Assembly (NCBI RefSeq): GCF_014193425.1
Contig: NZ_JACHZG010000001.1
Coordinates: 62,001-126,000, forward strand
Direction: 5' to 3'
Source of the DNA: Microlunatus antarcticus
GTDB taxonomy: Bacteria; Actinomycetota; Actinomycetes; Propionibacteriales; Propionibacteriaceae
Length of the DNA stretch: 64,000 bases
The number at the start of each line of letters is the position of its first letter. Positions within the stretch are counted from its first letter, which is position 1. Below, piece by piece: positions 1-64,000 of this stretch. The position numbers and the translations under genes are program-made. The notes under the pieces were generated by a model. That model was given only the letters and a program-made list of their open reading frames with translations. It was not told the origin of the DNA and did no database searches.

Positions 1-56
1 GCGGCCGCGCCGAGCCCGAGCCCCCCTGCCAAGAGCTGCCGACGGTTGAGCGACAT
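1..56 (-). CDS. Start of a Tat-exported protein (partial, cut by window edge)
   Basis: On the minus strand an ATG at 56 follows a purine-rich ribosome site (GGGGGAAAAGA) and opens MSLNRRQLLAGGLGLGAA before the sequence ends. The RRQLL pair followed by a Gly/Ala/Leu stretch is the classic start of a twin-arginine signal peptide, so the product is probably folded in the cytoplasm and exported. Nothing of the mature domain is inside the window, so no function can be given. It lies downstream of, and in the same direction as, the threonine dehydratase gene. Confidence 0.7.
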   Translation of the reverse strand, partial: MSLNRRQLLAGGLGLGAA

Positions 57-140
57 TCTTTTCCCCCTTCGCCGAAACGGCGATTGTTGCAGCAGACGTC
101 CTCCGTTCCCCGGGCCGGGCAGAGGCGGATGCGCCGGGCG

Positions 141-1427
141 CTAGCCCGAGAGCAGGAACCGGAACATCGGGCTGTCGCTGCCGATCAGCTCGATCTGGGG
201 TGGTGACGCGGCCATCCGGGCCAGCAGCGGGGCCAGGTCCTCGCGTCGGGCCAGCTCGATCCCCACCAGCGCCGGGCCGGTCTCGCGGTTGCTGCGCTTG
301 ACGTACTCGAACAGGGTGATGTCGTCGTCGGGTCCGAGGACCTCGTCGAGGAAGTGGCGCAGCGCGCCGGGCTGCTGGGCGAACTCGACGAGGAAGTAGT
401 GCTTGCGGCCCTCGAAGACCGCGGCGCGCTCGGCGATCTCGGCGTAGCGGCTGACGTCGTTGTTGCCGCCCGAGAGCACGCACACCACGCGCTGGCCCGG
501 CTCGACCCGGACGACGCTCGTCAGCGCCGCGGAGGCCAGGGCGCCGGCGGGCTCGGCGACGACGCCGTCGGAGGCGTACATCGACAGCAGCTCGACGCAG
601 ACCCCGCCCTCCGGCACCTGCACGAGCTCCGCGCCGGACGCGGCGATGAGCGGCGTGGTCAGCGCGCCGGCCCGCCGGACGGAGGCGCCGTCGACGAACG
701 TGTCGAGGTCGACGAGGTCGACCGGGTGACCCGCGGCGAGGGCGGCGGCCACGCAGGCCGCCCCCAGCGGCTCGACGCCCACGACCCGGACCTGCGGGTG
801 GCGCTCGCGCAGCCAGGCCGTGCAGCCCGCGAGCAGCCCGCCGCCGCCGACGGGCACGACCAGCACGTCCGGCGGGGAGCCCGTCTGCTCGACCAGCTGC
901 TCGACGAGCTCGAGGGCGACCGTGCCCTGCCCGGCGATCGTGCGCAGGTCGTCGAAGGCCGGCACGACGGTGGCGCCGGTCCGGATCGCGTCCGCCGCAG
1001 CGGCGACGGCCGCCTCGTCGTAGGTGCCGCCCGTGACGACGACCTCCACGTGGTCACCGCCGATCGCGGTGATCCGCTCGCGCTTCTGCCGGGGCGTGTT
1101 CCGCGGCAGGAACACGCGACCCCGGATGCCGAGGGCGGCGCACGCGTACGCCAGGCCTTGGCCGTGGTTGCCGGCGCTCGCGCAGACGACGCCGCGGGCC
1201 CGCTGCGCCTCGCTCAGCTGGGCCAGGACGTTGTAGGCGCCGCGCACCTTGTAGGAGCGGACGACCTGCAGGTCCTCGCGCTTGAACCAGACCTCGGCGC
1301 CGCCCGCGGAGAGCCGCGTGTTCCGCTGCAGGGGAGTGCGCTCGACCACCCCGGCGAGGCGTCGGGCGGCCTCCTCGACGAGCTCGGCGCCCATCTCGAC
1401 CGCCGTCTGCTGCGCTTGCGCCGTCAC
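141..1427 (-). CDS. ilvA: Threonine dehydratase (PLP-dependent, short ACT-like regulatory tail)
   Basis: Catalyses deamination of L-threonine to 2-oxobutanoate, the first committed step of isoleucine synthesis, in the cytoplasm. The PLP-binding lysine sits in SYKVRGAYN, and the phosphate-binding glycine loop is VGGGGLL; SGGNN near residue 325 is the second cofactor loop. A C-terminal domain of about 90 residues (HYFLVEFAQQPGALRHFL onward) is the single regulatory ACT-like domain of short actinobacterial IlvA enzymes. The frame opens at ATG 1484, but GTG 1427 is preferred because GATGAT lies 6 nt upstream, matching the leaderless pattern seen across the window; Met at 1394 is another option. 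About 428 residues, normal for the family. Confidence 0.93.
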   Translation of the reverse strand: MTAQAQQTAVEMGAELVEEAARRLAGVVERTPLQRNTRLSAGGAEVWFKREDLQVVRSYKVRGAYNVLAQLSEAQRARGVVCASAGNHGQGLAYACAALGIRGRVFLPRNTPRQKRERITAIGGDHVEVVVTGGTYDEAAVAAAADAIRTGATVVPAFDDLRTIAGQGTVALELVEQLVEQTGSPPDVLVVPVGGGGLLAGCTAWLRERHPQVRVVGVEPLGAACVAAALAAGHPVDLVDLDTFVDGASVRRAGALTTPLIAASGAELVQVPEGGVCVELLSMYASDGVVAEPAGALASAALTSVVRVEPGQRVVCVLSGGNNDVSRYAEIAERAAVFEGRKHYFLVEFAQQPGALRHFLDEVLGPDDDITLFEYVKRSNRETGPALVGIELARREDLAPLLARMAASPPQIELIGSDSPMFRFLLSG

Positions 1428-1612
1428 GTCCCGATCATCCCTCACGGCAACTCTCAAGTGTGACGAGAGGGACGAGGGTTTCATCAGTGAAGTGGCCCGG
1501 AGCTCTTCCCGGGCCCCCTCAGGCGTGCTTAAGGTGCCTCAGTCCGCGGCTCGTACGAGGGGGAAGCCGGCGGACGCAGCACGAGCCGACGCCGACGACT
1601 CCGAGGAACCAC

Positions 1613-2587
1613 ATGATCTCCCGACGCACCGCCCGACACTCCCGCATCGCCCGCGGCCTGCCAGCCCTGGCGCTCGGCCTGACCGCGCTGGCGCTCGCCG
1701 TGCCCACCAGCCTCCCGGCGGCCGCGGCCCCCGGCGGTCCGTCCGCCGGGTCGGGCGAGAAGGCCACGCTCGCGGCCGCGCAGGAGAAGACCGCGTCCGG
1801 CCGCCAGCTCACCGCCGCCGCCGAGAAGGCCGGCCTCGAGGTCGGCAACGCCACCATGGGCTGGCGCGAGCGGGGGACCGAGCGGGCCGCGCTGCAGCAG
1901 CGCTCCGGCCTGCTCCGCTACGGCGCGGCGGCCCGGTCGAGCACGAGCTCCTTCACGCCGAAGGGCGTGCTCGGGGTCGACATCTCGAGCTACCAGGGCA
2001 ACTTCAAGTGGTCGACCTGGACGAAGAAGGACAAGGACTTCGCCTACATCAAGGCGACCGAGGGCACCTCGTACAAGAACCCGTACTTCAAGAACCAGTA
2101 CAAGGGCGCGGCGAAGGCCGGGATGATCCGCGGCGCCTACCACTTCGCGAACCCGTCCGGTGCGGCCGGCTACAAGCAGGCCCGCTACTTCGTGAAGAAC
2201 GGCGGGGGCTGGAGCGCGGACGGCCACACGCTGCCCGGTGTGCTCGACATCGAGTACAACCCGTACGGCTCGACCTGCTACGGCGTGAGCAAGAAGAGCA
2301 CCGTCAAGTGGGTCACGTCCTTCACCAAGGAGTACAAGAAGCTGACGGGCAAGGACGCCGTCATCTACACCACCCTCGACTGGTGGAAGCAGTGCACGGG
2401 CAACTCGAGCAAGTTCGCCGAGACGAACCCGCTGTGGGTCGCCCGCTACGGCACCAAGACCCCGGGTGCGCTGCCGAAGGGCTGGAAGACCGCGACCTTC
2501 TGGCAGTACACCTCGAACCCCATCGACCAGGACGTCTTCCCGGGCAAGAGCAAGGCGCTCAAGAAGCTGGCGAAGGAGAAGGACTGA
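1613..2587 (+). CDS. Secreted GH25 lysozyme-type muramidase
   Basis: A 324-residue exported glycoside hydrolase family 25 enzyme expected to cleave the N-acetylmuramic acid-GlcNAc bond of peptidoglycan. ATG 1613 is chosen because GAGGAA lies 5 nt upstream and the product then begins with a signal peptide (arginine-rich start, hydrophobic core, cleavage near AAAAPGG). The GH25 barrel begins at GVDISSYQGNF (catalytic Asp), with IKATEG, GAYHFANP, the catalytic DIE in GVLDIEYN, and FWQYTS at the end. Residues between the signal peptide and barrel look like a flexible spacer. It may serve wall turnover or lyse competitors; the sequence does not decide. Longer in-frame upstream sequence is read-through only. 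Confidence 0.93.
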   Translation: MISRRTARHSRIARGLPALALGLTALALAVPTSLPAAAAPGGPSAGSGEKATLAAAQEKTASGRQLTAAAEKAGLEVGNATMGWRERGTERAALQQRSGLLRYGAAARSSTSSFTPKGVLGVDISSYQGNFKWSTWTKKDKDFAYIKATEGTSYKNPYFKNQYKGAAKAGMIRGAYHFANPSGAAGYKQARYFVKNGGGWSADGHTLPGVLDIEYNPYGSTCYGVSKKSTVKWVTSFTKEYKKLTGKDAVIYTTLDWWKQCTGNSSKFAETNPLWVARYGTKTPGALPKGWKTATFWQYTSNPIDQDVFPGKSKALKKLAKEKD

Positions 2588-2591
2588 CCCT

Positions 2592-2643
2592 CCGCCAGCG
2601 AGGGAGCTCGGCTAGCTGACGTCCTCGTCGTCCTCGCTGGCGG
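2592..2643. repeat. 12-bp perfect inverted repeat at the lysozyme / small acidic gene junction
   Basis: CCGCCAGCGAGG at 2592-2603 is exactly repeated in inverse at 2632-2643, enclosing 28 nt. It starts 4 nt after the lysozyme stop codon and its right arm is inside the 3' end of the small minus-strand gene. It could act as a two-way terminator for this convergent pair, but there is no T-run and the loop is long. Confidence 0.45.
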
Positions 2644-2788
2644 TGCCGGCGAGGTCGGACGGGTCGACGGTGCCCTCGGGGTCGTCCTCGACGGTCAGGT
2701 TGCCGATCGTCGAGTCCGGGTCCACGGCCGTCTGGGCCTGGCTGGTCTCGTCGGCTGGGACGTCGGGCTCCATGGACGAAGACGACAT
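2612..2788 (-). CDS. Small acidic hypothetical protein (58 aa)
   Basis: ATG 2788 is preceded by a strong ribosome site (GCGAGGAGAACCACC), and a TAGGCT -10-like hexamer lies at 2838-2843, giving a leader of roughly 45 nt. The 58-residue product starts MSSSSMEPDVPADE and ends SEDDEDVS; it is rich in Asp, Glu, Ser and Thr, has almost no basic residues, no cysteine and no hydrophobic helix, so it is likely disordered and cytoplasmic. I recognise no family. The good ribosome site and the promoter argue it is a real gene rather than a chance frame. It is convergent with the lysozyme gene, and its end carries one arm of an inverted repeat. Confidence 0.6.
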   Translation of the reverse strand: MSSSSMEPDVPADETSQAQTAVDPDSTIGNLTVEDDPEGTVDPSDLAGTASEDDEDVS

Positions 2789-3004
2789 GGTGGTTCTCCT
2801 CGCTGTCGGACGGCTGCGGCCGCTGCGTGCCTCGTCAGCCTAGTGGCGGCCCGTCGGATGTGATCTTCTCCTCGGTGCGCTCACCGGCCCGGTTCGTTAA
2901 CCTCAGGTCCTGGACGTCGGCGACCGGCTGGGGGGTTGGCGCCGGCGTCCGTCAGCTCGGGGGACGCGCGTCTGGCAGGGTGGACGCGTGAAAAAGGGTG
3001 CAGC

Positions 3005-4273
3005 GTGACGGCTGGGTGGGTCGACCACGTCTTCTGGTGGCACGTCTACCCGCTCGGCTTCGTCGGGGCCGAGCGTGAGGCGGCGGACCTGGCCGACGGG
3101 CGCGTCGAGCACCGGCTGCGGAACATCGAGGGCTGGCTCGACCACCTGGTCTCCCTCGGCTGCAACGGGCTGCTGCTGGCCCCGGTCTTCGCGGCGACGA
3201 GCCACGGGTACGACACCGTCGACTACCTGCGGATCGACCCGCGGCTCGGCGACGACGCCGACTTCGACGCCCTCGTGGCCGCCTGCCACGACCGGGGCGT
3301 CCGCGTCCTCCTCGACGGGGTCTTCAACCACGCCGGCCGGGACTTCCCGCCGGTCGCGGAGGCTCTCGAGCATGGTCCGGGGTCGCCCGGGGCGGAGTGG
3401 GTGCAGCGGCTCTACGACACCGACGGCGTCATCACCGCCGACTACTTCGAGGGTCACGACACCCTCGTCACCCTGAACCACGCCGCACCGGTCGTGCAGG
3501 ACTTCGTCCGCGACGTGATGCTGCACTGGCTGCGCCGCGGGATCGACGGCTGGCGCCTCGACGCCGCGTACGCCGTGCCGGCGGCGTTCTGGGCCGCGGT
3601 GCTGCCGACGGTGCGCGCCGAGTTCCCGGACGCCTGGTTCGTGGGCGAGATGATCCACGGCGACTACGTGGCGTACGTCGAGGAGTCCGGCATCGACTCG
3701 GTCACGCAGTACGAGCTGTGGAAGGCCGTCTGGTCCTCGCTCGACACCGTGAACCTCCACGAGCTCGAGTGGACCCTCGGCCGGCACGCCGAGTTCGTCG
3801 AGCGCTTCGTGCCGATGACCTTCGTCGGCAACCACGACACGACCCGGGTGGCCAGCCAGATCCACGACCACCGCCACTGGCCGCACGCCGTCGCGCTGCT
3901 CGGCTTCCTGCCCGGCGTCCCGTGCGTCTACTACGGCGACGAGTTCGGGCTCGAGGCGGTCAAGGAGGACCGCCCCGACAGTGACGACGCCGTACGGCCC
4001 GAGCTCCCGGCCGAGCGCGGGCTGTTCTCCGACCCGCACCCCGACCTCGAGGAGGTCTACCGCCGGGTCTTCTCGCTGCGCCGTCAGCACGCCTGGCTCG
4101 TCGACGCCGTCACCTCGACCGAGCAGGTGACCAACGAGCACCTGCTCGTCCACGCCCGCGCCCGTGACGGCGAGGGCGCCCTGACGCTCGCGCTCAACCT
4201 GGGCGACCAGCCGTACGCGTCGCCGACGGGGGAGTCCGTCGGGCCCCACGACTGGGCGGTCCTGGAGGGGTAG
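3005..4273 (+). CDS. Alpha-amylase family (GH13) glycosidase
   Basis: A cytoplasmic 422-residue GH13 enzyme. The four signature regions are present: LLDGVFNHAG (region I), GWRLDAAYAVP with the nucleophile Asp (II), WFVGEMIHGDY with the acid/base Glu (III) and FVGNHDTTR (IV). There is no signal peptide, so a soluble intracellular oligosaccharide substrate such as a maltodextrin or trehalose/sucrose-type sugar is more likely than polymeric starch; the exact specificity is not readable. GTG 3005 is chosen because AAAAAGG lies just upstream and the fold starts immediately (WVDHVFWWHVYPLGF). It overlaps a six-codon frame, GTG 2988 to TGA 3008, as GTGA; this may be chance. Confidence 0.9.
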   Translation: MTAGWVDHVFWWHVYPLGFVGAEREAADLADGRVEHRLRNIEGWLDHLVSLGCNGLLLAPVFAATSHGYDTVDYLRIDPRLGDDADFDALVAACHDRGVRVLLDGVFNHAGRDFPPVAEALEHGPGSPGAEWVQRLYDTDGVITADYFEGHDTLVTLNHAAPVVQDFVRDVMLHWLRRGIDGWRLDAAYAVPAAFWAAVLPTVRAEFPDAWFVGEMIHGDYVAYVEESGIDSVTQYELWKAVWSSLDTVNLHELEWTLGRHAEFVERFVPMTFVGNHDTTRVASQIHDHRHWPHAVALLGFLPGVPCVYYGDEFGLEAVKEDRPDSDDAVRPELPAERGLFSDPHPDLEEVYRRVFSLRRQHAWLVDAVTSTEQVTNEHLLVHARARDGEGALTLALNLGDQPYASPTGESVGPHDWAVLEG

Positions 4274-4280
4274 GTCCCGC

Positions 4281-5366
4281 TCAGCGCAGGTGGTCGTCGA
4301 AGAAGTCGACCGTCCGGTCCATCGCGCGGCTGAACGTGGCGCCCTCGAAGGTGTGGTCCGCGCCGGGGTAGACGTTCGAGGTCACGTCGACGTCGGCGTC
4401 CTCCAGCGCGTCGACCGTCGAGCGCGCCCAGCGGACCGGGCAGGTGCGGTCCGAGCCGCCGTGCTGGACCAGCACCGGCTCGGTGATCCGGTCGAAGAAC
4501 GGCCGGGCCGACGCGGCGCGCCAGAAGGCCGGGTCGTCGTCGGGGAGCCCGTACGTCTTCTCGATCTTCTTGTTGGTGTCCTGCCGCTCGCCGTTGTCGG
4601 CGTACCAGCGCTCCCAGTTGTCCGCCTCCAGCGAGCTCACCGAGGCCCAGACGGCGGCCGCGTCGACCAGGCCCGGCTGCGCCGCCAGCGCGCGCAGCGT
4701 GACACCGCCGCCCATCGAGCGGCCGAACCAGCCGACGTGGTCGGTGTCGAGGAAGTCGTAGCCCGACGCCTTGACCGCCTTCACCGCGTTGATCGTGTCG
4801 ACGACGTACGGGAGCCGCAGCGCGTAGTCGGTGCCGTCGACCCCGTCCTCGTCGTCGCTGGAGCCGGCGTGGTTGCGGTAGTCGACGTGCAGCACGACGT
4901 AGCCGCGCCGGGCGAGGACGTCCTGCTCGCGAGGCATGCCCTGGCCCGACCAGTAGGTGTCGGGGTCGATGTAGCCGTGGTTGAGCACGACCACCGGGAA
5001 GGGGCCCTTGCCGTCGGGCACGTTCATGATCCCGGAGATGAGCTCGTCGTCCCCGCGGAACGTGACCGCGTAGCGCTTGTAGCTCCCCTGGTCGCGCAGG
5101 AGCCGACCGCGCTCCAGGTCGCGACCGTCGTAGCGCTTCTGGATCAGCGCCTGCATCGAGATCGGGTTCACTTTGCGCGCCGGCGCCTTCTTGGTCGGCG
5201 TGGGCGTGGGCGTCGGGGTCGGTGCCGCGGTCGGGCTCGGGGCAACGGTCGACGTCGGAGCTGAGGTCGCCGCGGGCTGCGTCGGCGGGGAGTCCTGCGC
5301 CGCCGGGGCGCTGCAGCCGGCCAGCAGCCCGAGGAGCAGGGCGAGGGCGAGCGGCGCGCGCGTCAT
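4281..5366 (-). CDS. Lipoprotein alpha/beta hydrolase (S9/dienelactone hydrolase-like)
   Basis: A 361-residue membrane-anchored serine hydrolase. The N-terminus has a signal peptide ending in the lipobox LLAGC (Cys18), then about 45 residues rich in Pro, Thr and Ala (TPTPTPTPTKK) that would tether the enzyme outside the cell. The catalytic domain shows the nucleophile elbow GRSMGGG, an acid in HGGSDRTCP and the histidine in GADHTFEG, as in prolyl-oligopeptidase-like and dienelactone-hydrolase-like families. Substrate is unknown: esters or peptides are both possible. The start lies 4 nt after the Nudix stop, so the two are probably co-transcribed. It is convergent with the amylase gene, only 7 nt apart. 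Confidence 0.85.
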   Translation of the reverse strand: MTRAPLALALLLGLLAGCSAPAAQDSPPTQPAATSAPTSTVAPSPTAAPTPTPTPTPTKKAPARKVNPISMQALIQKRYDGRDLERGRLLRDQGSYKRYAVTFRGDDELISGIMNVPDGKGPFPVVVLNHGYIDPDTYWSGQGMPREQDVLARRGYVVLHVDYRNHAGSSDDEDGVDGTDYALRLPYVVDTINAVKAVKASGYDFLDTDHVGWFGRSMGGGVTLRALAAQPGLVDAAAVWASVSSLEADNWERWYADNGERQDTNKKIEKTYGLPDDDPAFWRAASARPFFDRITEPVLVQHGGSDRTCPVRWARSTVDALEDADVDVTSNVYPGADHTFEGATFSRAMDRTVDFFDDHLR

Positions 5367-5370
5367 CGGC

Positions 5371-5817
5371 TCAGTCTGGCGGGGCGGTCAACCCTGGCGA
5401 GGTGAGTGCCGCCGCGATCGCGTCGACGACCGGGAGGTCGGGGTCGAGCCAGGCCAGGTCGTTGATCGAGACCTTGTCGACCCAGGCCAGGGCGTCGTGC
5501 GCCGCGCCCGCCTCGGGGATGCCGGTGCGGACGACGCACCACCACACCCGCATGGCGAGGCCGGACGTCAGCGGCCAGGTCGTGCCCGGGCCGCCCCGGG
5601 GGACCAGCTCGTCGCCGACCTCGACGGTGATCCCCAGCTCCTCGTCCAGCTCGCGGTGCAGCGCCGCGAGGGGCTCCTCGCCCGGCTCGACCTTGCCGCC
5701 CGGCAGCTCCCAGCGCCCGGCGAGGGACTCAGGGGCGAAGCGGCGCGCCCCGAGAGCGCGGGTCGGGTGTTCGAGGTCGTCGACGAGCACAGCCGCGACG
5801 ACGAGCTGGTCGGCCAC
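5371..5817 (-). CDS. Nudix hydrolase (MutT-like)
   Basis: A 148-residue Nudix hydrolase. The Nudix box runs from GKVEPGE through RELDEELGI and keeps all metal-binding glutamates. WELPGGK just before it and the compact size are typical of MutT/8-oxo-dGTP diphosphatase relatives, although Nudix substrates vary and cannot be assigned from the box alone. The start is GTG 5817; CAGACT at 5824-5829 lies 6 nt upstream, suggesting a leaderless transcript. It heads a two-gene unit with the lipoprotein hydrolase, 4 nt apart. Confidence 0.87.
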   Translation of the reverse strand: MADQLVVAAVLVDDLEHPTRALGARRFAPESLAGRWELPGGKVEPGEEPLAALHRELDEELGITVEVGDELVPRGGPGTTWPLTSGLAMRVWWCVVRTGIPEAGAAHDALAWVDKVSINDLAWLDPDLPVVDAIAAALTSPGLTAPPD

Positions 5818-5886
5818 ACCGGGAGTCTGGCAGCGTCAGCCTCCTCCCGTCCGCAGAAGTCGGTGGCGGACGGCGGGTCGGGGGAA

Positions 5887-5941
5887 TAGCGTCGCGGGGC
5901 GATGAGTTCACGACCCTGTGCGGGTCTGGAACCTGACCCGC
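5887..5941 (+). promoter_or_regulatory. Putative promoter and alternative-hairpin leader of the MFS exporter
   Basis: TAGCGT at 5887-5892 resembles a -10 element. Downstream, GACCC (5912-5916) can pair with GGGTC (5922-5926), while the overlapping GCGGGTC (5920-5926) can instead pair with GACCCGC (5935-5941). The two stems are mutually exclusive, as in attenuators, but they are short and may be chance in GC-rich DNA. Confidence 0.3.
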
Positions 5942-5992
5942 CACGGCAAGGACGCCGGCACCCGCAGCACGAGCACGAGGAACGGAATCTCC

Positions 5993-7474
5993 GTGACCGC
6001 CACGAGCACCCAGCCGCAGTCCACCACCCGGGCCGACGCCCAGACCGAGGCCGCGGGCAACCGGGCCGTCATCGCGATCCTGCTGGTCGCGACCTTCGTC
6101 GTCATCCTCAACGAGACGATCATGAACGTCGCGCTGCCGAGCCTGATGACGGACCTGAACGTCACCGCGCGTACGGGCCAGTGGCTCTCGACCGTCTTCC
6201 TGCTGACGCTGGCGATCGTCATCCCGACCACGGGCTTCCTGCTGCAGCGGCTCACCACCCGGCAGGTGTTCATCACCGCGATGATCCTGTTCAGCAGCGG
6301 GACGCTCATCGCGGCCGTGTCGCCGGCCTTCTGGCTGCTGCTGCCCGCCCGCGTGGTCCAGGCCTCCGGCACGGCCATGATGCTGCCGCTGCTCATCACC
6401 ACGATCCTCACACTGGTCCCGGTCGAGCGCCGCGGCGTGGTCATGGGGAACGTCACCATCGTCATCTCCGTGGCCCCCGCCATCGGCCCGACCGTCTCCG
6501 GGATCGTCCTGCACTTCTTCCCGTGGCGCTTCATGTTCATCCTCGTGCTGCCGATCGCGCTCGCCGCTCTCGCGTTCGGGGTCCGCAAGCTCAAGAACGT
6601 CGGCACGCCCGGAGCGGCCAAGCTCGACGTGCTGTCGGTCGTCCTGACGGTTCCCGCCTTCGGCGGCATCGTCTACGGCCTGAGCCAGATCGGGACCACG
6701 GGCCCGTTCGGCATCCCGCCGATCGCGTTCATCGGCGTCGGCGCCCTGGCGCTGGCCGCGTTCGCGTGGCGCCAGACCCGGCTCTACCGCTCGGACAACC
6801 CGCTGCTGGACCTGCGGGCCTTCCGCTTCGCCCCGTTCACCATCAGCGTGGCGCTGCTGTGCGCGGCCATGCTCGCCCTGTTCGGCATGGTCATCCTGCT
6901 GCCGATCTACCTGCAGCAGGTCCGCGGGATCGGTGCGCTGGAGACCGGTCTGATGCTGCTGCCCGGCGGGCTCGTCATGGGCCTGCTCGGCCCGCAGGTC
7001 GGCAAGCTGTTCGACCGCTACGGCCCCCGCGGCCTCACGCTCATCGGCTCGGTCCTGCTCGTGGTGTCGATGTGGCGCCTCAGCACCATCGACCTCGAGA
7101 CCCCGATCTGGATGCTCATCGCGATCCACGTGCTGCTGTCGATCGGGCTGGCGTTCCTCTTCACGCCCGGCTTCACCACCGGGCTCAACCCGCTGCCGCC
7201 GCACCTCTACTCGCACGGCAGCGCCATCCTCAGCACGCTCCAGCAGGTCGCCGGCGCCGCCGGCACGGCGCTGCTGATCGCGGTCTACGCGGGCCGTTCG
7301 GCCACGCTGCAGGCGACCGGCGTCAGCGAGGTGGACGCCTCGCTGAGCGGCATCCAGCTCGCCTTCGGCGTGGGTGCCCTCATCTCGATCTCCACGATCG
7401 TCCTGGCAGCGTTCATGCACCAGGCCAAGCGGGCCGAGGGCGCCGAGCCCGCGCAGCACGGGGCGATCCACTGA
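5993..7474 (+). CDS. MFS drug-efflux-type transporter (DHA2, 14-TM)
   Basis: A polytopic inner-membrane major facilitator of the DHA2 (EmrB/QacA-like) group, likely a proton-coupled exporter of drugs or other small molecules. The product of about 493 residues has some 14 hydrophobic helices; motifs seen include [13 protein letters not shown] in helix 1, [21 protein letters not shown], and the motif C-like stretch [10 protein letters not shown] in helix 5. GTG 5993 is preferred to the upstream frame opening at 5918 because GAGGAACGGAA lies before it and the product then starts close to helix 1. The stop overlaps the likely start of the next gene (CTGA), so the SDR is translationally coupled. 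Confidence 0.88.
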
Positions 7475-8220
7475 CCCGCGTCGCGGTCGTCACCGGGGCC
7501 GGCAGCGGCATCGGTCGCGCCGTCGCCGAGGCGCTGGGTCATGCGGGCTGGCGGGTGGTGCTCGCCGGGCGTCGTGAGGCGCCGCTGCTCGAGGTCGCGG
7601 CCACGAGCGTCACGGGCGAGGGCGGCTTCGACGTCGCTCCCACGGACGTGACGGACGAGGGCGCCGTACGCGGGCTGTTCGACGGGGCCGTCGAGCGGCA
7701 CGGACGCGTGGACCTGCTCGTGAACAACGCCGGCCGGGGCATGCCTGCCACGGCGATCGACGAGGTCTCGCTGGCCGAGTGGCAGGGCGTCGTCGACGTG
7801 AACCTGACGGGCATGTTCCTCTGCCTGCGCGAAGCGTTCCGGGTGATGCGCGCCCAGGACCCGCAGGGCGGCCGGATCATCAACAACGGCTCCCTCTCGG
7901 CCCACGTCCCGCGCCCCCGCTCGATCGCCTACACCGCGACCAAGCACGCCGTCTCCGGGCTGACCAGGCAGGTCCAGCTGGACGGGCGCCCGTACGGGAT
8001 CTCCTGCGGTCAGATCGACGTCGGCAACGCGGCGACCGCGATGGGTTCCGGAGCCGCCGGCGGGGCTGAGCAGGCGGACGGTTCCGTACGCCCGGAACCG
8101 ACCATGCCGGTCGAGGACGTCGCGCGGGCGGTCCTGCTGATGGCGGACCTGCCGCCCGGCAGCAACGTCGCCGACCTCACCGTGCTGGCCACGAACATGC
8201 CGTACGCCGGCCGGGGCTGA
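7471..8220 (+). CDS. SDR-family oxidoreductase, apparently started at CTG
   Basis: A classical short-chain dehydrogenase/reductase of 249 residues using NAD(P)H. The cofactor loop [10 protein letters not shown] begins only five codons into the reading frame; LLVNNAGRG, the catalytic serine region [10 protein letters not shown] and YTATK (Tyr-x3-Lys) follow. No ATG, GTG or TTG is available between the end of the exporter and the cofactor loop; the only plausible start is CTG 7471, which overlaps the exporter stop as CTGA. Upstream in-frame codons lie within the exporter and would add a meaningless extension. The pairing suggests the SDR modifies a compound handled by the exporter. Substrate unknown. 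Confidence 0.82.
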
Positions 8221-8237
8221 GCGGACGCTCAGCCCCG
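8212..8237. terminator. Hairpin between convergent SDR and RCC1-repeat genes
   Basis: An 11-bp perfect stem, CGGGGCTGAGC (8212-8222) with GCTCAGCCCCG (8227-8237), and a 4-nt loop. It includes the SDR stop codon and precedes the 3' end of the minus-strand gene by 26 nt. No T-run follows on either side, which is common for actinobacterial terminators. Confidence 0.6.
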
Positions 8238-8262
8238 ACCAACGGTCCGGCCTCGCCGACGG

Positions 8263-11200
8263 TCAACCGCAGACGCCGCGGATCTCGACGGCGCTGTAGC
8301 CCCAGGCCTTGGCGGTCGCCTTGTCCGCGACCGTGACCGGGGTCCCCGCGCGGGTGGTTCCGGTGGTGCGCTGCACCCAGTAGCCGGTGCTCGGGGACTT
8401 GAAGGTCTCGTCGTGGACGACCTTCTGCCCGGAGACCGGCTTCGGGTCGTAGCGGGACCCGATGACCCGGCCCACGCCCCAGACCACGGAGCCCGACGCT
8501 TGCGGGGTCAGGGTGACCTGGGGTGCGGAGCCGAGGCCGGCCTGGTGCGCGCTGGCGCCCACCGTGGACCGGGCCCCGCTGAACCCGGCCACGGTCATGG
8601 TGACGGTGTGGCCCTTCTGCGCCAGGCTCGCGGTGACCCTCACGTTGCTGAGCTTCTGGGCCGCGTACGCCTGCCAGATCTCGCTGCTGCCGGCGCCGGT
8701 GCTGTCGCGCTGCACCAGGCTCCAGGTGAGACCGCCGCCGGTGACCTTGGTGACCGACTGGCCGCCCTTGGTCGAGCCGTTCACCGAGACGAACGCGAGC
8801 AGGAGCTCACCGCTCTTCTTGGTGCTGAACTTCGGGCTCGGGACCGAGCCGTCTCCGTCGCGCTGGTCGACGTTGACGTCGAGCTCCCGCTTGGGCTCGG
8901 CCGGTGTGCAGGACTGCGCACCGACGGTGATGCTCACGGTCGCCGGGGCGGAGTCGAGCGTGCCGTCGTTGGCGGTGTAGGTGAACGAGTCGGGCCCGGT
9001 GTAGCCGTCGGCGGGGACGTACGTCCGGGCCAGACCGATCCCGGTCAGCGTCCCGTGGCTCGGCTGAGTCGTCGTGTAGGTGAGCGTGTCGGCGTCGGCG
9101 TCCGTCCCGCGCAGGACGATCGGGGTGGGCGACTCGAACCCGGCGGTCACGGTGAGGTTCGTGACCGTCGGAGCCGTGTTCAGGCGGTGGCCGACGGTGA
9201 TGCGGACCGTCCCCGGCGTCGAGTCGAGCTTGCCGTCGTTGGCGGTGTAGGTGAACGAGTCGGGGCCGGAGTAGCCAGCGGCCGGGGTGTAGGTGCGCTG
9301 GGTGCCCGTCCCGGTCAGGGTCCCGTGGGCCGGGGTTCCGGTCGTGTAGGTGAGAGGGTCGCCATCGGGGTCGGTCCCGGCCAGGGAGACCGGGAGGGAC
9401 GTCTCGAACGCCGTCGTCACGGGGACGTCCTCGACCACCGGGGCCCGGTTCGGGTCCACCCCCACGGTGATGCTCACCGAGGCCGGCTGGGACTCGAGCG
9501 CTCCGTCGCTGGCCGTGTAGGTGAACGAGTCCGCGCCGCTGTAGCCGGGGTCCGGTGTGTAGGTCAGCTCGGGTGCCGTGCCGGACAGCGTCCCGTGCGC
9601 CGGGTCGCCCACGGTGTAGGTGAGGGTGTCGCCGTCGGGGTCGGTCCCGGAGAGGGTGACCGGGGTCGCTGACTCGAACCTGGCCGTCACGGCGACGTTC
9701 GTCACCACGGGGGCCGCATTCGGCTTCTCCGTCACGACGATGGAGACCGTGGCGGCCTCCGACTCCTCGGTGCCGTCGTTGGCCGTGTAGACGAACTCGT
9801 CGGGGCCGGAGTAGCCGTCCTCGGGCGTGTAGATCAACTCCGGGCCGGTGCCGGTCTGCTCCAGCGTGCCGTGCTCCGGGTCGCCCACCGTGAAGGTCAG
9901 GGGATCGTCGTCGGCGTCGGAGCCGGACAGGGTGACAGCGACAGTCTTCTGGTACCCGGCGGTGACGTCGAGGTCGTTGACGACCGGGGCGCTGTTGGGC
10001 TTCTTGGCCACGGTGATGATGACGGTTGCGGGCGCGGAGTCGACGGTGCCGTCGTTGGCGGTGTAGGTGAACGAGTCGTCGCCGGAGAAGCCGTCGTCGG
10101 GTGTGTAGGTCAGCTCCGGACCGGTGCCGGTCTGCTTCAGGGTGCCGTGCTCGGGATCGGTCGTCGCGTAGGTCAGGTCGTCGTTGTCGGGGTCGGAGCC
10201 GGACAGGGGGACTTCGACGGTCTTCTCGTACGACGCGGTGACCTGGAGGTCGTTGACGGTCGGGACGCCGTTCGGCTTCGCCGTCACGTTGATCGTGACC
10301 GTGGCGGACTTGGAGTCGCTCGTACCGTCGTTGGCGGTGTAGGTGAACGTGTCGGTGCCGGAGTAGCCGTCGTCGGGTGTGTAGGTCAGCTGCGAGCTGG
10401 TTCCGGTCTGCTTCAGGGTGCCGTGCTCGGGACTGGTCGTCTTGTAGGTCAGGTCGTCGCCGTCGGCGTCGGAGCCGGGCAGCGTGATCGGGACCTCGGT
10501 CTCGTACGCCGTGGTCACGGTCAGGTCGGCCGTCACCGGCGCGTTCGTCACGGTCAGGGTGGCGACGTTGCTGGTCGCCGTGCCGGTCTCGTTCGTGAAC
10601 ACGGCGCGGAACCGGGCGCCCTGGTCCGCAGCCTTCGTGCTCGACGCGTACGTCATGTTGGTCGCGTCGGGGATGTCGACGAAGTCACCGGTGCCGTCGG
10701 CGCGCTGCCACTGGACGGTCGGCGCGGGGGTGCCGGTGGCCGCGGCGGTGAAGGTGGCCGTCGCCCCGAGCCGGACGCTGGCCGACGCCGGGGACGAGGT
10801 CACGAAGGGTGCGGGACCCGTGGTGATGGCGGTGCTCAGCAGGTAGCCGGCGGAGATCGCGGTGACCGTGCCGTCGTTGAGCGAGGCCGGGACGTTGGTC
10901 TGGCCGTCGTAGTTGTAGCCCCAGGCGGTGACCTTTCCGTCGGAGCTCAGGGCGAGGCTGTGATACTCGCCGGCGGAGATCGCGGTGACCGTCTTGTCGG
11001 CGAGCGAGGCCGGGATGTCGGTCTGACCGTAGTCGTCGTAGCCCCAGGCGGTGATTCTCCCGTCGGAGGTGAGAGCGAGGTTGTGGTAGCCGCCGGCGGC
11101 GATCGCGATGACGGTCTCGTCGGCGAGCGAGGCCGGTACATCGGACTCGCCGTCGCCGTTGTAGCCCCAGGCGGTGATCTTCCCATCGGAGGTGAGGGCG

Positions 11201-11832
11201 AGGCTGTGGTAGCCGCCGGCGGCGATCGCGGTGACCGTCTTGTCGGCGAGGGAGTCCGGTACATCGGACTCGCCTTCGCCGTTGTAGCCCCAGGCGGTGA
11301 TCTTCCCGTCGGAGGTGAGGGCGAGGCTGTGGTAGTCGCCGGCGGAGATCGCGGTGACCGTCTTGTCGGCGAGGGAGTCCGGGATGTCGGTCTGGTCGGA
11401 GCCATCGAAGCCCCAGGCGGTGATCTTCCCGTCAGAGGTCAGGGCGAGGCTGTAATAGTCGCCGGCGGAGATCGCGGTGACCGTCTTGTCGGCGAGGGAG
11501 TCCGGGACGTCGACCTGACCTTCGGTGTTGTAGCCCCAGGCAGTGACCGTCCCGTCCGGCGTCAGTGCCAGACCGTGGTACGTGCCCGCGTCGACCGCCG
11601 TGGCGCCGGTGGTGGCGAGCGAGGCCGGGACGTCGAGGATGCCGCAGCAGCCGTCGCCCCAGGCCGTGACCGGGCCCGGGGGCGCGGCGGCGGATGCGCT
11701 CGGCGCGGCGGTGGTCAGCAGGCCGAGCACCATCAGCAGGGCGGCGGTGACGAGGGCGACGACGCGTCGTCCTGTTCGGCGTCCGAGGGGCGGCGGCGCT
11801 GCGGGCAGGTCAGGCAGTGCGGGGTGCGACAT
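8263..11832 (-). CDS. Large secreted protein: seven RCC1-type repeats, Ig-like domain, six cadherin-like domains
   Basis: A 1189-residue exported protein. ATG 11832 gives a signal peptide (RRTGRRVV, hydrophobic core, ASA-AAP). Residues 55 to about 340 hold seven near-identical 41-residue units of the form K-ITAWGYN-x5-DVP-x-SLADKTVTAI-x-AG-x-YHSLALTSDG, the RCC1/alpha-tubulin-suppressor signature, enough for one seven-bladed propeller. An Ig-like domain follows (PASASVRLGATATF), then six units of about 90 residues with a DPDGDTLTY calcium-binding-type motif and YSGPDSFTYTANDG, and a C-terminal beta-rich domain ending EIRGVCG. There is no LPXTG or membrane anchor, so it is probably released or held at the surface by its C-terminal domain. 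Adhesion or surface structure is a reasonable inference; no enzymatic domain is visible. Confidence 0.85.
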   Translation of the reverse strand: MSHPALPDLPAAPPPLGRRTGRRVVALVTAALLMVLGLLTTAAPSASAAAPPGPVTAWGDGCCGILDVPASLATTGATAVDAGTYHGLALTPDGTVTAWGYNTEGQVDVPDSLADKTVTAISAGDYYSLALTSDGKITAWGFDGSDQTDIPDSLADKTVTAISAGDYHSLALTSDGKITAWGYNGEGESDVPDSLADKTVTAIAAGGYHSLALTSDGKITAWGYNGDGESDVPASLADETVIAIAAGGYHNLALTSDGRITAWGYDDYGQTDIPASLADKTVTAISAGEYHSLALSSDGKVTAWGYNYDGQTNVPASLNDGTVTAISAGYLLSTAITTGPAPFVTSSPASASVRLGATATFTAAATGTPAPTVQWQRADGTGDFVDIPDATNMTYASSTKAADQGARFRAVFTNETGTATSNVATLTVTNAPVTADLTVTTAYETEVPITLPGSDADGDDLTYKTTSPEHGTLKQTGTSSQLTYTPDDGYSGTDTFTYTANDGTSDSKSATVTINVTAKPNGVPTVNDLQVTASYEKTVEVPLSGSDPDNDDLTYATTDPEHGTLKQTGTGPELTYTPDDGFSGDDSFTYTANDGTVDSAPATVIITVAKKPNSAPVVNDLDVTAGYQKTVAVTLSGSDADDDPLTFTVGDPEHGTLEQTGTGPELIYTPEDGYSGPDEFVYTANDGTEESEAATVSIVVTEKPNAAPVVTNVAVTARFESATPVTLSGTDPDGDTLTYTVGDPAHGTLSGTAPELTYTPDPGYSGADSFTYTASDGALESQPASVSITVGVDPNRAPVVEDVPVTTAFETSLPVSLAGTDPDGDPLTYTTGTPAHGTLTGTGTQRTYTPAAGYSGPDSFTYTANDGKLDSTPGTVRITVGHRLNTAPTVTNLTVTAGFESPTPIVLRGTDADADTLTYTTTQPSHGTLTGIGLARTYVPADGYTGPDSFTYTANDGTLDSAPATVSITVGAQSCTPAEPKRELDVNVDQRDGDGSVPSPKFSTKKSGELLLAFVSVNGSTKGGQSVTKVTGGGLTWSLVQRDSTGAGSSEIWQAYAAQKLSNVRVTASLAQKGHTVTMTVAGFSGARSTVGASAHQAGLGSAPQVTLTPQASGSVVWGVGRVIGSRYDPKPVSGQKVVHDETFKSPSTGYWVQRTTGTTRAGTPVTVADKATAKAWGYSAVEIRGVCG
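10810..11670 (-). repeat. Seven tandem ~123-bp repeats encoding the RCC1 blades
   Basis: The propeller is encoded by seven DNA units of about 123 bp. The middle five are especially alike: nearly the same nucleotide strings recur for TAWGYN, SLADKTVTAI and YHSLALTSDG. This level of identity implies recent duplication or gene conversion and makes copy-number change by slippage or recombination likely. Variation is concentrated in the loop between TAWGYN and DVP. Confidence 0.85.
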
Positions 11833-11983
11833 GGCGTGCTTTCTCGAGTCGCCGCCCCCGGCCGACACAGGTGGACGGGGCTCGTTCAGCCCGCGTTCAG
11901 GGAACGTAGCAGTCGCGCTCAGAGCGTGCTGGGGGAACGGAGGAACTGGTCGAGCCTGTCGCCCGGCTGGGTAGGTTCGGAGC

Positions 11984-12481
11984 ATGAGCAACGAGGAGCA
12001 GGCCACCGCCGAGGACGAGCGCACGATCGCCGCGCTGGTCGAGAAGGCGTCCATCGCCTTGGTCACGACCGTGGCCGAGGACGGGTCGCTGGTGAGCCGC
12101 CCGCTCGCCGTGCAGCAGCGCGAGTTCGACGGCGACCTGTGGTTCTTCACCGAGGACCCCTCGCCCAAGACCGCCCAGGTCCGCGCGAACGACCAGGTCA
12201 ACGTCGCGATCCAGGCCGGCCACGGCTGGCTTTCGATCAGCGGCCGCGGCAGCGTGAGCCAGGACCAGGCCAAGATCGACGAGCTGTGGAGCACCGGCGC
12301 CGAGGCGTGGTTCGAGGGTGGTCGGGACGACCCGGCCGTCGCGCTGCTGCGGGTGCAGGGCGTCACGGCCGAGTACTGGACCTCCAAGGCCCCGATGATC
12401 GTGACCCTGGCCAAGTACGCCAAGGCCGCCGTCACCGGCGGCCGCCCGAACGTGGGCGAGAGCAAGGTCGTCGAGCTCTAG
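11984..12481 (+). CDS. Pyridoxamine 5'-phosphate oxidase-like FMN-binding protein (general stress 26 type)
   Basis: A 165-residue split-barrel flavin-binding protein. Features are an N-terminal helix followed by ASIALVTTVAEDGSLVSRPLAVQ, DLWFFTEDPSPKTAQVR, VNVAIQ and WLSISGRGSV, the layout of general-stress-protein-26/YdaG relatives. These bind FMN or related cofactors and are thought to act in stress-linked redox chemistry; true pyridoxine-phosphate oxidase activity is unlikely. TAGGTT at 11972-11977 lies exactly 6 nt before ATG 11984, so the mRNA is probably leaderless. It diverges from the RCC1-repeat gene and converges on a pair of membrane paralogues, from which it is separated by a 19-nt-lattice repeat cassette. 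Confidence 0.88.
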   Translation: MSNEEQATAEDERTIAALVEKASIALVTTVAEDGSLVSRPLAVQQREFDGDLWFFTEDPSPKTAQVRANDQVNVAIQAGHGWLSISGRGSVSQDQAKIDELWSTGAEAWFEGGRDDPAVALLRVQGVTAEYWTSKAPMIVTLAKYAKAAVTGGRPNVGESKVVEL

Positions 12482-12498
12482 ACCCGACGCTGCGGTGC

Positions 12499-12604
12499 CA
12501 GCCGCGCACGGTGGGCACAGCCGCGCAGATTCGGTACAACCGCGTACCTCCGACTCATCCGCACAGGCCGCGGCCTGTGCGGATGGGTGCAGGGTGCGCG
12601 GGTG
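12499..12604. repeat. Six-unit, 19-nt-phased repeat cassette with central 30-bp palindrome
   Basis: Between convergent genes. Direct 11-nt units start at 12499, 12518, 12537 and 12556 (CAGCCGCGCAC, CAGCCGCGCAG, CAACCGCGTAC, CATCCGCACAG) and inverted units at 12575 and 12594 (CTGTGCGGATG, GTGCGCGGGTG); all steps are exactly 19 nt. Positions 12556-12585 are a perfect 30-bp palindrome. The same architecture occurs at 26243-26346. It would form a strong hairpin and may terminate transcription both ways, but that alone does not explain the phasing. Confidence 0.75.
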
Positions 12605-12607
12605 TGC

Positions 12608-13219
12608 TCAGGCGTTGAGCGCGAGCCAGCGGCGGGCACGGCGGGACCTGACCACCGCGCGCACCGCACGAACCAGCATCCAGGCGACGACTGCGGAGAA
12701 CATGATGAGGGAGCCCCACCTCATCCCGCCCAGGATCATGCCGAGGTACAGCACCGTGAGCCCGAGGTAGGTCGGGACGTAGCGGCCCTCCACCACCATC
12801 GCCTGGGCGGCGTCCGTGACGACCGCACGACGATCCTCGAGCACGGACCGGCCTTCGGTGACCTGCCGGCGGAGCCAGGTGCGGTCGCCCCGGGACAGGA
12901 AGGCGTCCGAGGCGACGAACGGCCGGGCGGCACCAGACGTCCGGACGGCGCCGATGATCATGAGGACGAGACCGAGACCCATGAGGCCGAAGGTGGCGTA
13001 GAGCGTCCGGAGCCGGAGGTCCCACACCTCGTCTCCGTCCGGATCGAGGATGAAGTCGACCGTCCAGACGACCCCCAGCAGCACGGCGAGGCCGAGCGCG
13101 AGTCCCAGGGCACGGCGGACCCGCAGCCGGCGCCGGACGGCGGCGAGCTCGGGGTCCAGCTCATCCTTGGCCGCGATCCGGTGGGCGTCGGCCCAAGGAT
13201 CGCGGGTGGTCGTGCCCAC
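12608..13219 (-). CDS. Four-helix membrane protein of unknown function, tandem paralogue B
   Basis: A 203-residue protein starting at GTG 13219, with the N-terminal motif TTTRDPWADA then ELAAVRRRL, two hydrophobic helices (LGLALGLAVLLGVVW and ATFGLMGLGLVLMIIGAV), a basic cytoplasmic loop containing FLSRGDRTWLRRQVTEGR, and two more helices before an Arg-rich tail (RSRRARRWL). It is a clear paralogue of the gene immediately upstream: same length, same order of motifs, about 5 nt between them. I do not recognise the family. The pair follows the LysR gene in the same direction, suggesting one transcript, but functional linkage is unproven. Confidence 0.7.
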   Translation of the reverse strand: MGTTTRDPWADAHRIAAKDELDPELAAVRRRLRVRRALGLALGLAVLLGVVWTVDFILDPDGDEVWDLRLRTLYATFGLMGLGLVLMIIGAVRTSGAARPFVASDAFLSRGDRTWLRRQVTEGRSVLEDRRAVVTDAAQAMVVEGRYVPTYLGLTVLYLGMILGGMRWGSLIMFSAVVAWMLVRAVRAVVRSRRARRWLALNA

Positions 13220-13224
13220 GACCG

Positions 13225-13836
13225 TCAGCCGTGCTGGCGGAGCCAGCGCCGGGCCCGGCGCCCGCAGACCAGCTCGCGTACGCCGTGGACCGACACGACG
13301 AGGGCGAGCGCCGAGAACAGGACGAGCGAGGCGGGGGCCGGGCCATCGATGATCGTGCCGACCGAGATCAGTAACCAGCCGAGGTAGCCGGGCGTGAACC
13401 TGCCCTCCGCCACCATGCGGCGCGCGGTGTCGGCGACCACCACCCGCCGTTCCTCCGGGACGGGTCGCTGCTCGGTGATCTGGGTCCGGAGCCACCTGCG
13501 CTCGGACCTGGGGAGGAAGTTGGTGGCGTCGATGAAGCGTCGGCCCGCGCCTCCCCTTCGTGCGAGGCCGACGAAGACGAGCACGAACCCCACTCCCTCG
13601 AGGCCGGAGGCCGCGTGCATCGTCTGGCGCGGCACCGTCCACAGCGGGTCGGACCGAGGATCGACGAGGTGGTTCACCAGGGCCGAGGCCGCGACCACGG
13701 CCCCGAGCTCGAGGGCGGTGACGAGGGCGTGGCGCAGCCCCACCCTGCGGCGAACGGCCGCGAGCTCGTCGTCCAGCACCGTCTGGGTCGCGACTGCCCC
13801 TGCGTCTGCCCAGGGGTCGCGGGTGATCGTCGTCAC
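13225..13836 (-). CDS. Four-helix membrane protein of unknown function, tandem paralogue A
   Basis: A 203-residue protein from GTG 13836, whose first residues VTTITRDPWADAGAV match those of its downstream neighbour, fixing this start by comparison. It has ELAAVRRRVGLRHAL, two N-terminal helices, the loop FLPRSERRWLRTQITEQR, then YLGWLLISVGTI and LVLFSALALVVSVHGV helices and the end RRARRWLRQHG. Identity with the second copy is strongest in the N-terminal DPWAD motif, the central RxWLRxQ loop and the RRARRWL tail, so these are probably the functional parts. It starts 7 nt after the LysR stop. Family unknown to me. Confidence 0.7.
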   Translation of the reverse strand: MTTITRDPWADAGAVATQTVLDDELAAVRRRVGLRHALVTALELGAVVAASALVNHLVDPRSDPLWTVPRQTMHAASGLEGVGFVLVFVGLARRGGAGRRFIDATNFLPRSERRWLRTQITEQRPVPEERRVVVADTARRMVAEGRFTPGYLGWLLISVGTIIDGPAPASLVLFSALALVVSVHGVRELVCGRRARRWLRQHG

Positions 13837-13843
13837 GACAGCA

Positions 13844-16206
<2,363 letters not shown>

Positions 16207-16210
16207 CCGG

Positions 16211-17107
16211 ATGGACCAGCCCTTCGACCCGGAGCTGTGGGAGCCGGTCGCCGGCTTCGCGCTGACCGACGTCACCTACCACCGCTCGCGGCGGTCCCCG
16301 GTGGTGCGGGTCGCGTTCGACCGGCCCGAGGTGCGCAACGCGTTCCGCCCGCACACCGTCGACGAGCTGGTGGCGGTGCTCGACCACGCGCGCACGTCCT
16401 CCGACGTCGGCTGCGTCCTGCTCACCGGGAACGGGCCGTCGCCCAAGGACGGCGGCTGGGCGTTCTGCAGCGGCGGGGACCAGCGGATCCGGGGACGTTC
16501 CGGCTACACGTACGCCGACGACGAGGCGCCCGCGTCCGTCGACCCGGCCAAGCAGGGCCGGCTGCACATCCTCGAGGTCCAGCGGCTGGTGCGGTTCATG
16601 CCCAAGGTCGTCATCGCCCTGGTGGGCGGCTGGGCGGCCGGGGGTGGGCACAGCCTGCACGTCGTCTGCGACCTGACGCTGGCCAGCGCGGAGCACGCGC
16701 GGTTCAAGCAGACGGACGCCGACGTCGGGTCGTTCGACGGGGGCTTCGGCTCGGCGTACCTCGCCCGTCAGGTCGGGCAGAAGTTCGCCCGCGAGATCTT
16801 CTTCCTCGGCGACACGTACGACGCCGAGGCCGCCCACCGGATGGGCATGGTCAACGCGGTCGTCCCGCACGCCGACCTCGAGCGCGTCGGGCTGGAGTGG
16901 GCCGAGAAGGTCTGCCGCAAGAGCCCGACGGCGCAGCGGATGCTCAAGTACGCGTTCAACGCGATCGACGACGGCCTGGTCGGGCAGCAGCTGTTCGCCG
17001 GCGAGGCGACGCGGCTCGCGTACATGACCGACGAGGCCGTCGAAGGCCGGGACGCGTTCCTCGAGAAGCGCGCGCCCGACTGGTCGCCGTTCCCCTACTA
17101 CTACTGA
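16211..17107 (+). CDS. menB: 1,4-dihydroxy-2-naphthoyl-CoA synthase
   Basis: A 298-residue crotonase-fold enzyme that cyclises O-succinylbenzoyl-CoA to 1,4-dihydroxy-2-naphthoyl-CoA in menaquinone synthesis. MenB-specific features separate it from ordinary enoyl-CoA hydratases: AFCSGGDQRIRGRSGY, VGGWAAGGGHSLHVVCDL, the QTDADVGSFDGGFGS active-site stretch, RQVGQKFAREIFFLG, and the C-terminal PDWSPFPYYY. TACGGT at 16199-16204 ends 6 nt before ATG 16211, so the message is probably leaderless despite the 4-nt gap after dgdA. The rest of the men pathway is not in this window. A nuclease-fold gene follows after 8 nt. Confidence 0.94.
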   Translation: MDQPFDPELWEPVAGFALTDVTYHRSRRSPVVRVAFDRPEVRNAFRPHTVDELVAVLDHARTSSDVGCVLLTGNGPSPKDGGWAFCSGGDQRIRGRSGYTYADDEAPASVDPAKQGRLHILEVQRLVRFMPKVVIALVGGWAAGGGHSLHVVCDLTLASAEHARFKQTDADVGSFDGGFGSAYLARQVGQKFAREIFFLGDTYDAEAAHRMGMVNAVVPHADLERVGLEWAEKVCRKSPTAQRMLKYAFNAIDDGLVGQQLFAGEATRLAYMTDEAVEGRDAFLEKRAPDWSPFPYYY

Positions 17108-17115
17108 GGGACGAG

Positions 17116-17985
17116 ATGACCCAGCCTCCTGCGGTGCCTGACGCGTACGACCCGTGGTTCCTCGCCACGCCCGTCCCGATGCCCGGCGTACCGGCCGACG
17201 TCACGATCGTCATGCTCCCGTTCACCCACTTCACGGTGGTGCTGGCTCCCGAGCGGCGGCTGGCGATCGCGACCGCGGTCAACCTCGACGGCGCCCGGTT
17301 GCTCGAGATCGACCGCGGCGATGACTGGCAGCTCGACCCCCGTGTCCCCGCCGAGGCGCAGACCGGGCCCGAGGTGTACGCCCGCAACGACCTCGACCGC
17401 GGCCACCTGGTGCGCCGGCGCGATCCGGTGTGGGGCGAGCGGGCGGTCGCCGAGCAGGCGAACCTCGACACGTTCTCCTACGTCAACGCGGCCCCGCAGG
17501 CCGCGCTGTTCAACCAGGGCGAGCTGCTCTGGGCGGGCCTCGAGGACTACGTGCTCGAGCACGCGCGGACGTACGCGCAACGGCTGACGGTGCTGACCGC
17601 GCCGGTCTTCGGCGACGACGACCCGCTCTACCGCGGGACCCGGATCCCGCGCCGGTTCTGGAAGATCGCCGCCTGGAACGACGGTGACGAGGTCTCGCCC
17701 GCGCTGGCGGCGACGGGCTACGTCCTCGATCAGTCCGAGCAGCTCGATCGGATCGACCTGACCGGAGAGGCGAGGGCGTCCGCGCCGCCGCTCGGGGCCT
17801 ACCTGACCTACCAGGTGCCAGTCGTCGACATCGCCACGCTCACCGGGCTCGACCTCGGGCCGCTGGTGGAGGCGGACCGCTTGCCCGTCGCTGTGGGTGT
17901 ACGGCCCAGCGACCTGAACCGCGATTCATCAGTGGTGAAGACGCGCTGGGTACAGCTCCAGCGCGTGCACGACGTCATCTTCTGA
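17116..17985 (+). CDS. DNA/RNA non-specific endonuclease (NucA/EndoG family)
   Basis: A 289-residue protein with the beta-beta-alpha-metal nuclease signature DRGHLVRRRDPVWG (catalytic DRGH) followed by FSYVNAAPQAALFNQGELLWAGLEDYVL, where the metal-binding Asn and following helix are expected. The family cuts DNA and RNA without sequence specificity using Mg2+. Members are usually secreted or kept with an inhibitor; here no signal peptide is seen and no obvious inhibitor lies alongside, although the downstream membrane-associated gene is a candidate partner. ATG 17116 has GAGGGACGAG just upstream and is 8 nt after menB, so it may be co-transcribed with it. Confidence 0.85.
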   Translation: MTQPPAVPDAYDPWFLATPVPMPGVPADVTIVMLPFTHFTVVLAPERRLAIATAVNLDGARLLEIDRGDDWQLDPRVPAEAQTGPEVYARNDLDRGHLVRRRDPVWGERAVAEQANLDTFSYVNAAPQAALFNQGELLWAGLEDYVLEHARTYAQRLTVLTAPVFGDDDPLYRGTRIPRRFWKIAAWNDGDEVSPALAATGYVLDQSEQLDRIDLTGEARASAPPLGAYLTYQVPVVDIATLTGLDLGPLVEADRLPVAVGVRPSDLNRDSSVVKTRWVQLQRVHDVIF

Positions 17986-18030
17986 CGAACTCAAACCAGA
18001 GAGTCTTGTGTCCAGCTATTGTTTCGCCCC

Positions 18031-18849
18031 ATGCCGGAAACGTCTCAGGACAAGCTCTTGTCGACCACGCTCCAGACGGTGGGTGCAGTAGCGAAGCTGC
18101 CGGTGGTCCGGGTTGACCGCGAGGACTTCCTCCGTCAGCAGTTTGCAGGCTCAGAGCACCTGGACGTGATCCTCCGGAGTGGGCCGCAGACGGTGTACAC
18201 CCTTGAGTCGCTGCGTCACAAGGCGAGCTCGATCACCAAGAACAGCGCTGCAAAGACATCCTTGGTGTCTTTCGCATCTGGCCTGCCCGGCAACCCGGCC
18301 GTGATGATCGCTGCTGGAGGTGCAGACGTGGCGCAGTACTTCGGCTTCGCCATCAACCTCGCGCAGAAGCTCGCGTACCTGTTCGGTGAGGACGATCTGT
18401 TCGACGGCGGCAGCGGCGAGTTTCCTGAGGCGGCACAGATGCGGGTGATCGCTTATCTCGGAGCGATGTTTGGAGCCGCAGGTGCGGGGGCGTTGCTCTC
18501 GAGCACCTCGAAGACTGTCGGCGCAAACGTAGGCAAGAAGGTCGCCGCGCAGGCGCTGATGAAGACAGCGTGGTACCCCCTGGTCAAGAAGGTCGGCGCT
18601 GCCGTCGGGTTGAAGATCACGAAGAAGACGGTCGAGAAGACCATCACAAAGGCCGTACCCGTCGTTGGAGGAGTCATCTCCGGCGGGTTGACGTACGCCA
18701 CCTTCAGGCCGATGGGTAACCGCTTGACTGACACGCTGATCAAGAACCTCAACGGTGACTTCGACGACGAACTGAAACTCAATCCTGAGTTCGCGTCAAT
18801 GAGCGAAGGCACAGCCCCTGACGGCGAGGAGGCAGTCGACCTCCGCTGA
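18031..18849 (+). CDS. EcsC-like membrane-associated protein, lower GC than neighbours
   Basis: A 272-residue protein. The middle contains SFASGLPGNPAVMIAAGG and long Ala/Gly-rich hydrophobic segments, and the end reads KITKKTVEKTITKAVPVVGGVISGG, which resembles the C-terminal part of EcsC-family proteins; I give that only as a tentative match. Third-position GC is visibly lower than in the genes on either side (codons such as TCA, GTA and AAG-rich stretches), suggesting later acquisition. TATTGT at 18017-18022 lies 8 nt before ATG 18031. It follows the nuclease gene by 45 nt. Function unknown; roles in membrane stress or as a nuclease-associated protein are speculation. Confidence 0.65.
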   Translation: MPETSQDKLLSTTLQTVGAVAKLPVVRVDREDFLRQQFAGSEHLDVILRSGPQTVYTLESLRHKASSITKNSAAKTSLVSFASGLPGNPAVMIAAGGADVAQYFGFAINLAQKLAYLFGEDDLFDGGSGEFPEAAQMRVIAYLGAMFGAAGAGALLSSTSKTVGANVGKKVAAQALMKTAWYPLVKKVGAAVGLKITKKTVEKTITKAVPVVGGVISGGLTYATFRPMGNRLTDTLIKNLNGDFDDELKLNPEFASMSEGTAPDGEEAVDLR

Positions 18850-18889
18850 TGGCTGCGGTTCAGCGCCGGGCAAGAACCGTGCTACACGC

Positions 18890-19528
18890 CTAGACCACCC
18901 CGTACAGGCGGTCGCCGGCGTCGCCGAGGCCGGGGACGATGTAGCCCTTCTCGTTCAGCCGGTCGTCGACGCCGGCCAGGACGAGCGTGCAGGGGACCTT
19001 GAGGTCGTCGAGCAGCGAGGTGAGGCGTTCGATGCCCTCGGGTGCGGCCAGCAGGCAGATGCAGGTGATGTGGTCGGCGCCGCGGTTCACCAGGAACCTC
19101 ACTGCCGCGGCCAGCGTGCCGCCGGTCGCCAGCATGGGGTCGAGGACGTAGCACTGGCGTCCGTGCAGGTCGTCGGGGAGCCGCTCGGCGTACGTCGACG
19201 GCTCGAGGGTCTCCTCGTTCCGGACCATGCCGACGAAGCCGACCTCGGCGGTCGGGACCAGCCGGACCATCCCCTCCAGCATCCCCAGCCCGGCGCGCAG
19301 GATCGGGACGACCAGCGGCTTCGGCGCGGCGAGGCGGACGCCCTGCGCCGGCGCGACCGGGGTGGTGACGGAGACCGGGTTGACGCGCACCTCGCGCGTG
19401 GCCTCGTACGCCAGCAGGGTGACGAGCTCCTCGGTCAGCCGCCGGAACGTCGGCGAGTCGGTCTCGACGTCGCGGAGCACGGTGAGCTTGTGCGCGACGA
19501 GCGGATGGTCGATGACCGTGATCTCCAC
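18890..19528 (-). CDS. upp: Uracil phosphoribosyltransferase
   Basis: A 212-residue pyrimidine-salvage enzyme converting uracil and PRPP to UMP. Characteristic parts are [13 protein letters not shown] near the start, [14 protein letters not shown], the PRPP-binding loop [16 protein letters not shown] and the uracil-binding end [17 protein letters not shown]. The reading frame opens at 19594, but GTG 19528 fits the family length, and TAGCGT (19536-19541) lies 7 nt upstream, the leaderless arrangement. It diverges from the deaminase-associated gene. Normal length and all key motifs are present. Confidence 0.95.
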
Positions 19529-19623
19529 GGTCGCCACGCTAGTGGACAGACGCGATTGGGTTCCGTCTGACACCATGTGGCACCGGACCGGCACCCGGTC
19601 CGAGATGTCGGGGAGGGCGGGTC

Positions 19624-20235
19624 ATGCCACAGTTCGACGGCGAGGAGTACGTGTCGTTCGACGAGGCGGACAAGCCGGAGGTGGTCGTCGCGCCCGTGCA
19701 CGAGGACGACCCCGACGACTCCGACGCCGACGACGACCTCGAGGACGCGACCGAGGACGAGATCGACTACGTCCTGGCCGCCTACCGCGAGGACGGGCAG
19801 GTCCACGTCCAGGCGCTCGACCTGCAGCTCGCGAACGACCTCGACGCCCTCATCGAGCAGCTGCGCCGCCTGCCCGGCGACAACGGCGCGCTCGGCTTCG
19901 TCAGCCTGGTCGAAGAGGTGTTCGTGGTCGTCCGTGTCCGCGGGCAGCACGTCCAGGCCCTGCTGTCGGACTCGGCGGCGGCCGGTGACTGGCCGATCGC
20001 GCACGACGTGCTCGACTTCCTCGGCGAGGACGTCGACGAGCCCGAGGACGACGAGGACGGCGAGCTGGTCGGCGACCTCGACATGCTGGCCGACCTGGGC
20101 CTGAGCGAGTTCGAGCTCGGCACGATCGTCGACAACCTCGACCTGAGCAGCGACCAGATGCTCGGCGCGATCGCCGACCGGATCAACATCAACCCGGACT
20201 TCTCGCAGGCCACCGAGGCCGCGTTCCAGGACTGA
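19624..20235 (+). CDS. tRNA adenosine deaminase-associated protein
   Basis: A 203-residue, strongly acidic protein directly upstream of tadA by 2 nt. The arrangement and sequence match the actinobacterial family named as putative tRNA adenosine deaminase-associated protein (TIGR03941). It has an Asp/Glu-rich start (HEDDPDDSDADDDLED), a central alpha/beta region (ALIEQLRRLPGDNGALGFVSL, VVVRVRGQHVQALLSDS), a second acidic run and a helical C-terminus (LSEFELGTIVDNLDLSS). Biochemical function is not established; the constant pairing suggests it modulates TadA. ATG 19624 has GGGGAGGGCGG upstream. Confidence 0.85.
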   Translation: MPQFDGEEYVSFDEADKPEVVVAPVHEDDPDDSDADDDLEDATEDEIDYVLAAYREDGQVHVQALDLQLANDLDALIEQLRRLPGDNGALGFVSLVEEVFVVVRVRGQHVQALLSDSAAAGDWPIAHDVLDFLGEDVDEPEDDEDGELVGDLDMLADLGLSEFELGTIVDNLDLSSDQMLGAIADRININPDFSQATEAAFQD

Positions 20236-20237
20236 CC

Positions 20238-20705
20238 GTGGGTCGCTGGGACGCCGCCATGCGGCTCGCCCTGGCCGAGGCGGACCGCGTCCGCGGGGCT
20301 GGTGACGTCCCGGTCGGGGCCGTGGTCCTCGACCCGGTGGGCGCCGTCGTCGCTTTCGCCGGCAACGAGCGGGAGGCGACCGGCGACCCCACCGCGCACG
20401 CCGAGGTACTTGCCCTGCGCCGGGCCGCGGCCGAGGCGGGCACCTGGCGCCTCGACGGCCACACGCTGGTGGTCACGCTGGAGCCGTGCACGATGTGCGC
20501 CGGCGCCCTGGTCCTGGCCCGGGTGGAGCGTCTCGTCTTCGGCGCGTACGACCCCAAGGCCGGGGCCGTCGCCTCGCTCTTCGACGTCCTGCGCGACCCG
20601 CGGCTCAACCACCGGGTCGACGTGCGCGGCGGCGTGCTCGAGGGCGAGTGCGCGGCTGTGCTCCTCGACTTCTTCGCCGGGCACCGCGGCTCGGTCCAGG
20701 ATTAG
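20238..20705 (+). CDS. tadA: tRNA-specific adenosine-34 deaminase
   Basis: A 155-residue zinc deaminase that converts wobble adenosine to inosine in tRNA-Arg(ACG). The zinc site is complete: HAEVLAL (His and proton-shuttling Glu) and EPCTMCAGAL (two Cys). DVPVGAVVLD before it and VFGAYDPKAGAVASLFDVL after it are typical of TadA rather than of cytosine or guanine deaminases. Starts at GTG 20238, only 2 nt after the partner stop, with AGGACTGACC as a weak ribosome site, so translation is probably coupled. Followed by tRNA-Ser. Confidence 0.93.
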   Translation: MGRWDAAMRLALAEADRVRGAGDVPVGAVVLDPVGAVVAFAGNEREATGDPTAHAEVLALRRAAAEAGTWRLDGHTLVVTLEPCTMCAGALVLARVERLVFGAYDPKAGAVASLFDVLRDPRLNHRVDVRGGVLEGECAAVLLDFFAGHRGSVQD

Positions 20706-20738
20706 CGCCGGCCGGACGCGCCCGGTACTCTCTTCCGC

Positions 20739-20826
20739 GGTGGCGTGTCTGAGCGGCCTAAAGAGCGCGCCTCGAAAGCGCGTGAAGTGAAAACTTCCGA
20801 GAGTTCAAATCTCTCCGCCACCGCCA
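20739..20826 (+). tRNA. tRNA-Ser (anticodon CGA)
   Basis: Acceptor stem GGTGGCG pairs with CGCCACC; the anticodon stem CGCGC/GCGCG encloses the loop CTCGAAA with anticodon CGA (reads UCG). A long variable arm (GTGAAGTGAAAACTTCC) gives the class II shape, and GTTCAAATC is the T loop. The discriminator is G and the 3' CCA is encoded (20824-20826). TACTCT at 20726-20731 is a suitable -10 element. Confidence 0.96.
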
Positions 20827-20845
20827 GCGTCGGCAGGTTCGACGA

Positions 20846-20879
20846 GCAGCGCCGGTCCCCCTCGGGTGGCCGGCGCTGC
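20846..20879. terminator. Hairpin downstream of tRNA-Ser, between convergent genes
   Basis: A perfect 10-bp stem, GCAGCGCCGG (20846-20855) with CCGGCGCTGC (20870-20879), encloses a 14-nt loop that can itself pair partly (CCC/GGG). It lies 20 nt after the tRNA and 22 nt before the end of the minus-strand serine hydrolase, so it can serve both. No T-run. Confidence 0.6.
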
Positions 20880-20901
20880 GGCGTCTCCGGTCCGGGTCGC
20901 G

Positions 20902-21804
20902 TCAGGCGCCCGTGACGTCCTTCGCCGCGTTCTTCGACACGAGCTCGACGACCGAGACGCCCTTCTTCTGCGTCGCCCCGCCGTCGGAGAGGGCCGCGAC
21001 GAGCAAGGGGTGACCCTCGTGCTCGACCCGGCCGACGCTGGTGACGACCCAGCCGCCGGTGCGGGGGAGCCAGCCGTTCTTCACGTACGCGTGGGTGTCG
21101 CCGCGCGAGTCGGCGGCCGTGACGCCCCAGTCCTGGTCGCTCGCCACACCGCCCATCAGCGACTGCAGGTACGCCCGGGCGTCGGGGGTCAGGGGCGAGT
21201 CCTCGGTGAAGACGACCTGGAGCAGCCGCAGCTGGTCGGCGGCCGTCGTGGTCGTCGCCCCCCAGCGCCCCTTGGTGCCGCCCTTCGTGCCGGTCAGCCC
21301 GAACGTCGCGTTCGCCGCCGCCAGGCCCTTCTCCCGGTCGATCTGCTTCCACAGCGTGCTGGCGGCGCCGTTGCTGCTCTGCCGGATCATCCGCCCGGCT
21401 ACTTCCTTCTGCGCGCTGCTGAGCTTGCCCTGCTCCTGCAGCAGCAGCGTGGCGAGGATGTCGACCTTCACCACGCTCGCCGTGGCGAACGCGTGGTCGA
21501 CGTCCCCGTACGACGTCGTGCGTCCGGTCTGCAGGTCGGCGACGACGACGGCCAGGTGCCCGGACTCCTGCGCGTGCCAGTCGTCCACGGCGTTCGCGAC
21601 CACGATGGCGGGGGGTGGCGGCGGGACCTCGGCGGCGGGCGCAGCGGCCGCCGGGGGCGAGGAGACGGGGGCGGTCGTGGGGCGGTCGAGCGCGTGCACG
21701 ACGAGGTTCACCAGCGCCACGAGCACCAGCAGGATCGTCAGGGCACGCAACCGGCGGAAGGCGAGCGAGGGGTACGGCCGCGGCACCGTACGCAGCACGG
21801 ACAT
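20902..21804 (-). CDS. Membrane-anchored serine hydrolase (class A beta-lactamase fold)
   Basis: About 300 residues: a short basic N-terminus, one membrane helix (ALTILLVLVALVNLVVHAL), a Pro/Ala-rich extracytoplasmic linker, then a penicillin-binding/beta-lactamase-type domain. The nucleophile motif is SVVK in ATASVVKVDILA, followed by SSNGA (the SxN site) and KNGWLPRTGGW where KTG is expected. Similar proteins are often labelled class A beta-lactamase-related; whether it hydrolyses beta-lactams or trims peptidoglycan cannot be told, but the anchor and changed KTG motif favour a wall-associated role. The frame extends to 21876, but TACCGT (21811-21816) sits 6 nt before ATG 21804. Confidence 0.8.
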   Translation of the reverse strand: MSVLRTVPRPYPSLAFRRLRALTILLVLVALVNLVVHALDRPTTAPVSSPPAAAAPAAEVPPPPPAIVVANAVDDWHAQESGHLAVVVADLQTGRTTSYGDVDHAFATASVVKVDILATLLLQEQGKLSSAQKEVAGRMIRQSSNGAASTLWKQIDREKGLAAANATFGLTGTKGGTKGRWGATTTTAADQLRLLQVVFTEDSPLTPDARAYLQSLMGGVASDQDWGVTAADSRGDTHAYVKNGWLPRTGGWVVTSVGRVEHEGHPLLVAALSDGGATQKKGVSVVELVSKNAAKDVTGA

Positions 21805-21953
21805 GACCGCACGGTAGAGCCGCGGAGGCGCCCGGGGCGGCATTGCTCCGGCGGGTCCCGGTGCCGTGTCGGACACGTCCCGCGGGGCCCGCGGGTGCCC
21901 ACCCGGTCTCGTTCGTTTCCTGCCCGTAGCCCGGGTCCGGGAGGATGGGGCCC

Positions 21954-23456
21954 ATGATCGATCTCGACGTCATCCTCCTGGTGGGTGCCGTCGTGCTGAT
22001 CATCGCCATCCTGGCGGCCCGGCTGGGCTCCGGCTTCGGGCTCCCCTCGCTGCTGCTGTTCCTCGGTCTGGGCATGCTGCTCGGCACGGACGGCGTCGGG
22101 GGCATCGCGTTCGACGACGCGGACCTGGCGCACGCGATCGGCTTCGCGGCCCTGGTGCTGATCCTGGCCGAGGGCGGGCTGACCACGAAGTGGTCCGAGA
22201 TCAGGCCGGTGATCGGTCCGGCCCTCGTGCTCGCCACGCTCGGGATCGTCGTCAGCGTGGCCCTGATGACCGCGTTCGGCTACTACGTCCTCGGCCTCGA
22301 CCTGTGGGTGGCGGTGCTGCTGGGGGCGGTGGTGTCGCCGACCGACGCGGCCGCCGTGTTCTCGGTCCTGCGCCACGTCCCGGTCCCCCACCGGCTGCGC
22401 GGGATGCTCGAGGCGGAGTCCGGCCTCAACGACGCACCGACGGTGCTGCTCGTGACCCTGGCCAGCGGCCTCGCCGCCGGGCACGCGGCCGAGGGCGGGC
22501 CGGCGACGATCGCCGTGCTGGCCGTCCTCGAGCTCGTCGGCGGCCTGGTCATCGGGGCGGTCATGGGCTGGATCGGCGTGCAGTTCCTGCGCCGTGTGGC
22601 GCTGCCGTCCTCCGGCCTCTACCCCTTGACGACGCTGGGCTGGGCCGTGCTCGCGTACGGGGTGACCTCCGCCGCGCACGCCAGCGGGTTCGCCGCGGTC
22701 TACGTCTGCGCGGTGCTGCTCGGGAACGCCCAGCTGCCGCACCGGGCGGCGACGCGGTCGTTCGTCGAGGGGATCGGCTGGATCGCGCAGATCGGGCTCT
22801 TCGTCATGCTCGGGCTGCTGGCCACGCCCAGCCGGGTCACGCTCCAGGCCGCGCTGGTCGGCGGGGCGGCCGGGCTGTTCCTCACCTTCGTCGCCAGGCC
22901 GCTGTCGGTGTGGATCTGCCTGCGGTGGTTCAAGATCCGCCTGCGGGAGCAGGCGTTCCTGTCCTGGGCGGGGCTGCGCGGGGCGGTCCCCATCGTGCTC
23001 GCCACGGTCCCGCTGGCCGACGGGATCGAGAACGGGCTGTTCTTCTTCGACGTGGTCCTGGTCTTCGTCGTCGTCTTCACCTGCCTCCAGGCACCGACGC
23101 TGCCCTTCCTCGCTCGCCGGCTCGGGCTCGTCGACGACGCGGTCGCCCGCGACGTCGAGGTCGAGGCGGCGCCGCTCGACCAGATCGCCGCGGACCTGCT
23201 GCAGGTCCGCGTCCCCGCCGGCTCCCGCCTGGCGGGCATCGAGGTGGGCGAGCTGCGCCTGCCGCCGAACACGGTGGTGTCGTTGATCATCCGCGCCGCC
23301 AAGCCCTTCAACCCGGCGGCCGGGGAGCGCATCAAGATCGGCGACGAGCTGCTCATCGTGTCGCCGACCAGCACGCGTCAGCTGGCGGAGGACCGCCTGC
23401 ACGAGCTGGCCCGGGCCGGCCGCCTCGCCCGCTGGCGCCGGCAGCCGTCGACCTGA
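21954..23456 (+). CDS. Potassium/proton antiporter with C-terminal RCK_C (TrkA-C) domain
   Basis: A 500-residue CPA1-type transporter (NhaP2/CvrA-like). About 12 membrane helices include the ion-binding region AVVSPTDAAAVFSVLR and the conserved EAESGLNDAP and SWAGLRGAVPIVLA. From about residue 400 a soluble TrkA-C domain (LQVRVPAGSRLAGIEVGELRL, GERIKIGDELLIVSP) suggests nucleotide or ligand gating. Expected to exchange K+ or Na+ for H+ across the plasma membrane, adjusting turgor and pH. ATG 21954 is preferred over ATG 21945 because GGGAGG ends 9 nt upstream. Confidence 0.9.
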   Translation: MIDLDVILLVGAVVLIIAILAARLGSGFGLPSLLLFLGLGMLLGTDGVGGIAFDDADLAHAIGFAALVLILAEGGLTTKWSEIRPVIGPALVLATLGIVVSVALMTAFGYYVLGLDLWVAVLLGAVVSPTDAAAVFSVLRHVPVPHRLRGMLEAESGLNDAPTVLLVTLASGLAAGHAAEGGPATIAVLAVLELVGGLVIGAVMGWIGVQFLRRVALPSSGLYPLTTLGWAVLAYGVTSAAHASGFAAVYVCAVLLGNAQLPHRAATRSFVEGIGWIAQIGLFVMLGLLATPSRVTLQAALVGGAAGLFLTFVARPLSVWICLRWFKIRLREQAFLSWAGLRGAVPIVLATVPLADGIENGLFFFDVVLVFVVVFTCLQAPTLPFLARRLGLVDDAVARDVEVEAAPLDQIAADLLQVRVPAGSRLAGIEVGELRLPPNTVVSLIIRAAKPFNPAAGERIKIGDELLIVSPTSTRQLAEDRLHELARAGRLARWRRQPST

Positions 23457-23493
23457 CGGGTCGACCCCTTCGCCGGCGTGTCCGGGCGGGTGG

Positions 23494-24024
23494 TCAGGCG
23501 GGGGTCGGCGAGGCCGAGGCCGTCTCGACGGACGGGAGGCAGAGCGTGTCCGACTCGACGGCGATCGTCTTCTTGGCGCCCTTGTTGTAGCCGGCGTACT
23601 TGTTGCCGACCAGGATGTCGACCGAGTGGTCGGGCCGGCCGTCGGCGCGGACGGTCGCGTTCTTGAAGAAGCTCTTGGCCAGCAGGACCTCGGGGTCGCG
23701 CTCGCCGGCGCCGACGATGACCGTCTGGTCGATCTTCTCGATCGTGTTCGTGGCGGCGGTGACCTTGAAGCCCGAGGTGCGCAGCGCCCGGCCGACGTTG
23801 GCCGCGAGGCCGCGGCTGTTCCCGCCGTTGAAGACCTTGACGTAGACCTGCGACGTGGCCAGCTGGCGCTTGGGCAGGGACTGCTCGACGCACGGCGTCG
23901 GCGGCGGCGGGGGCACGGGCGCGATCACGTTGGTGTAGCCCCAGTGCGCGGCCCAGACGAGCGCCGCGAGCAGGACGATCAGCGTGATGGGCGTCCGGAC
24001 GACCCGGAAGATCCGTCCGATCAA
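23494..24024 (-). CDS. LytR_C-domain membrane protein
   Basis: A 176-residue protein with one N-terminal membrane helix (TPITLIVLLAALVWAAHWGY), a proline-rich spacer and an extracytoplasmic LytR_C domain (VYVKVFNGGNSRGLAANVGRAL and DHSVDILVGNKYAG). LytR_C domains often follow LytR-CpsA-Psr wall-polymer ligases or stand alone, as here, and are thought to act at the cell envelope. Start is TTG 24024, supported by AAGGAG 9 nt upstream. Same direction as the following conserved 97-aa gene's region but separated from it by 135 nt, so a separate unit. Confidence 0.82.
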   Translation of the reverse strand: MIGRIFRVVRTPITLIVLLAALVWAAHWGYTNVIAPVPPPPPTPCVEQSLPKRQLATSQVYVKVFNGGNSRGLAANVGRALRTSGFKVTAATNTIEKIDQTVIVGAGERDPEVLLAKSFFKNATVRADGRPDHSVDILVGNKYAGYNKGAKKTIAVESDTLCLPSVETASASPTPA

Positions 24025-24159
24025 CGCAGCCCGCTCCTTGCCGTGTCTCGACGACGATGCCCCGGTGCACCGTGTCGGGGCGGCCGATGACCCCCCTGCA
24101 TGCGCGGGAAGCCTAACCCGCGTCGCGGGCCGGGCGACCCGTACGGGGCCGCTCCGACG

Positions 24160-24453
24160 TCATCGGAGCTCCAGCACGCGGGCGTGCATCGTCTGGCGCT
24201 GCTGCAGCGCGGCGCGCAGCGCGCGGTGCAGGCCGTCCTCGAGGTAGTACTCGCCGCGCCAGGCCACGACGTGGGCGAAGAGGTCGCCGTAGAAGGTGGA
24301 GTCCTCCTCGAGGAGCGCCTCGAGGTCGAGCGTGCGCTTGGTGGTGACCAGCTGGTCCAGCCGCACCTGGTGCGGCGCGATGGCCGCCCACTGCTTCTGG
24401 ACGTAGCTGTGGTCGGGGTAGGGCCGTACGTCCCCGACGCGCTTGAAAATCAC
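24160..24453 (-). CDS. Conserved actinobacterial 97-aa protein (often labelled VapB-family antitoxin)
   Basis: A 97-residue protein, MIFKRVGDVRPYPDHSY at the start, LDQLVTTKRTLDLEALLEED and YYLEDGLHRALRAALQQR. Homologues are common in actinobacterial chromosomes and are frequently annotated as type II toxin-antitoxin VapB-family antitoxins, but no PIN-domain toxin lies next to it and no ribbon-helix-helix is apparent, so that label is doubtful here. GTG 24453 has TAGGCT (24460-24465) 6 nt upstream. It diverges tightly from the HerA-like ATPase gene. Function unknown. Confidence 0.78.
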   Translation of the reverse strand: MIFKRVGDVRPYPDHSYVQKQWAAIAPHQVRLDQLVTTKRTLDLEALLEEDSTFYGDLFAHVVAWRGEYYLEDGLHRALRAALQQRQTMHARVLELR

Positions 24454-24459
24454 CCGGTC

Positions 24460-24506
24460 AGCCTAGTCAACGATCCTTCGGACTCCCCGGAGGCCATCGT
24501 TACGAT
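24460..24506. promoter_or_regulatory. Back-to-back leaderless promoters
   Basis: TAGGCT (minus strand, 24460-24465) is 6 nt before GTG 24453, and TACGAT (plus strand, 24501-24506) is 6 nt before ATG 24513. Only 35 nt separate the two -10 elements, so the -35 regions must overlap and the two transcripts probably compete for polymerase. Confidence 0.6.
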
Positions 24507-24512
24507 TCGACC

Positions 24513-26213
<1,701 letters not shown>

Positions 26214-26242
26214 GGCGCGTGCCCGTGGGCTCGTGTGCTCAG

Positions 26243-26346
26243 GTCGGCACACCTTGTACGGGCCGGCACACCCTGGCCCGGTCGGCACACCCTGCAGGGT
26301 GTGCCGACACGAGCAGGGGGTGCCGCCGGGAGGAAGGTGTGCCGGG
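26243..26346. repeat. Second six-unit, 19-nt-phased repeat cassette with central 28-bp palindrome
   Basis: Direct 11-nt units start at 26243, 26262 and 26281 (GTCGGCACACC, GCCGGCACACC, GTCGGCACACC) and inverted units at 26298, 26317 and 26336 (GGTGTGCCGAC, GGGGTGCCGCC, GGTGTGCCGGG). Steps within each arm are exactly 19 nt. Positions 26281-26308 are a perfect 28-bp palindrome. Like the 12.5-kb cassette it sits between convergent genes, and its last unit ends just before the stop of the minus-strand gene. The three direct units can pair with the three inverted ones as a long interrupted hairpin. Confidence 0.75.
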
Positions 26347-26535
26347 TCAGCGGGTCCCGGTGACCGCCTGCAGCCGGGCGACCCGGCGCAGGAGGCCGCG
26401 GCGGGGCCGTGGTGCGTGACGGTCCGGTGGTTCTTCCGGCCAGGGCAGGTCCGGTCGGCTCCGGGAGCCGAGCTGGTCGTAGGGGAGGGACAGCCCGGGG
26501 CTGCCGAGGCTCCCGAGCGGGACGTGCTGGGTCAT
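26347..26535 (-). CDS. Small hypothetical protein (62 aa), Pro/Arg-rich
   Basis: ATG 26535 is preceded by AAGGA with 8-nt spacing. The 62-residue product begins MTQHVPLGSLGSPGLSLPYD, has a proline-rich middle (DLPWPEEPPDRH) and a basic amphipathic C-terminus (RRGLLRRVARLQAV), but no signal peptide or membrane helix. I recognise no family. It lies 139 nt downstream of a 24-codon frame with a perfect ribosome site and may share its transcript. Its stop codon abuts the repeat cassette. Supported by the ribosome site, spacing and position, not by homology. Confidence 0.45.
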   Translation of the reverse strand: MTQHVPLGSLGSPGLSLPYDQLGSRSRPDLPWPEEPPDRHAPRPRRGLLRRVARLQAVTGTR

Positions 26536-26674
26536 GTCGGTGGTCCTTGCGCGGTGGCGCGCCGAGGCGCGCGGGGACGACCCGTGACCAGGCAGGGCTG
26601 GGCGGGTCAGGAGGTGAGGGGCGACCTCGAGGGGTCGCAGGTGGCCGCGGCTCAGGCCGCAGGCGTTCCGGCCG

Positions 26675-26749
26675 TCAGTCTCGGCGGGAGCCGAGGAACG
26701 ACCAGGACGCGTGATCGGCGCGTGCGACGCGCTGCTTCATGATCGGCAT
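26675..26749 (-). CDS. Very small peptide (24 aa) behind a perfect Shine-Dalgarno
   Basis: ATG 26749 lies 6 nt after GGAGGTGA, the best ribosome site in the window. The peptide starts MPIMKQRVARADHASW and ends SFLGSRRD; it is basic, with one Trp. A promoter-like pair (TTGCCG, 18 nt, TAGTGT) lies upstream. Either it is a functional micropeptide or a leader whose translation affects the downstream 62-aa gene. No family recognised. Confidence 0.45.
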   Translation of the reverse strand: MPIMKQRVARADHASWSFLGSRRD

Positions 26750-26801
26750 CCGGGGTCACCTCCTCGGGCTGGGGCGGCGTCGTTCCTCGACGCCACTGCG
26801 G

Positions 26802-26831
26802 ACACTAGGACGCCGCGTACGGGCGCGGCAA
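26802..26831 (-). promoter_or_regulatory. Promoter for the small-peptide transcript
   Basis: On the minus strand TTGCCG (26826-26831), an 18-nt spacer and TAGTGT (26802-26807) form a good housekeeping-sigma promoter, giving a start near 26795 and a leader of about 45 nt before the 24-aa frame. Confidence 0.55.
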
Positions 26832-26863
26832 CGGGTTTTTCGCGGTCCTGGTCCGTCAACGAC

Positions 26864-26897
26864 GAGGATCCGACACCGAAGTCGGTGTCGGATCCTC
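26864..26897 (-). terminator. Strong hairpin after the VKOR gene
   Basis: A 16-bp perfect inverted repeat: arms 26864-26879 and 26882-26897, beginning GAGGATCCGACACCGA, separated by 2 nt. It lies 20 nt past the stop of the minus-strand VKOR gene and just before the promoter of the small-peptide unit, so it probably terminates the VKOR-DsbA-Cop operon. Confidence 0.8.
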
Positions 26898-26917
26898 ATC
26901 GCTGCGTCAGGGCTCGG

Positions 26918-27580
26918 TCAGAGCGCGACGCCGAACCAGTACAGGGCGAACTCGCGGTAGAAGCGCAGGCCGATGGCGGCGATCACGACGAGGTACCAGA
27001 CGCCCGTGATCGTGACCGCGAACGGTCGCAGCCGGGTGCCGAGGCGCTGGAGCCCGGTACCGAGCCGGCCGGTCGCCGCGTTCTCGAGCGTGACGACCAC
27101 GACGAGCGGGATGGTCACCGACCAGACGAGCATGCACCAGAGGCAGAGCGCGCCGATGACGTACAGGCTCTGCGTCTGCAGCCAGGTGATGAAGACCGCC
27201 GCGAGCAGCACGCCGACCTGGAGGCCCCGGTGGTACCAGCGGGGGAGCGCGACGCCGGCCGACCGGACGACGCCCGTCGTCAGCACGACGGAGAAGCCGA
27301 TGATGCCGAGCAGCGGGTTGGGGAAGCCGAAGAGCGCCCCGGCGGCCGACTTCATGACCGGGCCGCAGGCGATGAACGGGCTGAGGTTGCAGGCGAGCTG
27401 GGTCGAGGGGTCCTCGAGCAGCCGGAAGCGGTCGATGGTCAGGATCATCGCCGCCACCAGCCCCAGCACGCCGGCCACGACCATGAGCAGGCCGACGCCC
27501 CGCCCCGCCGACCCCGGGGTGTCGAGGTCGGCGGGGTCGTCGGCGAGCTCGTCGCTCAGCGTGGCGGAAGGCTCAGGCAC
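26918..27580 (-). CDS. Vitamin K epoxide reductase family protein (disulfide-bond oxidoreductase)
   Basis: A 220-residue membrane protein with about five helices. The VKOR active-site pair is CLWC in YVIGALCLWCMLVW, and the loop cysteines are in LACNLSPFIAC. In actinobacteria VKOR re-oxidises a DsbA-type partner and passes electrons to menaquinone, doing the job of DsbB. GTG 27580 overlaps the end of the DsbA-like gene (GTGCCTGA), so the pair is translationally coupled and almost certainly works together in disulfide formation of exported proteins. Confidence 0.92.
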   Translation of the reverse strand: MPEPSATLSDELADDPADLDTPGSAGRGVGLLMVVAGVLGLVAAMILTIDRFRLLEDPSTQLACNLSPFIACGPVMKSAAGALFGFPNPLLGIIGFSVVLTTGVVRSAGVALPRWYHRGLQVGVLLAAVFITWLQTQSLYVIGALCLWCMLVWSVTIPLVVVVTLENAATGRLGTGLQRLGTRLRPFAVTITGVWYLVVIAAIGLRFYREFALYWFGVAL

Positions 27581-28364
27581 TGGCGAGCGAGTCGACGCGG
27601 TCCACCAGGGCCTGGCCGGACAGCGTGTCGGTCTTCGCCCCGTCGATGAACATGGTCGGGGTGCCCGAGACGTCGGCCTTCACCGAGGCCGCGGTGTTCG
27701 CCGTGATCCAGTCGCGGTAGGTGCCGTCCGTCGTGCACCTCTGGGTCGCGTCCCCGCCCCCGTTCGCGGCGGCGAACCGGGCGAAGTCGCTCGCACCCCA
27801 ACCGTCCGTGCTCTGCGAGTGGTTGACGTAGAGCGCCGCGTTGTACGCCGGCCACGCGCTCGGGTCGTGGACGGCCATGCAGGCGGACGCGCTGCCGGCC
27901 TCGGTGCCGTAGTCGGTCACGATCTGGATGTTGTGGTAGGTCACGGCGAGCTTGCCGGACGCCACGAGGCTGGAGATCGTGGCGTTGTTCGTGGCCTCGA
28001 ACTCCTGGCAGTGCGGGCAGGAGTAGTCGACCCAGAGGTCCATCGAGACCTTGGCGTCGGTGCTGCCGACGCGGACGCCGTTCGCGGTGCCGCCGTCGCC
28101 ACCGATGGCGAACGGGACCGAGGTCCCGCCGAGATCGGTGGTGCCGGTGGCGACCGGGCTGCCGCCCGCGACGGTCGTGCTCCGGCCGCGGGTGCCGAGG
28201 ACGACGGCGGTCGCGACGATGGCGATCACGACGACGGCGACGCCCCCCACGATGGCGAGCTGGGTGAGCGTACGGCGGCGCTTGGCGCGGGCCAGGGCCG
28301 CCTGCTGGGCGGCGCGGGCCTGACGGCGCCGGTCGTCGGCTGCGGGGTCGGGGCGCTTGGCCAT
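27573..28364 (-). CDS. DsbA-like membrane-anchored thioredoxin-fold oxidase
   Basis: A 263-residue protein: basic cytoplasmic start, one membrane helix (LAIVGGVAVVVIAIVATAVVL), a Gly/Thr-rich linker and a thioredoxin-fold domain with the CPHC active site in WVDYSCPHCQEFEA. The cis-Pro loop is SGTPTMFIDG. It should introduce disulfides into extracytoplasmic proteins and be re-oxidised by the overlapping VKOR. A second cysteine pair (SASACMA and TQRC) may form a structural disulfide. It starts 1 nt after the CopC stop, so the redox pair and copper genes form one operon. Confidence 0.92.
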   Translation of the reverse strand: MAKRPDPAADDRRRQARAAQQAALARAKRRRTLTQLAIVGGVAVVVIAIVATAVVLGTRGRSTTVAGGSPVATGTTDLGGTSVPFAIGGDGGTANGVRVGSTDAKVSMDLWVDYSCPHCQEFEATNNATISSLVASGKLAVTYHNIQIVTDYGTEAGSASACMAVHDPSAWPAYNAALYVNHSQSTDGWGASDFARFAAANGGGDATQRCTTDGTYRDWITANTAASVKADVSGTPTMFIDGAKTDTLSGQALVDRVDSLASA

Positions 28365-28365
28365 G

Positions 28366-28956
28366 TCAGTCCTCCTGCTGCTTGTTCAGGGCGGCGGAGC
28401 GCCGGTTGAGGCGGATCGCCGCGATGATCGCGATGATGCCCGCCGCGATCCAGCCCCACGACGGGATGAGCGGCTCGCGGCGCGGCGCCTCGGCGGGGGC
28501 GGGGGTCGCCGCCGGCGTGGCGGCCTGCGCGGACGGGCTGGAGCCGGCCGCGCCGGCCTGCGCGGTGAAGGCGAGGGTCCCCGAGACGGGGTGGCCGTCG
28601 TCGGACGTCACGCGCCACTCGATCGTGTAACGACCGGCGGGGGCCGAGGGTTGCACGTCCTGGATCACGTCGTCGCCCTCCAGGCGCGGGGTCCCGGACG
28701 AGACGGTGCCGTCGGGCCCGGTGACGACGACCTGGGCGCCGAGCGACACGGGTGCCTCCTCGAAGGTGAGGACGACCTGGGCGGGCGGCGTGGACACGGT
28801 CGCCCCGTCGGCCGGGTTGCTCGACCTCAGCTCGTCGTGCGCGTACGCGGGCGAGGCGACGAGGGCGAGCGCGAGGCCGACGCCGAGGGTCGCGGCGGCG
28901 GCGCGCACGCGGCGGTGTCGGGAGGGGGTGGGCGGAGAAGAGGTGGATCGGGGCAC
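28366..28956 (-). CDS. CopC-domain copper resistance/uptake protein
   Basis: A 196-residue exported protein: signal peptide ending SPAYA, so the mature chain begins with His (HDELRSSNPADGA), the copper-binding N-terminus typical of CopC. The beta-sandwich continues through VVLTFEEAPVSLGAQVVV and SDDGHPVSGTLAF, with a second copper-ligand-like DDGH. An Ala/Pro linker and a C-terminal membrane helix (SWGWIAAGIIAIIAAIRL) anchor it. It probably binds Cu(II) at the membrane and works with the CopD/CtaG fusion encoded upstream. GTG 28956 is preceded by AAGGACC. Confidence 0.9.
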   Translation of the reverse strand: MPRSTSSPPTPSRHRRVRAAAATLGVGLALALVASPAYAHDELRSSNPADGATVSTPPAQVVLTFEEAPVSLGAQVVVTGPDGTVSSGTPRLEGDDVIQDVQPSAPAGRYTIEWRVTSDDGHPVSGTLAFTAQAGAAGSSPSAQAATPAATPAPAEAPRREPLIPSWGWIAAGIIAIIAAIRLNRRSAALNKQQED

Positions 28957-29031
28957 GGTGTGGTCCTTCGACGAAGCAGACAGGTGGTCCCGCGGGGTGC
29001 GCGGGCAGGACGGCGCGAGGCCGTGGCGTCG

Positions 29032-29616
29032 CTAGGCGAAGGAGAGGGGCGGCCCGCGCGACAGGCGCGGGCGGTGCGGCCGCAGGAGCAGCGCGCGGAG
29101 CACGGCGGTCGTGGCCGGGCGCGGACGGCGACGGCTCGAGCGGGCGGCCGGGGCCACGTACGCGGCGCGCGCGACGCGGGCGACGAGACGCCAGCACCAG
29201 GCCTCGCCCTGGACCAGCAGCCACGCGGTGCCGAGGGTGGCCACGAGGTGGCCCAGGAACATCGGCCAGGCGTAGCCCATCGGCCCCATGCCGTGGCCCG
29301 GCATGCAGGTCAGCATCGTCATGGCGTGGTGCGCGGCCTGGACCGGCGAGCACCCGCCGGCCGCCGAGGCGGCCGTGTCGAAGAGGACGTGCAGCAGCGC
29401 CTGCTGCGGGACGAGGGCGGCGAGCAGGACCGGCAGGCGTACGCGGCGGCGCGTCAGCAGCACCGCGACGAGCCCGAGCAGGAACGCGGCCACGGCCAGG
29501 ACGCCGGGTCCCGGCAGGGTGCCCCCGCCCGAGAGGTGGGCCGCGGTGGCCAGCAGCAGCGAGCCGCCACCGAGCAACGCCACGCGCAGGGCCCTGATCA
29601 CGAGCGCCCGGATCAC
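29032..29616 (-). CDS. Membrane protein with Met/His-rich segment in the copper gene cluster
   Basis: A 194-residue protein with about four hydrophobic segments. Between helices lies AAHHAMTMLTCMPGHGMGPMGY, with several Met, three His and a Cys, which looks like a copper-binding stretch. The C-terminus is Arg/Pro-rich and cytoplasmic. Position 10 nt downstream of the CopD/CtaG fusion and upstream of CopC suggests a role in copper handling or cytochrome oxidase assembly. I cannot assign a named family. Start GTG 29616 follows the upstream stop closely. Confidence 0.65.
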   Translation of the reverse strand: MIRALVIRALRVALLGGGSLLLATAAHLSGGGTLPGPGVLAVAAFLLGLVAVLLTRRRVRLPVLLAALVPQQALLHVLFDTAASAAGGCSPVQAAHHAMTMLTCMPGHGMGPMGYAWPMFLGHLVATLGTAWLLVQGEAWCWRLVARVARAAYVAPAARSSRRRPRPATTAVLRALLLRPHRPRLSRGPPLSFA

Positions 29617-29626
29617 GGTCGCCGCG

Positions 29627-31654
29627 TCATGGCTCGGGAGGACGCTGCGGGGTCAGGCGGGCCAGGTTGGCGTTGTAGGCCTTGAGCTCGGCGTCGTCGT
29701 CGCGGTCGGCCTGCCGGTCGAGGCGCTTGGTCTCGCTGCGGTCGCTGCGGATCCAGCCGACGAGCAGGGCCACGCCGAGCATCAGCGACGGGAGGTCGCC
29801 CGCGCCCCACGCGATCGCGCCGCCGCGCTGCTGGTCGGCGATGAGCGCGACGGTGTCCGTCCGCCCCAGCGCGGCCCACCACCGCGGCGCGAGCAGCGTG
29901 GCCCCCGACATCAGCGCGATGCCGAAGAACGCGTGGAACGCCAGCGTGACGAGCAGGATCACCAGGCGGAAGGGGTACGGCGGACGTGCCGGACCGGGGT
30001 CCACGCCGACGAGGGCCCACACGAACAGGTAGCCCGTCAGCAGGAAGTGGGCGGTCATGAGCACGTGCCCGGTGTGCGTCGACAGCGCCAGTGCGAACAG
30101 CGGCGTGTAGTAGAAGACGGTGAGGCCGCCGGTGAACAGGGCCGCGGCGACGACCGGGTTGGCGACGAAGGCGAGCACCGGGGCGTGCACGAGGCGCAGC
30201 AGCGTCTCGCGCGGGCCGAGGCTGCGGTCCTTGCGGGCGTGCATTGCGCGGAGGGCCAGGGTCACCGGCGCCCCGAAGACCAGCAGGAACGGGACCGCCA
30301 CCATGAGGGCCATGTGCTGCACCATGTGGAGGCTGAAGCCGAGCCGGCCGTAGACCCCGGGCCCTCCGCTGGTGACGAAGACGAGCGCGAGCGTGCCGAT
30401 GGTCCAGAACGCCGTGCGCTGCAGCGGCCAGCGGTCGCCCCGACGGACCATCCGGGCGACGCCGATGCCGTACAGGCCCAGCATGGCGGCCGCGACGACC
30501 AGCCAGAGGAGGTCGGGGGAGAAGGCCGTCAGGTAGCGCCCGACCGTGAACGGCGGCGGCTCGGGGTAGCCGAGCAGCGAGGCGATGCGGTCCTCGTCGT
30601 CCGCCGCCTCGGGCACCGGCGGGGCCGAGCGGGACAGCGCCACGGCCAGGCCGACGGTCGCGCCCATCACCAGCAGCTCGACGGCGGCGAGCCGGGTGAA
30701 GGCGGTGCGGTCGGTGGCCAGGCGCGGGATGACGCGGCGGCGGTGCAGGAACCCGGCGACGCCCAGCAGGCCCAGCGCGACGACCTTGCCGACGACCAGG
30801 AGCCCGTACGACGTCGCGAGCCCGGAGAACGAGCCGAGCCGGAGCGCCGCGTTGATGACGCCGGAGAAGGCCACGACGACGAAGCACACGCCGGCGAGGG
30901 TGGAGTAGCGGCGGACGACGGCGTCGCGCTGGGCGCCCAGTCGACCGCCCATGAGCACGAGCGCGGCGAGGCCGCCGACCCAGAGCACCGCGCCCAGCAG
31001 GTGGAGGACGAGGCTGTCGACGGCGTTCATGTGGTTGGCCGAGCCCGCCGCGTGGCCCGCGAGCGAGAGCGGCAGGATCGCGAGCAGGCCGATCGCGCCG
31101 GCCCAGGCGACGGCCACGACGCGGGTGGCGAGCGCGCTCACCACGGTGGCCAGCAGGACGAGCAGCAGGCTGACCAGGAGCGCCCGCCCGAGCTCGAGCT
31201 GGGAGGTGAAGGAGAAGAAGACAAGGCTGAAGCCCGAGGTGGCCGGGGAGTAGCCCGAGACGTCGGCGGCGGTGAGGACGAGCACGACCAGGGCGGCCCC
31301 CGCCCAGACCAGCCCGCTGGCGGTCGCGCCGCGGACCATCGTCCGGCGCGGGCCGGCCAGGCTGTCGACCGACTTGCCCGGGTCCGGCGCGACGGCCCAG
31401 GCCGCCAGCACGAGCAGGCCGATCATCACGGAGGCGGCGACGTCCTGCACGGCGCGGGCGGCGGGCAGGCCGAAACGGACGAGCGCGCCCGGGTCGAGGA
31501 GGCCACGGCTCGGTGCGGTCAGCGACCCGTTCAGACCGAGCAGGACGAGGGCGACGACGACGGACACGGCGGTCGCCCCGACCAGCACGAGGCGTCCGGA
31601 GACGGGCCGTTCGGGTGCGTGCACCGAGACCTCCGGTGCGGTCGTGGTGGCCAC
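29627..31654 (-). CDS. CopD-CtaG fusion membrane protein (copper import / cytochrome oxidase assembly)
   Basis: A 675-residue polytopic protein. The first half is a CopD-type copper-transport domain (helices around LELGRALLVSLLLVLLA, LAGHAAGSANHMNAVDSLVLHLLGAVLWVGGLAALVLMG, FSGVINAALRLGSF); the second half is a caa3-type CtaG domain (SLHMVQHMALMVAVPFLLVFGAPVTLALR, THTGHVLMTAHFLLTGYLFVW, FHAFFGIALMSG). Many conserved His and Met residues lie in the helices. It probably delivers copper for cytochrome c oxidase CuB assembly together with CopC. GTG 31654 has TACACT (31661-31666) 6 nt upstream; it heads the cop/dsb operon and diverges from an OsmC gene. Confidence 0.88.
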   Translation of the reverse strand: MATTTAPEVSVHAPERPVSGRLVLVGATAVSVVVALVLLGLNGSLTAPSRGLLDPGALVRFGLPAARAVQDVAASVMIGLLVLAAWAVAPDPGKSVDSLAGPRRTMVRGATASGLVWAGAALVVLVLTAADVSGYSPATSGFSLVFFSFTSQLELGRALLVSLLLVLLATVVSALATRVVAVAWAGAIGLLAILPLSLAGHAAGSANHMNAVDSLVLHLLGAVLWVGGLAALVLMGGRLGAQRDAVVRRYSTLAGVCFVVVAFSGVINAALRLGSFSGLATSYGLLVVGKVVALGLLGVAGFLHRRRVIPRLATDRTAFTRLAAVELLVMGATVGLAVALSRSAPPVPEAADDEDRIASLLGYPEPPPFTVGRYLTAFSPDLLWLVVAAAMLGLYGIGVARMVRRGDRWPLQRTAFWTIGTLALVFVTSGGPGVYGRLGFSLHMVQHMALMVAVPFLLVFGAPVTLALRAMHARKDRSLGPRETLLRLVHAPVLAFVANPVVAAALFTGGLTVFYYTPLFALALSTHTGHVLMTAHFLLTGYLFVWALVGVDPGPARPPYPFRLVILLVTLAFHAFFGIALMSGATLLAPRWWAALGRTDTVALIADQQRGGAIAWGAGDLPSLMLGVALLVGWIRSDRSETKRLDRQADRDDDAELKAYNANLARLTPQRPPEP

Positions 31655-31727
31655 CGACCCAGTGTAGGAACCCGTGCGCGCTGGGCACCTGCGCCGAGGC
31701 GATGCGCGCGCCCGTAGCCTCTCGGTC

Positions 31728-32186
31728 GTGGCAGACCACCACTACGAGACCCGCCTGACCTGGGCCGACGCCGCCGGGACGGCCGACTACCGGACGTACG
31801 CGCGCGAGCACGAGGTCGTCGCCCTCGGGCGCCCGGTCCTCGTCGGGTCGGCGGACAAGCCGTTCCGCGGCGACCCGACGCGGTGGAACCCCGAGCTGCT
31901 CCTGCTCGCCGCCCTGTCGGAGTGCCACCTGCTGTCGTACCTGAGCTTCTGCGCCCGGGCGGGGGTCGTCGTGACCGCGTACGCCGACCGCGCCACGGCC
32001 ACGATGCGGCAGGAGGGCATGGGCGGCCGCTTCACCGAGGCGGTGCTCCACCCCGAGGTCACCGTCGCCGACGCCTCGATGCTCCACGAGGCGGAGGCCC
32101 TGCACGGCCCCGCGCACGAGGCCTGCTTCATCGCGTCCTCGGTCAGCTTTCCCGTCCGTCACGAACCGAAGGTGGTGGCGGCATGA
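31728..32186 (+). CDS. OsmC family protein
   Basis: A 152-residue OsmC/Ohr-fold protein. The first reactive cysteine lies in LSECHLLSYLSFC and the second in HEACFIASS, placed as in OsmC-type thiol peroxidases that reduce organic hydroperoxides. NPELLLLAALSEC is the usual helix before the first Cys. GTG 31728 has TAGCCT (31715-31720) 7 nt upstream, so a leaderless transcript is likely. It overlaps the next gene by 4 nt (ATGA), making a two-gene unit with a mycothiol-related protein, which fits a thiol-redox theme. Confidence 0.87.
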   Translation: MADHHYETRLTWADAAGTADYRTYAREHEVVALGRPVLVGSADKPFRGDPTRWNPELLLLAALSECHLLSYLSFCARAGVVVTAYADRATATMRQEGMGGRFTEAVLHPEVTVADASMLHEAEALHGPAHEACFIASSVSFPVRHEPKVVAA

Positions 32187-32806
32187 CCGCCTGGACCGGC
32201 CCGTACGCCCCGACCCTGCTCGCCTTCGAGGAGGCCGCGGGAGCGTTCGTCGACCTGGTCGCCCAGGTCCGCGGCGACTGGGACCGACCGGGGCTGGGGG
32301 TCTGGGACCTGCGCTCGCTCGTCGGCCACACCACCCGGGCCCTCGTCACGGTGACGACCTACCTCGACCGTCCCGCCACGACGGAGGACCTGACGTCGCC
32401 CGCCGCGTACCTGGTCGGCAGCGGGTCGGTGGACCCCGGGCTCGTCGCGGGACGCGGCCAGCAGGCCGGGGTCGACCTCGGGTCCGAGCCGGCCGCGCGG
32501 GTCGCTGAAGCCGCTGCCCGAGCGCTGGCGCGGGTGCGCGAGGCCGACCCGGAGGCCCTGGTCGAGACGGTCAACGGCGGGATGCGCGTGGGGACCTACC
32601 TGCCGACGCGCACGTTCGAGCTGGTCGTCCACACCGCTGACGTCGCCGCCGCCCTGGGTCTCGACGCCGACGTGCCGCCCGCCGCCCTGCGCGAGGCGGC
32701 CGCGCTGGCGACGCAGGTCGTGCTCGAGCAGGGCCGCGGCCAGGACCTGCTGCTCACCCTGACCGGCCGGGCCGACTGGCCCGCCGACCTGGTGGTGATC
32801 CGCTAG
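32183..32806 (+). CDS. Mycothiol-dependent maleylpyruvate isomerase / DinB-fold protein
   Basis: A 207-residue helical-bundle protein. VWDLRSLVGHTTRALVTV carries the N-terminal metal-binding His region of the maleylpyruvate isomerase/TIGR03086-type family, and FELVVHTADVAAALGL supplies the second His-Asp cluster. These use mycothiol in actinobacteria as other organisms use glutathione or bacillithiol; the exact substrate cannot be inferred. ATG 32183 overlaps the OsmC stop (ATGA). It converges with the photolyase gene with only 3 nt between stop codons. Confidence 0.82.
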   Translation: MTAWTGPYAPTLLAFEEAAGAFVDLVAQVRGDWDRPGLGVWDLRSLVGHTTRALVTVTTYLDRPATTEDLTSPAAYLVGSGSVDPGLVAGRGQQAGVDLGSEPAARVAEAAARALARVREADPEALVETVNGGMRVGTYLPTRTFELVVHTADVAAALGLDADVPPAALREAAALATQVVLEQGRGQDLLLTLTGRADWPADLVVIR

Positions 32807-32809
32807 GGC

Positions 32810-34240
32810 TCAGCCCTCGTCGTTCTTCCCCGCGACGTCACGCTCGAGCTGGTCGACCTTGGCGACGTACTCCTTGGGCTTGGCCTTGCGCTCGAGCCCG
32901 GCGGCGTTCATGTAGCGGACCTTGCCGAACACGTCCCGCTCGGTCCAGCCGCGGTCGTGCTGGCCGAAGACCCAGGCGACGTTGGCGAAGGAGTTCGCGT
33001 CGCGCCCGTCGATGAAGTACTTGTTGTTGAGGTAGAGCGCGGTCGCGTACGCGTGCTCCGGGGTGTCCGACCACTCCAGGATCTTCTTGCCCCAGTACAT
33101 GCGCATGTAGTTGTGCATGTAGCCGGTGGCCCGCATCTCGCGCATGGCCGCGTTCCAGTAGTCGTCGTGCGTCTCGGCGTCCTCGAGCTCGGCGCGGGAG
33201 TAGCGGTGCTCCCGGACGTCGTCCTCGTGCTCCGACAGCGTCTTCTTCGCGAAGTCCGGCAGCGAGGAGTACTGGTCGTAGCGGGGCTGGAAGTAGACGA
33301 AGTTCATGGGCAGCTCGCGCCGGACGATCAGCTCCTCCAGGAAGTCGTCCCGGTTCTCGCTCGCCGGCTTCTTCGAGGCCTCGAGGGCGATCCAGACGAC
33401 CGACAGCTGCCCGAAGTGCAGGTACTTGCTCATGTGCGACACGTCGGAGGTCTGCGGCTGGTTGCGGTGCTCGGCGTACACGTCGAAGTGGTCGGCGAGG
33501 AAGGCGCGCAGCACCTTCTTGCCCGCGGTGGTGCCGCCGGTGAAGAGCGGCACGACGGGGACCTCGTCGTCGAGGGAGAGCGAGTCCAGCAGGGCGTCGG
33601 GGTCGGAGAGGTCCTCGCCCTTGATCTTGGACGGGCTGGACGTGTCCTTCAGCCTCGCCTTCGGCAGCTCGACCAGGAACCGCTCGAGGTGCTTGGTGAT
33701 CTTGGGTCGGATCGTGCGGGCCGCGTGCTCCTGGTGGTCGGAGACCAGCTCGACGGGGACGACCACGTCGCTCTCGACCTGGACCACCGAGCAGGGCGCC
33801 TCGTCGGCCACCCGGTCGCGCCACTCGCGCTGGTTGCGCAGGTAGCCCCGGTCGCAGACGACCAGGCTCGCCTCCTTCGCCAGCCGCAGCGCGACGTCGT
33901 CGGGGTGGCCGCGCAGGACGACGAAGGTGATGTCCCGCTTGGCCAGCGCGGCCTCGACGTCGGCCAGGCCCTGGAGCATGAAGTGGTAGTGCCGGCGGTT
34001 CGCCTCGGGGTAGTCGTCCATCAGCCCGAACGCGACGAGCAGCGGCCGGCCCAGCTCGTTGGCGCGGTGGACCGCGTACTCCAGCGCGTGGTTGAGCTCG
34101 GCCCGCTGGGCCTGCTGCATCCAGTAGAGGACGTACGCGCCGTCCTCCGCCACGTCGGCGTCGTTGAGGGTCTGCACCCGCTCGGGCTGCAGGCCGGGGT
34201 ACAGGTCGTCGGGCGCGCTGGCGGGCTTGGTAGGGCTCAC
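32810..34240 (-). CDS. phrB: Class II deoxyribodipyrimidine photolyase
   Basis: A 476-residue light-driven repair enzyme that splits cyclobutane pyrimidine dimers using FADH-. Class II marks are VLYWMQQAQRAELNHAL at the start, the FAD region DFLEELIVRRELPMNFVYF, MRATGYMHNYMRMYWGKKILEW, and the end NNKYFIDGRDANSFANVAWVFG with HDRGWTERDVFGKVRYM. Length is normal. GTG 34240 follows GGAAGG with 8-nt spacing. Class II enzymes are less common in actinobacteria than class I. The gene is downstream of a small regulator operon in the same direction, 33 nt away. Confidence 0.95.
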   Translation of the reverse strand: MSPTKPASAPDDLYPGLQPERVQTLNDADVAEDGAYVLYWMQQAQRAELNHALEYAVHRANELGRPLLVAFGLMDDYPEANRRHYHFMLQGLADVEAALAKRDITFVVLRGHPDDVALRLAKEASLVVCDRGYLRNQREWRDRVADEAPCSVVQVESDVVVPVELVSDHQEHAARTIRPKITKHLERFLVELPKARLKDTSSPSKIKGEDLSDPDALLDSLSLDDEVPVVPLFTGGTTAGKKVLRAFLADHFDVYAEHRNQPQTSDVSHMSKYLHFGQLSVVWIALEASKKPASENRDDFLEELIVRRELPMNFVYFQPRYDQYSSLPDFAKKTLSEHEDDVREHRYSRAELEDAETHDDYWNAAMREMRATGYMHNYMRMYWGKKILEWSDTPEHAYATALYLNNKYFIDGRDANSFANVAWVFGQHDRGWTERDVFGKVRYMNAAGLERKAKPKEYVAKVDQLERDVAGKNDEG

Positions 34241-34273
34241 GGCACTACCTTCCCAACCCAGCGCCCGTACGGA

Positions 34274-34603
34274 TCACCCGCCCGGACGGCCGAGCCCGCG
34301 CAGCTGGTCGAGCTGACGCCAGTAGCGTGCCACCGCAGCGGTCCCGACCGGGGTGAGCGCGGCCGTCGTCACCGGTTTCTTGCCCACGAACCTCTTGGTG
34401 ATCTCGACGAGCCCGCCCGCCTCCAGCCGGCTCAGGTGGCTGGACAGGTTGCCCTTGCTCAGCCCGAGCGCGCTCTGCAGGAAGAGGAACTCGGCCGTCC
34501 GGACCGAGGACAGCACCGTGAGGATGCCGAGGCGGGCCGGTTCGTGGACGAGCCGGTCGACGTCCAGGTCGGGCCGCTCCGCCGCGCTCCCGGGCTCAGT
34601 CAC
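34274..34603 (-). CDS. Winged-helix transcriptional regulator (transcription factor of MarR/ArsR-like type)
   Basis: A 109-residue DNA-binding protein: VHEPARLGILTVLSSVRTAEF, recognition region LGLSKGNLSSHLSRLEAGGLVEI, and wing RFVGKKPVTTAALTPVG. This is the small winged-helix DNA-binding (DUF-like MarR) type often encoded next to a membrane protein it controls. Start GTG 34603 overlaps the upstream membrane-protein stop (GTGACTGA), so translation is coupled. Probably regulates its own operon; a role for the downstream photolyase is possible but unproven. Confidence 0.85.
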   Translation of the reverse strand: MTEPGSAAERPDLDVDRLVHEPARLGILTVLSSVRTAEFLFLQSALGLSKGNLSSHLSRLEAGGLVEITKRFVGKKPVTTAALTPVGTAAVARYWRQLDQLRGLGRPGG

Positions 34604-35156
34604 GGGGGACCGGCTTCATGGCGGCGACCAGGCGGACGTGGTCGGCGAGTCCGATGACGACCATCGCCGCGCCGAGGAGCAGCACGCCGGTGCGCGGCCC
34701 GAGCACGTCGAGCCCGACGAGCGGCGTCAGCGAGCCGAGGACGAGCAGGGCGACCGCGGCCCAGTGGGCCCGGGTGACGCCGACGTGGCGGTAGCCGAGG
34801 CGGTAGCCGGCGGCGAGGCTCACGGCGGCCAGCAGGGGGAGCAGGAGCACCGGGGACACGGCGAGCCGGTCGAGGACGTAGCCGACCAGGCAGAGGACGA
34901 ACGCGGCGAGGACGAACGCCAGCGTGGCCAGCAGCGACGCCCGCCCCACCGCCCGTCCGTAGCGACGCCGGTAGTAGGCCACCCCGACCGCGGCGCCGAT
35001 CCCGATCACCACCCCGCCCGACCCGGGCTGGCCGAGGGCCCAGAGGGCGAACCCCACGCCGGTGCTGGCGTTGATCAGTCCCTGGAGCTGGGTGTAGTCG
35101 GCGGCGACCGCAGCCGTACGGCGAACGTCGTCGAGCTCGTTCAACTGGTTTGTCAT
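34596..35156 (-). CDS. Multi-spanning membrane protein co-translated with a regulator
   Basis: A 186-residue protein: a soluble start (MTNQLNELDDVRRTAAVAADYTQL) then about five hydrophobic helices (VVIGIGAAVGVAYY, LLATLAFVLAAFVLCLVGYVL, VLLLPLLAAVSLAAG, WAAVALLVLGSLTPLVGL, GVLLLGAAMVVIGLA). No known family is evident. The frame opens at 35192, but ATG 35156 is preferred: CAGAGT (35164-35169) lies 7 nt upstream with TTGACG at 17 nt spacing. The overlap with the winged-helix gene suggests the membrane protein is either its target or a signal partner. Confidence 0.75.
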   Translation of the reverse strand: MTNQLNELDDVRRTAAVAADYTQLQGLINASTGVGFALWALGQPGSGGVVIGIGAAVGVAYYRRRYGRAVGRASLLATLAFVLAAFVLCLVGYVLDRLAVSPVLLLPLLAAVSLAAGYRLGYRHVGVTRAHWAAVALLVLGSLTPLVGLDVLGPRTGVLLLGAAMVVIGLADHVRLVAAMKPVPRD

Positions 35157-35163
35157 GCAGACC

Positions 35164-35192
35164 ACTCTGCGCCTGGTGAACGCTGCCGTCAA
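35164..35192 (-). promoter_or_regulatory. Housekeeping promoter giving a leaderless start
   Basis: TTGACG (35187-35192), a 17-nt spacer and CAGAGT (35164-35169) on the minus strand, with ATG 7 nt later. It is the clearest complete -35/-10 pair in the window and supports the leaderless reading of similar starts. Confidence 0.75.
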
Positions 35193-35216
35193 CCGGTCTG
35201 CGTCGCAGACCTTGGC

Positions 35217-35570
35217 TCAGGGACGACCGGGGCGAGCGGCGCAGGTGATGCAGAACCGGGCCTCGGGCCGGGCGGCCAGCCGTTCCTCGGCGATGGGGCG
35301 GCCGCAGCGCTCGCAGAGCCCGTACGTCCCCGCGGCGAGGCGTGCCTGCGCCGCCTCCAGCTCGGCCAGGGTCCGGGTGACCTGGACGAGGAGCGCGGTG
35401 TCGCGGGCCTGGTCGAGCGACGCCGTCGACCCCTCCGGGTCGTGCTCGTCGTCGGTGAACGTCAGGCTGCGCGCGTCCTGGGTGGCCTCGATGGCGGCCC
35501 TGAGCGCCTGCTCCTGGGCGCGCGCGGCGGCGGTCCGCTCGGCGAGCAGGGCCGCGGGGTCGAGGGTCAG
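35217..35570 (-). CDS. TraR/DksA-type zinc-finger protein, apparently started at CTG
   Basis: A 117-residue protein with an N-terminal coiled coil (LLAERTAAARAQEQALRAAIEA), an acidic DDEHDPEG segment, a second helix (LLVQVTRTLAELEAAQARLAAGTYG) and a C4 zinc finger CERC-x20-CITC. DksA/TraR-fold proteins bind RNA polymerase through its secondary channel. No ATG, GTG or TTG lies in frame before the coiled coil; the likely start is CTG 35570, overlapping the upstream stop as CTGA. It may therefore depend on translation of the upstream gene. Confidence 0.8.
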   Translation of the reverse strand: MTLDPAALLAERTAAARAQEQALRAAIEATQDARSLTFTDDEHDPEGSTASLDQARDTALLVQVTRTLAELEAAQARLAAGTYGLCERCGRPIAEERLAARPEARFCITCAARPGRP

Positions 35571-35977
35571 CGGCCGATCAGCCGGCGCAGCCCGCCGCGG
35601 GCGGGCGCCGGGGTGGTGCCGTTGTCCTGGGCTCGGGTCACGGCCGGGGCGGGCTCGTCCAGCTCGGCCGGCGTCTCGATCTTGCTGACGAAGCCGGGCA
35701 CCTCGAGCAGGGAGCCGGCGGCGTCCTGCGCGCGCGGCGCGATCTCGCCCTCGACGCTGTAGAGCGCGTGGGTCAGGACGGCGGTGCACCGGGTGCCGTA
35801 GCCGTGGTCCATGACCTCGCAGCCGTAGCACTTGACCTGGCCGGTGGTGATCACGAGATCGGGGTTGGCGGCGGCCAGCCGTTCCTCGCGCTCGGTGATG
35901 CCGGCCGCGTACGCACGGACGGCGGCCGCGTTCCAGCAGGCGACACCGTCGCCTCCGCTACGGATCTCAACACGCAC
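35567..35977 (-). CDS. Hypothetical protein with Cys cluster
   Basis: A 136-residue protein from GTG 35977, supported by AGAGG 9 nt upstream. It starts VRVEIRSGGDGVACWNAAAVRAYAAGITERE and contains VKCYGCEVMDHGYGTRCTAVL, a Cys-rich stretch that could bind a metal or form a redox site; the C-terminal third is Pro/Ala-rich and ends RRLIGR. I do not recognise a family. Its stop overlaps the presumed CTG start of the TraR-like zinc-finger gene, so the two are translationally coupled and may act together. Confidence 0.68.
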   Translation of the reverse strand: MRVEIRSGGDGVACWNAAAVRAYAAGITEREERLAAANPDLVITTGQVKCYGCEVMDHGYGTRCTAVLTHALYSVEGEIAPRAQDAAGSLLEVPGFVSKIETPAELDEPAPAVTRAQDNGTTPAPARGGLRRLIGR

Positions 35978-36066
35978 AGGGCACCTCTTCGTCGAGTGGC
36001 CGATCTCACGGGACGTGAACGTCCCGTGACCCTCGATGGTGCCACCCCGCCGCCCCGGCGGAGCCG

Positions 36067-37188
36067 TCAGGGGAGGTCGTAGACCATGCCCATGGCCGTG
36101 CGGACCTCGTCGAGCGTGGCGTCGGCGACCTCGTTCGCACGGGCGTTGCCCGCGGCCAGCACCTCGACGAGGTGGCCGGGGTCGGCCTCGAGTTCGGCCC
36201 GCCGGGCCCGGATCGGGGCGAACGTGGCGTTCACGGCCTCGGTGACCACGGCCTTGAGCCGACCCGAGCCGCCGTCGCCGATCTCGTCGGCCCAGTCCTG
36301 CGGGGAGCGGCCCGTGCACAGGGAGGCGAGCAGCAGGAGGTTGGACACCTCGGGACGCGCCTGGGGGTCGTACGTGATGTGGCGGTCGGAGTCGGTGACG
36401 GCCTTCTTGATGATCTTGGCCGTCGCGTCCGCGCTCATGCCGATCTCGATGGTGTTGCCGCGGGACTTGCTCATCTTCGCCCCGTCGGTGCCGAGGATGT
36501 TCGGGGCTTCGGACAGCAGCGCGTCGGGCTGGGGGAAGACGGGCCGGGTGGGGTCGACCCGGCCGTACGACTCGTCGAAGCGGCGGGCCACCACACGGGT
36601 CTGCTCCAGGTGCGGCAGCTGGTCGCGACCCACCGGGACGACGTTGGCCTTGCAGAAGAGGATGTCGGCGGCCTGGTGCACCGGGTAGGTCAGCATCAGC
36701 CCCGACATGGGCCGCTGGCTGGCGGCGAGCTCGGACTTGACCGTCGGGTTGCGCCGCAGCTCGGAGTCGGTCACGAGCGACAGGAAGGGCAGCAGCAGCT
36801 GGTTGAGCGCGGGGACGGCGGAGTGGGTGAAGATCGTGCTCCGGGCCGGGTCGAGGCCCACCGCGAGGTAGTCGACCAGGAGCGACAGGACCCGCTCGTG
36901 GATCGGGCCGACCCCGTCCCGGTCGGTGATGACCTGGTAGTCGGCGATGACGATCCAGGAGTCCACGCCCAGGTCCTGCAGCCGGACGCGGTTGGCCAGC
37001 GACCCGAAGTAGTGGCCGATGTGCAGCCGACCGGTCGGCCGGTCGCCGGTGAGCATCCGGTAGCGACCGGCGTCGGAGGCGAGGTCGGCCTCGATCTGCC
37101 GCGACCGGCGCTGGGCGGTGTCGAAGGACGTCGACTCGGGCACCGTCTGCTCGGTCGTGGGCTCGTCGGCCGTGCTGACGTCGCTCAC
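36067..37188 (-). CDS. trpS: Tryptophanyl-tRNA synthetase
   Basis: A 373-residue class I aminoacyl-tRNA synthetase charging tRNA-Trp. TGRLHIGHYFGSL carries the HIGH motif, and GAKMSKSRGN the KMSKS loop; MLTYPVHQAADIL and VPVGRDQLPHLEQTR are the tryptophan and ATP-site strands. The first 40 residues are a flexible extension common in actinobacteria. GTG 37188 is well supported by GGGAGG 7 nt upstream. Monocistronic by appearance; diverges from a dienelactone hydrolase gene. Confidence 0.96.
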   Translation of the reverse strand: MSDVSTADEPTTEQTVPESTSFDTAQRRSRQIEADLASDAGRYRMLTGDRPTGRLHIGHYFGSLANRVRLQDLGVDSWIVIADYQVITDRDGVGPIHERVLSLLVDYLAVGLDPARSTIFTHSAVPALNQLLLPFLSLVTDSELRRNPTVKSELAASQRPMSGLMLTYPVHQAADILFCKANVVPVGRDQLPHLEQTRVVARRFDESYGRVDPTRPVFPQPDALLSEAPNILGTDGAKMSKSRGNTIEIGMSADATAKIIKKAVTDSDRHITYDPQARPEVSNLLLLASLCTGRSPQDWADEIGDGGSGRLKAVVTEAVNATFAPIRARRAELEADPGHLVEVLAAGNARANEVADATLDEVRTAMGMVYDLP

Positions 37189-37338
37189 GTCGTTCCTCCC
37201 GCTCGTGGTGGCCGTAGCCCCGTGGACCGTCGTGGACGCAGAGCGCGCACGACGGCTGCCGATCCTAGTGCTGAGATGGACGGCGGCCCCCGCGAGTTCT
37301 GCCGGGGCCGACGAGCCCTCAGAACCTCAGGAGCACCC

Positions 37339-38112
37339 ATGGCCTACACGCCCGAGCAGACCGCCATCCTCGAACGCGAGCCGCTGCCCGCGGCCGGCAT
37401 CACCTCCGCCGAGGTCGCGTACGACGTCGAGGGCACCGCGTGCTCCGGCTACGTCGCCCGGCCCGACGACGACGGCGTGCACCCCGGCGTGCTCGTGGTC
37501 CACAACTGGCTCGGCGTCACCGACGCGGTCCGCTTCCGCGCCGACATGCTGGCCCGGCTCGGCTACGTCGCGTTCGCGGCCGACGTCTTCGGCGCCGACG
37601 TGCGGCCGACCCCCGAGGAGGCCGCGGGCGTGGCGGGCGGCTTCTACGGCGACCAGCGCCTGTTCCGGGCGCGGCTCACGGGCGGCTACGAGCAGCTGCT
37701 CGCCCAGCCCGGGGTCGACGCCGACCGCACCGCGGCGATGGGCTACTGCTTCGGCGGCTCCGGCGCCCTGCAGCTGGCCCGGACCGGCGCCGGACTGCGC
37801 GCCGTCGTGAGCTTCCACGGCGCGCTGCAGCCCGGCCCGGAGGGGGAGGCGGCCGACATCAAGGCCAAGGTCCTCGTCCTCACCGGCGCCATCGACCCGG
37901 TCGTCCCGCCCGAGGCCGTCGACGCCTTCGAGTCCGACCTCCGCACGGCCCCCGACCTCGACTGGCAGGTCGTGACCTACTCCGGTTCGATGCACGCCTT
38001 CACCGAGCCCGGCACGGACGCGCCCGACTTCGGCGCCCAGTTCAACCCGGTCGCCGAGGCCCGCAGCTGGCAGGCCATGAAGAACTTCTTCGGCGAGGTG
38101 CTGGCCGCCTAG
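37339..38112 (+). CDS. Dienelactone hydrolase family protein
   Basis: A 257-residue cytoplasmic alpha/beta hydrolase. The nucleophile is Cys in MGYCFGGSGAL, as in true dienelactone hydrolases, with an acid in LTGAIDPVVP and the histidine in SMHAFTEPG. VLVVHNWLGVTD forms the oxyanion region. The family opens enol-lactones in aromatic ring degradation, but many members act on other esters, and no ring-cleavage genes are nearby. ATG 37339 is supported by TCAGGAGC upstream. Its stop codon is inside a hairpin shared with the convergent sigma factor gene. Confidence 0.9.
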   Translation: MAYTPEQTAILEREPLPAAGITSAEVAYDVEGTACSGYVARPDDDGVHPGVLVVHNWLGVTDAVRFRADMLARLGYVAFAADVFGADVRPTPEEAAGVAGGFYGDQRLFRARLTGGYEQLLAQPGVDADRTAAMGYCFGGSGALQLARTGAGLRAVVSFHGALQPGPEGEAADIKAKVLVLTGAIDPVVPPEAVDAFESDLRTAPDLDWQVVTYSGSMHAFTEPGTDAPDFGAQFNPVAEARSWQAMKNFFGEVLAA

Positions 38113-38125
38113 GGTCGGCCCTAGG
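38108..38125. terminator. Compact bidirectional hairpin containing both stop codons
   Basis: CCTAGGG (38108-38114), loop TCGG, CCCTAGG (38119-38125). The two convergent genes end with TAG inside opposite arms of the same stem, 8 nt apart. The symmetry would let one element serve both transcripts. Confidence 0.5.
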
Positions 38126-39086
38126 AGGCCTGGGCGGTGAGCTGGCCGGAGTCCTCGTCCAGCTCACCGATCAGGCCGCGGAGCTTGGTCATCAGGCGCG
38201 AGAGCAGCCGCGAGACCTGCATCTGCGTCACGCCGACGACGCCGGCGATCTGGGACTGCGTCATCTCCTCGACGAACCGCATGCGCAGCAGGTCGCGCTC
38301 GGCGTCGGTCAGGCTCTGCAGAGCCTGGTGCAGCAGCACGCGGGTCTCGACGAGGTTCCACTCCGGCGGGTGCTCCGGGACCCAGGCGTCGCCGACGAGG
38401 GAGTCGAGGCTCGTCGAGTGCAGGCCGAGCTCGGCGGTCCGGGCCTCCTCGACGGCCTGGGTCGTCCAGCCCAGGTAGTGGGCGAGGTCCGCGCTGGTCG
38501 GTACGCGGCCGATCTCCTGCGCCAGGTCGGGCACGGCGCCGCGGAGGACGTTGGCGGCCTCCTGCACCGAGCGCGGCGGACGGACGGACCACCCGTGGTC
38601 GCGCAGGTAGCGGCGCAGCAGCCCCGACATGGTGACCCAGGCGAAGTAGCCGTACGTGGTCTGCGCCGGGTCGTAGCGGTCGAAGGCCTCGACCAGGCCA
38701 CCGCGGGCCACCTGGACCAGGTCGTCGTACTCGCTGCGGGGACCGTAGCGGCGGGCCGCGCTCGTCGCGAGCCACAGGTGCAGCGTCACGACCTCGTCGC
38801 GGATGGCGCGACGCTCCTCCGGGGTCGAGTCCTCCAGGTGGCTCATCAGGTCCTGGGTGCGCTCCCGGTCGGCGTCGCGCTCGCGCCCGCGCGGCGGGGT
38901 GTTGGGGTCGCGGGTGGACGGCTCGTGGACCGGTGCCTGGACGACCGACGGCTTCTGGGTCGACGGCAGGCCGTGGTCGGGCGGCGTCGGCGGCTCGCCG
39001 AGAGCGTGGGGGCTGTCGGTGGTGTCGCCCTGGTCGACGAAGAACGACTCGGGGCCCGGCTGGACCTCGGTGCCCTCAGGCAGCAC
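38121..39086 (-). CDS. Alternative RNA polymerase sigma factor (SigF/SigB group)
   Basis: A 321-residue sigma-70-family protein with region 2 (LHLWLATSAARRYGPRSEYDDLVQVARGGLVEAFDRYDP then YGYFAWVTMSGLLRRYLRDH), region 3 (SVQEAANVLRGAVPDLAQEIGRVPTSADLAHYLG) and region 4 (LTDAERDLLRMRFVEEMTQSQIAGVVGVTQMQVSRLLSR). This layout is that of group 3 stress/sporulation-type factors. The first 80 residues are Pro-rich and disordered; Met81 (38846) is an alternative start that would give a typical-length protein. A divergent response regulator has a promoter of the form such factors recognise. No anti-sigma factor gene is adjacent. Confidence 0.85.
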   Translation of the reverse strand: MLPEGTEVQPGPESFFVDQGDTTDSPHALGEPPTPPDHGLPSTQKPSVVQAPVHEPSTRDPNTPPRGRERDADRERTQDLMSHLEDSTPEERRAIRDEVVTLHLWLATSAARRYGPRSEYDDLVQVARGGLVEAFDRYDPAQTTYGYFAWVTMSGLLRRYLRDHGWSVRPPRSVQEAANVLRGAVPDLAQEIGRVPTSADLAHYLGWTTQAVEEARTAELGLHSTSLDSLVGDAWVPEHPPEWNLVETRVLLHQALQSLTDAERDLLRMRFVEEMTQSQIAGVVGVTQMQVSRLLSRLMTKLRGLIGELDEDSGQLTAQAS

Positions 39087-39182
39087 GGCGTGCCCCGGCA
39101 GCGGAGCCGTGGACGACCCCGTCCTGATGATCGAAGTCCTGATGAGTCATCACGATCTCGAGTAAACCAATCACTAAAGGAG

Positions 39183-39206
39183 GTTTGTTACACCCCTAGG
39201 GGGGTA
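39183..39206 (+). promoter_or_regulatory. SigF/SigB-type promoter (GTTT-N15-GGGTA)
   Basis: GTTT (39183-39186), 15 nt, then GGGTA (39202-39206) matches the general actinobacterial SigF-group consensus. It ends 10 nt before ATG 39217 of the response regulator. CCCCTAGGGG within the spacer forms a palindrome, nearly extended by TTAC/GTAA on each side, possibly an operator. Confidence 0.6.
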
Positions 39207-39216
39207 AATGGACCTC

Positions 39217-39858
39217 ATGCCCAACCCCATCACCATTGCCGTCGTCGACGACTACGACGTGGTCGTCCTGGGGGTGGCCCGCATGCTCGAGCAGTACCCG
39301 GAACGCGTCCAGGTGGCCGAGCTCTCGACCACCCAGACCGTCGACCGACCGGTGGACATCGTTCTCTACGACGCCTTCGCGCAGCCCGAGACCGATGCCG
39401 CCGACCTGCAACAGTTCCTCGACAACCCGCTCGCCGGACGCACCGTCGTCTACACCTGGAACTTCCAGGCCCAGCTGGTCGAGCAGGTGCAGAAGCTGGG
39501 GCTCCACGGCTATCTGTCCAAGGCGCTGCCGGCGCGCGACCTCGTGTCGAGCCTGGAGCGGATCCACGGGGGCGAGGTGGTGATCAGCGACCCGCCGGGC
39601 CGGGCCCGCAGCGCGACGGGGCTCGACTGGCCCGGTCGGGGCGAGGGGCTGAGCGACCGCGAGTCCGAGATCCTCGCGCTCATCACGCAGGGCAAGAGCA
39701 ACGCCGACGTCGCCGCCATCACGTTCCTCAGCCCGAACACCATCAAGTCCTACGTCCGCACGATCTACCGCAAGATCGGGGTGGGCAGCCGCACCCAGGC
39801 CGTGCTCTGGGGCGTACGGCACGGGTTCAGCCCGGACCACAGCCAGATGCGGCGGTAG
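39217..39858 (+). CDS. LuxR-type (NarL/FixJ) response regulator
   Basis: About 213 residues: an N-terminal receiver domain (ITIAVVDDYDVVVLGVARML, phospho-acceptor Asp in VDIVLYDAF, YLSKAL with the conserved Lys) and a C-terminal GerE-type helix-turn-helix (LSDRESEILALITQGKSNADVAAITFLSPNTIKSYVRTIYRKIGVGSRTQAV). No histidine kinase is adjacent, so it may be an orphan or be controlled mainly by transcription. The frame allows ATG 39208, but ATG 39217 lies 10 nt after a GGGTA element and starts the receiver directly. The divergent sigma factor is the obvious candidate to drive it. Confidence 0.88.
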   Translation: MPNPITIAVVDDYDVVVLGVARMLEQYPERVQVAELSTTQTVDRPVDIVLYDAFAQPETDAADLQQFLDNPLAGRTVVYTWNFQAQLVEQVQKLGLHGYLSKALPARDLVSSLERIHGGEVVISDPPGRARSATGLDWPGRGEGLSDRESEILALITQGKSNADVAAITFLSPNTIKSYVRTIYRKIGVGSRTQAVLWGVRHGFSPDHSQMRR

Positions 39859-39891
39859 TTCCCGGCCTCGCCGGCGACTGGAGCCGAAGGG

Positions 39892-41355
39892 CTACTGAAC
39901 CGCGGAGGTCAGCCGCATGAGGTTGTCGATGACGCTCCGCCAGAAGCCGCGCCGGGCCCAGTCCTGCGCGGAGAGCTCGCGCGACAGGCTGCGGTAGCGG
40001 TCCTCGACCGCCTTGACCTGGTCCACGAACGGGCGCCCGCAGACCATGAGCATCACCTCGAGGTCGAGCTGGAACGAGCGGATGTCCATGTTCGACGAAC
40101 CGACCACCGCGACCTGGTCGTCGACCGAGATGTGCTTGGAGTGCAGGATGTTCGGACCCGGGTAGAGGTAGATCCTGACGCCCGCAGCCAGCAGCTCGGC
40201 GTAGTACGAGTGCTGGGCGTGGAAGACCACGAACTGGTCGCCGATCTCCCCGACGAACAGCTCGACCGCCACCCCCCGCCGGGCGGCCGTGGTGATGGCG
40301 CCGAGCAGTGACGGGTCCGGCACGAAGTACGGGCTCGTGATGCTGATCCGCGACTGCGCGTGGTAGAGCAGGCTGTTGAACAGGGCGAGGTTGTTCTCCG
40401 ACTCGTACGCCGGCCCGCTGGGCGCGATCTGCGCCAGCAGGTCCCCGCCGCGCTGGTCGTCCGAGGTCTGCTCGCGCGAGCTGCTGAGGAGCTGGTCGGT
40501 CTCGCAGTACCAGTCGGTCACGAAGAGCGCGTCGATCTCGTGGACCACGGGGCCGTGCACCTCGCACAGCTCGTCGACCCACTGCAGCCCCCGCCGCTTG
40601 TTGCCGCGCTTGTCGTAGCTGGGGTCGATCATGTTGAGCGACCCGACGAAGCCGACGACGCCGTCGACGACCATCAGCTTGCGGTGGTTGCGCAGGTCCG
40701 GGCGCTGCCAGCGGCCCTTGAGCGGCTGCACCGGCAGCATCAGGTGCCAGAAGACGCCCATCTCGGTCAGCGCCTTCAGGGTCTTGCGGTAGCCGGGGTA
40801 GGGCCGGGTGCCCATGTGGTCCAGCAGCAGCCGCACGGTGACGTCGCGCTCGACCGCCCGACGCAGGGCGTCGAAGAACGGGGCCGTCGACGCGTCGCGG
40901 ATGGTGATGTAGAACTCGACGTGCACGTAGCGCTCGGCGCCGTCGACGGCCTCGACGAGGGCCTGCAGCTGGTCGGTGAAGCCCATGACCATGCGGGCGT
41001 CGTTGTCCTGCAGCAGGGGCATGCGGCCGACCGACTCCACCAGCCGGGAGACCGAGCCGAACCACGGCGGGGCGTCCTCGCCGGCCTGCACCGGGTCGAC
41101 CTCCCGGGAGGCCTCGCTGATCAGCTCGTCCATGTTCTGCTGCTTCTCGCGCCGCTTCTGCGTGAGCTTCGGGCTGCCGATGAGCAGGAACAGCACGATG
41201 CCGAGCAGCGGGAGGAGCGCCATCAGCAGCACCCAGGCCAGCGCGGAGCTCGGCTCCCGGTTGCGAGGCGCGATGAGCAGCGCGACGAGGACGAGGGCGA
41301 TCTCGAGCCCGACGACCAGACCCGTCCCGCTGAGGCCGGTGAGAAGGTCGAGCAC
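39892..41355 (-). CDS. cls: Cardiolipin synthase (phospholipase D superfamily)
   Basis: A 487-residue membrane enzyme that joins phosphatidyl groups to form cardiolipin. Two N-terminal helices (LSGTGLVVGLEIALVLVALLIAP and ALAWVLLMALLPLLGIVLFLLIG) precede two phospholipase-D-type sites: HRKLMVVDG-x5-SLNMIDPSY and HSKHISVDDQVAVVGSSNMD. The frame opens at 41475, but GTG 41355 is chosen because TAGTTT (41363-41368) ends 7 nt upstream and the membrane anchor then begins immediately. It ends 33 nt from the convergent response regulator. Confidence 0.93.
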   Translation of the reverse strand: MLDLLTGLSGTGLVVGLEIALVLVALLIAPRNREPSSALAWVLLMALLPLLGIVLFLLIGSPKLTQKRREKQQNMDELISEASREVDPVQAGEDAPPWFGSVSRLVESVGRMPLLQDNDARMVMGFTDQLQALVEAVDGAERYVHVEFYITIRDASTAPFFDALRRAVERDVTVRLLLDHMGTRPYPGYRKTLKALTEMGVFWHLMLPVQPLKGRWQRPDLRNHRKLMVVDGVVGFVGSLNMIDPSYDKRGNKRRGLQWVDELCEVHGPVVHEIDALFVTDWYCETDQLLSSSREQTSDDQRGGDLLAQIAPSGPAYESENNLALFNSLLYHAQSRISITSPYFVPDPSLLGAITTAARRGVAVELFVGEIGDQFVVFHAQHSYYAELLAAGVRIYLYPGPNILHSKHISVDDQVAVVGSSNMDIRSFQLDLEVMLMVCGRPFVDQVKAVEDRYRSLSRELSAQDWARRGFWRSVIDNLMRLTSAVQ

Positions 41356-41520
41356 GATCGGCAAACTACAGGGGCGGCTCAGGGTCGAGCGTGACGTGGA
41401 CGCCGTTGCGCTGGGTACCCTTGGCCTATCTGGTGAGCACCGGTCGTCGTTCGACTTCTCTGATCCTGCTTGCATCCCGGCTGGGAAGCCTCAGCAAGTC
41501 GAACCCAGGAGCGAGCACTC

Positions 41521-42615
41521 GTGCCTTCGTCCGTCCCGTCCGCCGTACCCTCGGCCGCCACCGCCCGCCTCGCCTCGCAGCCGCTGACCCGCAGCTTCAC
41601 CGCGCTGACCTCCCAGGTCCGGACCGCCGGGCTCCTCGGTCGTACGCGGGGGTTCTACGCCCTGGTCTTCGGGCTCCTCCTGCTGGCCCTGGGCGGCATC
41701 GCCACCGGGGTCGTGCTGCTCGGCGAGTCCTGGCTCCAGCTGCTCATGGCCGGGGCGCTCGGGCTGGTGCTCACGCAGTTCGCGTTCCTGGGCCACGAGG
41801 CCTCGCACCGCCAGATCTTCGTCTCCGGCAAGGCGAACGACCGCAGCGGCCGCATCCTGGCCGTCGGCTTCGCCGGCCTCAGCTACAGCTGGTGGATGAC
41901 CAAGCACACCCGCCACCACGGCAACCCGAACCAGGTCGGCAAGGACCCGGACATCGCGCGCGACACCGTCTCGTTCCACGAGGCCGACGCCGCGGCGCAG
42001 CGTGGCCTGTCCCGCTGGATCACCGCGCGCCAGTCGTACCTGTTCTTCCCGCTGCTGCTCCTCGAGGGCGTCAACCTGCACTTCAAGTCGGTCCAGTCGC
42101 TGCTCCAGCGCGGGCCGGTCAAGGGTCGCAAGCTCGAGCTGGCGATGCTCGGCGTGCGCTTCGGCCTGTACGCGGGCGTGCTGTTCTGGTTCCTCCCGCT
42201 GGGCATGGCGGCCGCGTTCATCGGCGTGCAGCTGGCGGTGTTCGGCTTCTACATGGGCGGGACCTTCGCGCCCAACCACATGGGCATGCCGATCGTCCCG
42301 GCGGACGCCAAGCTGGACTTCCTGAGCAAGCAGGTCCGCACCTCGCGCAACATCACCGGCGGCATCTGGATGAGCGCGCTGATGGGCGGCCTCAACTACC
42401 AGGTCGAGCACCACCTGTTCCCGAGCATGCCCCGCCCGCACCTGCGCGCTGCCCGCGCCATGGTGCGTGAGCACTGCCGCACCCTCGACGTGCCCTACAC
42501 CGAGACCAACCTGATCCGGGCCTACCACTCGGTCCTGGCGCACCTCGACCGCGTCGGCCTCAAGGCCCGCGACCCGTTCGACTGCCCCGCCGCGGGCAAC
42601 ATGCGCTTCGGCTGA
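41521..42615 (+). CDS. Membrane fatty-acid desaturase
   Basis: A 364-residue diiron desaturase. The three histidine boxes are GHEASH, TKHTRHHG and QVEHHLFP; the last matches the acyl-lipid/acyl-CoA desaturase group (DesA3/front-end-like). Hydrophobic pairs of helices surround them (FYALVFGLLLLALGGIATGVVLLG and GVLFWFLPLGMAAAFIGVQLAVFGFYMGG). It inserts a double bond into membrane lipid acyl chains with electrons from an unseen reductase. GTG 41521 has AGGAG 9 nt upstream. The stop is immediately followed by GTG of the glycosylase gene (TGAGTG), suggesting coupling. Confidence 0.92.
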   Translation: MPSSVPSAVPSAATARLASQPLTRSFTALTSQVRTAGLLGRTRGFYALVFGLLLLALGGIATGVVLLGESWLQLLMAGALGLVLTQFAFLGHEASHRQIFVSGKANDRSGRILAVGFAGLSYSWWMTKHTRHHGNPNQVGKDPDIARDTVSFHEADAAAQRGLSRWITARQSYLFFPLLLLEGVNLHFKSVQSLLQRGPVKGRKLELAMLGVRFGLYAGVLFWFLPLGMAAAFIGVQLAVFGFYMGGTFAPNHMGMPIVPADAKLDFLSKQVRTSRNITGGIWMSALMGGLNYQVEHHLFPSMPRPHLRAARAMVREHCRTLDVPYTETNLIRAYHSVLAHLDRVGLKARDPFDCPAAGNMRFG

Positions 42616-43164
42616 GTGCTCGAGGACCACGACGTACGCCCCGACCGCAGCCTGCTGCGGCCGGGGCTTCGTGTCGTCATCACCGGCACGCTCGGGCGCG
42701 GCCACCGCCCGGCGCAGTACTACGCCGGCCCCGGCAACCGCTTCTACGAGCTCCTGCAGGGGAGCGGGCTGGTCGACGAACGGCTCGACCCCGGCCATGC
42801 CGGGCGACTGCCGGATCTCGGGGTGGGCCTGACCGACCTCGTGATCGAACGCGTCGAGCGCGCGGGCCGGGAACCCGAGACCCTGATCCACCAAAGGCCG
42901 TTCGACCTGGCGATCCGCGCCGTCGCGCCGACCGTCGTCGCCTTCGTGAGCAAGACCGCCGCGACCTGGTACGCCCGGGGTGCGGGGGAGCGGCTGCCGC
43001 GGGACTACGGCGAGCTGACCTGGTCGGTGGCCGGGACCCCGGCCTTCGTGCTGCCGGGCCCGTCCGGGGCGAACAACGGGATGTCGTTGGCCCTGCGACT
43101 GGCGCTGTGGACCGACCTGGCCGACTTCGTGGAGCACGTCGAGCACGGGCGCGCCGTCGGCTGA
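42616..43164 (+). CDS. mug: Uracil-DNA glycosylase superfamily protein (Mug-like)
   Basis: A 182-residue glycosylase-fold protein. The motif 1 region is VVITGTLGRG followed by YYAGPGNRFYELLQGSGLVDERL, and GVGLTDLV follows; motif 2 is LPGPSGANNGMS. The layout resembles mismatch-specific (G:U/T) Mug-type enzymes that excise uracil or thymine from mispairs, but the usual CGxNPG in motif 1 is replaced by TGTLGRG, so activity may differ. Starting at GTG 42616, directly after the desaturase stop, it is probably translated by re-initiation. Symbol given tentatively. Confidence 0.75.
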   Translation: MLEDHDVRPDRSLLRPGLRVVITGTLGRGHRPAQYYAGPGNRFYELLQGSGLVDERLDPGHAGRLPDLGVGLTDLVIERVERAGREPETLIHQRPFDLAIRAVAPTVVAFVSKTAATWYARGAGERLPRDYGELTWSVAGTPAFVLPGPSGANNGMSLALRLALWTDLADFVEHVEHGRAVG

Positions 43165-43192
43165 TCGAGGGGTCCCGACTGGGCGGGCCCGA

Positions 43193-43217
43193 GCGCAAGG
43201 CTTGCGCAAAGCATTGC
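43193..43217. promoter_or_regulatory. LacI-family operator upstream of the polyol dehydrogenase operon
   Basis: GCGCAAGGCTTGCGC (43193-43207) is a 15-bp perfect palindrome, overlapped by CTTGCGCAAAGCATTGC (43201-43217). The latter matches, in inverse orientation, 14 of 17 bases of the block upstream of the LacI gene at 46130-46146, so both are probably bound by that regulator. Confidence 0.7.
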
Positions 43218-43289
43218 GCGCGTGTGAGCATCGGGGCCGGACCTGCGGTCTCGTCCCTGGGCAGGGCTGCTCACACAGAAGGACTTGCG

Positions 43290-44321
43290 ATGACATCTGT
43301 CGACACCACCCCAACGAGCATGAGGGTCAGCGTGCTGCTCGGGCAGAAGGCCCTCGGCATGGAGGAGCGGCCCGTGCCCGTGCCGGAGGGTGACCAGGTG
43401 CTCGTGCAGGTCTCCAAGGTCGGCGTCTGCGGCTCCGACGTGCACTACTACCGCGACGGCCGCATCGGCCCGTTCGTGGTCGACGCGCCGCTCGTGCTGG
43501 GCCACGAGCTCTCCGGCACGATCGTCGCCGTCGGCGCCGGGGTGGACGCCTCCCGCGTCGGGCAGCGCGTCGCCGTCGAGCCGCAGAAGCCGTGCCGCCG
43601 CTGCAGCCAGTGCAAGGCCGGCCGCTACAACCTCTGCCCGTTCATGGAGTTCTACGCGACCCCGCCCATCGACGGCGCCTTCGCCGAGTACGTGGCCATC
43701 GAGGAGGACTTCGCGCACCCCGTGCCCGACTCCATCAGCGACGAGGCGGCCGCGCTGCTCGAGCCGCTGTCCGTCGGGATCGCCGCGGCGCGCAAGGGCC
43801 GGATCGTCCCGGGCTCGCGCGTGCTCATCGCCGGCGGCGGACCGATCGGCGTGATCACCGCGCAGGCCGCCCGGGCCTTCGGCGCCGCCGAGATCATCGT
43901 CTCCGACCCCGTGGCCGACCGACGGGCGATGGCGAGCCGCTTCGGCGCGACCTCCACGGTCGACCCGACCCGGGAGGACACCACCGACCTCAAGGTCGAC
44001 TGCTTCATCGACGCGTGCGGCGTGCCGGCCGCGATCGTCGCCGGCCTGGAGTCCGTCCGGGGCGCCGGGACCGTCGTCATCGTCGGCACCGGCGCCGACA
44101 CCGTGGCGCTGCCGATCCCGACGATCATGAACAACGAGCTCAACGTGACCGGCATCTTCCGCTACACCGACACGTGGCCGCTCGGCGCGCACCTGGTGGC
44201 GACCGGACAGGTGGAGCTCGACCCGCTCGTGACCGGCCGCTTCGGGCTGGACGACGTGGAGAACGCGCTGAACGCCGACCTCCAGCCGGGCAGCCTCAAG
44301 TCGATCGTGGCCGTCCGATGA
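43290..44321 (+). CDS. Zinc-dependent polyol dehydrogenase (L-iditol/sorbitol/xylitol type)
   Basis: A 343-residue medium-chain dehydrogenase. The catalytic zinc site is VGVCGSDVHYY and LGHELSG; the structural zinc lobe CRRCSQCKAGRYNLC holds four cysteines. AGGGPIGVITAQAARAFG is the NAD-binding Rossmann loop. DVHYYRDGRIGPF is typical of sorbitol/xylitol dehydrogenases, which oxidise a polyol to the ketose. ATG 43290 has AGAAGGAC upstream. It overlaps the following SDR by 4 nt (ATGA). Control by the convergent LacI gene is supported by shared operators. No transporter or kinase is in the operon, so substrate uptake must be elsewhere. Confidence 0.88.
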   Translation: MTSVDTTPTSMRVSVLLGQKALGMEERPVPVPEGDQVLVQVSKVGVCGSDVHYYRDGRIGPFVVDAPLVLGHELSGTIVAVGAGVDASRVGQRVAVEPQKPCRRCSQCKAGRYNLCPFMEFYATPPIDGAFAEYVAIEEDFAHPVPDSISDEAAALLEPLSVGIAAARKGRIVPGSRVLIAGGGPIGVITAQAARAFGAAEIIVSDPVADRRAMASRFGATSTVDPTREDTTDLKVDCFIDACGVPAAIVAGLESVRGAGTVVIVGTGADTVALPIPTIMNNELNVTGIFRYTDTWPLGAHLVATGQVELDPLVTGRFGLDDVENALNADLQPGSLKSIVAVR

Positions 44322-45088
44322 GCGGGGTGCTGGACGGGTTCTCGCTCGCCGGGCGCACCGCCCTGGTGACCGGCGGCAACCGCGGGCTGGGCGAGGCGTT
44401 CGCGCGCGGGCTGGCCGAGGCCGGCGCCCGCGTGATGATCGCCAGCCGCAACGCGGAGCAGAACGAGGTCGCGATCGCCAAGATGCGCGCCGACGGCCTG
44501 CAGGTCGAGTCGCTGGTGGCCGACATCACCGTCGACGCCGACGTGGAGCGGATGGTCGAGGAGACGGTCGAGCGGCTGGGCAGCATCGACGTCCTCGTGA
44601 ACAACGCGGGCATCTGCTACCACCGCGACGCGTGGGACGTCCCGGACGACGAGTGGGACGACGTCTTCAACCTCAACGTGCGGGCGCTGTTCAAGTGCAG
44701 CCGCGCGGTCGGGACCCACATGCGCACCCGGGGCGGCGGCTCGATCGTCAACATCGGGTCGATCTCGGCCATGATCGTCAACCGGCCGCAGAACCAGGCG
44801 GCGTACAACGCCTCCAAGGCCGCGGTGCACCAGCTCACGAAGTCGCTCGCGGCGGAGTGGGCGCCCGACGGGATCCGCGTCAACGCCGTCTCCCCGGGCT
44901 ACGTGAAGACCGAGATGGCCCCGGTCGACGAGCCGCAGTTCCGTCGGCAGTGGATCGAGGACGCCCCGCAGCAGCGCTACGCCGTCCCGAGCGAGATCGC
45001 GGGCAGCGTCGTGTTCCTGGCCAGCGACGCCGCTGCCTTCATCACGGGCTCGGTGCTGGTGATCGACGGCGGCTACACCGTCTACTGA
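44318..45088 (+). CDS. SDR-family oxidoreductase (polyol/gluconate dehydrogenase-like)
   Basis: A 256-residue classical SDR: cofactor loop ALVTGGNRGLGEAFA, IDVLVNNAGICYH, catalytic serine region NIGSISAMIVNRPQNQ, YNASKAAVHQL and the end GSVLVIDGGYTVY. Similar proteins are annotated as gluconate 5-dehydrogenase or sorbitol/mannitol dehydrogenases. ATG 44318 overlaps the preceding stop (ATGA), so both dehydrogenases are made together, presumably acting in sequence on a sugar alcohol. It converges with the LacI gene, 6 nt between stops. Confidence 0.88.
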   Translation: MSGVLDGFSLAGRTALVTGGNRGLGEAFARGLAEAGARVMIASRNAEQNEVAIAKMRADGLQVESLVADITVDADVERMVEETVERLGSIDVLVNNAGICYHRDAWDVPDDEWDDVFNLNVRALFKCSRAVGTHMRTRGGGSIVNIGSISAMIVNRPQNQAAYNASKAAVHQLTKSLAAEWAPDGIRVNAVSPGYVKTEMAPVDEPQFRRQWIEDAPQQRYAVPSEIAGSVVFLASDAAAFITGSVLVIDGGYTVY

Positions 45089-45094
45089 TCGTCC

Positions 45095-46117
45095 CTACCG
45101 GGGGTCGTGCGGGTGGCACCCGCACGACTCCCGGTGCACGAACGTCGTCGCCAGCGTGAGCCGCCGCGGCGCCCGGTCCGGGTCGAGGATGCGGGACACG
45201 GCCAGGTCGACGGCGCTCTCGCCGATCTGCGTCGTCGGCTGGGCGATGACGGTGAGGCGGGGGTGGAACAGGTCCGCCCAGTCGAAGTCGTCGTACGCCA
45301 CCAGCGCGACGTCGCGCGGCACCTCGATGCCCAGCTGCCGGGCGGCGCGCATGGCGCCGATCGTGGCCCGGTTGTTCCCGGTCACGACGGCGGTGGGCGG
45401 GTGCGCGGAGGTCATCAGGGAGGTCATCGCCTCCTGCGACCGGTCGTCGGTCCCGCGGCCGGACACGATCGTGCCGTCGGTGACCTCGATCCCGTGGCGC
45501 CGGGCCGACCGGCGGAAGCCCTCGATGCGTTCCTCGGTGGTGCTCAGCCCCGGCATCCCGCTGATCATGGCGATCCGGGTGTGACCCAGCTCGGCCAGGT
45601 GGTCGACGAGCTGACCCACGGAGTCGATGTTGTCCGAGCCGACCTGGTCGACGTCGGCGTCGACCATCCGGTCCAGCAGGACGACCGGGACGTCCCGCGT
45701 CCGTGCGTACGAGAGCGCCGTCGCCGGGGCGGGGGACGGGGCGAGCAGCACCGCCTGCACCCGGTTGTCGATCAGCTCGGTCATCGCCCGCAGCTCGGTG
45801 CCGGCGTCGTCGTGGGTGTCCGACAGCAGCAGGGAGTAGCCGTTGCGCGTGGCGACCTGCTCGATGCCGTGCAGCAGCTCGCTGAAGGAGGGGTTGGAGA
45901 AGGCCGACGAGGCCACGCCCAGGACCCGGCCCGTCGGGCCGCTCGCCGCCCCGGCCGGCTGGTACCCGAGCTGCCCGGCCGCCGACAGCACGGCCGCCTC
46001 GGTCTCCTGGCGCACCGGACGGGTCCGGTTCATGACGTGGGAGACGGTGGTGACCGAGACGCCGCTCAGACGGGCGATGTCGGCCATGGTCGCCGAGCCT
46101 CGGGTGCGCGGGGCCAC
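45095..46117 (-). CDS. LacI-family repressor of the polyol operon
   Basis: A 340-residue regulator: N-terminal LacI helix-turn-helix (MADIARLSGVSVTTVSHVMNRTRPVRQETEAAVLSAAGQLGY), hinge helix, and ribose-binding-protein-like effector domain (VLGVASSAFSNPSFSELLHGIEQ, VVLLDRMVDADVDQVGSDN, VALVAYDDFDWADLFHPRLTVI). A Cys/His tail ends it (RESCGCHPHDPR). GTG 46117 has TAGAGT (46124-46129) 6 nt upstream, and a match to the polyol-operon operator overlaps its -35 region, so it should repress itself and the dehydrogenases until a sugar or polyol binds. Confidence 0.9.
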   Translation of the reverse strand: MAPRTRGSATMADIARLSGVSVTTVSHVMNRTRPVRQETEAAVLSAAGQLGYQPAGAASGPTGRVLGVASSAFSNPSFSELLHGIEQVATRNGYSLLLSDTHDDAGTELRAMTELIDNRVQAVLLAPSPAPATALSYARTRDVPVVLLDRMVDADVDQVGSDNIDSVGQLVDHLAELGHTRIAMISGMPGLSTTEERIEGFRRSARRHGIEVTDGTIVSGRGTDDRSQEAMTSLMTSAHPPTAVVTGNNRATIGAMRAARQLGIEVPRDVALVAYDDFDWADLFHPRLTVIAQPTTQIGESAVDLAVSRILDPDRAPRRLTLATTFVHRESCGCHPHDPR

Positions 46118-46129
46118 GAGCGGACTCTA

Positions 46130-46153
46130 GCAACGTGTTGCGCAAGAACTTGC
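46130..46153. promoter_or_regulatory. LacI-family operator at the regulator's own promoter
   Basis: GCAACGTGTTGCGCAAG (46130-46146) followed by AACTTGC. It shares the TTGCGCAAG core and GCAA flank with the polyol-operon site and directly abuts the TAGAGT -10 element of the LacI gene, which fits autorepression. Confidence 0.65.
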
Positions 46154-46191
46154 TCGTCGAGCGGGGGCAGGCCGGGCGTCGGCCCGGCCGG

Positions 46192-46279
46192 TGGCGGAGG
46201 ATACGAGATTCGAACTCGTGAGGGCGTGAACCCAACCCGCTTTCCAAGCGAGCGCCATAGGCCTCTAGGCGAATCCTCC
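46192..46279 (-). tRNA. tRNA-Ser (anticodon GGA)
   Basis: On the minus strand the acceptor stem GGAGGAT (5' end at 46279) pairs with ATCCTCC (46196-46202). The anticodon loop TTGGAAA gives GGA (reads UCC/UCU). The long variable arm makes it class II, and GTTCGAATC is the T loop. Discriminator G at 46195 and an encoded CCA at 46192-46194. Confidence 0.96.
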
Positions 46280-46363
46280 GCCCGGAACCTTACCTGCCGC
46301 GGAGCCGCCCGCCGAACCCGTCCGTAGCGCTACCGCGTCGGACGGGGTCCGGGAGAGGTCGCG

Positions 46364-46369
46364 TACAGT
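46364..46369 (+). promoter_or_regulatory. -10 element of the SRP RNA gene
   Basis: TACAGT, the likely -10 hexamer a few bases before the 5' stem of the SRP RNA. Confidence 0.55.
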
Positions 46370-46370
46370 T

Positions 46371-46466
46371 GAGCCCGGTCCCCCGCGTGGCGGCACCTCA
46401 CCCAACTCCCCCAGGGCTTAGCGGCAGCAAGGGTCAGTGAGCTCTGCCGGGTGCGCGGGGGGCTCT
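46371..46466 (+). ncRNA. ffs: Signal recognition particle 4.5S-type RNA
   Basis: The core AGGGCTTAGCGGCAGCAAGG with GGTCAGTGAGCTCTGCCGGG is the conserved domain IV of the bacterial SRP RNA, close to the mycobacterial form. The 5' part (GAGCCC, CCCCCGCG, GGCGGCA) pairs with the 3' part (TGCCGGG, CGCGGGGG, GGGCTC) to make one long hairpin of about 95 nt. GGGGGGCTCTTT at the end resembles a terminator. It lies between tRNA-Ser and dnaX, a common actinobacterial position. Ends are estimated from the pairing. Confidence 0.88.
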
Positions 46467-46478
46467 TTCGTCTCCGGG

Positions 46479-47111
46479 TCAGGCCGCGAGGGGCTCCGCG
46501 AGGTCGTGCAGGGCGAGGATGCGCTCGAGCTCGGGGCGGCCGCCGTCCTTCGCGAAGAGGTGCGCGGCGAGGCCGACCGTGAGCGCGGAGTCCACGTTGG
46601 CCTGGACGTCGTCCACGAACAGCACCTGCGCGGCCGGCAGGGCGAGGCGCTGCACCGCGTGGTGGAAGTAGGCCGGGTCCGGCTTGGCGACGCCGATCTC
46701 GCCGGAGATGACCATCGGGTCGAAGAGGCGCTCGTAGCCGAGCTCGCGCCGCATGTAGACCGCGCGTTCGCGGTGCTGGTTGGTGGCGATCGCGCACCGC
46801 GTGCCGCGGGCCCGCAGGTCCCGGACGGCGTCGAGCATCCCCTCGTCCACCGCGAGGTGCTGCCAGACGTCCAGCAGGTCCTCGGCCCGGACCGGCAGGC
46901 CCCAGGACGTGACGACGTCGGCCAGCGGCCCGGCGAACGGCCTGGAGCCGTCCAGGACCGGCTGCTCGGCGTCGCTCAGGTCGTCCAGGAACGCGGCCAG
47001 CCGGTCGCCCTCGAGCCCGGTCAGTCGTCCGACCTCCGCGGCCCAGTCGTTCGCGGGACGCTGCAGGACCCCGTCGCAGTCGAAGAGGACGGCCCGGATC
47101 TGTGCGCTCAC
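46479..47111 (-). CDS. HAD-superfamily hydrolase
   Basis: A 210-residue haloacid-dehalogenase-fold phosphatase: motif I LFDCDGVL with the nucleophile Asp, motif II CAIATNQ, motif III Lys in IGVAKPDPAYF and motif IV LFVDDVQANVDSA. The helical cap after motif I marks subfamily I. These usually dephosphorylate small metabolites; the substrate cannot be inferred. It is transcribed toward the SRP RNA and diverges from dnaX, with 101 nt between the starts. GTG 47111 lacks a strong ribosome site. Confidence 0.87.
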   Translation of the reverse strand: MSAQIRAVLFDCDGVLQRPANDWAAEVGRLTGLEGDRLAAFLDDLSDAEQPVLDGSRPFAGPLADVVTSWGLPVRAEDLLDVWQHLAVDEGMLDAVRDLRARGTRCAIATNQHRERAVYMRRELGYERLFDPMVISGEIGVAKPDPAYFHHAVQRLALPAAQVLFVDDVQANVDSALTVGLAAHLFAKDGGRPELERILALHDLAEPLAA

Positions 47112-47212
47112 CGGCCCCAGTGTTCCAGGCCCGCGCCCCGGAGCCGGGTGAGCAGACCCGTTGCCCCGCCGACCGGCGGGGAGTGTCAGTGGGCGGGCAT
47201 AAGGTCTTGACC

Positions 47213-49510
47213 GTGGACGAGGTGCTGCTCACGGGGTCGCGGGTCATCGACCCGGAGGCCGAGCAGGACCCCTGGGTGGAGGGCGACGAGCCCGCGCCGG
47301 ACGGGCAGACCCGCGTCGACCACCAGCAGGACGAGTCGCTCTTCGGCGAGCCCGCGGCGGGCCGGCCCGGGGGAGCGGCGCCGCTCGCGCTCTACCGCCG
47401 CTACCGGCCGGACACGTTCGCCGAGGTCATCGGCCAGGACCACGTCACGCAGCCCCTGCAGCGGGCGCTGGCCAACAACCGGGTCAACCACGCGTACCTC
47501 TTCTCGGGCCCCCGCGGCTGCGGCAAGACGACCTCCGCGCGGATCCTGGCCCGGGCGCTCAACTGCGAGTACGGCCCGATCGCCGAGCCGTGCGGCCACT
47601 GCCGCTCCTGCCGCGACCTCGCCACCGGCGGGTCGGGCAGCATCGACGTCATCGAGATCGACGCGGCCAGCCACGGCGGCGTCGACGACGCGCGCGACCT
47701 GCGGGAGCGCGCGTTCTTCGCCCCGGTCGCCAGCCGCTACAAGATCTACATCGTCGACGAGGCGCACATGGTGACCACGGCGGGCTTCAACGCCCTGCTC
47801 AAGCTGGTCGAGGAGCCGCCGCCGCACGTCAAGTTCATCTTCGCCACGACCGAGCCCGAGAAGGTCATCGGCACGATCCGCTCGCGGACGCACCACTACC
47901 CGTTCCGGCTCGTGCCGCCGCGGATCCTCACCGACTACCTGGCCAAGCTCTGCGCGGCCGAGGGCATCACCGTCGAGCCCGTCGTCCTGCCGCTCGTCGT
48001 CCGGGCGGGTGCCGGCTCCGTCCGCGACGCGCTCTCGGTCCTCGACCAGCTGCTCGGCGGGGCGGACGAGGAGGGCGTCTCCTACCGCCAGGCGACCGCG
48101 CTGCTCGGCTACACGCCCGACTCGCTGCTGGACGAGTTCGTCGACGCCTTCGCCGTCGGCGACGCGGGCGGGGTGTTCGCGTGCGTGGACAAGGTCATCG
48201 AGGTCGGGCAGGACCCGCGCCGGTTCGCCGAGGACCTGCTCCGCCGCCTGCGTGACCTCGTCATCGTCGCCGCGGTGCCGGACGCCCTGACGTCGGGCCT
48301 CGTCGACGTCGCGCCCGACCAGGCCGACCGGCTGTCCTCCCAGGCCGCCTCGCTGGGGCCGGGGGAGCTGGCCCGCGCGGCCGAGGTGATCGCGACCGGC
48401 CTCACGGACATGCGGGGCACCACCGCCCCCCGGCTGCACCTCGAACTCATGTGCGCCCGGGTGCTGCTGCCGGGCGCGGACGTCGACGAGCGCGGCCTGC
48501 ACGCCCGGCTCGACCGGATCGAGCGACGCCTGGACATGGTCAGCGGGGTGCCGGCCGAGGGTGCTCCCGCTCCGACGTCACGTCCCGAGGCCCGGACGGA
48601 GGCGCGCCCGGCCGCTGTGCGAGAGCCGGTCGAGGCGGTGCCCGCGGCACCGACGGCTCCCGTCGAGAGCCCTGCGGCCGCCGAGCCGGCTCAGCCCGCC
48701 CAGCCCACCGCAACCGCTCCCGTACGCCGTGGTCCGGCCCGGCCGACGACGCCCAAGCCCGTACGCCCCGAGCTCGCGGCCCTCCGTCCGCCGGACGACG
48801 ACGAGCCGCCGGAGCCCGACGCACCGGAGCACCTCCCGCCGCCGGTCGAGGCGGCGCAGCCGGACGCGCGCGGACCGTCCGGCGGTGACACCGACGACAC
48901 GATGGCGGGCGGCAGCCGGGACGAGCCGTCTGCGTCGGTCTCGGGCTCCCGGCTCACCGCGACGGACGTCCGCCGCCTCTGGCCGGAGGTGCTGGAGGAG
49001 GTCAAGAGCAAGCGGCGCTTCACCTGGATCCTGCTGAGCCAGAACGCGCAGGTCGCCGAGGTCCGCGACGGCGTCCTGCTGCTGACCATGGCCAACACCG
49101 GGGCGCGGGACAGCTTCGGGCGGGGCGGCAGCGAGGACGTGCTGCGCGAGGCGCTCGTCGTCGTGCTGGGCACCGACTTCCGCATCGAGACGATGGTCGA
49201 CGCCGGGGCCGGCGGGACAGCGACCCGCGAGGCGCCCGGCCGTCCGGCTCCGGCCGCACCGCCCGCGGCGCCGGCCCAGGTGCCCAGCGACGCACCCCTG
49301 GGTCAGGCCCCGGTCGGAGCTGCCCCGCCGACCCCGTCCGCCCGGGAACGGGCCGTCGCGAGCGTGCAGAACACCCGCCCGCAGGACGCCGTGGACCCCG
49401 ACGACGCGGTGGACCGGGACGACGCCGACCTCGACGACGGGGCCGAGTCGCACCACGCGCTGCTCGCCCGGCAGCTCGGCGCGCAGATCATCGTCGAGGA
49501 CGACGCGTGA
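47213..49510 (+). CDS. dnaX: DNA polymerase III subunits gamma and tau
   Basis: A 765-residue clamp-loader ATPase. Walker A is FSGPRGCGKTTSA; the zinc module is CEYGPIAEPCGHCRSC; Walker B is IYIVDEAHM; SRTHHYPFRLVPP carries sensor residues. A long Pro/Ala/Glu-rich linker (about residues 440-590) joins the tau C-terminal domain (RLWPEVLEEVKSKRRFTWILLSQNA). The frame extends upstream to 47102, but GTG 47213 has TAAGGT (47200-47205) 7 nt upstream. The first 50 residues before APLALYRRYRPDTFAEVIGQ are a non-conserved acidic extension. No programmed frameshift slippery run is evident, so gamma may not be made separately. Confidence 0.95.
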   Translation: MDEVLLTGSRVIDPEAEQDPWVEGDEPAPDGQTRVDHQQDESLFGEPAAGRPGGAAPLALYRRYRPDTFAEVIGQDHVTQPLQRALANNRVNHAYLFSGPRGCGKTTSARILARALNCEYGPIAEPCGHCRSCRDLATGGSGSIDVIEIDAASHGGVDDARDLRERAFFAPVASRYKIYIVDEAHMVTTAGFNALLKLVEEPPPHVKFIFATTEPEKVIGTIRSRTHHYPFRLVPPRILTDYLAKLCAAEGITVEPVVLPLVVRAGAGSVRDALSVLDQLLGGADEEGVSYRQATALLGYTPDSLLDEFVDAFAVGDAGGVFACVDKVIEVGQDPRRFAEDLLRRLRDLVIVAAVPDALTSGLVDVAPDQADRLSSQAASLGPGELARAAEVIATGLTDMRGTTAPRLHLELMCARVLLPGADVDERGLHARLDRIERRLDMVSGVPAEGAPAPTSRPEARTEARPAAVREPVEAVPAAPTAPVESPAAAEPAQPAQPTATAPVRRGPARPTTPKPVRPELAALRPPDDDEPPEPDAPEHLPPPVEAAQPDARGPSGGDTDDTMAGGSRDEPSASVSGSRLTATDVRRLWPEVLEEVKSKRRFTWILLSQNAQVAEVRDGVLLLTMANTGARDSFGRGGSEDVLREALVVVLGTDFRIETMVDAGAGGTATREAPGRPAPAAPPAAPAQVPSDAPLGQAPVGAAPPTPSARERAVASVQNTRPQDAVDPDDAVDRDDADLDDGAESHHALLARQLGAQIIVEDDA

Positions 49511-49561
49511 CCGGGCCCGTCGCCGCGGTCGTGCGCACCGCGCCCGCACTAGGCTGACGGC

Positions 49562-49885
49562 ATGATCCCCGACGGTGGCGACATGTCCGGCCTGCTCGCG
49601 CAGGCCCAGGCGATGCAGGCGCAGCTCATGGCGGCGCAGCAGGAGCTGGCCGACGCGACCGTCGAGGGCACCGCGGGCGGCGACGTGGTGACGGCGACCG
49701 TCACCGGCGCCGGCGAGCTCGTCGGCCTGGTCATCAAGCCCGAGGCCGTCGACCCGGACGACACCGAGACGCTGGCCGACCTGGTGCTCGCGGCTGTGCG
49801 CGACGCCAACACTCGCGCGCAGGCCCTCGCCGCCGCCAAGCTCGGCCCCCTGGCCGGCGGGCTCGGCGGCGGGCTGCCCTTCTAG
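49562..49885 (+). CDS. YbaB/EbfC nucleoid-associated protein
   Basis: A 107-residue DNA-binding protein of the YbaB/EbfC family: an N-terminal helix [29 protein letters not shown], beta strands [22 protein letters not shown] and a C-terminal helix, ending in a glycine-rich tail. Found between dnaX and recR in most bacteria. It coats DNA as a dimer. ATG 49562 has TAGGCT (49550-49555) 6 nt upstream, so besides read-through from dnaX it has its own leaderless promoter, also serving recR. Confidence 0.94.
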
Positions 49886-49893
49886 GTCCGCGG

Positions 49894-50496
49894 ATGTACG
49901 AGGGTCCGGTCCAGGACCTCATCGACGAGCTCGGCCGGCTGCCCGGCATCGGGCCGAAGAGCGCTCAGCGGCTGGCGTTCCACATCCTCGCGGCCGACTC
50001 CGACGACGTGCTGCGCCTGGCCGCGACGCTCAAGCTGGTCAAGGAGACGGTCAAGTTCTGCGACGTCTGCTTCAACGTCTCCGAGGAGACACGCTGTCGC
50101 ATCTGCCGCGACCCGCGGCGCGACCAGACCACCATCTGCGTGGTCGAGGAGTCCAAGGACGTCGTCGCGGTGGAGCGGACGCGCGAGTTCCGTGGTCGCT
50201 ACCACGTGCTCGGTGGCGCGATCAGCCCCATCGACGGCATCGGCCCGGCCGACCTCAAGATCCGGGAGCTCTGCCTCCGCCTCGCCGACGGGACGGTCAT
50301 GGAGGTCATCCTCGCGACCGACCCCAACCTCGAGGGCGAGGCCACCGCGACCTACCTCTCCCGGCTGCTGCTGCCCATGGGCGTGCGCGTCAGCCGGCTG
50401 GCCAGCGGGCTGCCGGTCGGGGGCGACCTCGAGTACGCCGACGAGGTCACGCTGGGGCGGGCGTTCGAGGGTCGTCGCTTCGTCGAGGCCAGCTGA
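49894..50496 (+). CDS. recR: Recombination mediator RecR
   Basis: A 200-residue protein that loads RecA at gapped DNA with RecF and RecO. It shows the N-terminal helix-hairpin-helix ([24 protein letters not shown]), a C4 zinc finger (CDVC-x8-CRIC), the Toprim motif ([17 protein letters not shown]) and Walker-B-like C-terminal region ([21 protein letters not shown]). Length is standard. It begins 8 nt after the YbaB stop and is the last gene of the dnaX-ybaB-recR cluster. Confidence 0.97.
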
Positions 50497-50514
50497 GCCC
50501 ACCCGGCTCCGGGG

Positions 50515-51060
50515 TCAGCGGTCGCGCAGGTCGAAGCTCGTCGGCGCTGCGGCCAGCCGGGCCCGCGTGAGGTAGAGCGAGGCGCCCACCCCGGCGAAGA
50601 CCAGCACGAACACCACCGACGGGTAGCCGATGAGGTGCGTCCAGCGGCGATAGGTCAGCGCCGTCTCCCGGTGGCGGACCAGGACGGTGACGTTCACGAC
50701 GAACGCGACCACGAAGGTCACCAGGGCCCCGGTCAGCGCGGCCCGCAGGGGCCCCTGGCGGTCCCAGGTCTGCGTGATGACGAGCCCGGTCGCGCCACCG
50801 AGCACCGCGCCGGCGAGCAGGGTCGGACCGAGGCTGATCAGGGACGGCAGCAGCTCGCTGCCGACGAAGTGCTCCCCGCCGCCGAGACCGGCCGGCGCAG
50901 TCGCGCCCGGCTGGATCGTCAGCCCGGACGCGGCCCAGAAGCCCAGCCGGAGCACCTGGTAGACGAGCATGGCGGCGAGAGCGGAACCCGCCCCCGTGAC
51001 GATCCCGGGCAGGACGGCCGTCGGCACCGGCGTGGCGGCGCTCAGCTCACGCGTGCTCAT
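50515..51060 (-). CDS. Membrane protein, four helices, unknown family
   Basis: A 181-residue protein with hydrophobic helices at about residues 17-45, 78-105, 113-135 and 145-165 ([18 protein letters not shown]). Between the first two lies an extracytoplasmic loop rich in Gly and Ala ([18 protein letters not shown]). No catalytic motif is visible. ATG 51060 overlaps the stop of the upstream oxidoreductase (ATGA), so the two are translated together. I do not recognise a family; convergent with recR. Confidence 0.7.
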
Positions 51061-52061
51061 ACGGCGACCCGCTCGTCCTCGTGGTGGATCACGCCGAGCT
51101 GCTCGCAGGCGTCGTTGAGGACGCGCTGGACGGCGAGCGTGTCGGCCAGCGGCATGACCGTGCTCTCCAACCGGCCCGCGCGCAGCGCCTCCGTCACCTC
51201 GATGAGCTCGTGGCTGTAGCCGACGCCGAGCGGCGGCAGGTCGAAGCGCTCGGGCTCGTGACCGGAGCGGTTGAGCACGAACGACTTCGGGTGGTGGAAC
51301 CGCGGTGGGATGTCGATCCAGCCGCGCGTGCCGTGCAGCCGGGCCGTGCCGGGAGTCTGGTGCCGCAGGGAGATCAGCAGCGAGGCGGCCCGGCCGTCGT
51401 CGTAGCCGAGCAGCAGGCCGGCCTCCGCCTCCACGCCGGTGGGGGCGAGCGACCCGGTCACGGACACGCTCGTCGGGTCGCCGAGGAAGTGCTGGGCGAT
51501 CGAGACGACGTAGACGCCGAGGTCGAGCATCGCGCCGCCGCCCTGGTCGGGGTCGAAGAGGCGGTCCTTCGGGTCGTACGGGCGGTCGACGCCGAGGTCG
51601 GCCTGCACCTGGCGGACCTCGCCGATCGCCCCGTCGGCCACGAGCTCGCGGATCTTGACCACGGCGGGCTGGAAGCGGGTCCACATCGCCTCCATGGCGA
51701 AGACCTTCTCGCGGCGGACGGTGTCGATCACGCGCTCGGCACCGGCGACCGTGGCGGTGAACGCCTTCTCCACCAGGACCGCCTTGCCGGCGGCCGCCGC
51801 GGCCAGTGCCACGGCCTCGTGCTGCGGGTGCGGGGTGGCGACGTAGAGGACGTCGACCTCGTCGTCGCCGAGGATGCCGCCGTACCCGCCGTACGCCCGG
51901 GCGATGCCGTGCTTCGACGCGAACGCCTGGGCGCGTTCCTCCGAACGGCTCGCGACGGCAACGAGCTCGGCCCCCTCGACGTGCGCGAAGTCGGGCACCA
52001 CGGAGTCGGCGATGCGACCCGGTCCGACGATGCCCCAGCGGATCACCCGGTCTGTGCTCAC
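51057..52061 (-). CDS. Gfo/Idh/MocA-family oxidoreductase
   Basis: A 334-residue NAD(P)-dependent dehydrogenase. The Rossmann loop is [29 protein letters not shown] and [14 protein letters not shown] with the conserved EK pair follow, and the C-terminal beta-sheet domain begins near [11 protein letters not shown]. Members act on sugars, inositol, dihydrodiols or similar; [12 protein letters not shown] is typical of the trans-1,2-dihydrobenzene-diol/D-xylose dehydrogenase subgroup. GTG 52061 has TACAGT (52069-52074) 7 nt upstream, a leaderless arrangement. Overlaps a small membrane-protein gene downstream. Confidence 0.88.
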
Positions 52062-52120
52062 GCAGGCCACTGTAGGGCGGGTCCCGGCGGGCCCTCCGCG
52101 ACGGCGACGGGGCGGCGGGC

Positions 52121-52657
52121 TCAGTCGCCGAGTGCGCGGCGGCGCTTGTCCAGACGTTCCTGCTCGTGCGCGATCCGCTTGCGCTCGCGGTCCCGGTCGG
52201 ACTCGCTCTTGCCCAGCACCATCGAGATCATCGTCGGGATGAAGATCAGCCACCAGAAGCTCGGCCAGCCGAGCTGGGGGATGAACGTGATGGCCAGCGG
52301 GATCACGATCCAGAGCGCTCCGGTGAGCCCGCGCAACGCCTCCGCGCCGCCCGTCCGGGGCGGCAGCACGGCGGGTGTGGGCAGGTCGGTCGGAGCCGGC
52401 GTGGCGGGGCGCTGCCAGGGCGGGGTCTCGTACGACGGCGTGGTGGCCACGGTCTGCCCGGGGCGTGGTCCCGGGAGGTCGGTGAACAGCGGGTCGAGGT
52501 CGCTCGCCACCTTGGCCTGCAGCGCAGCGCCGATGCGTTCGTCGAACTCCTCGGGCGAGAGGCGGCCCTGGGCCATGTGCTCGCGCAGCAGCTCAGCGGC
52601 GCTGTCGCGCTCGGCGTCGCCGATCCGTTGCGGGCGGGGCTGCCCCTGCTCGGTCAC
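52121..52657 (-). CDS. DUF1707 (SHOCT-like) two-helix membrane protein
   Basis: A 178-residue protein. The N-terminus carries the DUF1707 motif [32 protein letters not shown], a proline-rich linker follows, then two closely spaced membrane helices ([17 protein letters not shown] and [16 protein letters not shown]) and a charged coiled tail ([22 protein letters not shown]). Such proteins are common in actinobacteria and of unknown function. GTG 52657 has GATAGT (52664-52669) 6 nt upstream. It diverges from the aspartate kinase gene. Confidence 0.85.
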
Positions 52658-52802
52658 GATCCCACTATCGCACCCGGGCAGGTCGGGCCTCCGGCCCTCA
52701 CCTGGACGATCGCCACGGTCGCAGGCGCGCGCACGTAAAGTTGCGCGCGGTCGGCGCCCGAGGGGTGCGGCCGCCATCCCGGTCACGTCGGAAGGGTCTG
52801 CG

Positions 52803-54089
52803 TTGAGGGTCGTGCAGAAGTACGGCGGCTCGTCGGTCGCCGACGCCGAGGCGATCAAGCGGGTCGCCAAGCGCGTCGTCGCGACCAAGCAGCAGGGCCA
52901 CGACGTCGTCGTCGTCATCTCGGCCATGGGCGACACCACCGACGAGCTGATGGACCTCGCGCTCCGGGTGTCCCCGCAGCCGCCGCCCCGCGAGCTGGAC
53001 ATGCTGCTCACCGCGGGCGAGCGTATGAGCGCCGCGCTGCTGGCCATGGCGATCGCCGACCAGGGGATGCACGCGCGCTCGCTCACCGGGTCGCAGGCGG
53101 GCATCATCACCACCGGCACGCACGGCAACGCCCGGATCATCGACATCACCCCGGGCCGGATCACCAAGGCCCTCGACGAGGACCACATCGTCATCGTGGC
53201 CGGCTTCCAGGGCGTCGCGCAGGACACCAAGGACGTGACGACCCTCGGGCGCGGCGCCTCGGACACCACCGCCGTCGCGCTCGCCGCCTCGCTGGGGGCG
53301 GACTACTGCGAGATCTACACCGACGTCGACGGGATCTACACCGCCGACCCGCGCATCGTGCCGAGCGCCCAGCGGATCCCCGAGATCTCGTACGAGGAGA
53401 TGCTCGAGATGGCGGCGTGCGGGGCCAAGATCCTGCACCTGCGCTGCGTCGAGTACGCGCGGCGCGAGCGGGTGCCCGTGCACGTGCGCTCGTCGTTCTC
53501 GCACCTCCCCGGCACCTGGGTCCGCGACCGCGTGCCCGTCGACCCGTCCGAGCAGCATCAAGGAGGCATGGTGGAGCAGGCGATCATCTCCGGCGTCGCG
53601 CACGAGACCAAGGAAGCCAAGATCACGATCGTCGGGGTCCCCGACCAGATCGGTGAGGCCGCCCGGATCTTCGAGGCCGTCGCCGCGACCGACATCAACA
53701 TCGACATGATCGTGCAGAACGTGTCGGCGGTGCAGACCTCCCGCACCGACATCTCCTTCACCCTGCCGAAGTCCGACGGCGCCACGGCGGTCGCGGTGCT
53801 GAACGCGCTGAAGGAGTCGATCGGCTTCACCGACCTGCTCTACGACGACCAGATCGGCAAGGTGTCGGTCGTGGGCGTCGGCATGCGGTCGCACCCGGGC
53901 GTCACGGCCAAGTTCTTCTCGGCGCTCGCCGCCGCGGGCGTCAACATCGGCATGATCTCCACCTCGGAGATCCGCATCTCGGTCGTGGTCGGCCAGGACG
54001 ACGTCGCCCGGGCGGTCGCCGCCGCGCACACCGCGTTCGGCCTCGACGCCACCGAGCAGGCGGTCGTGTACGCCGGGACCGGTCGCTGA
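52803..54089 (+). CDS. lysC: Aspartate kinase (alpha and internal beta product)
   Basis: A 428-residue enzyme phosphorylating L-aspartate, the first step to lysine, threonine, methionine and diaminopimelate. The catalytic domain starts [16 protein letters not shown] and includes [17 protein letters not shown] and [13 protein letters not shown]; two ACT domains follow ([22 protein letters not shown] and [22 protein letters not shown]) where lysine and threonine bind. TTG 52803 is chosen because GGAAGG lies about 8 nt upstream and it gives the expected MRVVQKYGG start. A strong internal start at 53568 should make the separate beta subunit, as in Corynebacterium. Confidence 0.95.
53560..53570 (+). 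promoter_or_regulatory. Internal ribosome site and ATG for the aspartate kinase beta subunit
   Basis: AAGGAGG (53560-53566) one base before ATG 53568, in frame at codon 256 of lysC. The product (starting [13 protein letters not shown], about 173 residues) would be the two-ACT regulatory subunit of an alpha2-beta2 enzyme. Spacing is unusually short, but the position agrees with the known family arrangement. Confidence 0.75.
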
Positions 54090-54099
54090 GGCAGGCCTC

Positions 54100-55146
54100 G
54101 TGGCGGCGCGAGGCGGAGCCGGGGCTCTGCTGGCGCTTGCCGTGACGCTCGTCCTGGCCGGGTGCGGGTCCGCCGAGCCGGTCGCCCGACCCCTGCTGCC
54201 GACCCCGCCCCAGACGGTCTTCTCGCCCGAGCCGCAGACGGCGAGCCCCAGCCCGTCCCCGAGCCCGAGCGTGCTGGCCGTCCCCACCCCTGCGGCGACG
54301 CCGCTCGCGACCGCGGTGCCGACGCCGAGCGCGACCCCGTCGACAACCGCCGTCGCGCCGCTGGTCGTCCTCGACCCCGGGCACAGCGGGAAGTCGATCA
54401 GCAGCACGGACGCCGCGTCCGGCCTGCGCGACATCGACTACCCGAACTACCCCGAGATCTACGAGATGTTCGACATCAGCGTCTGCGTGGGCAAGGGCCT
54501 CCGGGCCGACGGCTACCGGGTCGCGCTGACCAAGACGAAGGCGCTCGACAGCGTCGGGCTCGTCGCCCGGGCGAAGATCGCGAACGACGCGAAGGCCGCG
54601 CTGGCCGTCAGCGTGCACGACGACCACTCGCAGGGCCCGGCCTTCCAGGCGACGTACTCGCAGCGGGGGATCAGGCACGACGGCGACTACCACGCGATGT
54701 ACCGCGGGACGGGGAGCAAGCGCACGGTCTTCTCCGACGCCGAGGTCGCGCAGGCGAGCGAGAAGGCGGCGGAGGCCATCGCCCGCGAGCGCACGAAGGC
54801 CCAGGGCCGGACGGTCGGCGTCCGGGAGAACACCTACACCGGCCGGGCGCCCCTCGAACCGGGCAACCTGGCGATCGTCCAGCTGCTGGCGAAGGTCCCG
54901 TGGGTCTACAACGAGGCGGGCGCCAAGAGCGGCGGCAGCACCACGAAGGCGATGAGCATCGCGACCGAGGAGGCGTACGCGAAGGGCCTCCTCGTCGGCG
55001 TCGAGGCGGCGGTGCCCCTGCCGGCCGGTGCGGTGTCCCAGCCGAGCGCGGGCGTGCAACAGCTGAAGCAGTGCCTCACCACCGCGGCCACCCCGGGCGA
55101 CGGACGGGTGGACCGCCCGGCCCGCTACCGGCCGTCGGGTTCCTGA
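54100..55146 (+). CDS. Lipoprotein N-acetylmuramoyl-L-alanine amidase (Amidase_3)
   Basis: A 348-residue exported zinc amidase that would cut the bond between muramic acid and the stem peptide of the wall. Lipobox LVLAGC (Cys22) is followed by a Pro/Ser/Thr-rich tether of about 60 residues. Zinc ligands lie in VVLDPGHSG, in the Glu of NYPEIYEMF and in AVSVHDDHS; the catalytic Glu is in VYNEAGAKS. Begins at GTG 54100, 10 nt after lysC, so may share its transcript. Its last 22 bases overlap the convergent ABC transporter ATPase gene. Confidence 0.87.
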   Translation: MAARGGAGALLALAVTLVLAGCGSAEPVARPLLPTPPQTVFSPEPQTASPSPSPSPSVLAVPTPAATPLATAVPTPSATPSTTAVAPLVVLDPGHSGKSISSTDAASGLRDIDYPNYPEIYEMFDISVCVGKGLRADGYRVALTKTKALDSVGLVARAKIANDAKAALAVSVHDDHSQGPAFQATYSQRGIRHDGDYHAMYRGTGSKRTVFSDAEVAQASEKAAEAIARERTKAQGRTVGVRENTYTGRAPLEPGNLAIVQLLAKVPWVYNEAGAKSGGSTTKAMSIATEEAYAKGLLVGVEAAVPLPAGAVSQPSAGVQQLKQCLTTAATPGDGRVDRPARYRPSGS

Positions 55147-55928
55147 CCCCTCGGTTCGTCCGCTGACGGGGCGTACGGGGTCAGCGCCGCCAGGAAGTCG
55201 CGGAGCCGCTCGGTCCTGGGAGCCGTGAAGACCTGCTCCGGCGGGCCGGACTCGAGCACGCGGCCGCCGGAGAGGAAGCAGACGGTGTCGGCGACCTGGC
55301 GGGCGAAGGACATCTCGTGGGTCGCGATGACCATGGTCATGCCGTCCGACCGCAGCTCGCGCAGCAGGCCCAGGACCTCGCCGACGAGCTCGGGGTCGAG
55401 CGACGACGTGACCTCGTCGAGGAGCATCAGCGCCGGCCGGAGCACGAGCGCGCGGGCGATGGCCACCCGCTGCTGCTGGCCGCCGGAGAGCTGGTCGGGG
55501 AGCATCGCGGCCTTGTCCGCCAGGCCGACCCGCACGAGCATCTCGAGCCCCCGGGCCCGGGCCTCGGCCCGCGGCACCCGGTGCACGCGGACGGGGGCCA
55601 GCGTGACGTTGTCGAGGACCGTGAGGTGCGGGAACAGGTTGAACGCCTGGAAGACGATGCCGATCCGCGACCGCACCGCGTCGACGTCGGCACGGGGGTC
55701 GCTGATGTCGGTGCCCTCGAGCAGGATCTGCCCGTCGTCGACCGTCTCGAGCAGGTTGAGGCACCGCAGCAGCGTGGACTTGCCCGAGCCCGACCCGCCG
55801 ATCAGCACGACGCACTCGCCCGCGCCGACCTCGAGGTCGAGGCCGTCGAGCACGACCTGGGGACCGAAGGCCTTGCGCAGCCCCTGGGCCGACAGCAGGG
55901 GCTGCGCCGGGATGGCCGGGGAGCTCAT
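55125..55928 (-). CDS. Polar amino acid ABC transporter ATP-binding protein
   Basis: A 267-residue ATPase of the GlnQ/GluA type. Walker A is [11 protein letters not shown], the Q-loop [20 protein letters not shown], the signature [15 protein letters not shown], Walker [15 protein letters not shown], and the switch His in [10 protein letters not shown]. It powers uptake through the adjacent permease. ATG 55928 overlaps the permease stop (ATGA). The order SBP-permease-ATPase, all on the minus strand, makes one operon. The 3' end overlaps the amidase gene on the other strand. Confidence 0.93.
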
Positions 55929-56785
55929 CGGGCGGCCCCGGTCGCGCCCAGCCAGCCCTGCCGACGGGCGACCCAGTCGGTCAGCCGGGCCAGCGGGATC
56001 GTCAGCACCACGAACAGGAGCCCGGCGACGACGTACGGGGTGAAGTTGAAGTCCGTCGCGGTCTCGATCTGCGCCGCGCGGATCGCGTCGATGACCCCGA
56101 GCACGGCGATCAGCCCGGAGTCCTTCTGCAGGCTCACCAGGTCGTTCAGCAGCGCGGGCACGACGCGGCGGATCGCCTGGGGCAGGACGACGAAGCGGAG
56201 CGTCTGCGGGTAGGACAGGCCGAGCGAGCGGGAGGCCGCCCACTGCGACGGGTGGACCGACTCGATGCCGGCGCGGAAGACCTCGGCCACGTACGCCGTG
56301 TAGGTGAGGACGAGTGCCGCGCCACCCCAGATCACGGCGTCGTTCGGCACCCCCTGCAGGCGGAGGGCGGGCACGCCGAACCCGAGCAGGAAGATCACCA
56401 GGAGCAGCGGCAGCCCCCGGAACAGGTCGGTGTACGCGGTCGCGAGCAGCCGGACGGGCAGGAAGACCGGGCCGCGCAGCGTCCGCAGCACGGCGACGAG
56501 CAGCCCGAGCACGGCGATCAGGACGCCGCAGACGAGCATCACGCGGACGTTCAGCCACAGTCCGGTGGCGACGGCGGGCAGGGCGGCCCAGCCGCGCGCC
56601 GGGTCGAAGAACGTCTCCCGCACGCGGGGCCAGCCGGGGGTCGCGCCGACGCCGAGGACCAGCACCAGCCCGACGAGGAGCGTGCTTCCCAGCGCGACCA
56701 GGGAGGAGCGCCGTGCCCGTCGGCGCCGGTAGTCCTCGCGCTGCTGCTGCAGCGGCGACGGCTGCCACACCGACGGCAGCGTCAC
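55925..56785 (-). CDS. Polar amino acid ABC transporter permease
   Basis: A 286-residue HisM/GlnP-type permease. After a cytoplasmic start ([16 protein letters not shown]) there is a first helix ([19 protein letters not shown]) and a substrate-loop region, then the core helices. The ATPase-coupling EAA-like loop is [55 protein letters not shown] is the conserved TxxxRGxPLL segment of this family. A single permease probably forms a homodimer. GTG 56785 follows the SBP stop by 16 nt. Confidence 0.92.
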
Positions 56786-56801
56786 GACGTCCGGACCCCG
56801 G

Positions 56802-57680
56802 TCAGGAGAGCTGCGGCGCGCCGTCGGTGCCCGCCAGCCACGTCTTCTCCAGCCCCGCCAGCGTCCCGTCGGCCCGCAGGGCGTCCACGGCCTGCGACAC
56901 GCACGACGTGAGGGCGCTGCCCTGGGCCAGCACCATCCCGAACTGGTCGGCCGCGCCCGCTCCCTGGGGCAGCTGGCCGACGATGACGCCGTCGTCGAGC
57001 TGGGCCGCCACGGCGTAGAAACCGGTGGGCAGGTCGACGACGACTCCATCGACTTGGCCGTTCTTGAGCGCCTGGATCGCGAGGTCGTTGGTGTCGTACA
57101 CCGCCGCGGTCTTCGTCGGCCTGATCTGGTCCTGGATGGCGGTGTACGACGTCGTCCCCACCTGCGCGGCGAGCTTGGCCCCCTGGAGCCCGGCGACGGT
57201 GGTGACGCCGTCGATCGGGGAGCCCTTGGTCGTGACGACGGTCTGGGTCACGGAGTAGTACGGCGAGGAGAAGTCGACGGCGCTACGGCGGGCGTCGGTG
57301 ATCGACACCTGGTTGATGTCGACGTCGAAGGCCTTGTCCCCGGGCGCGTACGCGCTGGTGAACGGGACGACCGTCCACGTGACCGTGGCCCGGTCGTAGC
57401 CCAGCTTGCCGGCGACGGCGTACGCGACCGCCGACTCGAAGCCCTTGCCGTTCGAGGGCTCGTCGTCGGCGAACCACGGCCCGTACGCCGGCTTGTCCGT
57501 GCCCACGGTGAAGGTGCCGGGCTTGACGGTGCCCAGCTGGTCCGGGGTGCAGCTGGCCGGCGTCGCGGCCGCGGAGGCCGCGGGGGCGTCGTCCTGGGGC
57601 GCGCACGCACCCGTCGCCAGAAGCAGGGCGGCGGTCGAGAGCAGGGCAGCGGTCGAGGTGCGGGTCGGGCGCCGGTGCAT
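56802..57680 (-). CDS. Polar amino acid ABC transporter substrate-binding lipoprotein
   Basis: A 292-residue lipoprotein: signal peptide with lipobox ATGAC (Cys26), then a family 3 solute-binding domain (GTFTVGTDKPAYGPWF, FDVDINQVSITDARRSAVDFSSPYY, GAKLAAQVGTTSYTAIQD, DGVVVDLPTGFY). Binds amino acids such as glutamate, glutamine or histidine outside the membrane and hands them to the permease. ATG 57680 has AAGGGGA 5 nt upstream. First gene of the transporter operon. Confidence 0.92.
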   Translation of the reverse strand: MHRRPTRTSTAALLSTAALLLATGACAPQDDAPAASAAATPASCTPDQLGTVKPGTFTVGTDKPAYGPWFADDEPSNGKGFESAVAYAVAGKLGYDRATVTWTVVPFTSAYAPGDKAFDVDINQVSITDARRSAVDFSSPYYSVTQTVVTTKGSPIDGVTTVAGLQGAKLAAQVGTTSYTAIQDQIRPTKTAAVYDTNDLAIQALKNGQVDGVVVDLPTGFYAVAAQLDDGVIVGQLPQGAGAADQFGMVLAQGSALTSCVSQAVDALRADGTLAGLEKTWLAGTDGAPQLS

Positions 57681-57769
57681 GGGGTCCCCTTCGGCAGTCC
57701 GGAGGCAAGGTGGGGTTCATCGTGGCATCACGCGGGCAGGCCGGCGACGCCGTCCATGCCACCTCATCC

Positions 57770-59140
57770 TCAGCACCTGAGTCCGAGTCCGCGTTGTCGG
57801 GCGAGGATGCGGGCGTTGAGCACGGGCCGCTGTTCACGGTCGACCCACGTGGGTGGGATCCAGGCGGGCAGGTCGTCGACCATGACGCAGGTCCAGCCGC
57901 GGGCGGCGAAGTTGTGGTGGTGCCACGCGCACAACAGGGTCAGGTTGTGCAGATCCGTCCTGCCCCCTTGGCTCCATTCGGTGACGTGGTGGCGTTCGCA
58001 CCACTCGGGTGGTCGGTCGCAGCCCGGGAACGAGCAGCCGCCGTCGCGGGCGATCAGGGCGACGGTCTGCCCGTTGCTCGCGAGGCGTCGGGTGCGGCCG
58101 AGCTGGAGGACGACGCCCGTCCTGGTCAGGACGGCGGGGTAGACGTCGGCCTGGTCGGCGAGCCTCACGATCGTCTCGGTCGAGAGCATCGTGCCTTCGC
58201 TGGTCACACCCCACCGGGCGCGGGCCTGTAGGTCGTCCTCCGGGATGATGACGATCACGGTCGCGGGGGTGCCGCCGGAGTCGGGCAGCGTCCCGGAGCG
58301 CAGGAGCCGGTCGCACACATCAACCAGCGCGTCGTGGGTGCGCTGGCCGTGATGGCGCGGGTCGGGCCCGTCCACGGTGCGGCCGTCCTCCAGCACCACC
58401 GTCTCCAACCGTGGCTTGGCCAACGGGCCGAGGACGGCGTGGAGCTTGGCGCCGAGCTCACCGGTCAGGCGGCCCTCGACGGCGTACATGCCGTCGGTGA
58501 GCTTGCGGAACGCGAGGTGGCGCCGTTCAGAGTTGAGCTGCTCGGCCGGGACGGTGCCGTCGGGGTCGATCCGGTCGACGACCTGCTGAGCGATCACCCG
58601 CAGCTCCTTCGGCCCGAACGTCACGGCGTACTCGGCGAGGAGCCGGTCGCCGAGATCGAGATCGGCCGGGTCGAAGCCGCGCCGGTCCACACCCTCCAGC
58701 GCGCGGACGCACACATCGACCTGCTCGGGGCTCACGTCCCCGGCCCGCTGCGCCGCAGCGAGGGCTGGCCGCAACGGCCCGAGCTCCTCGCCGGTCATCG
58801 CGACCCGCTCACCCACGGCCTCGGTGGCCCGAACCCGCTGGGACGCCTCACCGCGAGAGAGGCGCAGCACCCAGGCGAGGGTGGCGGCCAGATTCGGCTG
58901 CCCGACCGTCTCTGACAGCCGGACCGTCTCCGCGACCCGGACCGCACGGTGGTCGACCAGGGACATCCGGTTCCGCGTCTGCTCGAAGCGTTGCAGGAAC
59001 CCGACCAGCCCCACGCCGTCGAAGCCGTCCAACCCGCCGGCCTCCACGACCCCGATCAGCCGGTCGAGCGCCCCGACGAAGTCGTCGAGAGCGTCGTCGA
59101 CGGGCACCGCCGCACCGCTCTCACCGCCCTCGAACTCCAC
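57770..59140 (-). CDS. DUF222 / 13E12-repeat HNH endonuclease, SOS-controlled
   Basis: A 456-residue protein with the long helical DUF222 region (LVDHRAVRVAETVRLSE, LAATLAWVLRLSRGEASQRVRATEAVGERV) and a C-terminal HNH nuclease CSFPGCDRPPEWCERHHV with HNLTLLCAWHHHN. Members are abundant in actinobacteria; in Mycobacterium tuberculosis the related 13E12 genes are known to lie behind LexA boxes. Here a perfect TCGAAC-N4-GTTCGA lies at 59172-59187, over the -35 region, and TAGGTT (59147-59152) is 6 nt before GTG 59140. DNA-damage induction is therefore likely; the biological role of the nuclease remains unknown. No intein or intron is evident. Confidence 0.9.
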   Translation of the reverse strand: MEFEGGESGAAVPVDDALDDFVGALDRLIGVVEAGGLDGFDGVGLVGFLQRFEQTRNRMSLVDHRAVRVAETVRLSETVGQPNLAATLAWVLRLSRGEASQRVRATEAVGERVAMTGEELGPLRPALAAAQRAGDVSPEQVDVCVRALEGVDRRGFDPADLDLGDRLLAEYAVTFGPKELRVIAQQVVDRIDPDGTVPAEQLNSERRHLAFRKLTDGMYAVEGRLTGELGAKLHAVLGPLAKPRLETVVLEDGRTVDGPDPRHHGQRTHDALVDVCDRLLRSGTLPDSGGTPATVIVIIPEDDLQARARWGVTSEGTMLSTETIVRLADQADVYPAVLTRTGVVLQLGRTRRLASNGQTVALIARDGGCSFPGCDRPPEWCERHHVTEWSQGGRTDLHNLTLLCAWHHHNFAARGWTCVMVDDLPAWIPPTWVDREQRPVLNARILARQRGLGLRC

Positions 59141-59171
59141 GGCTTCAACCTACGGAGGCCCACTGACAGTT

Positions 59172-59187
59172 TCGAACACACGTTCGA
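59172..59187. promoter_or_regulatory. LexA (SOS) box
   Basis: TCGAAC-ACAC-GTTCGA, a perfect match to the Gram-positive/mycobacterial LexA consensus. It lies between the divergent DUF222 and RraA-like genes, overlapping the DUF222 -35 region (its -10 is 59147-59152) and 14 nt before the TACGCT (59202-59207) that may serve the RraA-like gene. Confidence 0.88.
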
Positions 59188-59237
59188 CGAGACCCGCGCT
59201 CTACGCTGCTGAGCCGAGGAACAACCCGAGGAGAACC

Positions 59238-59906
59238 GTGCCCGACGAGGACCCGTCCACCACCGACCTGCTGGCACGCCTGGCGCGCGTCGACACGACC
59301 TCGCTCGCGGACGCAGGCCCGGGTCTACGCGTGCTGCCGGCGGAGATCCGCCCCGTCCGCCCTGGATCGCGCCTAGCCGGTCGTGCGGTCACCGTCGACG
59401 CCCAGAGTGACCTGGTGCCCGTCCTGGTGGGCCTGGCCTCAGCCGGGCCGGGGGACGTCCTCGTCGTGGCCGGCGACCCCGAGCGCGCGATCGCGGGCGA
59501 GCTGTTCGCCACCGAGGCGCTGCGCCGCGGGCTCGCCGGGATCGTCGTCCACGGGCTCTGCCGGGACAGCCGGACGCTGCGGCAGCTGGCCCTGCCGTTC
59601 TTCGCCACCGGGGTCAGTCCGCGGGCGTGCCCGGCCCGAGCGGTCCCGTCGGGCGACGTCACCCTGACCCTCGGGGGCGTCGAGGTGCGCCCGGGCGACC
59701 TCGTCCTGGCCGACGACGACGGCGTGGTGGTCGGGTCCCCGGCCGAGATCGCCGCCGCTCTCGACGGGGCCGAGGCGATCCAGACGCGGGAGGAGGCGCT
59801 GCGCGCCGCGATCGAGGGCGGGGAGTCGCTCTTCGACCACCTCAACCTCGACGAGCACCTGGCCGCGCTGCGCGACGGCCGCGACAGCCGGCTGAGCTTC
59901 TCGTGA
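59238..59906 (+). CDS. RraA-like family protein (aldolase/decarboxylase fold)
   Basis: A 222-residue protein of the RraA/HMG-aldolase fold: TTSLADAGPG near the start, RLAGRAVTV, GDVLVVAGDPERAIAGELFATEALRRGLAGIVVHGLCRDSRTL and GDLVLADDDGVVVG. The GxxLAT-like and RD pair (CRDS) suit the metal-dependent 4-hydroxy-4-methyl-2-oxoglutarate aldolase/oxaloacetate decarboxylase group rather than the RNase E inhibitor. GTG 59238 has GAGGAG 5 nt upstream. Overlaps the aminotransferase start by 4 nt (GTGA). Proximity of the LexA box raises the possibility of SOS influence on this promoter as well. Confidence 0.83.
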   Translation: MPDEDPSTTDLLARLARVDTTSLADAGPGLRVLPAEIRPVRPGSRLAGRAVTVDAQSDLVPVLVGLASAGPGDVLVVAGDPERAIAGELFATEALRRGLAGIVVHGLCRDSRTLRQLALPFFATGVSPRACPARAVPSGDVTLTLGGVEVRPGDLVLADDDGVVVGSPAEIAAALDGAEAIQTREEALRAAIEGGESLFDHLNLDEHLAALRDGRDSRLSFS

Positions 59907-61123
59907 GCGTCCCGCCCTTCCACCTCGCCCGCCGCATGAGCGGCGTCCGCCCCTCGGCGATCCGCGAGCTGCTCCGGCTCGGGGCCGACCCCAGCGTCAC
60001 CTCGTTCGGCGGCGGCTACCCCGACGCCTCGCTCTTCCCGGTCGAGGAGCTCGCCTCCGTGTACGCCCACCTCCTGGTGCGCGAGCACGCCGAGGCGCTG
60101 CAGTACACGACCTCCAACGGGCTGCCGGTGCTCCGCCAGCAGGTCGCCGAGCGGCTGACCCGCGACGGGGCTCCGCGGACGGCGGACGACGTCCTGATCA
60201 TCCAGGGCGGGCAGCAGGGGCTCGACCTCGCAGCCAAGCTCGTCGTCGACCCCGGTGACGTCATCGTCACCGAGAACCCGACGTTCCTGGGCGCGCTGAT
60301 CGCCTTCGCGCCGACCGAGCCGACGTACGCCCCCGTGCGCACCGACGCCGACGGCATGGACACGGACGACCTGGCGCGGGTCCTGGAGCAGCACCCCGGC
60401 GCGCGCCTGCTCTACACGGTCCCCGACTTCCAGAATCCGACCGGTGCCACCCTCGCCCTGGAACGTCGCCACCGCCTCCTCGAGCTCGCCAACGAGCACG
60501 ACCTGCTGGTCGTCGAGGACACGCCCTACCGCTCCCACCGCTACGAGGGCGCGTCGCTGCCGACGCTGCTCAGCCTGGACACCGAGGGGCGCGTGCTGCA
60601 CCTCGGCAGCTTCTCCAAGATCCTGGCGCCGGGCCTGCGCCTCGGCTGGGCGACCGGGAGCCCCGACGTCGTCGAGCGCCTCGGTCTGCTCAAGCTGGCC
60701 GCCGACACCCAGAACAGCACCCTCAACATGGCCGCCACCGCCGCGTACCTGGAGGCGTACGACCTCGAGGCGCACCTGGCCAGGGCGCTGCCGGTCTACC
60801 GCCACAAGCGCGACCTGATGCTCGCGACGATGGACGCGACGTTCCCGGACGCGGTGCTGCGGACGCGGCCGGAGGGCGGGCTGTTCGTGTGGCTGACGTT
60901 CCCGGACGGCCCTTCGACAGGCTCAGGACAGCGCTTCGACGCCGCCGACTTCCTCAAGCGCGTGCTGCTGCCGGAGGCCAAGGTGGCGTACGTGCCGGGG
61001 GCGACGTTCTTCCCGGTGAGACAGGAGCCGAACCACGCCCGGATGAGCTTCTCCGGCGTCCCGGACGAGCGTCTGGTGGAGGGCGTCACCCGGATGGGGC
61101 GGCTGCTGCAACGCGAACTCTGA
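59903..61123 (+). CDS. PLP-dependent aminotransferase (2-aminoadipate/MocR-like class I/II)
   Basis: A 406-residue fold type I aminotransferase resembling LysN/2-aminoadipate and aromatic aminotransferases. FGGGYPDASLFPVEEL, YTTSNGLPVLRQQVAERL, IIQGGQQGLDLAAKL, YTVPDFQNPTGATL and the PLP lysine in LGSFSKILAPGLRLGW are diagnostic. GTG 59903 overlaps the RraA-like stop (GTGA). Near the end, FPDG is followed by PSTGSGQ encoded by a CCTTCGACAGGCTCAGG element, a short repeat-like insertion that keeps the frame. The pair with an RraA/aldolase-fold gene suggests joint catabolism of a 2-oxo acid or amino acid. Confidence 0.9.
   Translation: MSVPPFHLARRMSGVRPSAIRELLRLGADPSVTSFGGGYPDASLFPVEELASVYAHLLVREHAEALQYTTSNGLPVLRQQVAERLTRDGAPRTADDVLIIQGGQQGLDLAAKLVVDPGDVIVTENPTFLGALIAFAPTEPTYAPVRTDADGMDTDDLARVLEQHPGARLLYTVPDFQNPTGATLALERRHRLLELANEHDLLVVEDTPYRSHRYEGASLPTLLSLDTEGRVLHLGSFSKILAPGLRLGWATGSPDVVERLGLLKLAADTQNSTLNMAATAAYLEAYDLEAHLARALPVYRHKRDLMLATMDATFPDAVLRTRPEGGLFVWLTFPDGPSTGSGQRFDAADFLKRVLLPEAKVAYVPGATFFPVRQEPNHARMSFSGVPDERLVEGVTRMGRLLQREL
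60911..60927. repeat. CCTTCGACAGGCTCAGG short element inside a gene
   Basis: This 17-mer is the kind of short dispersed repeat seen in many bacterial genomes, usually between genes. Here it lies in frame in the aminotransferase, adding about seven residues (PSTGSGQ) to a surface loop. Only one copy was found in this window. Confidence 0.45.
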
Positions 61124-61240
61124 GCCTCGCGGCGACTGGTGCCCTCGGGAGGCGCCACACGGTCGGGACTGTGCGGTGGTAATCGAACCAACTCGTCCCG
61201 TGAGATAGCGAAGGCTGAGCAGAGCCTCTTGAAGCTGTGA

Positions 61241-61426
61241 TTAAAAGTGTGGCGCCACCGCCCAAAGAGTTACCACTACAATCCAGGTCTTTGCAAATGA
61301 GACCATAGTCGCGATGACGACTGCTAGATGCACCTGCTGCCGGCGCAGCCCTAATCTGTGCTCGCTCGACTCTGCGGAAGCATTTGGCAGCAAGTCGGGC
61401 GTCAAGTCACAACTTTCTGCGGGCAC
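61241..61426 (-). CDS. Small membrane peptide (61 aa) overlapping the nuclease-like gene
   Basis: GTG 61426 opens a 61-residue frame that overlaps the last 20 bases of the 368-aa gene. The product has a polar start (PAESCDLTPDLLPNASAESS), a basic patch (HRLGLRRQQ) and one membrane helix (HLAVVIATMVSFAKTWIVVV). No clear ribosome site is seen, so it would rely on coupling. Single-helix proteins beside nuclease-like proteins occur in defence and toxin loci, but that comparison is inference only. Confidence 0.35.
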   Translation of the reverse strand: MPAESCDLTPDLLPNASAESSEHRLGLRRQQVHLAVVIATMVSFAKTWIVVVTLWAVAPHF

Positions 61427-62513
61427 ATCGAGTACGCAGATTCGACCTGACGAGTTTCACTAGATCTACGGCTAGATTGATCGAGGCTCGCGGGGCGCTG
61501 TGCGTAACCCTAACTGGGGGCGGCGGGAGCGGTGCCGATCGAGGTTCCATACGCTCTGCGATACCAGTGAAAGAGTTTTCGCCCATACCTCGTGCAAACG
61601 CCCGCCCACTGGCAAGTTCCTCGGCATGCGTCTGCGCGAGTTCTGCGAACGCGCGACCAAACGGTAGTAGATGGCTCTGCAGATACTCGTCCAAAAAGTC
61701 TACGTGGACGATGTCGATGGCGGATGTCTCTCCGTGCTCGCGAGCAAACTCAGTCCCACTCACGGGCTCGTTTCGCCAAAGTCTTTGCCACTGAACGTTG
61801 CTCAATGCGAGCTGACCGTCGCTCCCGATGGTGGCAGCAAGCATTGGTGCATCCAGAACGGCGATTCCGAGCACTAAGTGTGCGTCGAAGTAGTAAGGCT
61901 GGTTGGTCGGCTTAATTGATGAGCAGTAGTGTTCGACTGCGCTGCGTAAAGGCATGACGAGCGACTGGTAGGCGTCTGATCCCGACAAAACGAGATCCTT
62001 CCCCTTACTCCGCTCACATTTGCTTAAGGTCGTGCAAGAGGCCGCCGAACGCACAAAGTCATGCCACGTGAGGTCGAAGGATTGTAAGATCGGCAGCGCC
62101 CAGGTTGATCGATCATCGTCTGTCTTAAACTCCAAGTCGTCGCTCCGCAACCCTGCCACGACCGGGAAGTTGCCGAAAGGCACTGTCGCTTCCGAGAAGA
62201 ACACATAGGGCAACTCGGAGCGCTTGCACTCGATCAGTGCGGCTACTCCCGGACGGACCCTGTACCTATTGGGGTCGCCATCGGAGAGATCGACAAAGCA
62301 TTGTAAATCTATCGCACGCATTTCACCAGAGAACCGGTCGCGAAAGCCCCACTCTGATTTCGAAACAAGCCCGTCGATCGCGCTCACCTTATGAGTGACC
62401 ACGGTCTGAAGCGGATACCCGGAGCGGAGGATCGCCTGATTGACCTGAGCGGCAGTTATGCCAGCCGGAAGGGTGAGTTCGGCGTCTGTCTCCTCAGCGT
62501 TCTCGTCGCTCAC
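61407..62513 (-). CDS. Hypothetical protein with PD-(D/E)XK-like motif, accessory
   Basis: A 368-residue protein of unrecognised family, AT-richer than its surroundings. In the N-terminal third, Glu54 (SEWGF), Asp69 (RAIDLQCFVDL) and Glu95-x-Lys97 (AALIECKRSE) are spaced like the catalytic residues of PD-(D/E)XK nucleases, with hydrophobic strands around each. The middle is alpha/beta without further motifs; the C-terminus is basic (LVKLVRSNLRTRCARRKL). GTG 62513 has GAAGGG upstream. Its position beside tRNA-Pro, unusual composition and lack of relatives nearby suggest transferred cargo, perhaps a defence or restriction gene. The nuclease reading needs structure prediction. Confidence 0.6.
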   Translation of the reverse strand: MSDENAEETDAELTLPAGITAAQVNQAILRSGYPLQTVVTHKVSAIDGLVSKSEWGFRDRFSGEMRAIDLQCFVDLSDGDPNRYRVRPGVAALIECKRSELPYVFFSEATVPFGNFPVVAGLRSDDLEFKTDDDRSTWALPILQSFDLTWHDFVRSAASCTTLSKCERSKGKDLVLSGSDAYQSLVMPLRSAVEHYCSSIKPTNQPYYFDAHLVLGIAVLDAPMLAATIGSDGQLALSNVQWQRLWRNEPVSGTEFAREHGETSAIDIVHVDFLDEYLQSHLLPFGRAFAELAQTHAEELASGRAFARGMGENSFTGIAERMEPRSAPLPPPPVRVTHSAPRASINLAVDLVKLVRSNLRTRCARRKL

Positions 62514-62677
62514 AATAGACCCTTCGCGCTAATTTCAATCTGCGTGTGGCGGTGCCGCCCCAGCTGCCGATAGCCCAAGTTGATTATCCAACTGAGCTTC
62601 TCCGTCTGAATGCTAAAGCTAGACGCGAGTGAATGCCAGCTCGAGTAGATTCATGGCACTGCCGGTCTGTGTAGAGG

Positions 62678-62713
62678 AAAAAGGAGAGCCTGCCCTTCGG
62701 GGCAAGCTCTCCT
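62678..62713 (-). terminator. Intrinsic terminator of tRNA-Pro
   Basis: Stem GGAGAGC-C-TGCCC (from 62683) with GGGCA-A-GCTCTCC (to 62713), a TTCG tetraloop and one mismatch, followed on the minus strand by five T (62678-62682). It is the only classic hairpin-plus-T-run terminator in the window and lies 51 nt after the tRNA. Confidence 0.85.
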
Positions 62714-62761
62714 CAAACGAATGAATCGTACAGCCAGCTAACTTCTCCAACCAACACACAC

Positions 62762-62837
<76 letters not shown>

Positions 62838-62900
62838 TGATCCAACCCTTGCGGACCTCCCAGAGTCTAGCCCATCAAGGTCTGTGGACCCGCCGCCCGC

Positions 62901-63830
62901 TCAGGTTTTGGGCGTGAGCGTCAGGAGCGTCGCCTCGGGCGGGCAGGCGAAGCGCACCGCCGCGTACGGGGAGGTCCCCAGGCCCGCCGAGACGTGCATC
63001 CAGGACGTTCGGCCGCCTGCCGTGTTCTGCGACAGGCCCTTGACCCGGCGGGTGTCGAGGTCGCAGTTCGTGACCAGCGCGCCGTAGCCGGGCACGGCGA
63101 CCTGGCCGCCGTGGGTGTGCCCGGCGAGGACGAGGTCCATCCCGTCGGCCGTCATCGCGTCGATCACCCGCAAGTACGGCGCGTGGGTCACCCCGATGGC
63201 CACGTCGACCTCGCTCCAGTCGACGGGCCCGGCGACCTCGGCGTAGTGGTCGCGGCGCAGGTGCGCGTCGTCGGTGCCCCGGAACCCGAGCCGGACGCCC
63301 TCGATCTCGATCGTGGTCGTGGTGTGGGTGAGGTCGTCCCAGCCGCGCCGGGTGAAGGCCTCGCCGAGGTCGACCCACGGCAGCTCGCGCTCGGGGTGCT
63401 GGTTGGGCGTCTTGCCGCGCTGCGTGAGGTAGCGGAACGGGTTCTTGAACGACGGCGCGAAGTAGTCGTTCGACCCCCAGACGTAGACGCCCGGACGGTC
63501 CAGCAGGCGGCCGAGGCTGCGGACCACGAAGGGCACGGCGTCCGGGTGCGCGAGGTTGTCCCCGGTGTCCACGACGAGGTCGGGCTCGAGGCCGGACAGC
63601 TCGGTGAGCCAGCGCTGCCGCTTCGTCCGGCTCGGCGTCATGTGGATGTCCGACAGGTGCAGCACGCGGATGTCGCGGGCGCCGGCCGGCAGCACCGGGA
63701 CCGAGACGCGGCGCAGCCGGTAGGACTCGACCTCGTACAGCCCGGCGTAGGCGAGCGTCCCCGCCCCGAGGAGGCCGGCGACGCCGAGGCCCTGGAGCCC
63801 GCGGCGCGCCACGACGGAAGCGGTGGGCAC
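62901..63830 (-). CDS. Membrane-anchored metallophosphoesterase
   Basis: A 309-residue calcineurin-like phosphoesterase anchored by one N-terminal helix (LQGLGVAGLLGAGTLAYAGLY). All metal motifs are present: LHLSDIHMTP, VVDTGDNLAH, WGSNDYFAP (GNHD variant), VTHAP and LAGHTHGGQV. GSND in place of GNHD is common in this YkuE/YaeI-like subgroup. Substrates may be lipid-linked phosphoesters such as UDP-diacylglucosamine relatives, but this is not shown. GTG 63830 is preferred over the frame start at 63902, with TACCGT (63837-63842) 6 nt upstream. Confidence 0.9.
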   Translation of the reverse strand: MPTASVVARRGLQGLGVAGLLGAGTLAYAGLYEVESYRLRRVSVPVLPAGARDIRVLHLSDIHMTPSRTKRQRWLTELSGLEPDLVVDTGDNLAHPDAVPFVVRSLGRLLDRPGVYVWGSNDYFAPSFKNPFRYLTQRGKTPNQHPERELPWVDLGEAFTRRGWDDLTHTTTTIEIEGVRLGFRGTDDAHLRRDHYAEVAGPVDWSEVDVAIGVTHAPYLRVIDAMTADGMDLVLAGHTHGGQVAVPGYGALVTNCDLDTRRVKGLSQNTAGGRTSWMHVSAGLGTSPYAAVRFACPPEATLLTLTPKT

Positions 63831-63923
63831 GGGTTCACGGTACAGGCGCGACGGCCTCCGCCCGCCTGCTCCGCGACGCCAAACCCGTACGGGCTCTCGC
63901 ACCGGGCTGCCAGACTGGGCGGC

Positions 63924-64000
63924 ATGTCCGACACGTCGACCCCGCTCAAGGAGCGTCTCCGCACCGACCTCACCGCCGCCATGCGCAGCCGGGACAAGGT
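63924..64000 (+). CDS. GatB/YqeY domain protein (partial, cut by window edge)
   Basis: ATG 63924 opens MSDTSTPLKERLRTDLTAAM then RSRDK before the window ends, the characteristic start of stand-alone GatB/YqeY-domain proteins, small helical proteins related to the tRNA-binding tail of GatB. CAGACT (63911-63916) is 7 nt upstream, indicating a leaderless transcript. It diverges from the metallophosphoesterase gene, a neighbour pair common in actinobacteria. Only 25 codons are visible. Confidence 0.8.
   Translation, partial: MSDTSTPLKERLRTDLTAAMRSRDK

Follow-up and report, generated by a model that had tools for sequence, protein, structure and literature searches.

Stepped palindromic arrays at gene ends in Microlunatus antarcticus: probable cognate binding arrays of an AbiEi-Vsr-like protein

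In a 64,000-nt stretch of the Microlunatus antarcticus genome (hereafter the window), six copies of a short unit, three direct and three inverted, lie between two convergent genes around a palindromic centre. The original prediction left three readings for this locus: bidirectional terminators, protein-binding arrays or mobile REP-like units. The question is which of them accounts for the array. We favour, with a rough probability of 0.65, a chromosomal system of two parts, in which the array provides many cognate binding sites and the partner is an AbiEi-Vsr-like protein of ~300 aa. The geometry, the gene-array pairing, the shared core, the way core and step follow the protein, the position after stop codons, five empty sites and the nuclease signature were computed; from these we infer binding, cleavage, autoregulation and nuclease-driven multiplication of arrays.

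The units of the 26.2-kb array start at 26243, 26262 and 26281 (direct) and at 26298, 26317 and 26336 (inverted), with steps of exactly 19 nt and a 28-bp palindrome at the centre, exactly as claimed (Table 1). These are the starts of the 11-mers of the original prediction; the unit frame of what we call family A starts at 26245. The right arm is complementary to the left at 78% over 50 nt. The placement between convergent genes, with the last unit adjoining the stop codon of the minus-strand gene, was borne out. ORFs similar to the 62-aa P0003 have the same end point in the relatives G003 and G017, which indicates that the convergent arrangement with the HerA-like gene is real. The second array, at 12.5 kb, had been described as a copy of the same design with another core, and this holds: its four left units begin at 12502, 12521, 12540 and 12559, and it shares the 19-nt step and the 12-nt offset from unit start to axis, with CCGCACAGG as its core. 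A large protein with tandem GYSGTDTFTYTANDGT-type repeats (window 8263-11733, minus strand) adjoins the gene preceding this array.

Table 1. Arrays of the window and the genes adjoining them
Feature	Position	Strand	Remarks
Left neighbour of family B array, pyridoxamine-phosphate-oxidase-like protein (PF16242)	11984..12481	+	Pfam
Family B array	12502..12601	.	core CCGCACAGG; axis between 12570/12571; two clear right units
Right neighbour of family B array, called ORF, convergent	12608..13219	-	no Pfam match at E<=0.001
Left neighbour of family A array, HerA_C (PF05872) helicase-like protein	24513..26213	+	stop ~30 nt before array
Left arm, family A array	26245..26294	+	units 26245-26263 and 26264-26282, half unit 26283-26294 up to axis
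Central perfect 28-bp palindrome of family A array	26281..26308	.	dyad axis between 26294/26295; unit start to axis 12 nt
Right arm, family A array	26295..26344	-	half unit 26295-26306, units 26307-26325 and 26326-26344, inverted
Right neighbour of family A array, 62-aa ORF (P0003)	26347..26535	-	stop codon 26347-26349 abuts last unit, which ends 26346

Chance was checked by shuffling. At a score of at least 27 the window contained two matches, the two arrays themselves, against 0, 0 and 1 when 200 kb of G003 were shuffled three times at order 2. Across the own genome (G000, 4.37 Mb), the pattern CGGCACACC-N10-CGGCACACC with up to two mismatches gave 63 matches (30 forward, 33 reverse), and the same pattern read backwards as a control gave none. 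Since such arrays also recur in independent genomes and public contigs, a chance palindrome or an assembly artefact has a negligible probability. Rfam at gathering scores matched neither array; it placed a small SRP RNA and a tRNA elsewhere in the window, at 46374-46470 (+) and 62764-62837 (-).

The proposed family of elements turned out to be several. At least 15 arrays in G000 carry the core of the 26.2-kb array (family A) and at least 12 carry CCGCACAGG (family B); these counts use only centre-pattern matches with 0 or 1 mismatch, out of 59 matches against 23 in the reversed control, and weaker members may exist. In all arrays of both families the innermost units face each other at equal distance, followed outwards in each arm by a second unit after a 19-nt step; outer units are weaker, and out of step in L034 and L038. 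In family A the information content is 1.8-2.0 bits throughout the 12 positions of the central unit; in the next unit it is 1.2-2.0 bits at positions 2-9 and 0.2-0.6 bits at the last four. Spacers beside the centre were not more complementary within arrays than between arrays in family A (3.07 vs 3.57 of 7) or in G009 (3.56 vs 3.93); family B had a slight excess within arrays (5.0 vs 4.2, reached by 28 of 2000 permutations). Conservation by unit, together with the lack of spacer pairing across the axis in family A and G009, indicates that the unit is mainly kept, not a hairpin.

This spacer test led us to reject an RNA hairpin as the main explanation, the slight excess in family B notwithstanding. 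Plain bidirectional intrinsic terminators, with repeats arising from slippage, would agree with the fold of the array RNA (-79.2 and -77.5 kcal/mol for the two strands, z -7.4 and -8.2) and with the hairpins seen by eye at the same junction in G003 and G017, and to that extent the terminator proposal stood. It leaves unexplained a 19-nt periodicity with non-pairing spacers, a core and step that are uniform genome-wide, and matching arrays around one gene family. Moreover, the one terminator-like site called nearby (26404-26425) sits inside the neighbouring ORF, not at the array, and no T-run terminator was called at the 26.2-kb array despite its very stable hairpin; many actinobacterial terminators lack T-runs. 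We regard this explanation as very improbable. The protein-binding proposal is, by contrast, strongly if indirectly supported: conservation goes by unit, spacers are unpaired in two of three families, and core and step follow a protein, as described below.

A candidate for this protein lies between arrays. In three cases two arrays of the same family stand ~1 kb apart, and each time the interval encodes a protein of ~300 aa whose fold joins an AbiEi-antitoxin-like part (residues 1-185) to a Vsr/I-Bth0305I-like nuclease domain (188-301). All 26 aligned members matched PADLOC AbiEi models and 19 of the 26 matched Pfam AbiEi_4; DUF559 and REase_MTES_1575 were matched weakly by 2 and 1 members (best E 0.018 and 0.0091), and no transposase family was among the 11 Pfam families matched by any member. 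Searches for the nuclease in NCBIfam (3 proteins) and PHROGs (2 proteins), and in PDB sequences with the 26-member alignment (E<=1), gave no match. The nuclease signature E193, D225, E236 and D238 was nearly fully conserved, in part by construction, as E193 and E236-Y243 lie within the peptide patterns that selected the 80 loci introduced below; the 24 genus loci aligned with P0001 and P0002 came from a profile search and are free of this bias. We lean slightly towards the view that the nuclease acts at the arrays.

How general the pairing is was examined at further loci. A profile search found homologues at E<=1e-10 in 19 of the 20 genus genomes, and a geometry scan around 30 genus loci gave period 19 in all eight of the best combinations of period and offset. 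From a scan of GTDB (84,980 species genomes) the best 80 loci of 561 relatives were used; they come from Microlunatus, Rhodococcus, Prescottella, Nocardia, Pseudonocardia, Geodermatophilus, Blastococcus, Nakamurella, Jiangella and others. With 27 genus loci these make 107, six of them present twice (zero-length or identical tree pairs). Over these 107 loci the best period was 19 in 51, 20 in 43 and another value in 13, the 20-nt class having emerged once other steps were allowed. Of 70 contig loci with full flanks, 59 had a best period of 19 or 20 and 46 a combined score of at least 54; in 70 control zones at a distance of 1.8-2.2 kb the corresponding counts were 3 and 2. Of the 107 loci, 33 scored below 54. 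With the step fixed at 19, the offset at 12 and the score at 26, arrays were found upstream in 23 and downstream in 16 of the 80 contig loci and in 0 of 380 controls; at a score of 24 the numbers were 29 and 20, against 2 controls.

The two arrays of one gene share their core. Upstream and downstream cores matched at 11.43 of 12 positions, compared with 8.07 between genes, and the maximum of 5000 permutations was 8.59 (74 of the 107 loci, with score at least 54, duplicates included). Relative to where the aligned coding region starts, the axis of the upstream array has a median position 140 bp upstream. Step also tracks the protein tree: over 93 labelled rows, near-copies among them, it changes between 19 and 20 only 11 times against an expected 31, a figure matched in 0 of 500 shuffles. 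For 37 step-19 loci, core distance correlated with the distance of the N-terminal part (r 0.38, partial 0.31) more than with that of the nuclease domain (r 0.25, partial 0.09); for 24 step-20 loci the core followed the middle domain best (r 0.51), with 0.41 for the N-terminal part and 0.40 for the nuclease domain. Three genus loci whose stretch is cut on one side (L119, L124 and L132) were left out of the period, core-sharing, tree, correlation, synteny and motif analyses, and the frame-broken L131 was left out of the protein tree. Duplicates were removed for the core-protein correlation, for residue conservation and for the count of the motif TRTCCACA given below, and kept for the period, core-sharing and step-tree counts.

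In two genomes an array led to its gene. G300 has an array found by pattern, and one of its two homologues is flanked by arrays with the same CGCATA-type core, as judged by eye; in G006, also by eye, the pattern-found array is unlike those of two genes and matches the downstream array of a third. The remote paralogue L281 has no array. G135 has arrays and no gene at E<=1e-10, so that either the pairing fails there or the gene has been lost; its orphan arrays recur at a distance of 286 bp with stretches read as N (L308 at G135:C40:9000-13500, L102 and L084). An order-level search with the family A core found it in 5 of 391 genomes (G000, G014, G135, G300 and G180); because one core only was used, this says little on how common the system is, and the match in G180, where the homologues are all remote, is probably due to chance or to another family. 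We hold with high confidence that gene and arrays form cognate pairs.

Upstream of the nuclease genes a second motif was noted. Of 101 nuclease genes, 74 have the DnaA-box-like sequence TRTCCACA (TTATCCACA/TTGTCCACA) in the 200 nt upstream, with an orientation bias of 87 to 7; it mostly precedes the aligned coding region by 60-100 nt (e.g. L186, L159 and L172). It was found downstream in 0 of 101 and in 2 of 593 control windows, and within 250 nt of 1 of 54 other arrays, that one beside the G009 gene. The motif hints that DnaA, or a factor sharing its site, may control the nuclease gene.

Arrays also occur far from the gene. With its own core, G009 gave 173 + 176 two-unit matches against 74 + 59 in the control, and 32 distinct arrays were recognised in 30 loci examined, the flank of the gene included. 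The Blastococcus genome G397 gave 14 + 10 own-core matches (control 0 + 0), and all six Geodermatophilaceae genomes had matches (controls 0 to 3), arrays beside genes included; in G393, two of the four matches are 1.07 kb apart, on either side of the gene. Unidirectional runs were also observed. In Geodermatophilus obscurus (G394) the same YTGCGGTG core also occurs in one-directional arrays with a 20-nt step and another, AGCCAGGACGCG-like, spacer type (G394:C7:63993-64080, G394:C10:199894-199961 and G394:C22:208882-208929), and G007 has long one-directional runs of 19-nt units with its own core and more units per arm than usual (G007:C1:968511-968999 and G007:C1:2387610-2387808).

The dispersed arrays sit after genes. 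Among the 46 classified junctions with an array in G000 and G009, 27 are convergent, 19 tandem and none divergent, whereas other gaps of at least 60 nt in the same stretches comprise 14 convergent, 56 tandem and 57 divergent ones; the counts include junctions beside nuclease genes, and for G009 two arrays at locus edges were left out and one was flagged inside a called gene. From array axis to nearest stop codon the median distance is 69-82 nt in these genomes. A preference for convergent junctions, whose absence would have counted against the original prediction, is thus present in two genomes. The eight arrays of G014, where gene calls are weak, fall at two convergent, five tandem and one divergent junctions; our home-made gene caller did not call the frame-broken nuclease gene of G014 or, in the window, the 62-aa ORF next to the array.

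Positions and cores turn over between species. The family A pattern gave 0 to 5 matches in each of 18 congeners (reversed controls 0 to 3) against the 63 of G000; in the nineteenth, G007, most of 38 matches carry the core CGGCGCACC, which is also found beside its gene L141. Five G000 array sites were compared with G003, and all five were empty there; a sixth, L066, was left out as the region is rearranged. At the junctions matching the 26.2-kb array, whose HerA-like neighbour is 90% identical in G003, and the 12.5-kb array, G003 has a short, ordinary hairpin-like sequence, and at L033 and L034 (family A) and L067 (family B) it has no array, the aligned gene ends being just a few bases apart at L033. 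G017, compared at the 26.2-kb site, likewise shows an ordinary hairpin and no array. At the G003 junction corresponding to gene A there is ~2.1 kb of other sequence, with no array (best score 25) and no homologue listed. At a score of at least 29, 600 kb of G003 contained only two arrays (L277:7969 and L324:13238). Neither core is like those on the flanks of L118 and L140, the genes of G003; one of the two resembles the core found next to L115 in G017, and may be a relic of an ancestral core.

These data bear on what the dispersed arrays are for. The arrays could be selected sites of a host regulon at gene 3′ ends, bound by a resident factor whose nuclease domain is incidental or has another role, and serving factor-assisted or roadblock termination, insulation of convergent transcription or chromosome organisation. 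Such a regulon would suit the position after stop codons with no divergent junction, the strong position-specific conservation inside the unit (not a uniform decay), the stable location of the nuclease gene within clades and the very strong hairpin of the array transcript. It is harder to reconcile with five vacant sites out of five in G003, where the arrays found had other cores, with cores that vary widely between species and with the near-full conservation of the nuclease signature, and we consider it unlikely. No pair of G000 arrays of one family stood out as recent copies, which fits sites kept by selection equally well; one local duplication was seen in G009. Recent-copy bursts of the MITE type were dropped on this ground, and are retained solely as an older or slower process. 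For the dispersed arrays, REPIN-like multiplication is the first of our two leading options, held tentatively, and a host function at gene ends the second, with less credit.

The gene itself moves little, since it keeps the same place within clades: its neighbours there are the same, across genera. The protein diverges faster than those of its neighbours, with a median identity of 66% against 86% for flanking genes and a lower value than the flanks in 29 of 32 pairs, hand-chosen from the synteny list. Three groups show the flanks exchanged with respect to the gene (L149 vs L167/L177; L192 vs other Blastococcus and Geodermatophilus loci such as L196/L204; L168 vs L197/L211), as if the gene might flip through recombination of one array with the other. 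The fast divergence of protein and core resembles that of arms races, and together with the AbiEi matches of all 26 members it would suit a defence or addiction system, a derivative of type IV toxin-antitoxins whose AbiEi-like part would hold back or direct the nuclease, with the chromosomal arrays as self marks or sinks keeping the enzyme off other DNA. We think this improbable, given the lasting location of the gene, the four neighbours of the A and B genes in G000 (NUDIX, XPB-type helicase, PMT and GH15 proteins, none of them an AbiEii nucleotidyltransferase toxin), and the lack of any match to P0001 among plasmids (72,556 records, E<=1e-20) and phages (50,697 records, E<=1e-10).

A cognate binding array would work as follows. 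The winged-helix, AbiEi-like N-terminal half would read DNA, with one protomer per 19-bp unit (20-bp in other clades); as such a unit is just under two helical turns, protomers would stack on one face of the DNA. Each arm would carry a row of protomers; at the dyad the two rows would meet head to head and place their nuclease domains so that these could act on the palindromic centre. The upstream array may double as an operator through which the nuclease gene is autoregulated, as AbiEi operators do. Dispersed arrays would be non-coding and dependent on the system; they would come and go from species to species and last at gene 3′ ends, where little harm is done, possibly with a role as terminators. 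That nuclease activity multiplies or relocates arrays in a REPIN-like manner is a suggestion we make with reserve. Equally provisional is the wider proposal of an actinobacteria-wide, so far undescribed gene-plus-repeat class, convergent with RAYT/REPIN, in which a single-protein AbiEi-Vsr nuclease would propagate or rewrite its own 19/20-bp-step palindromic arrays throughout the chromosome in a runaway, PRDM9-like co-evolution, with specificity, flanking arrays and dispersed arrays changing together between species and expression tied to the DnaA-box-like promoter element.

If the reading is right, a large and mostly unnamed actinobacterial protein family gains a DNA target that can be read from the genome, as each gene would carry its own recognition sequence on both sides in 19- or 20-bp steps. 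Co-evolution of protein and DNA specificity would become testable with natural pairs. It would also provide an independent case for why bacteria keep dispersed palindromic repeats, and explain 3′-end palindromes otherwise filed as terminators.

Known systems share parts of this design. Searches of open PMC text (a corpus outside of which lie subscription journals and most preprints) gave no paper with such arrays or such a protein-repeat pairing in its title or the start of its abstract, and within that corpus the gene-plus-repeat system would be new; a pairing of DUF559 or REase_MTES_1575 with repeats was not found in these searches either, and the other members do not match these families. 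With the EDxHD homing endonuclease I-Bth0305I and the Vsr repair nuclease the protein shares the catalytic fold. Unlike theirs, its gene is free-standing between two whole arrays, each with its own axis, with no split target, intron or intein; its DNA-reading part is AbiEi-like, and the dispersed arrays persist uninterrupted. With the AbiE type IV toxin-antitoxins (AbiEi / Rv2827c) it shares the AbiEi-type wHTH and antitoxin domain. According to passages of PMC7319586, the binding sites of AbiEi proteins are inverted repeats of 23 bp, located in the promoters of their own genes. Here, however, the steps are 19 or 20 bp, sites lie at gene 3′ ends genome-wide, beyond the own promoter, a C-terminal nuclease domain is added, and the two G000 genes have no AbiEii partner beside them.

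The REP-like proposal was borne out as a resemblance in behaviour and failed for identity. REPs flank RAYT genes, as arrays here flank the nuclease gene, but RAYT is a tyrosine transposase (HUH/Y1), whereas the present protein combines AbiEi-like and Vsr-like folds. REPs and REPINs, as portrayed in PMC8049555, PMC3733652 and PMC3116915, are dispersed extragenic palindromic units with a chromosomal, mostly vertically inherited cognate enzyme gene and more repeats than genes, and the present arrays are likewise dispersed and extragenic, with species-specific sites and a cognate gene beside repeat copies. REP units are 20-40 nt palindromes with a GTAG or CGTC tag (tag names from PMC3733652); the present arrays are built of 19- or 20-nt units, usually two or three per arm, with fixed step and gene-specific core, and neither tag occurs in the unit consensus CGGCACACCCTGCTCGCGT (family A) or CCGCGACCGTTCCTCGCAT (G009). 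We read arrays and nuclease as a system that works like REPIN and RAYT and is unrelated to them.
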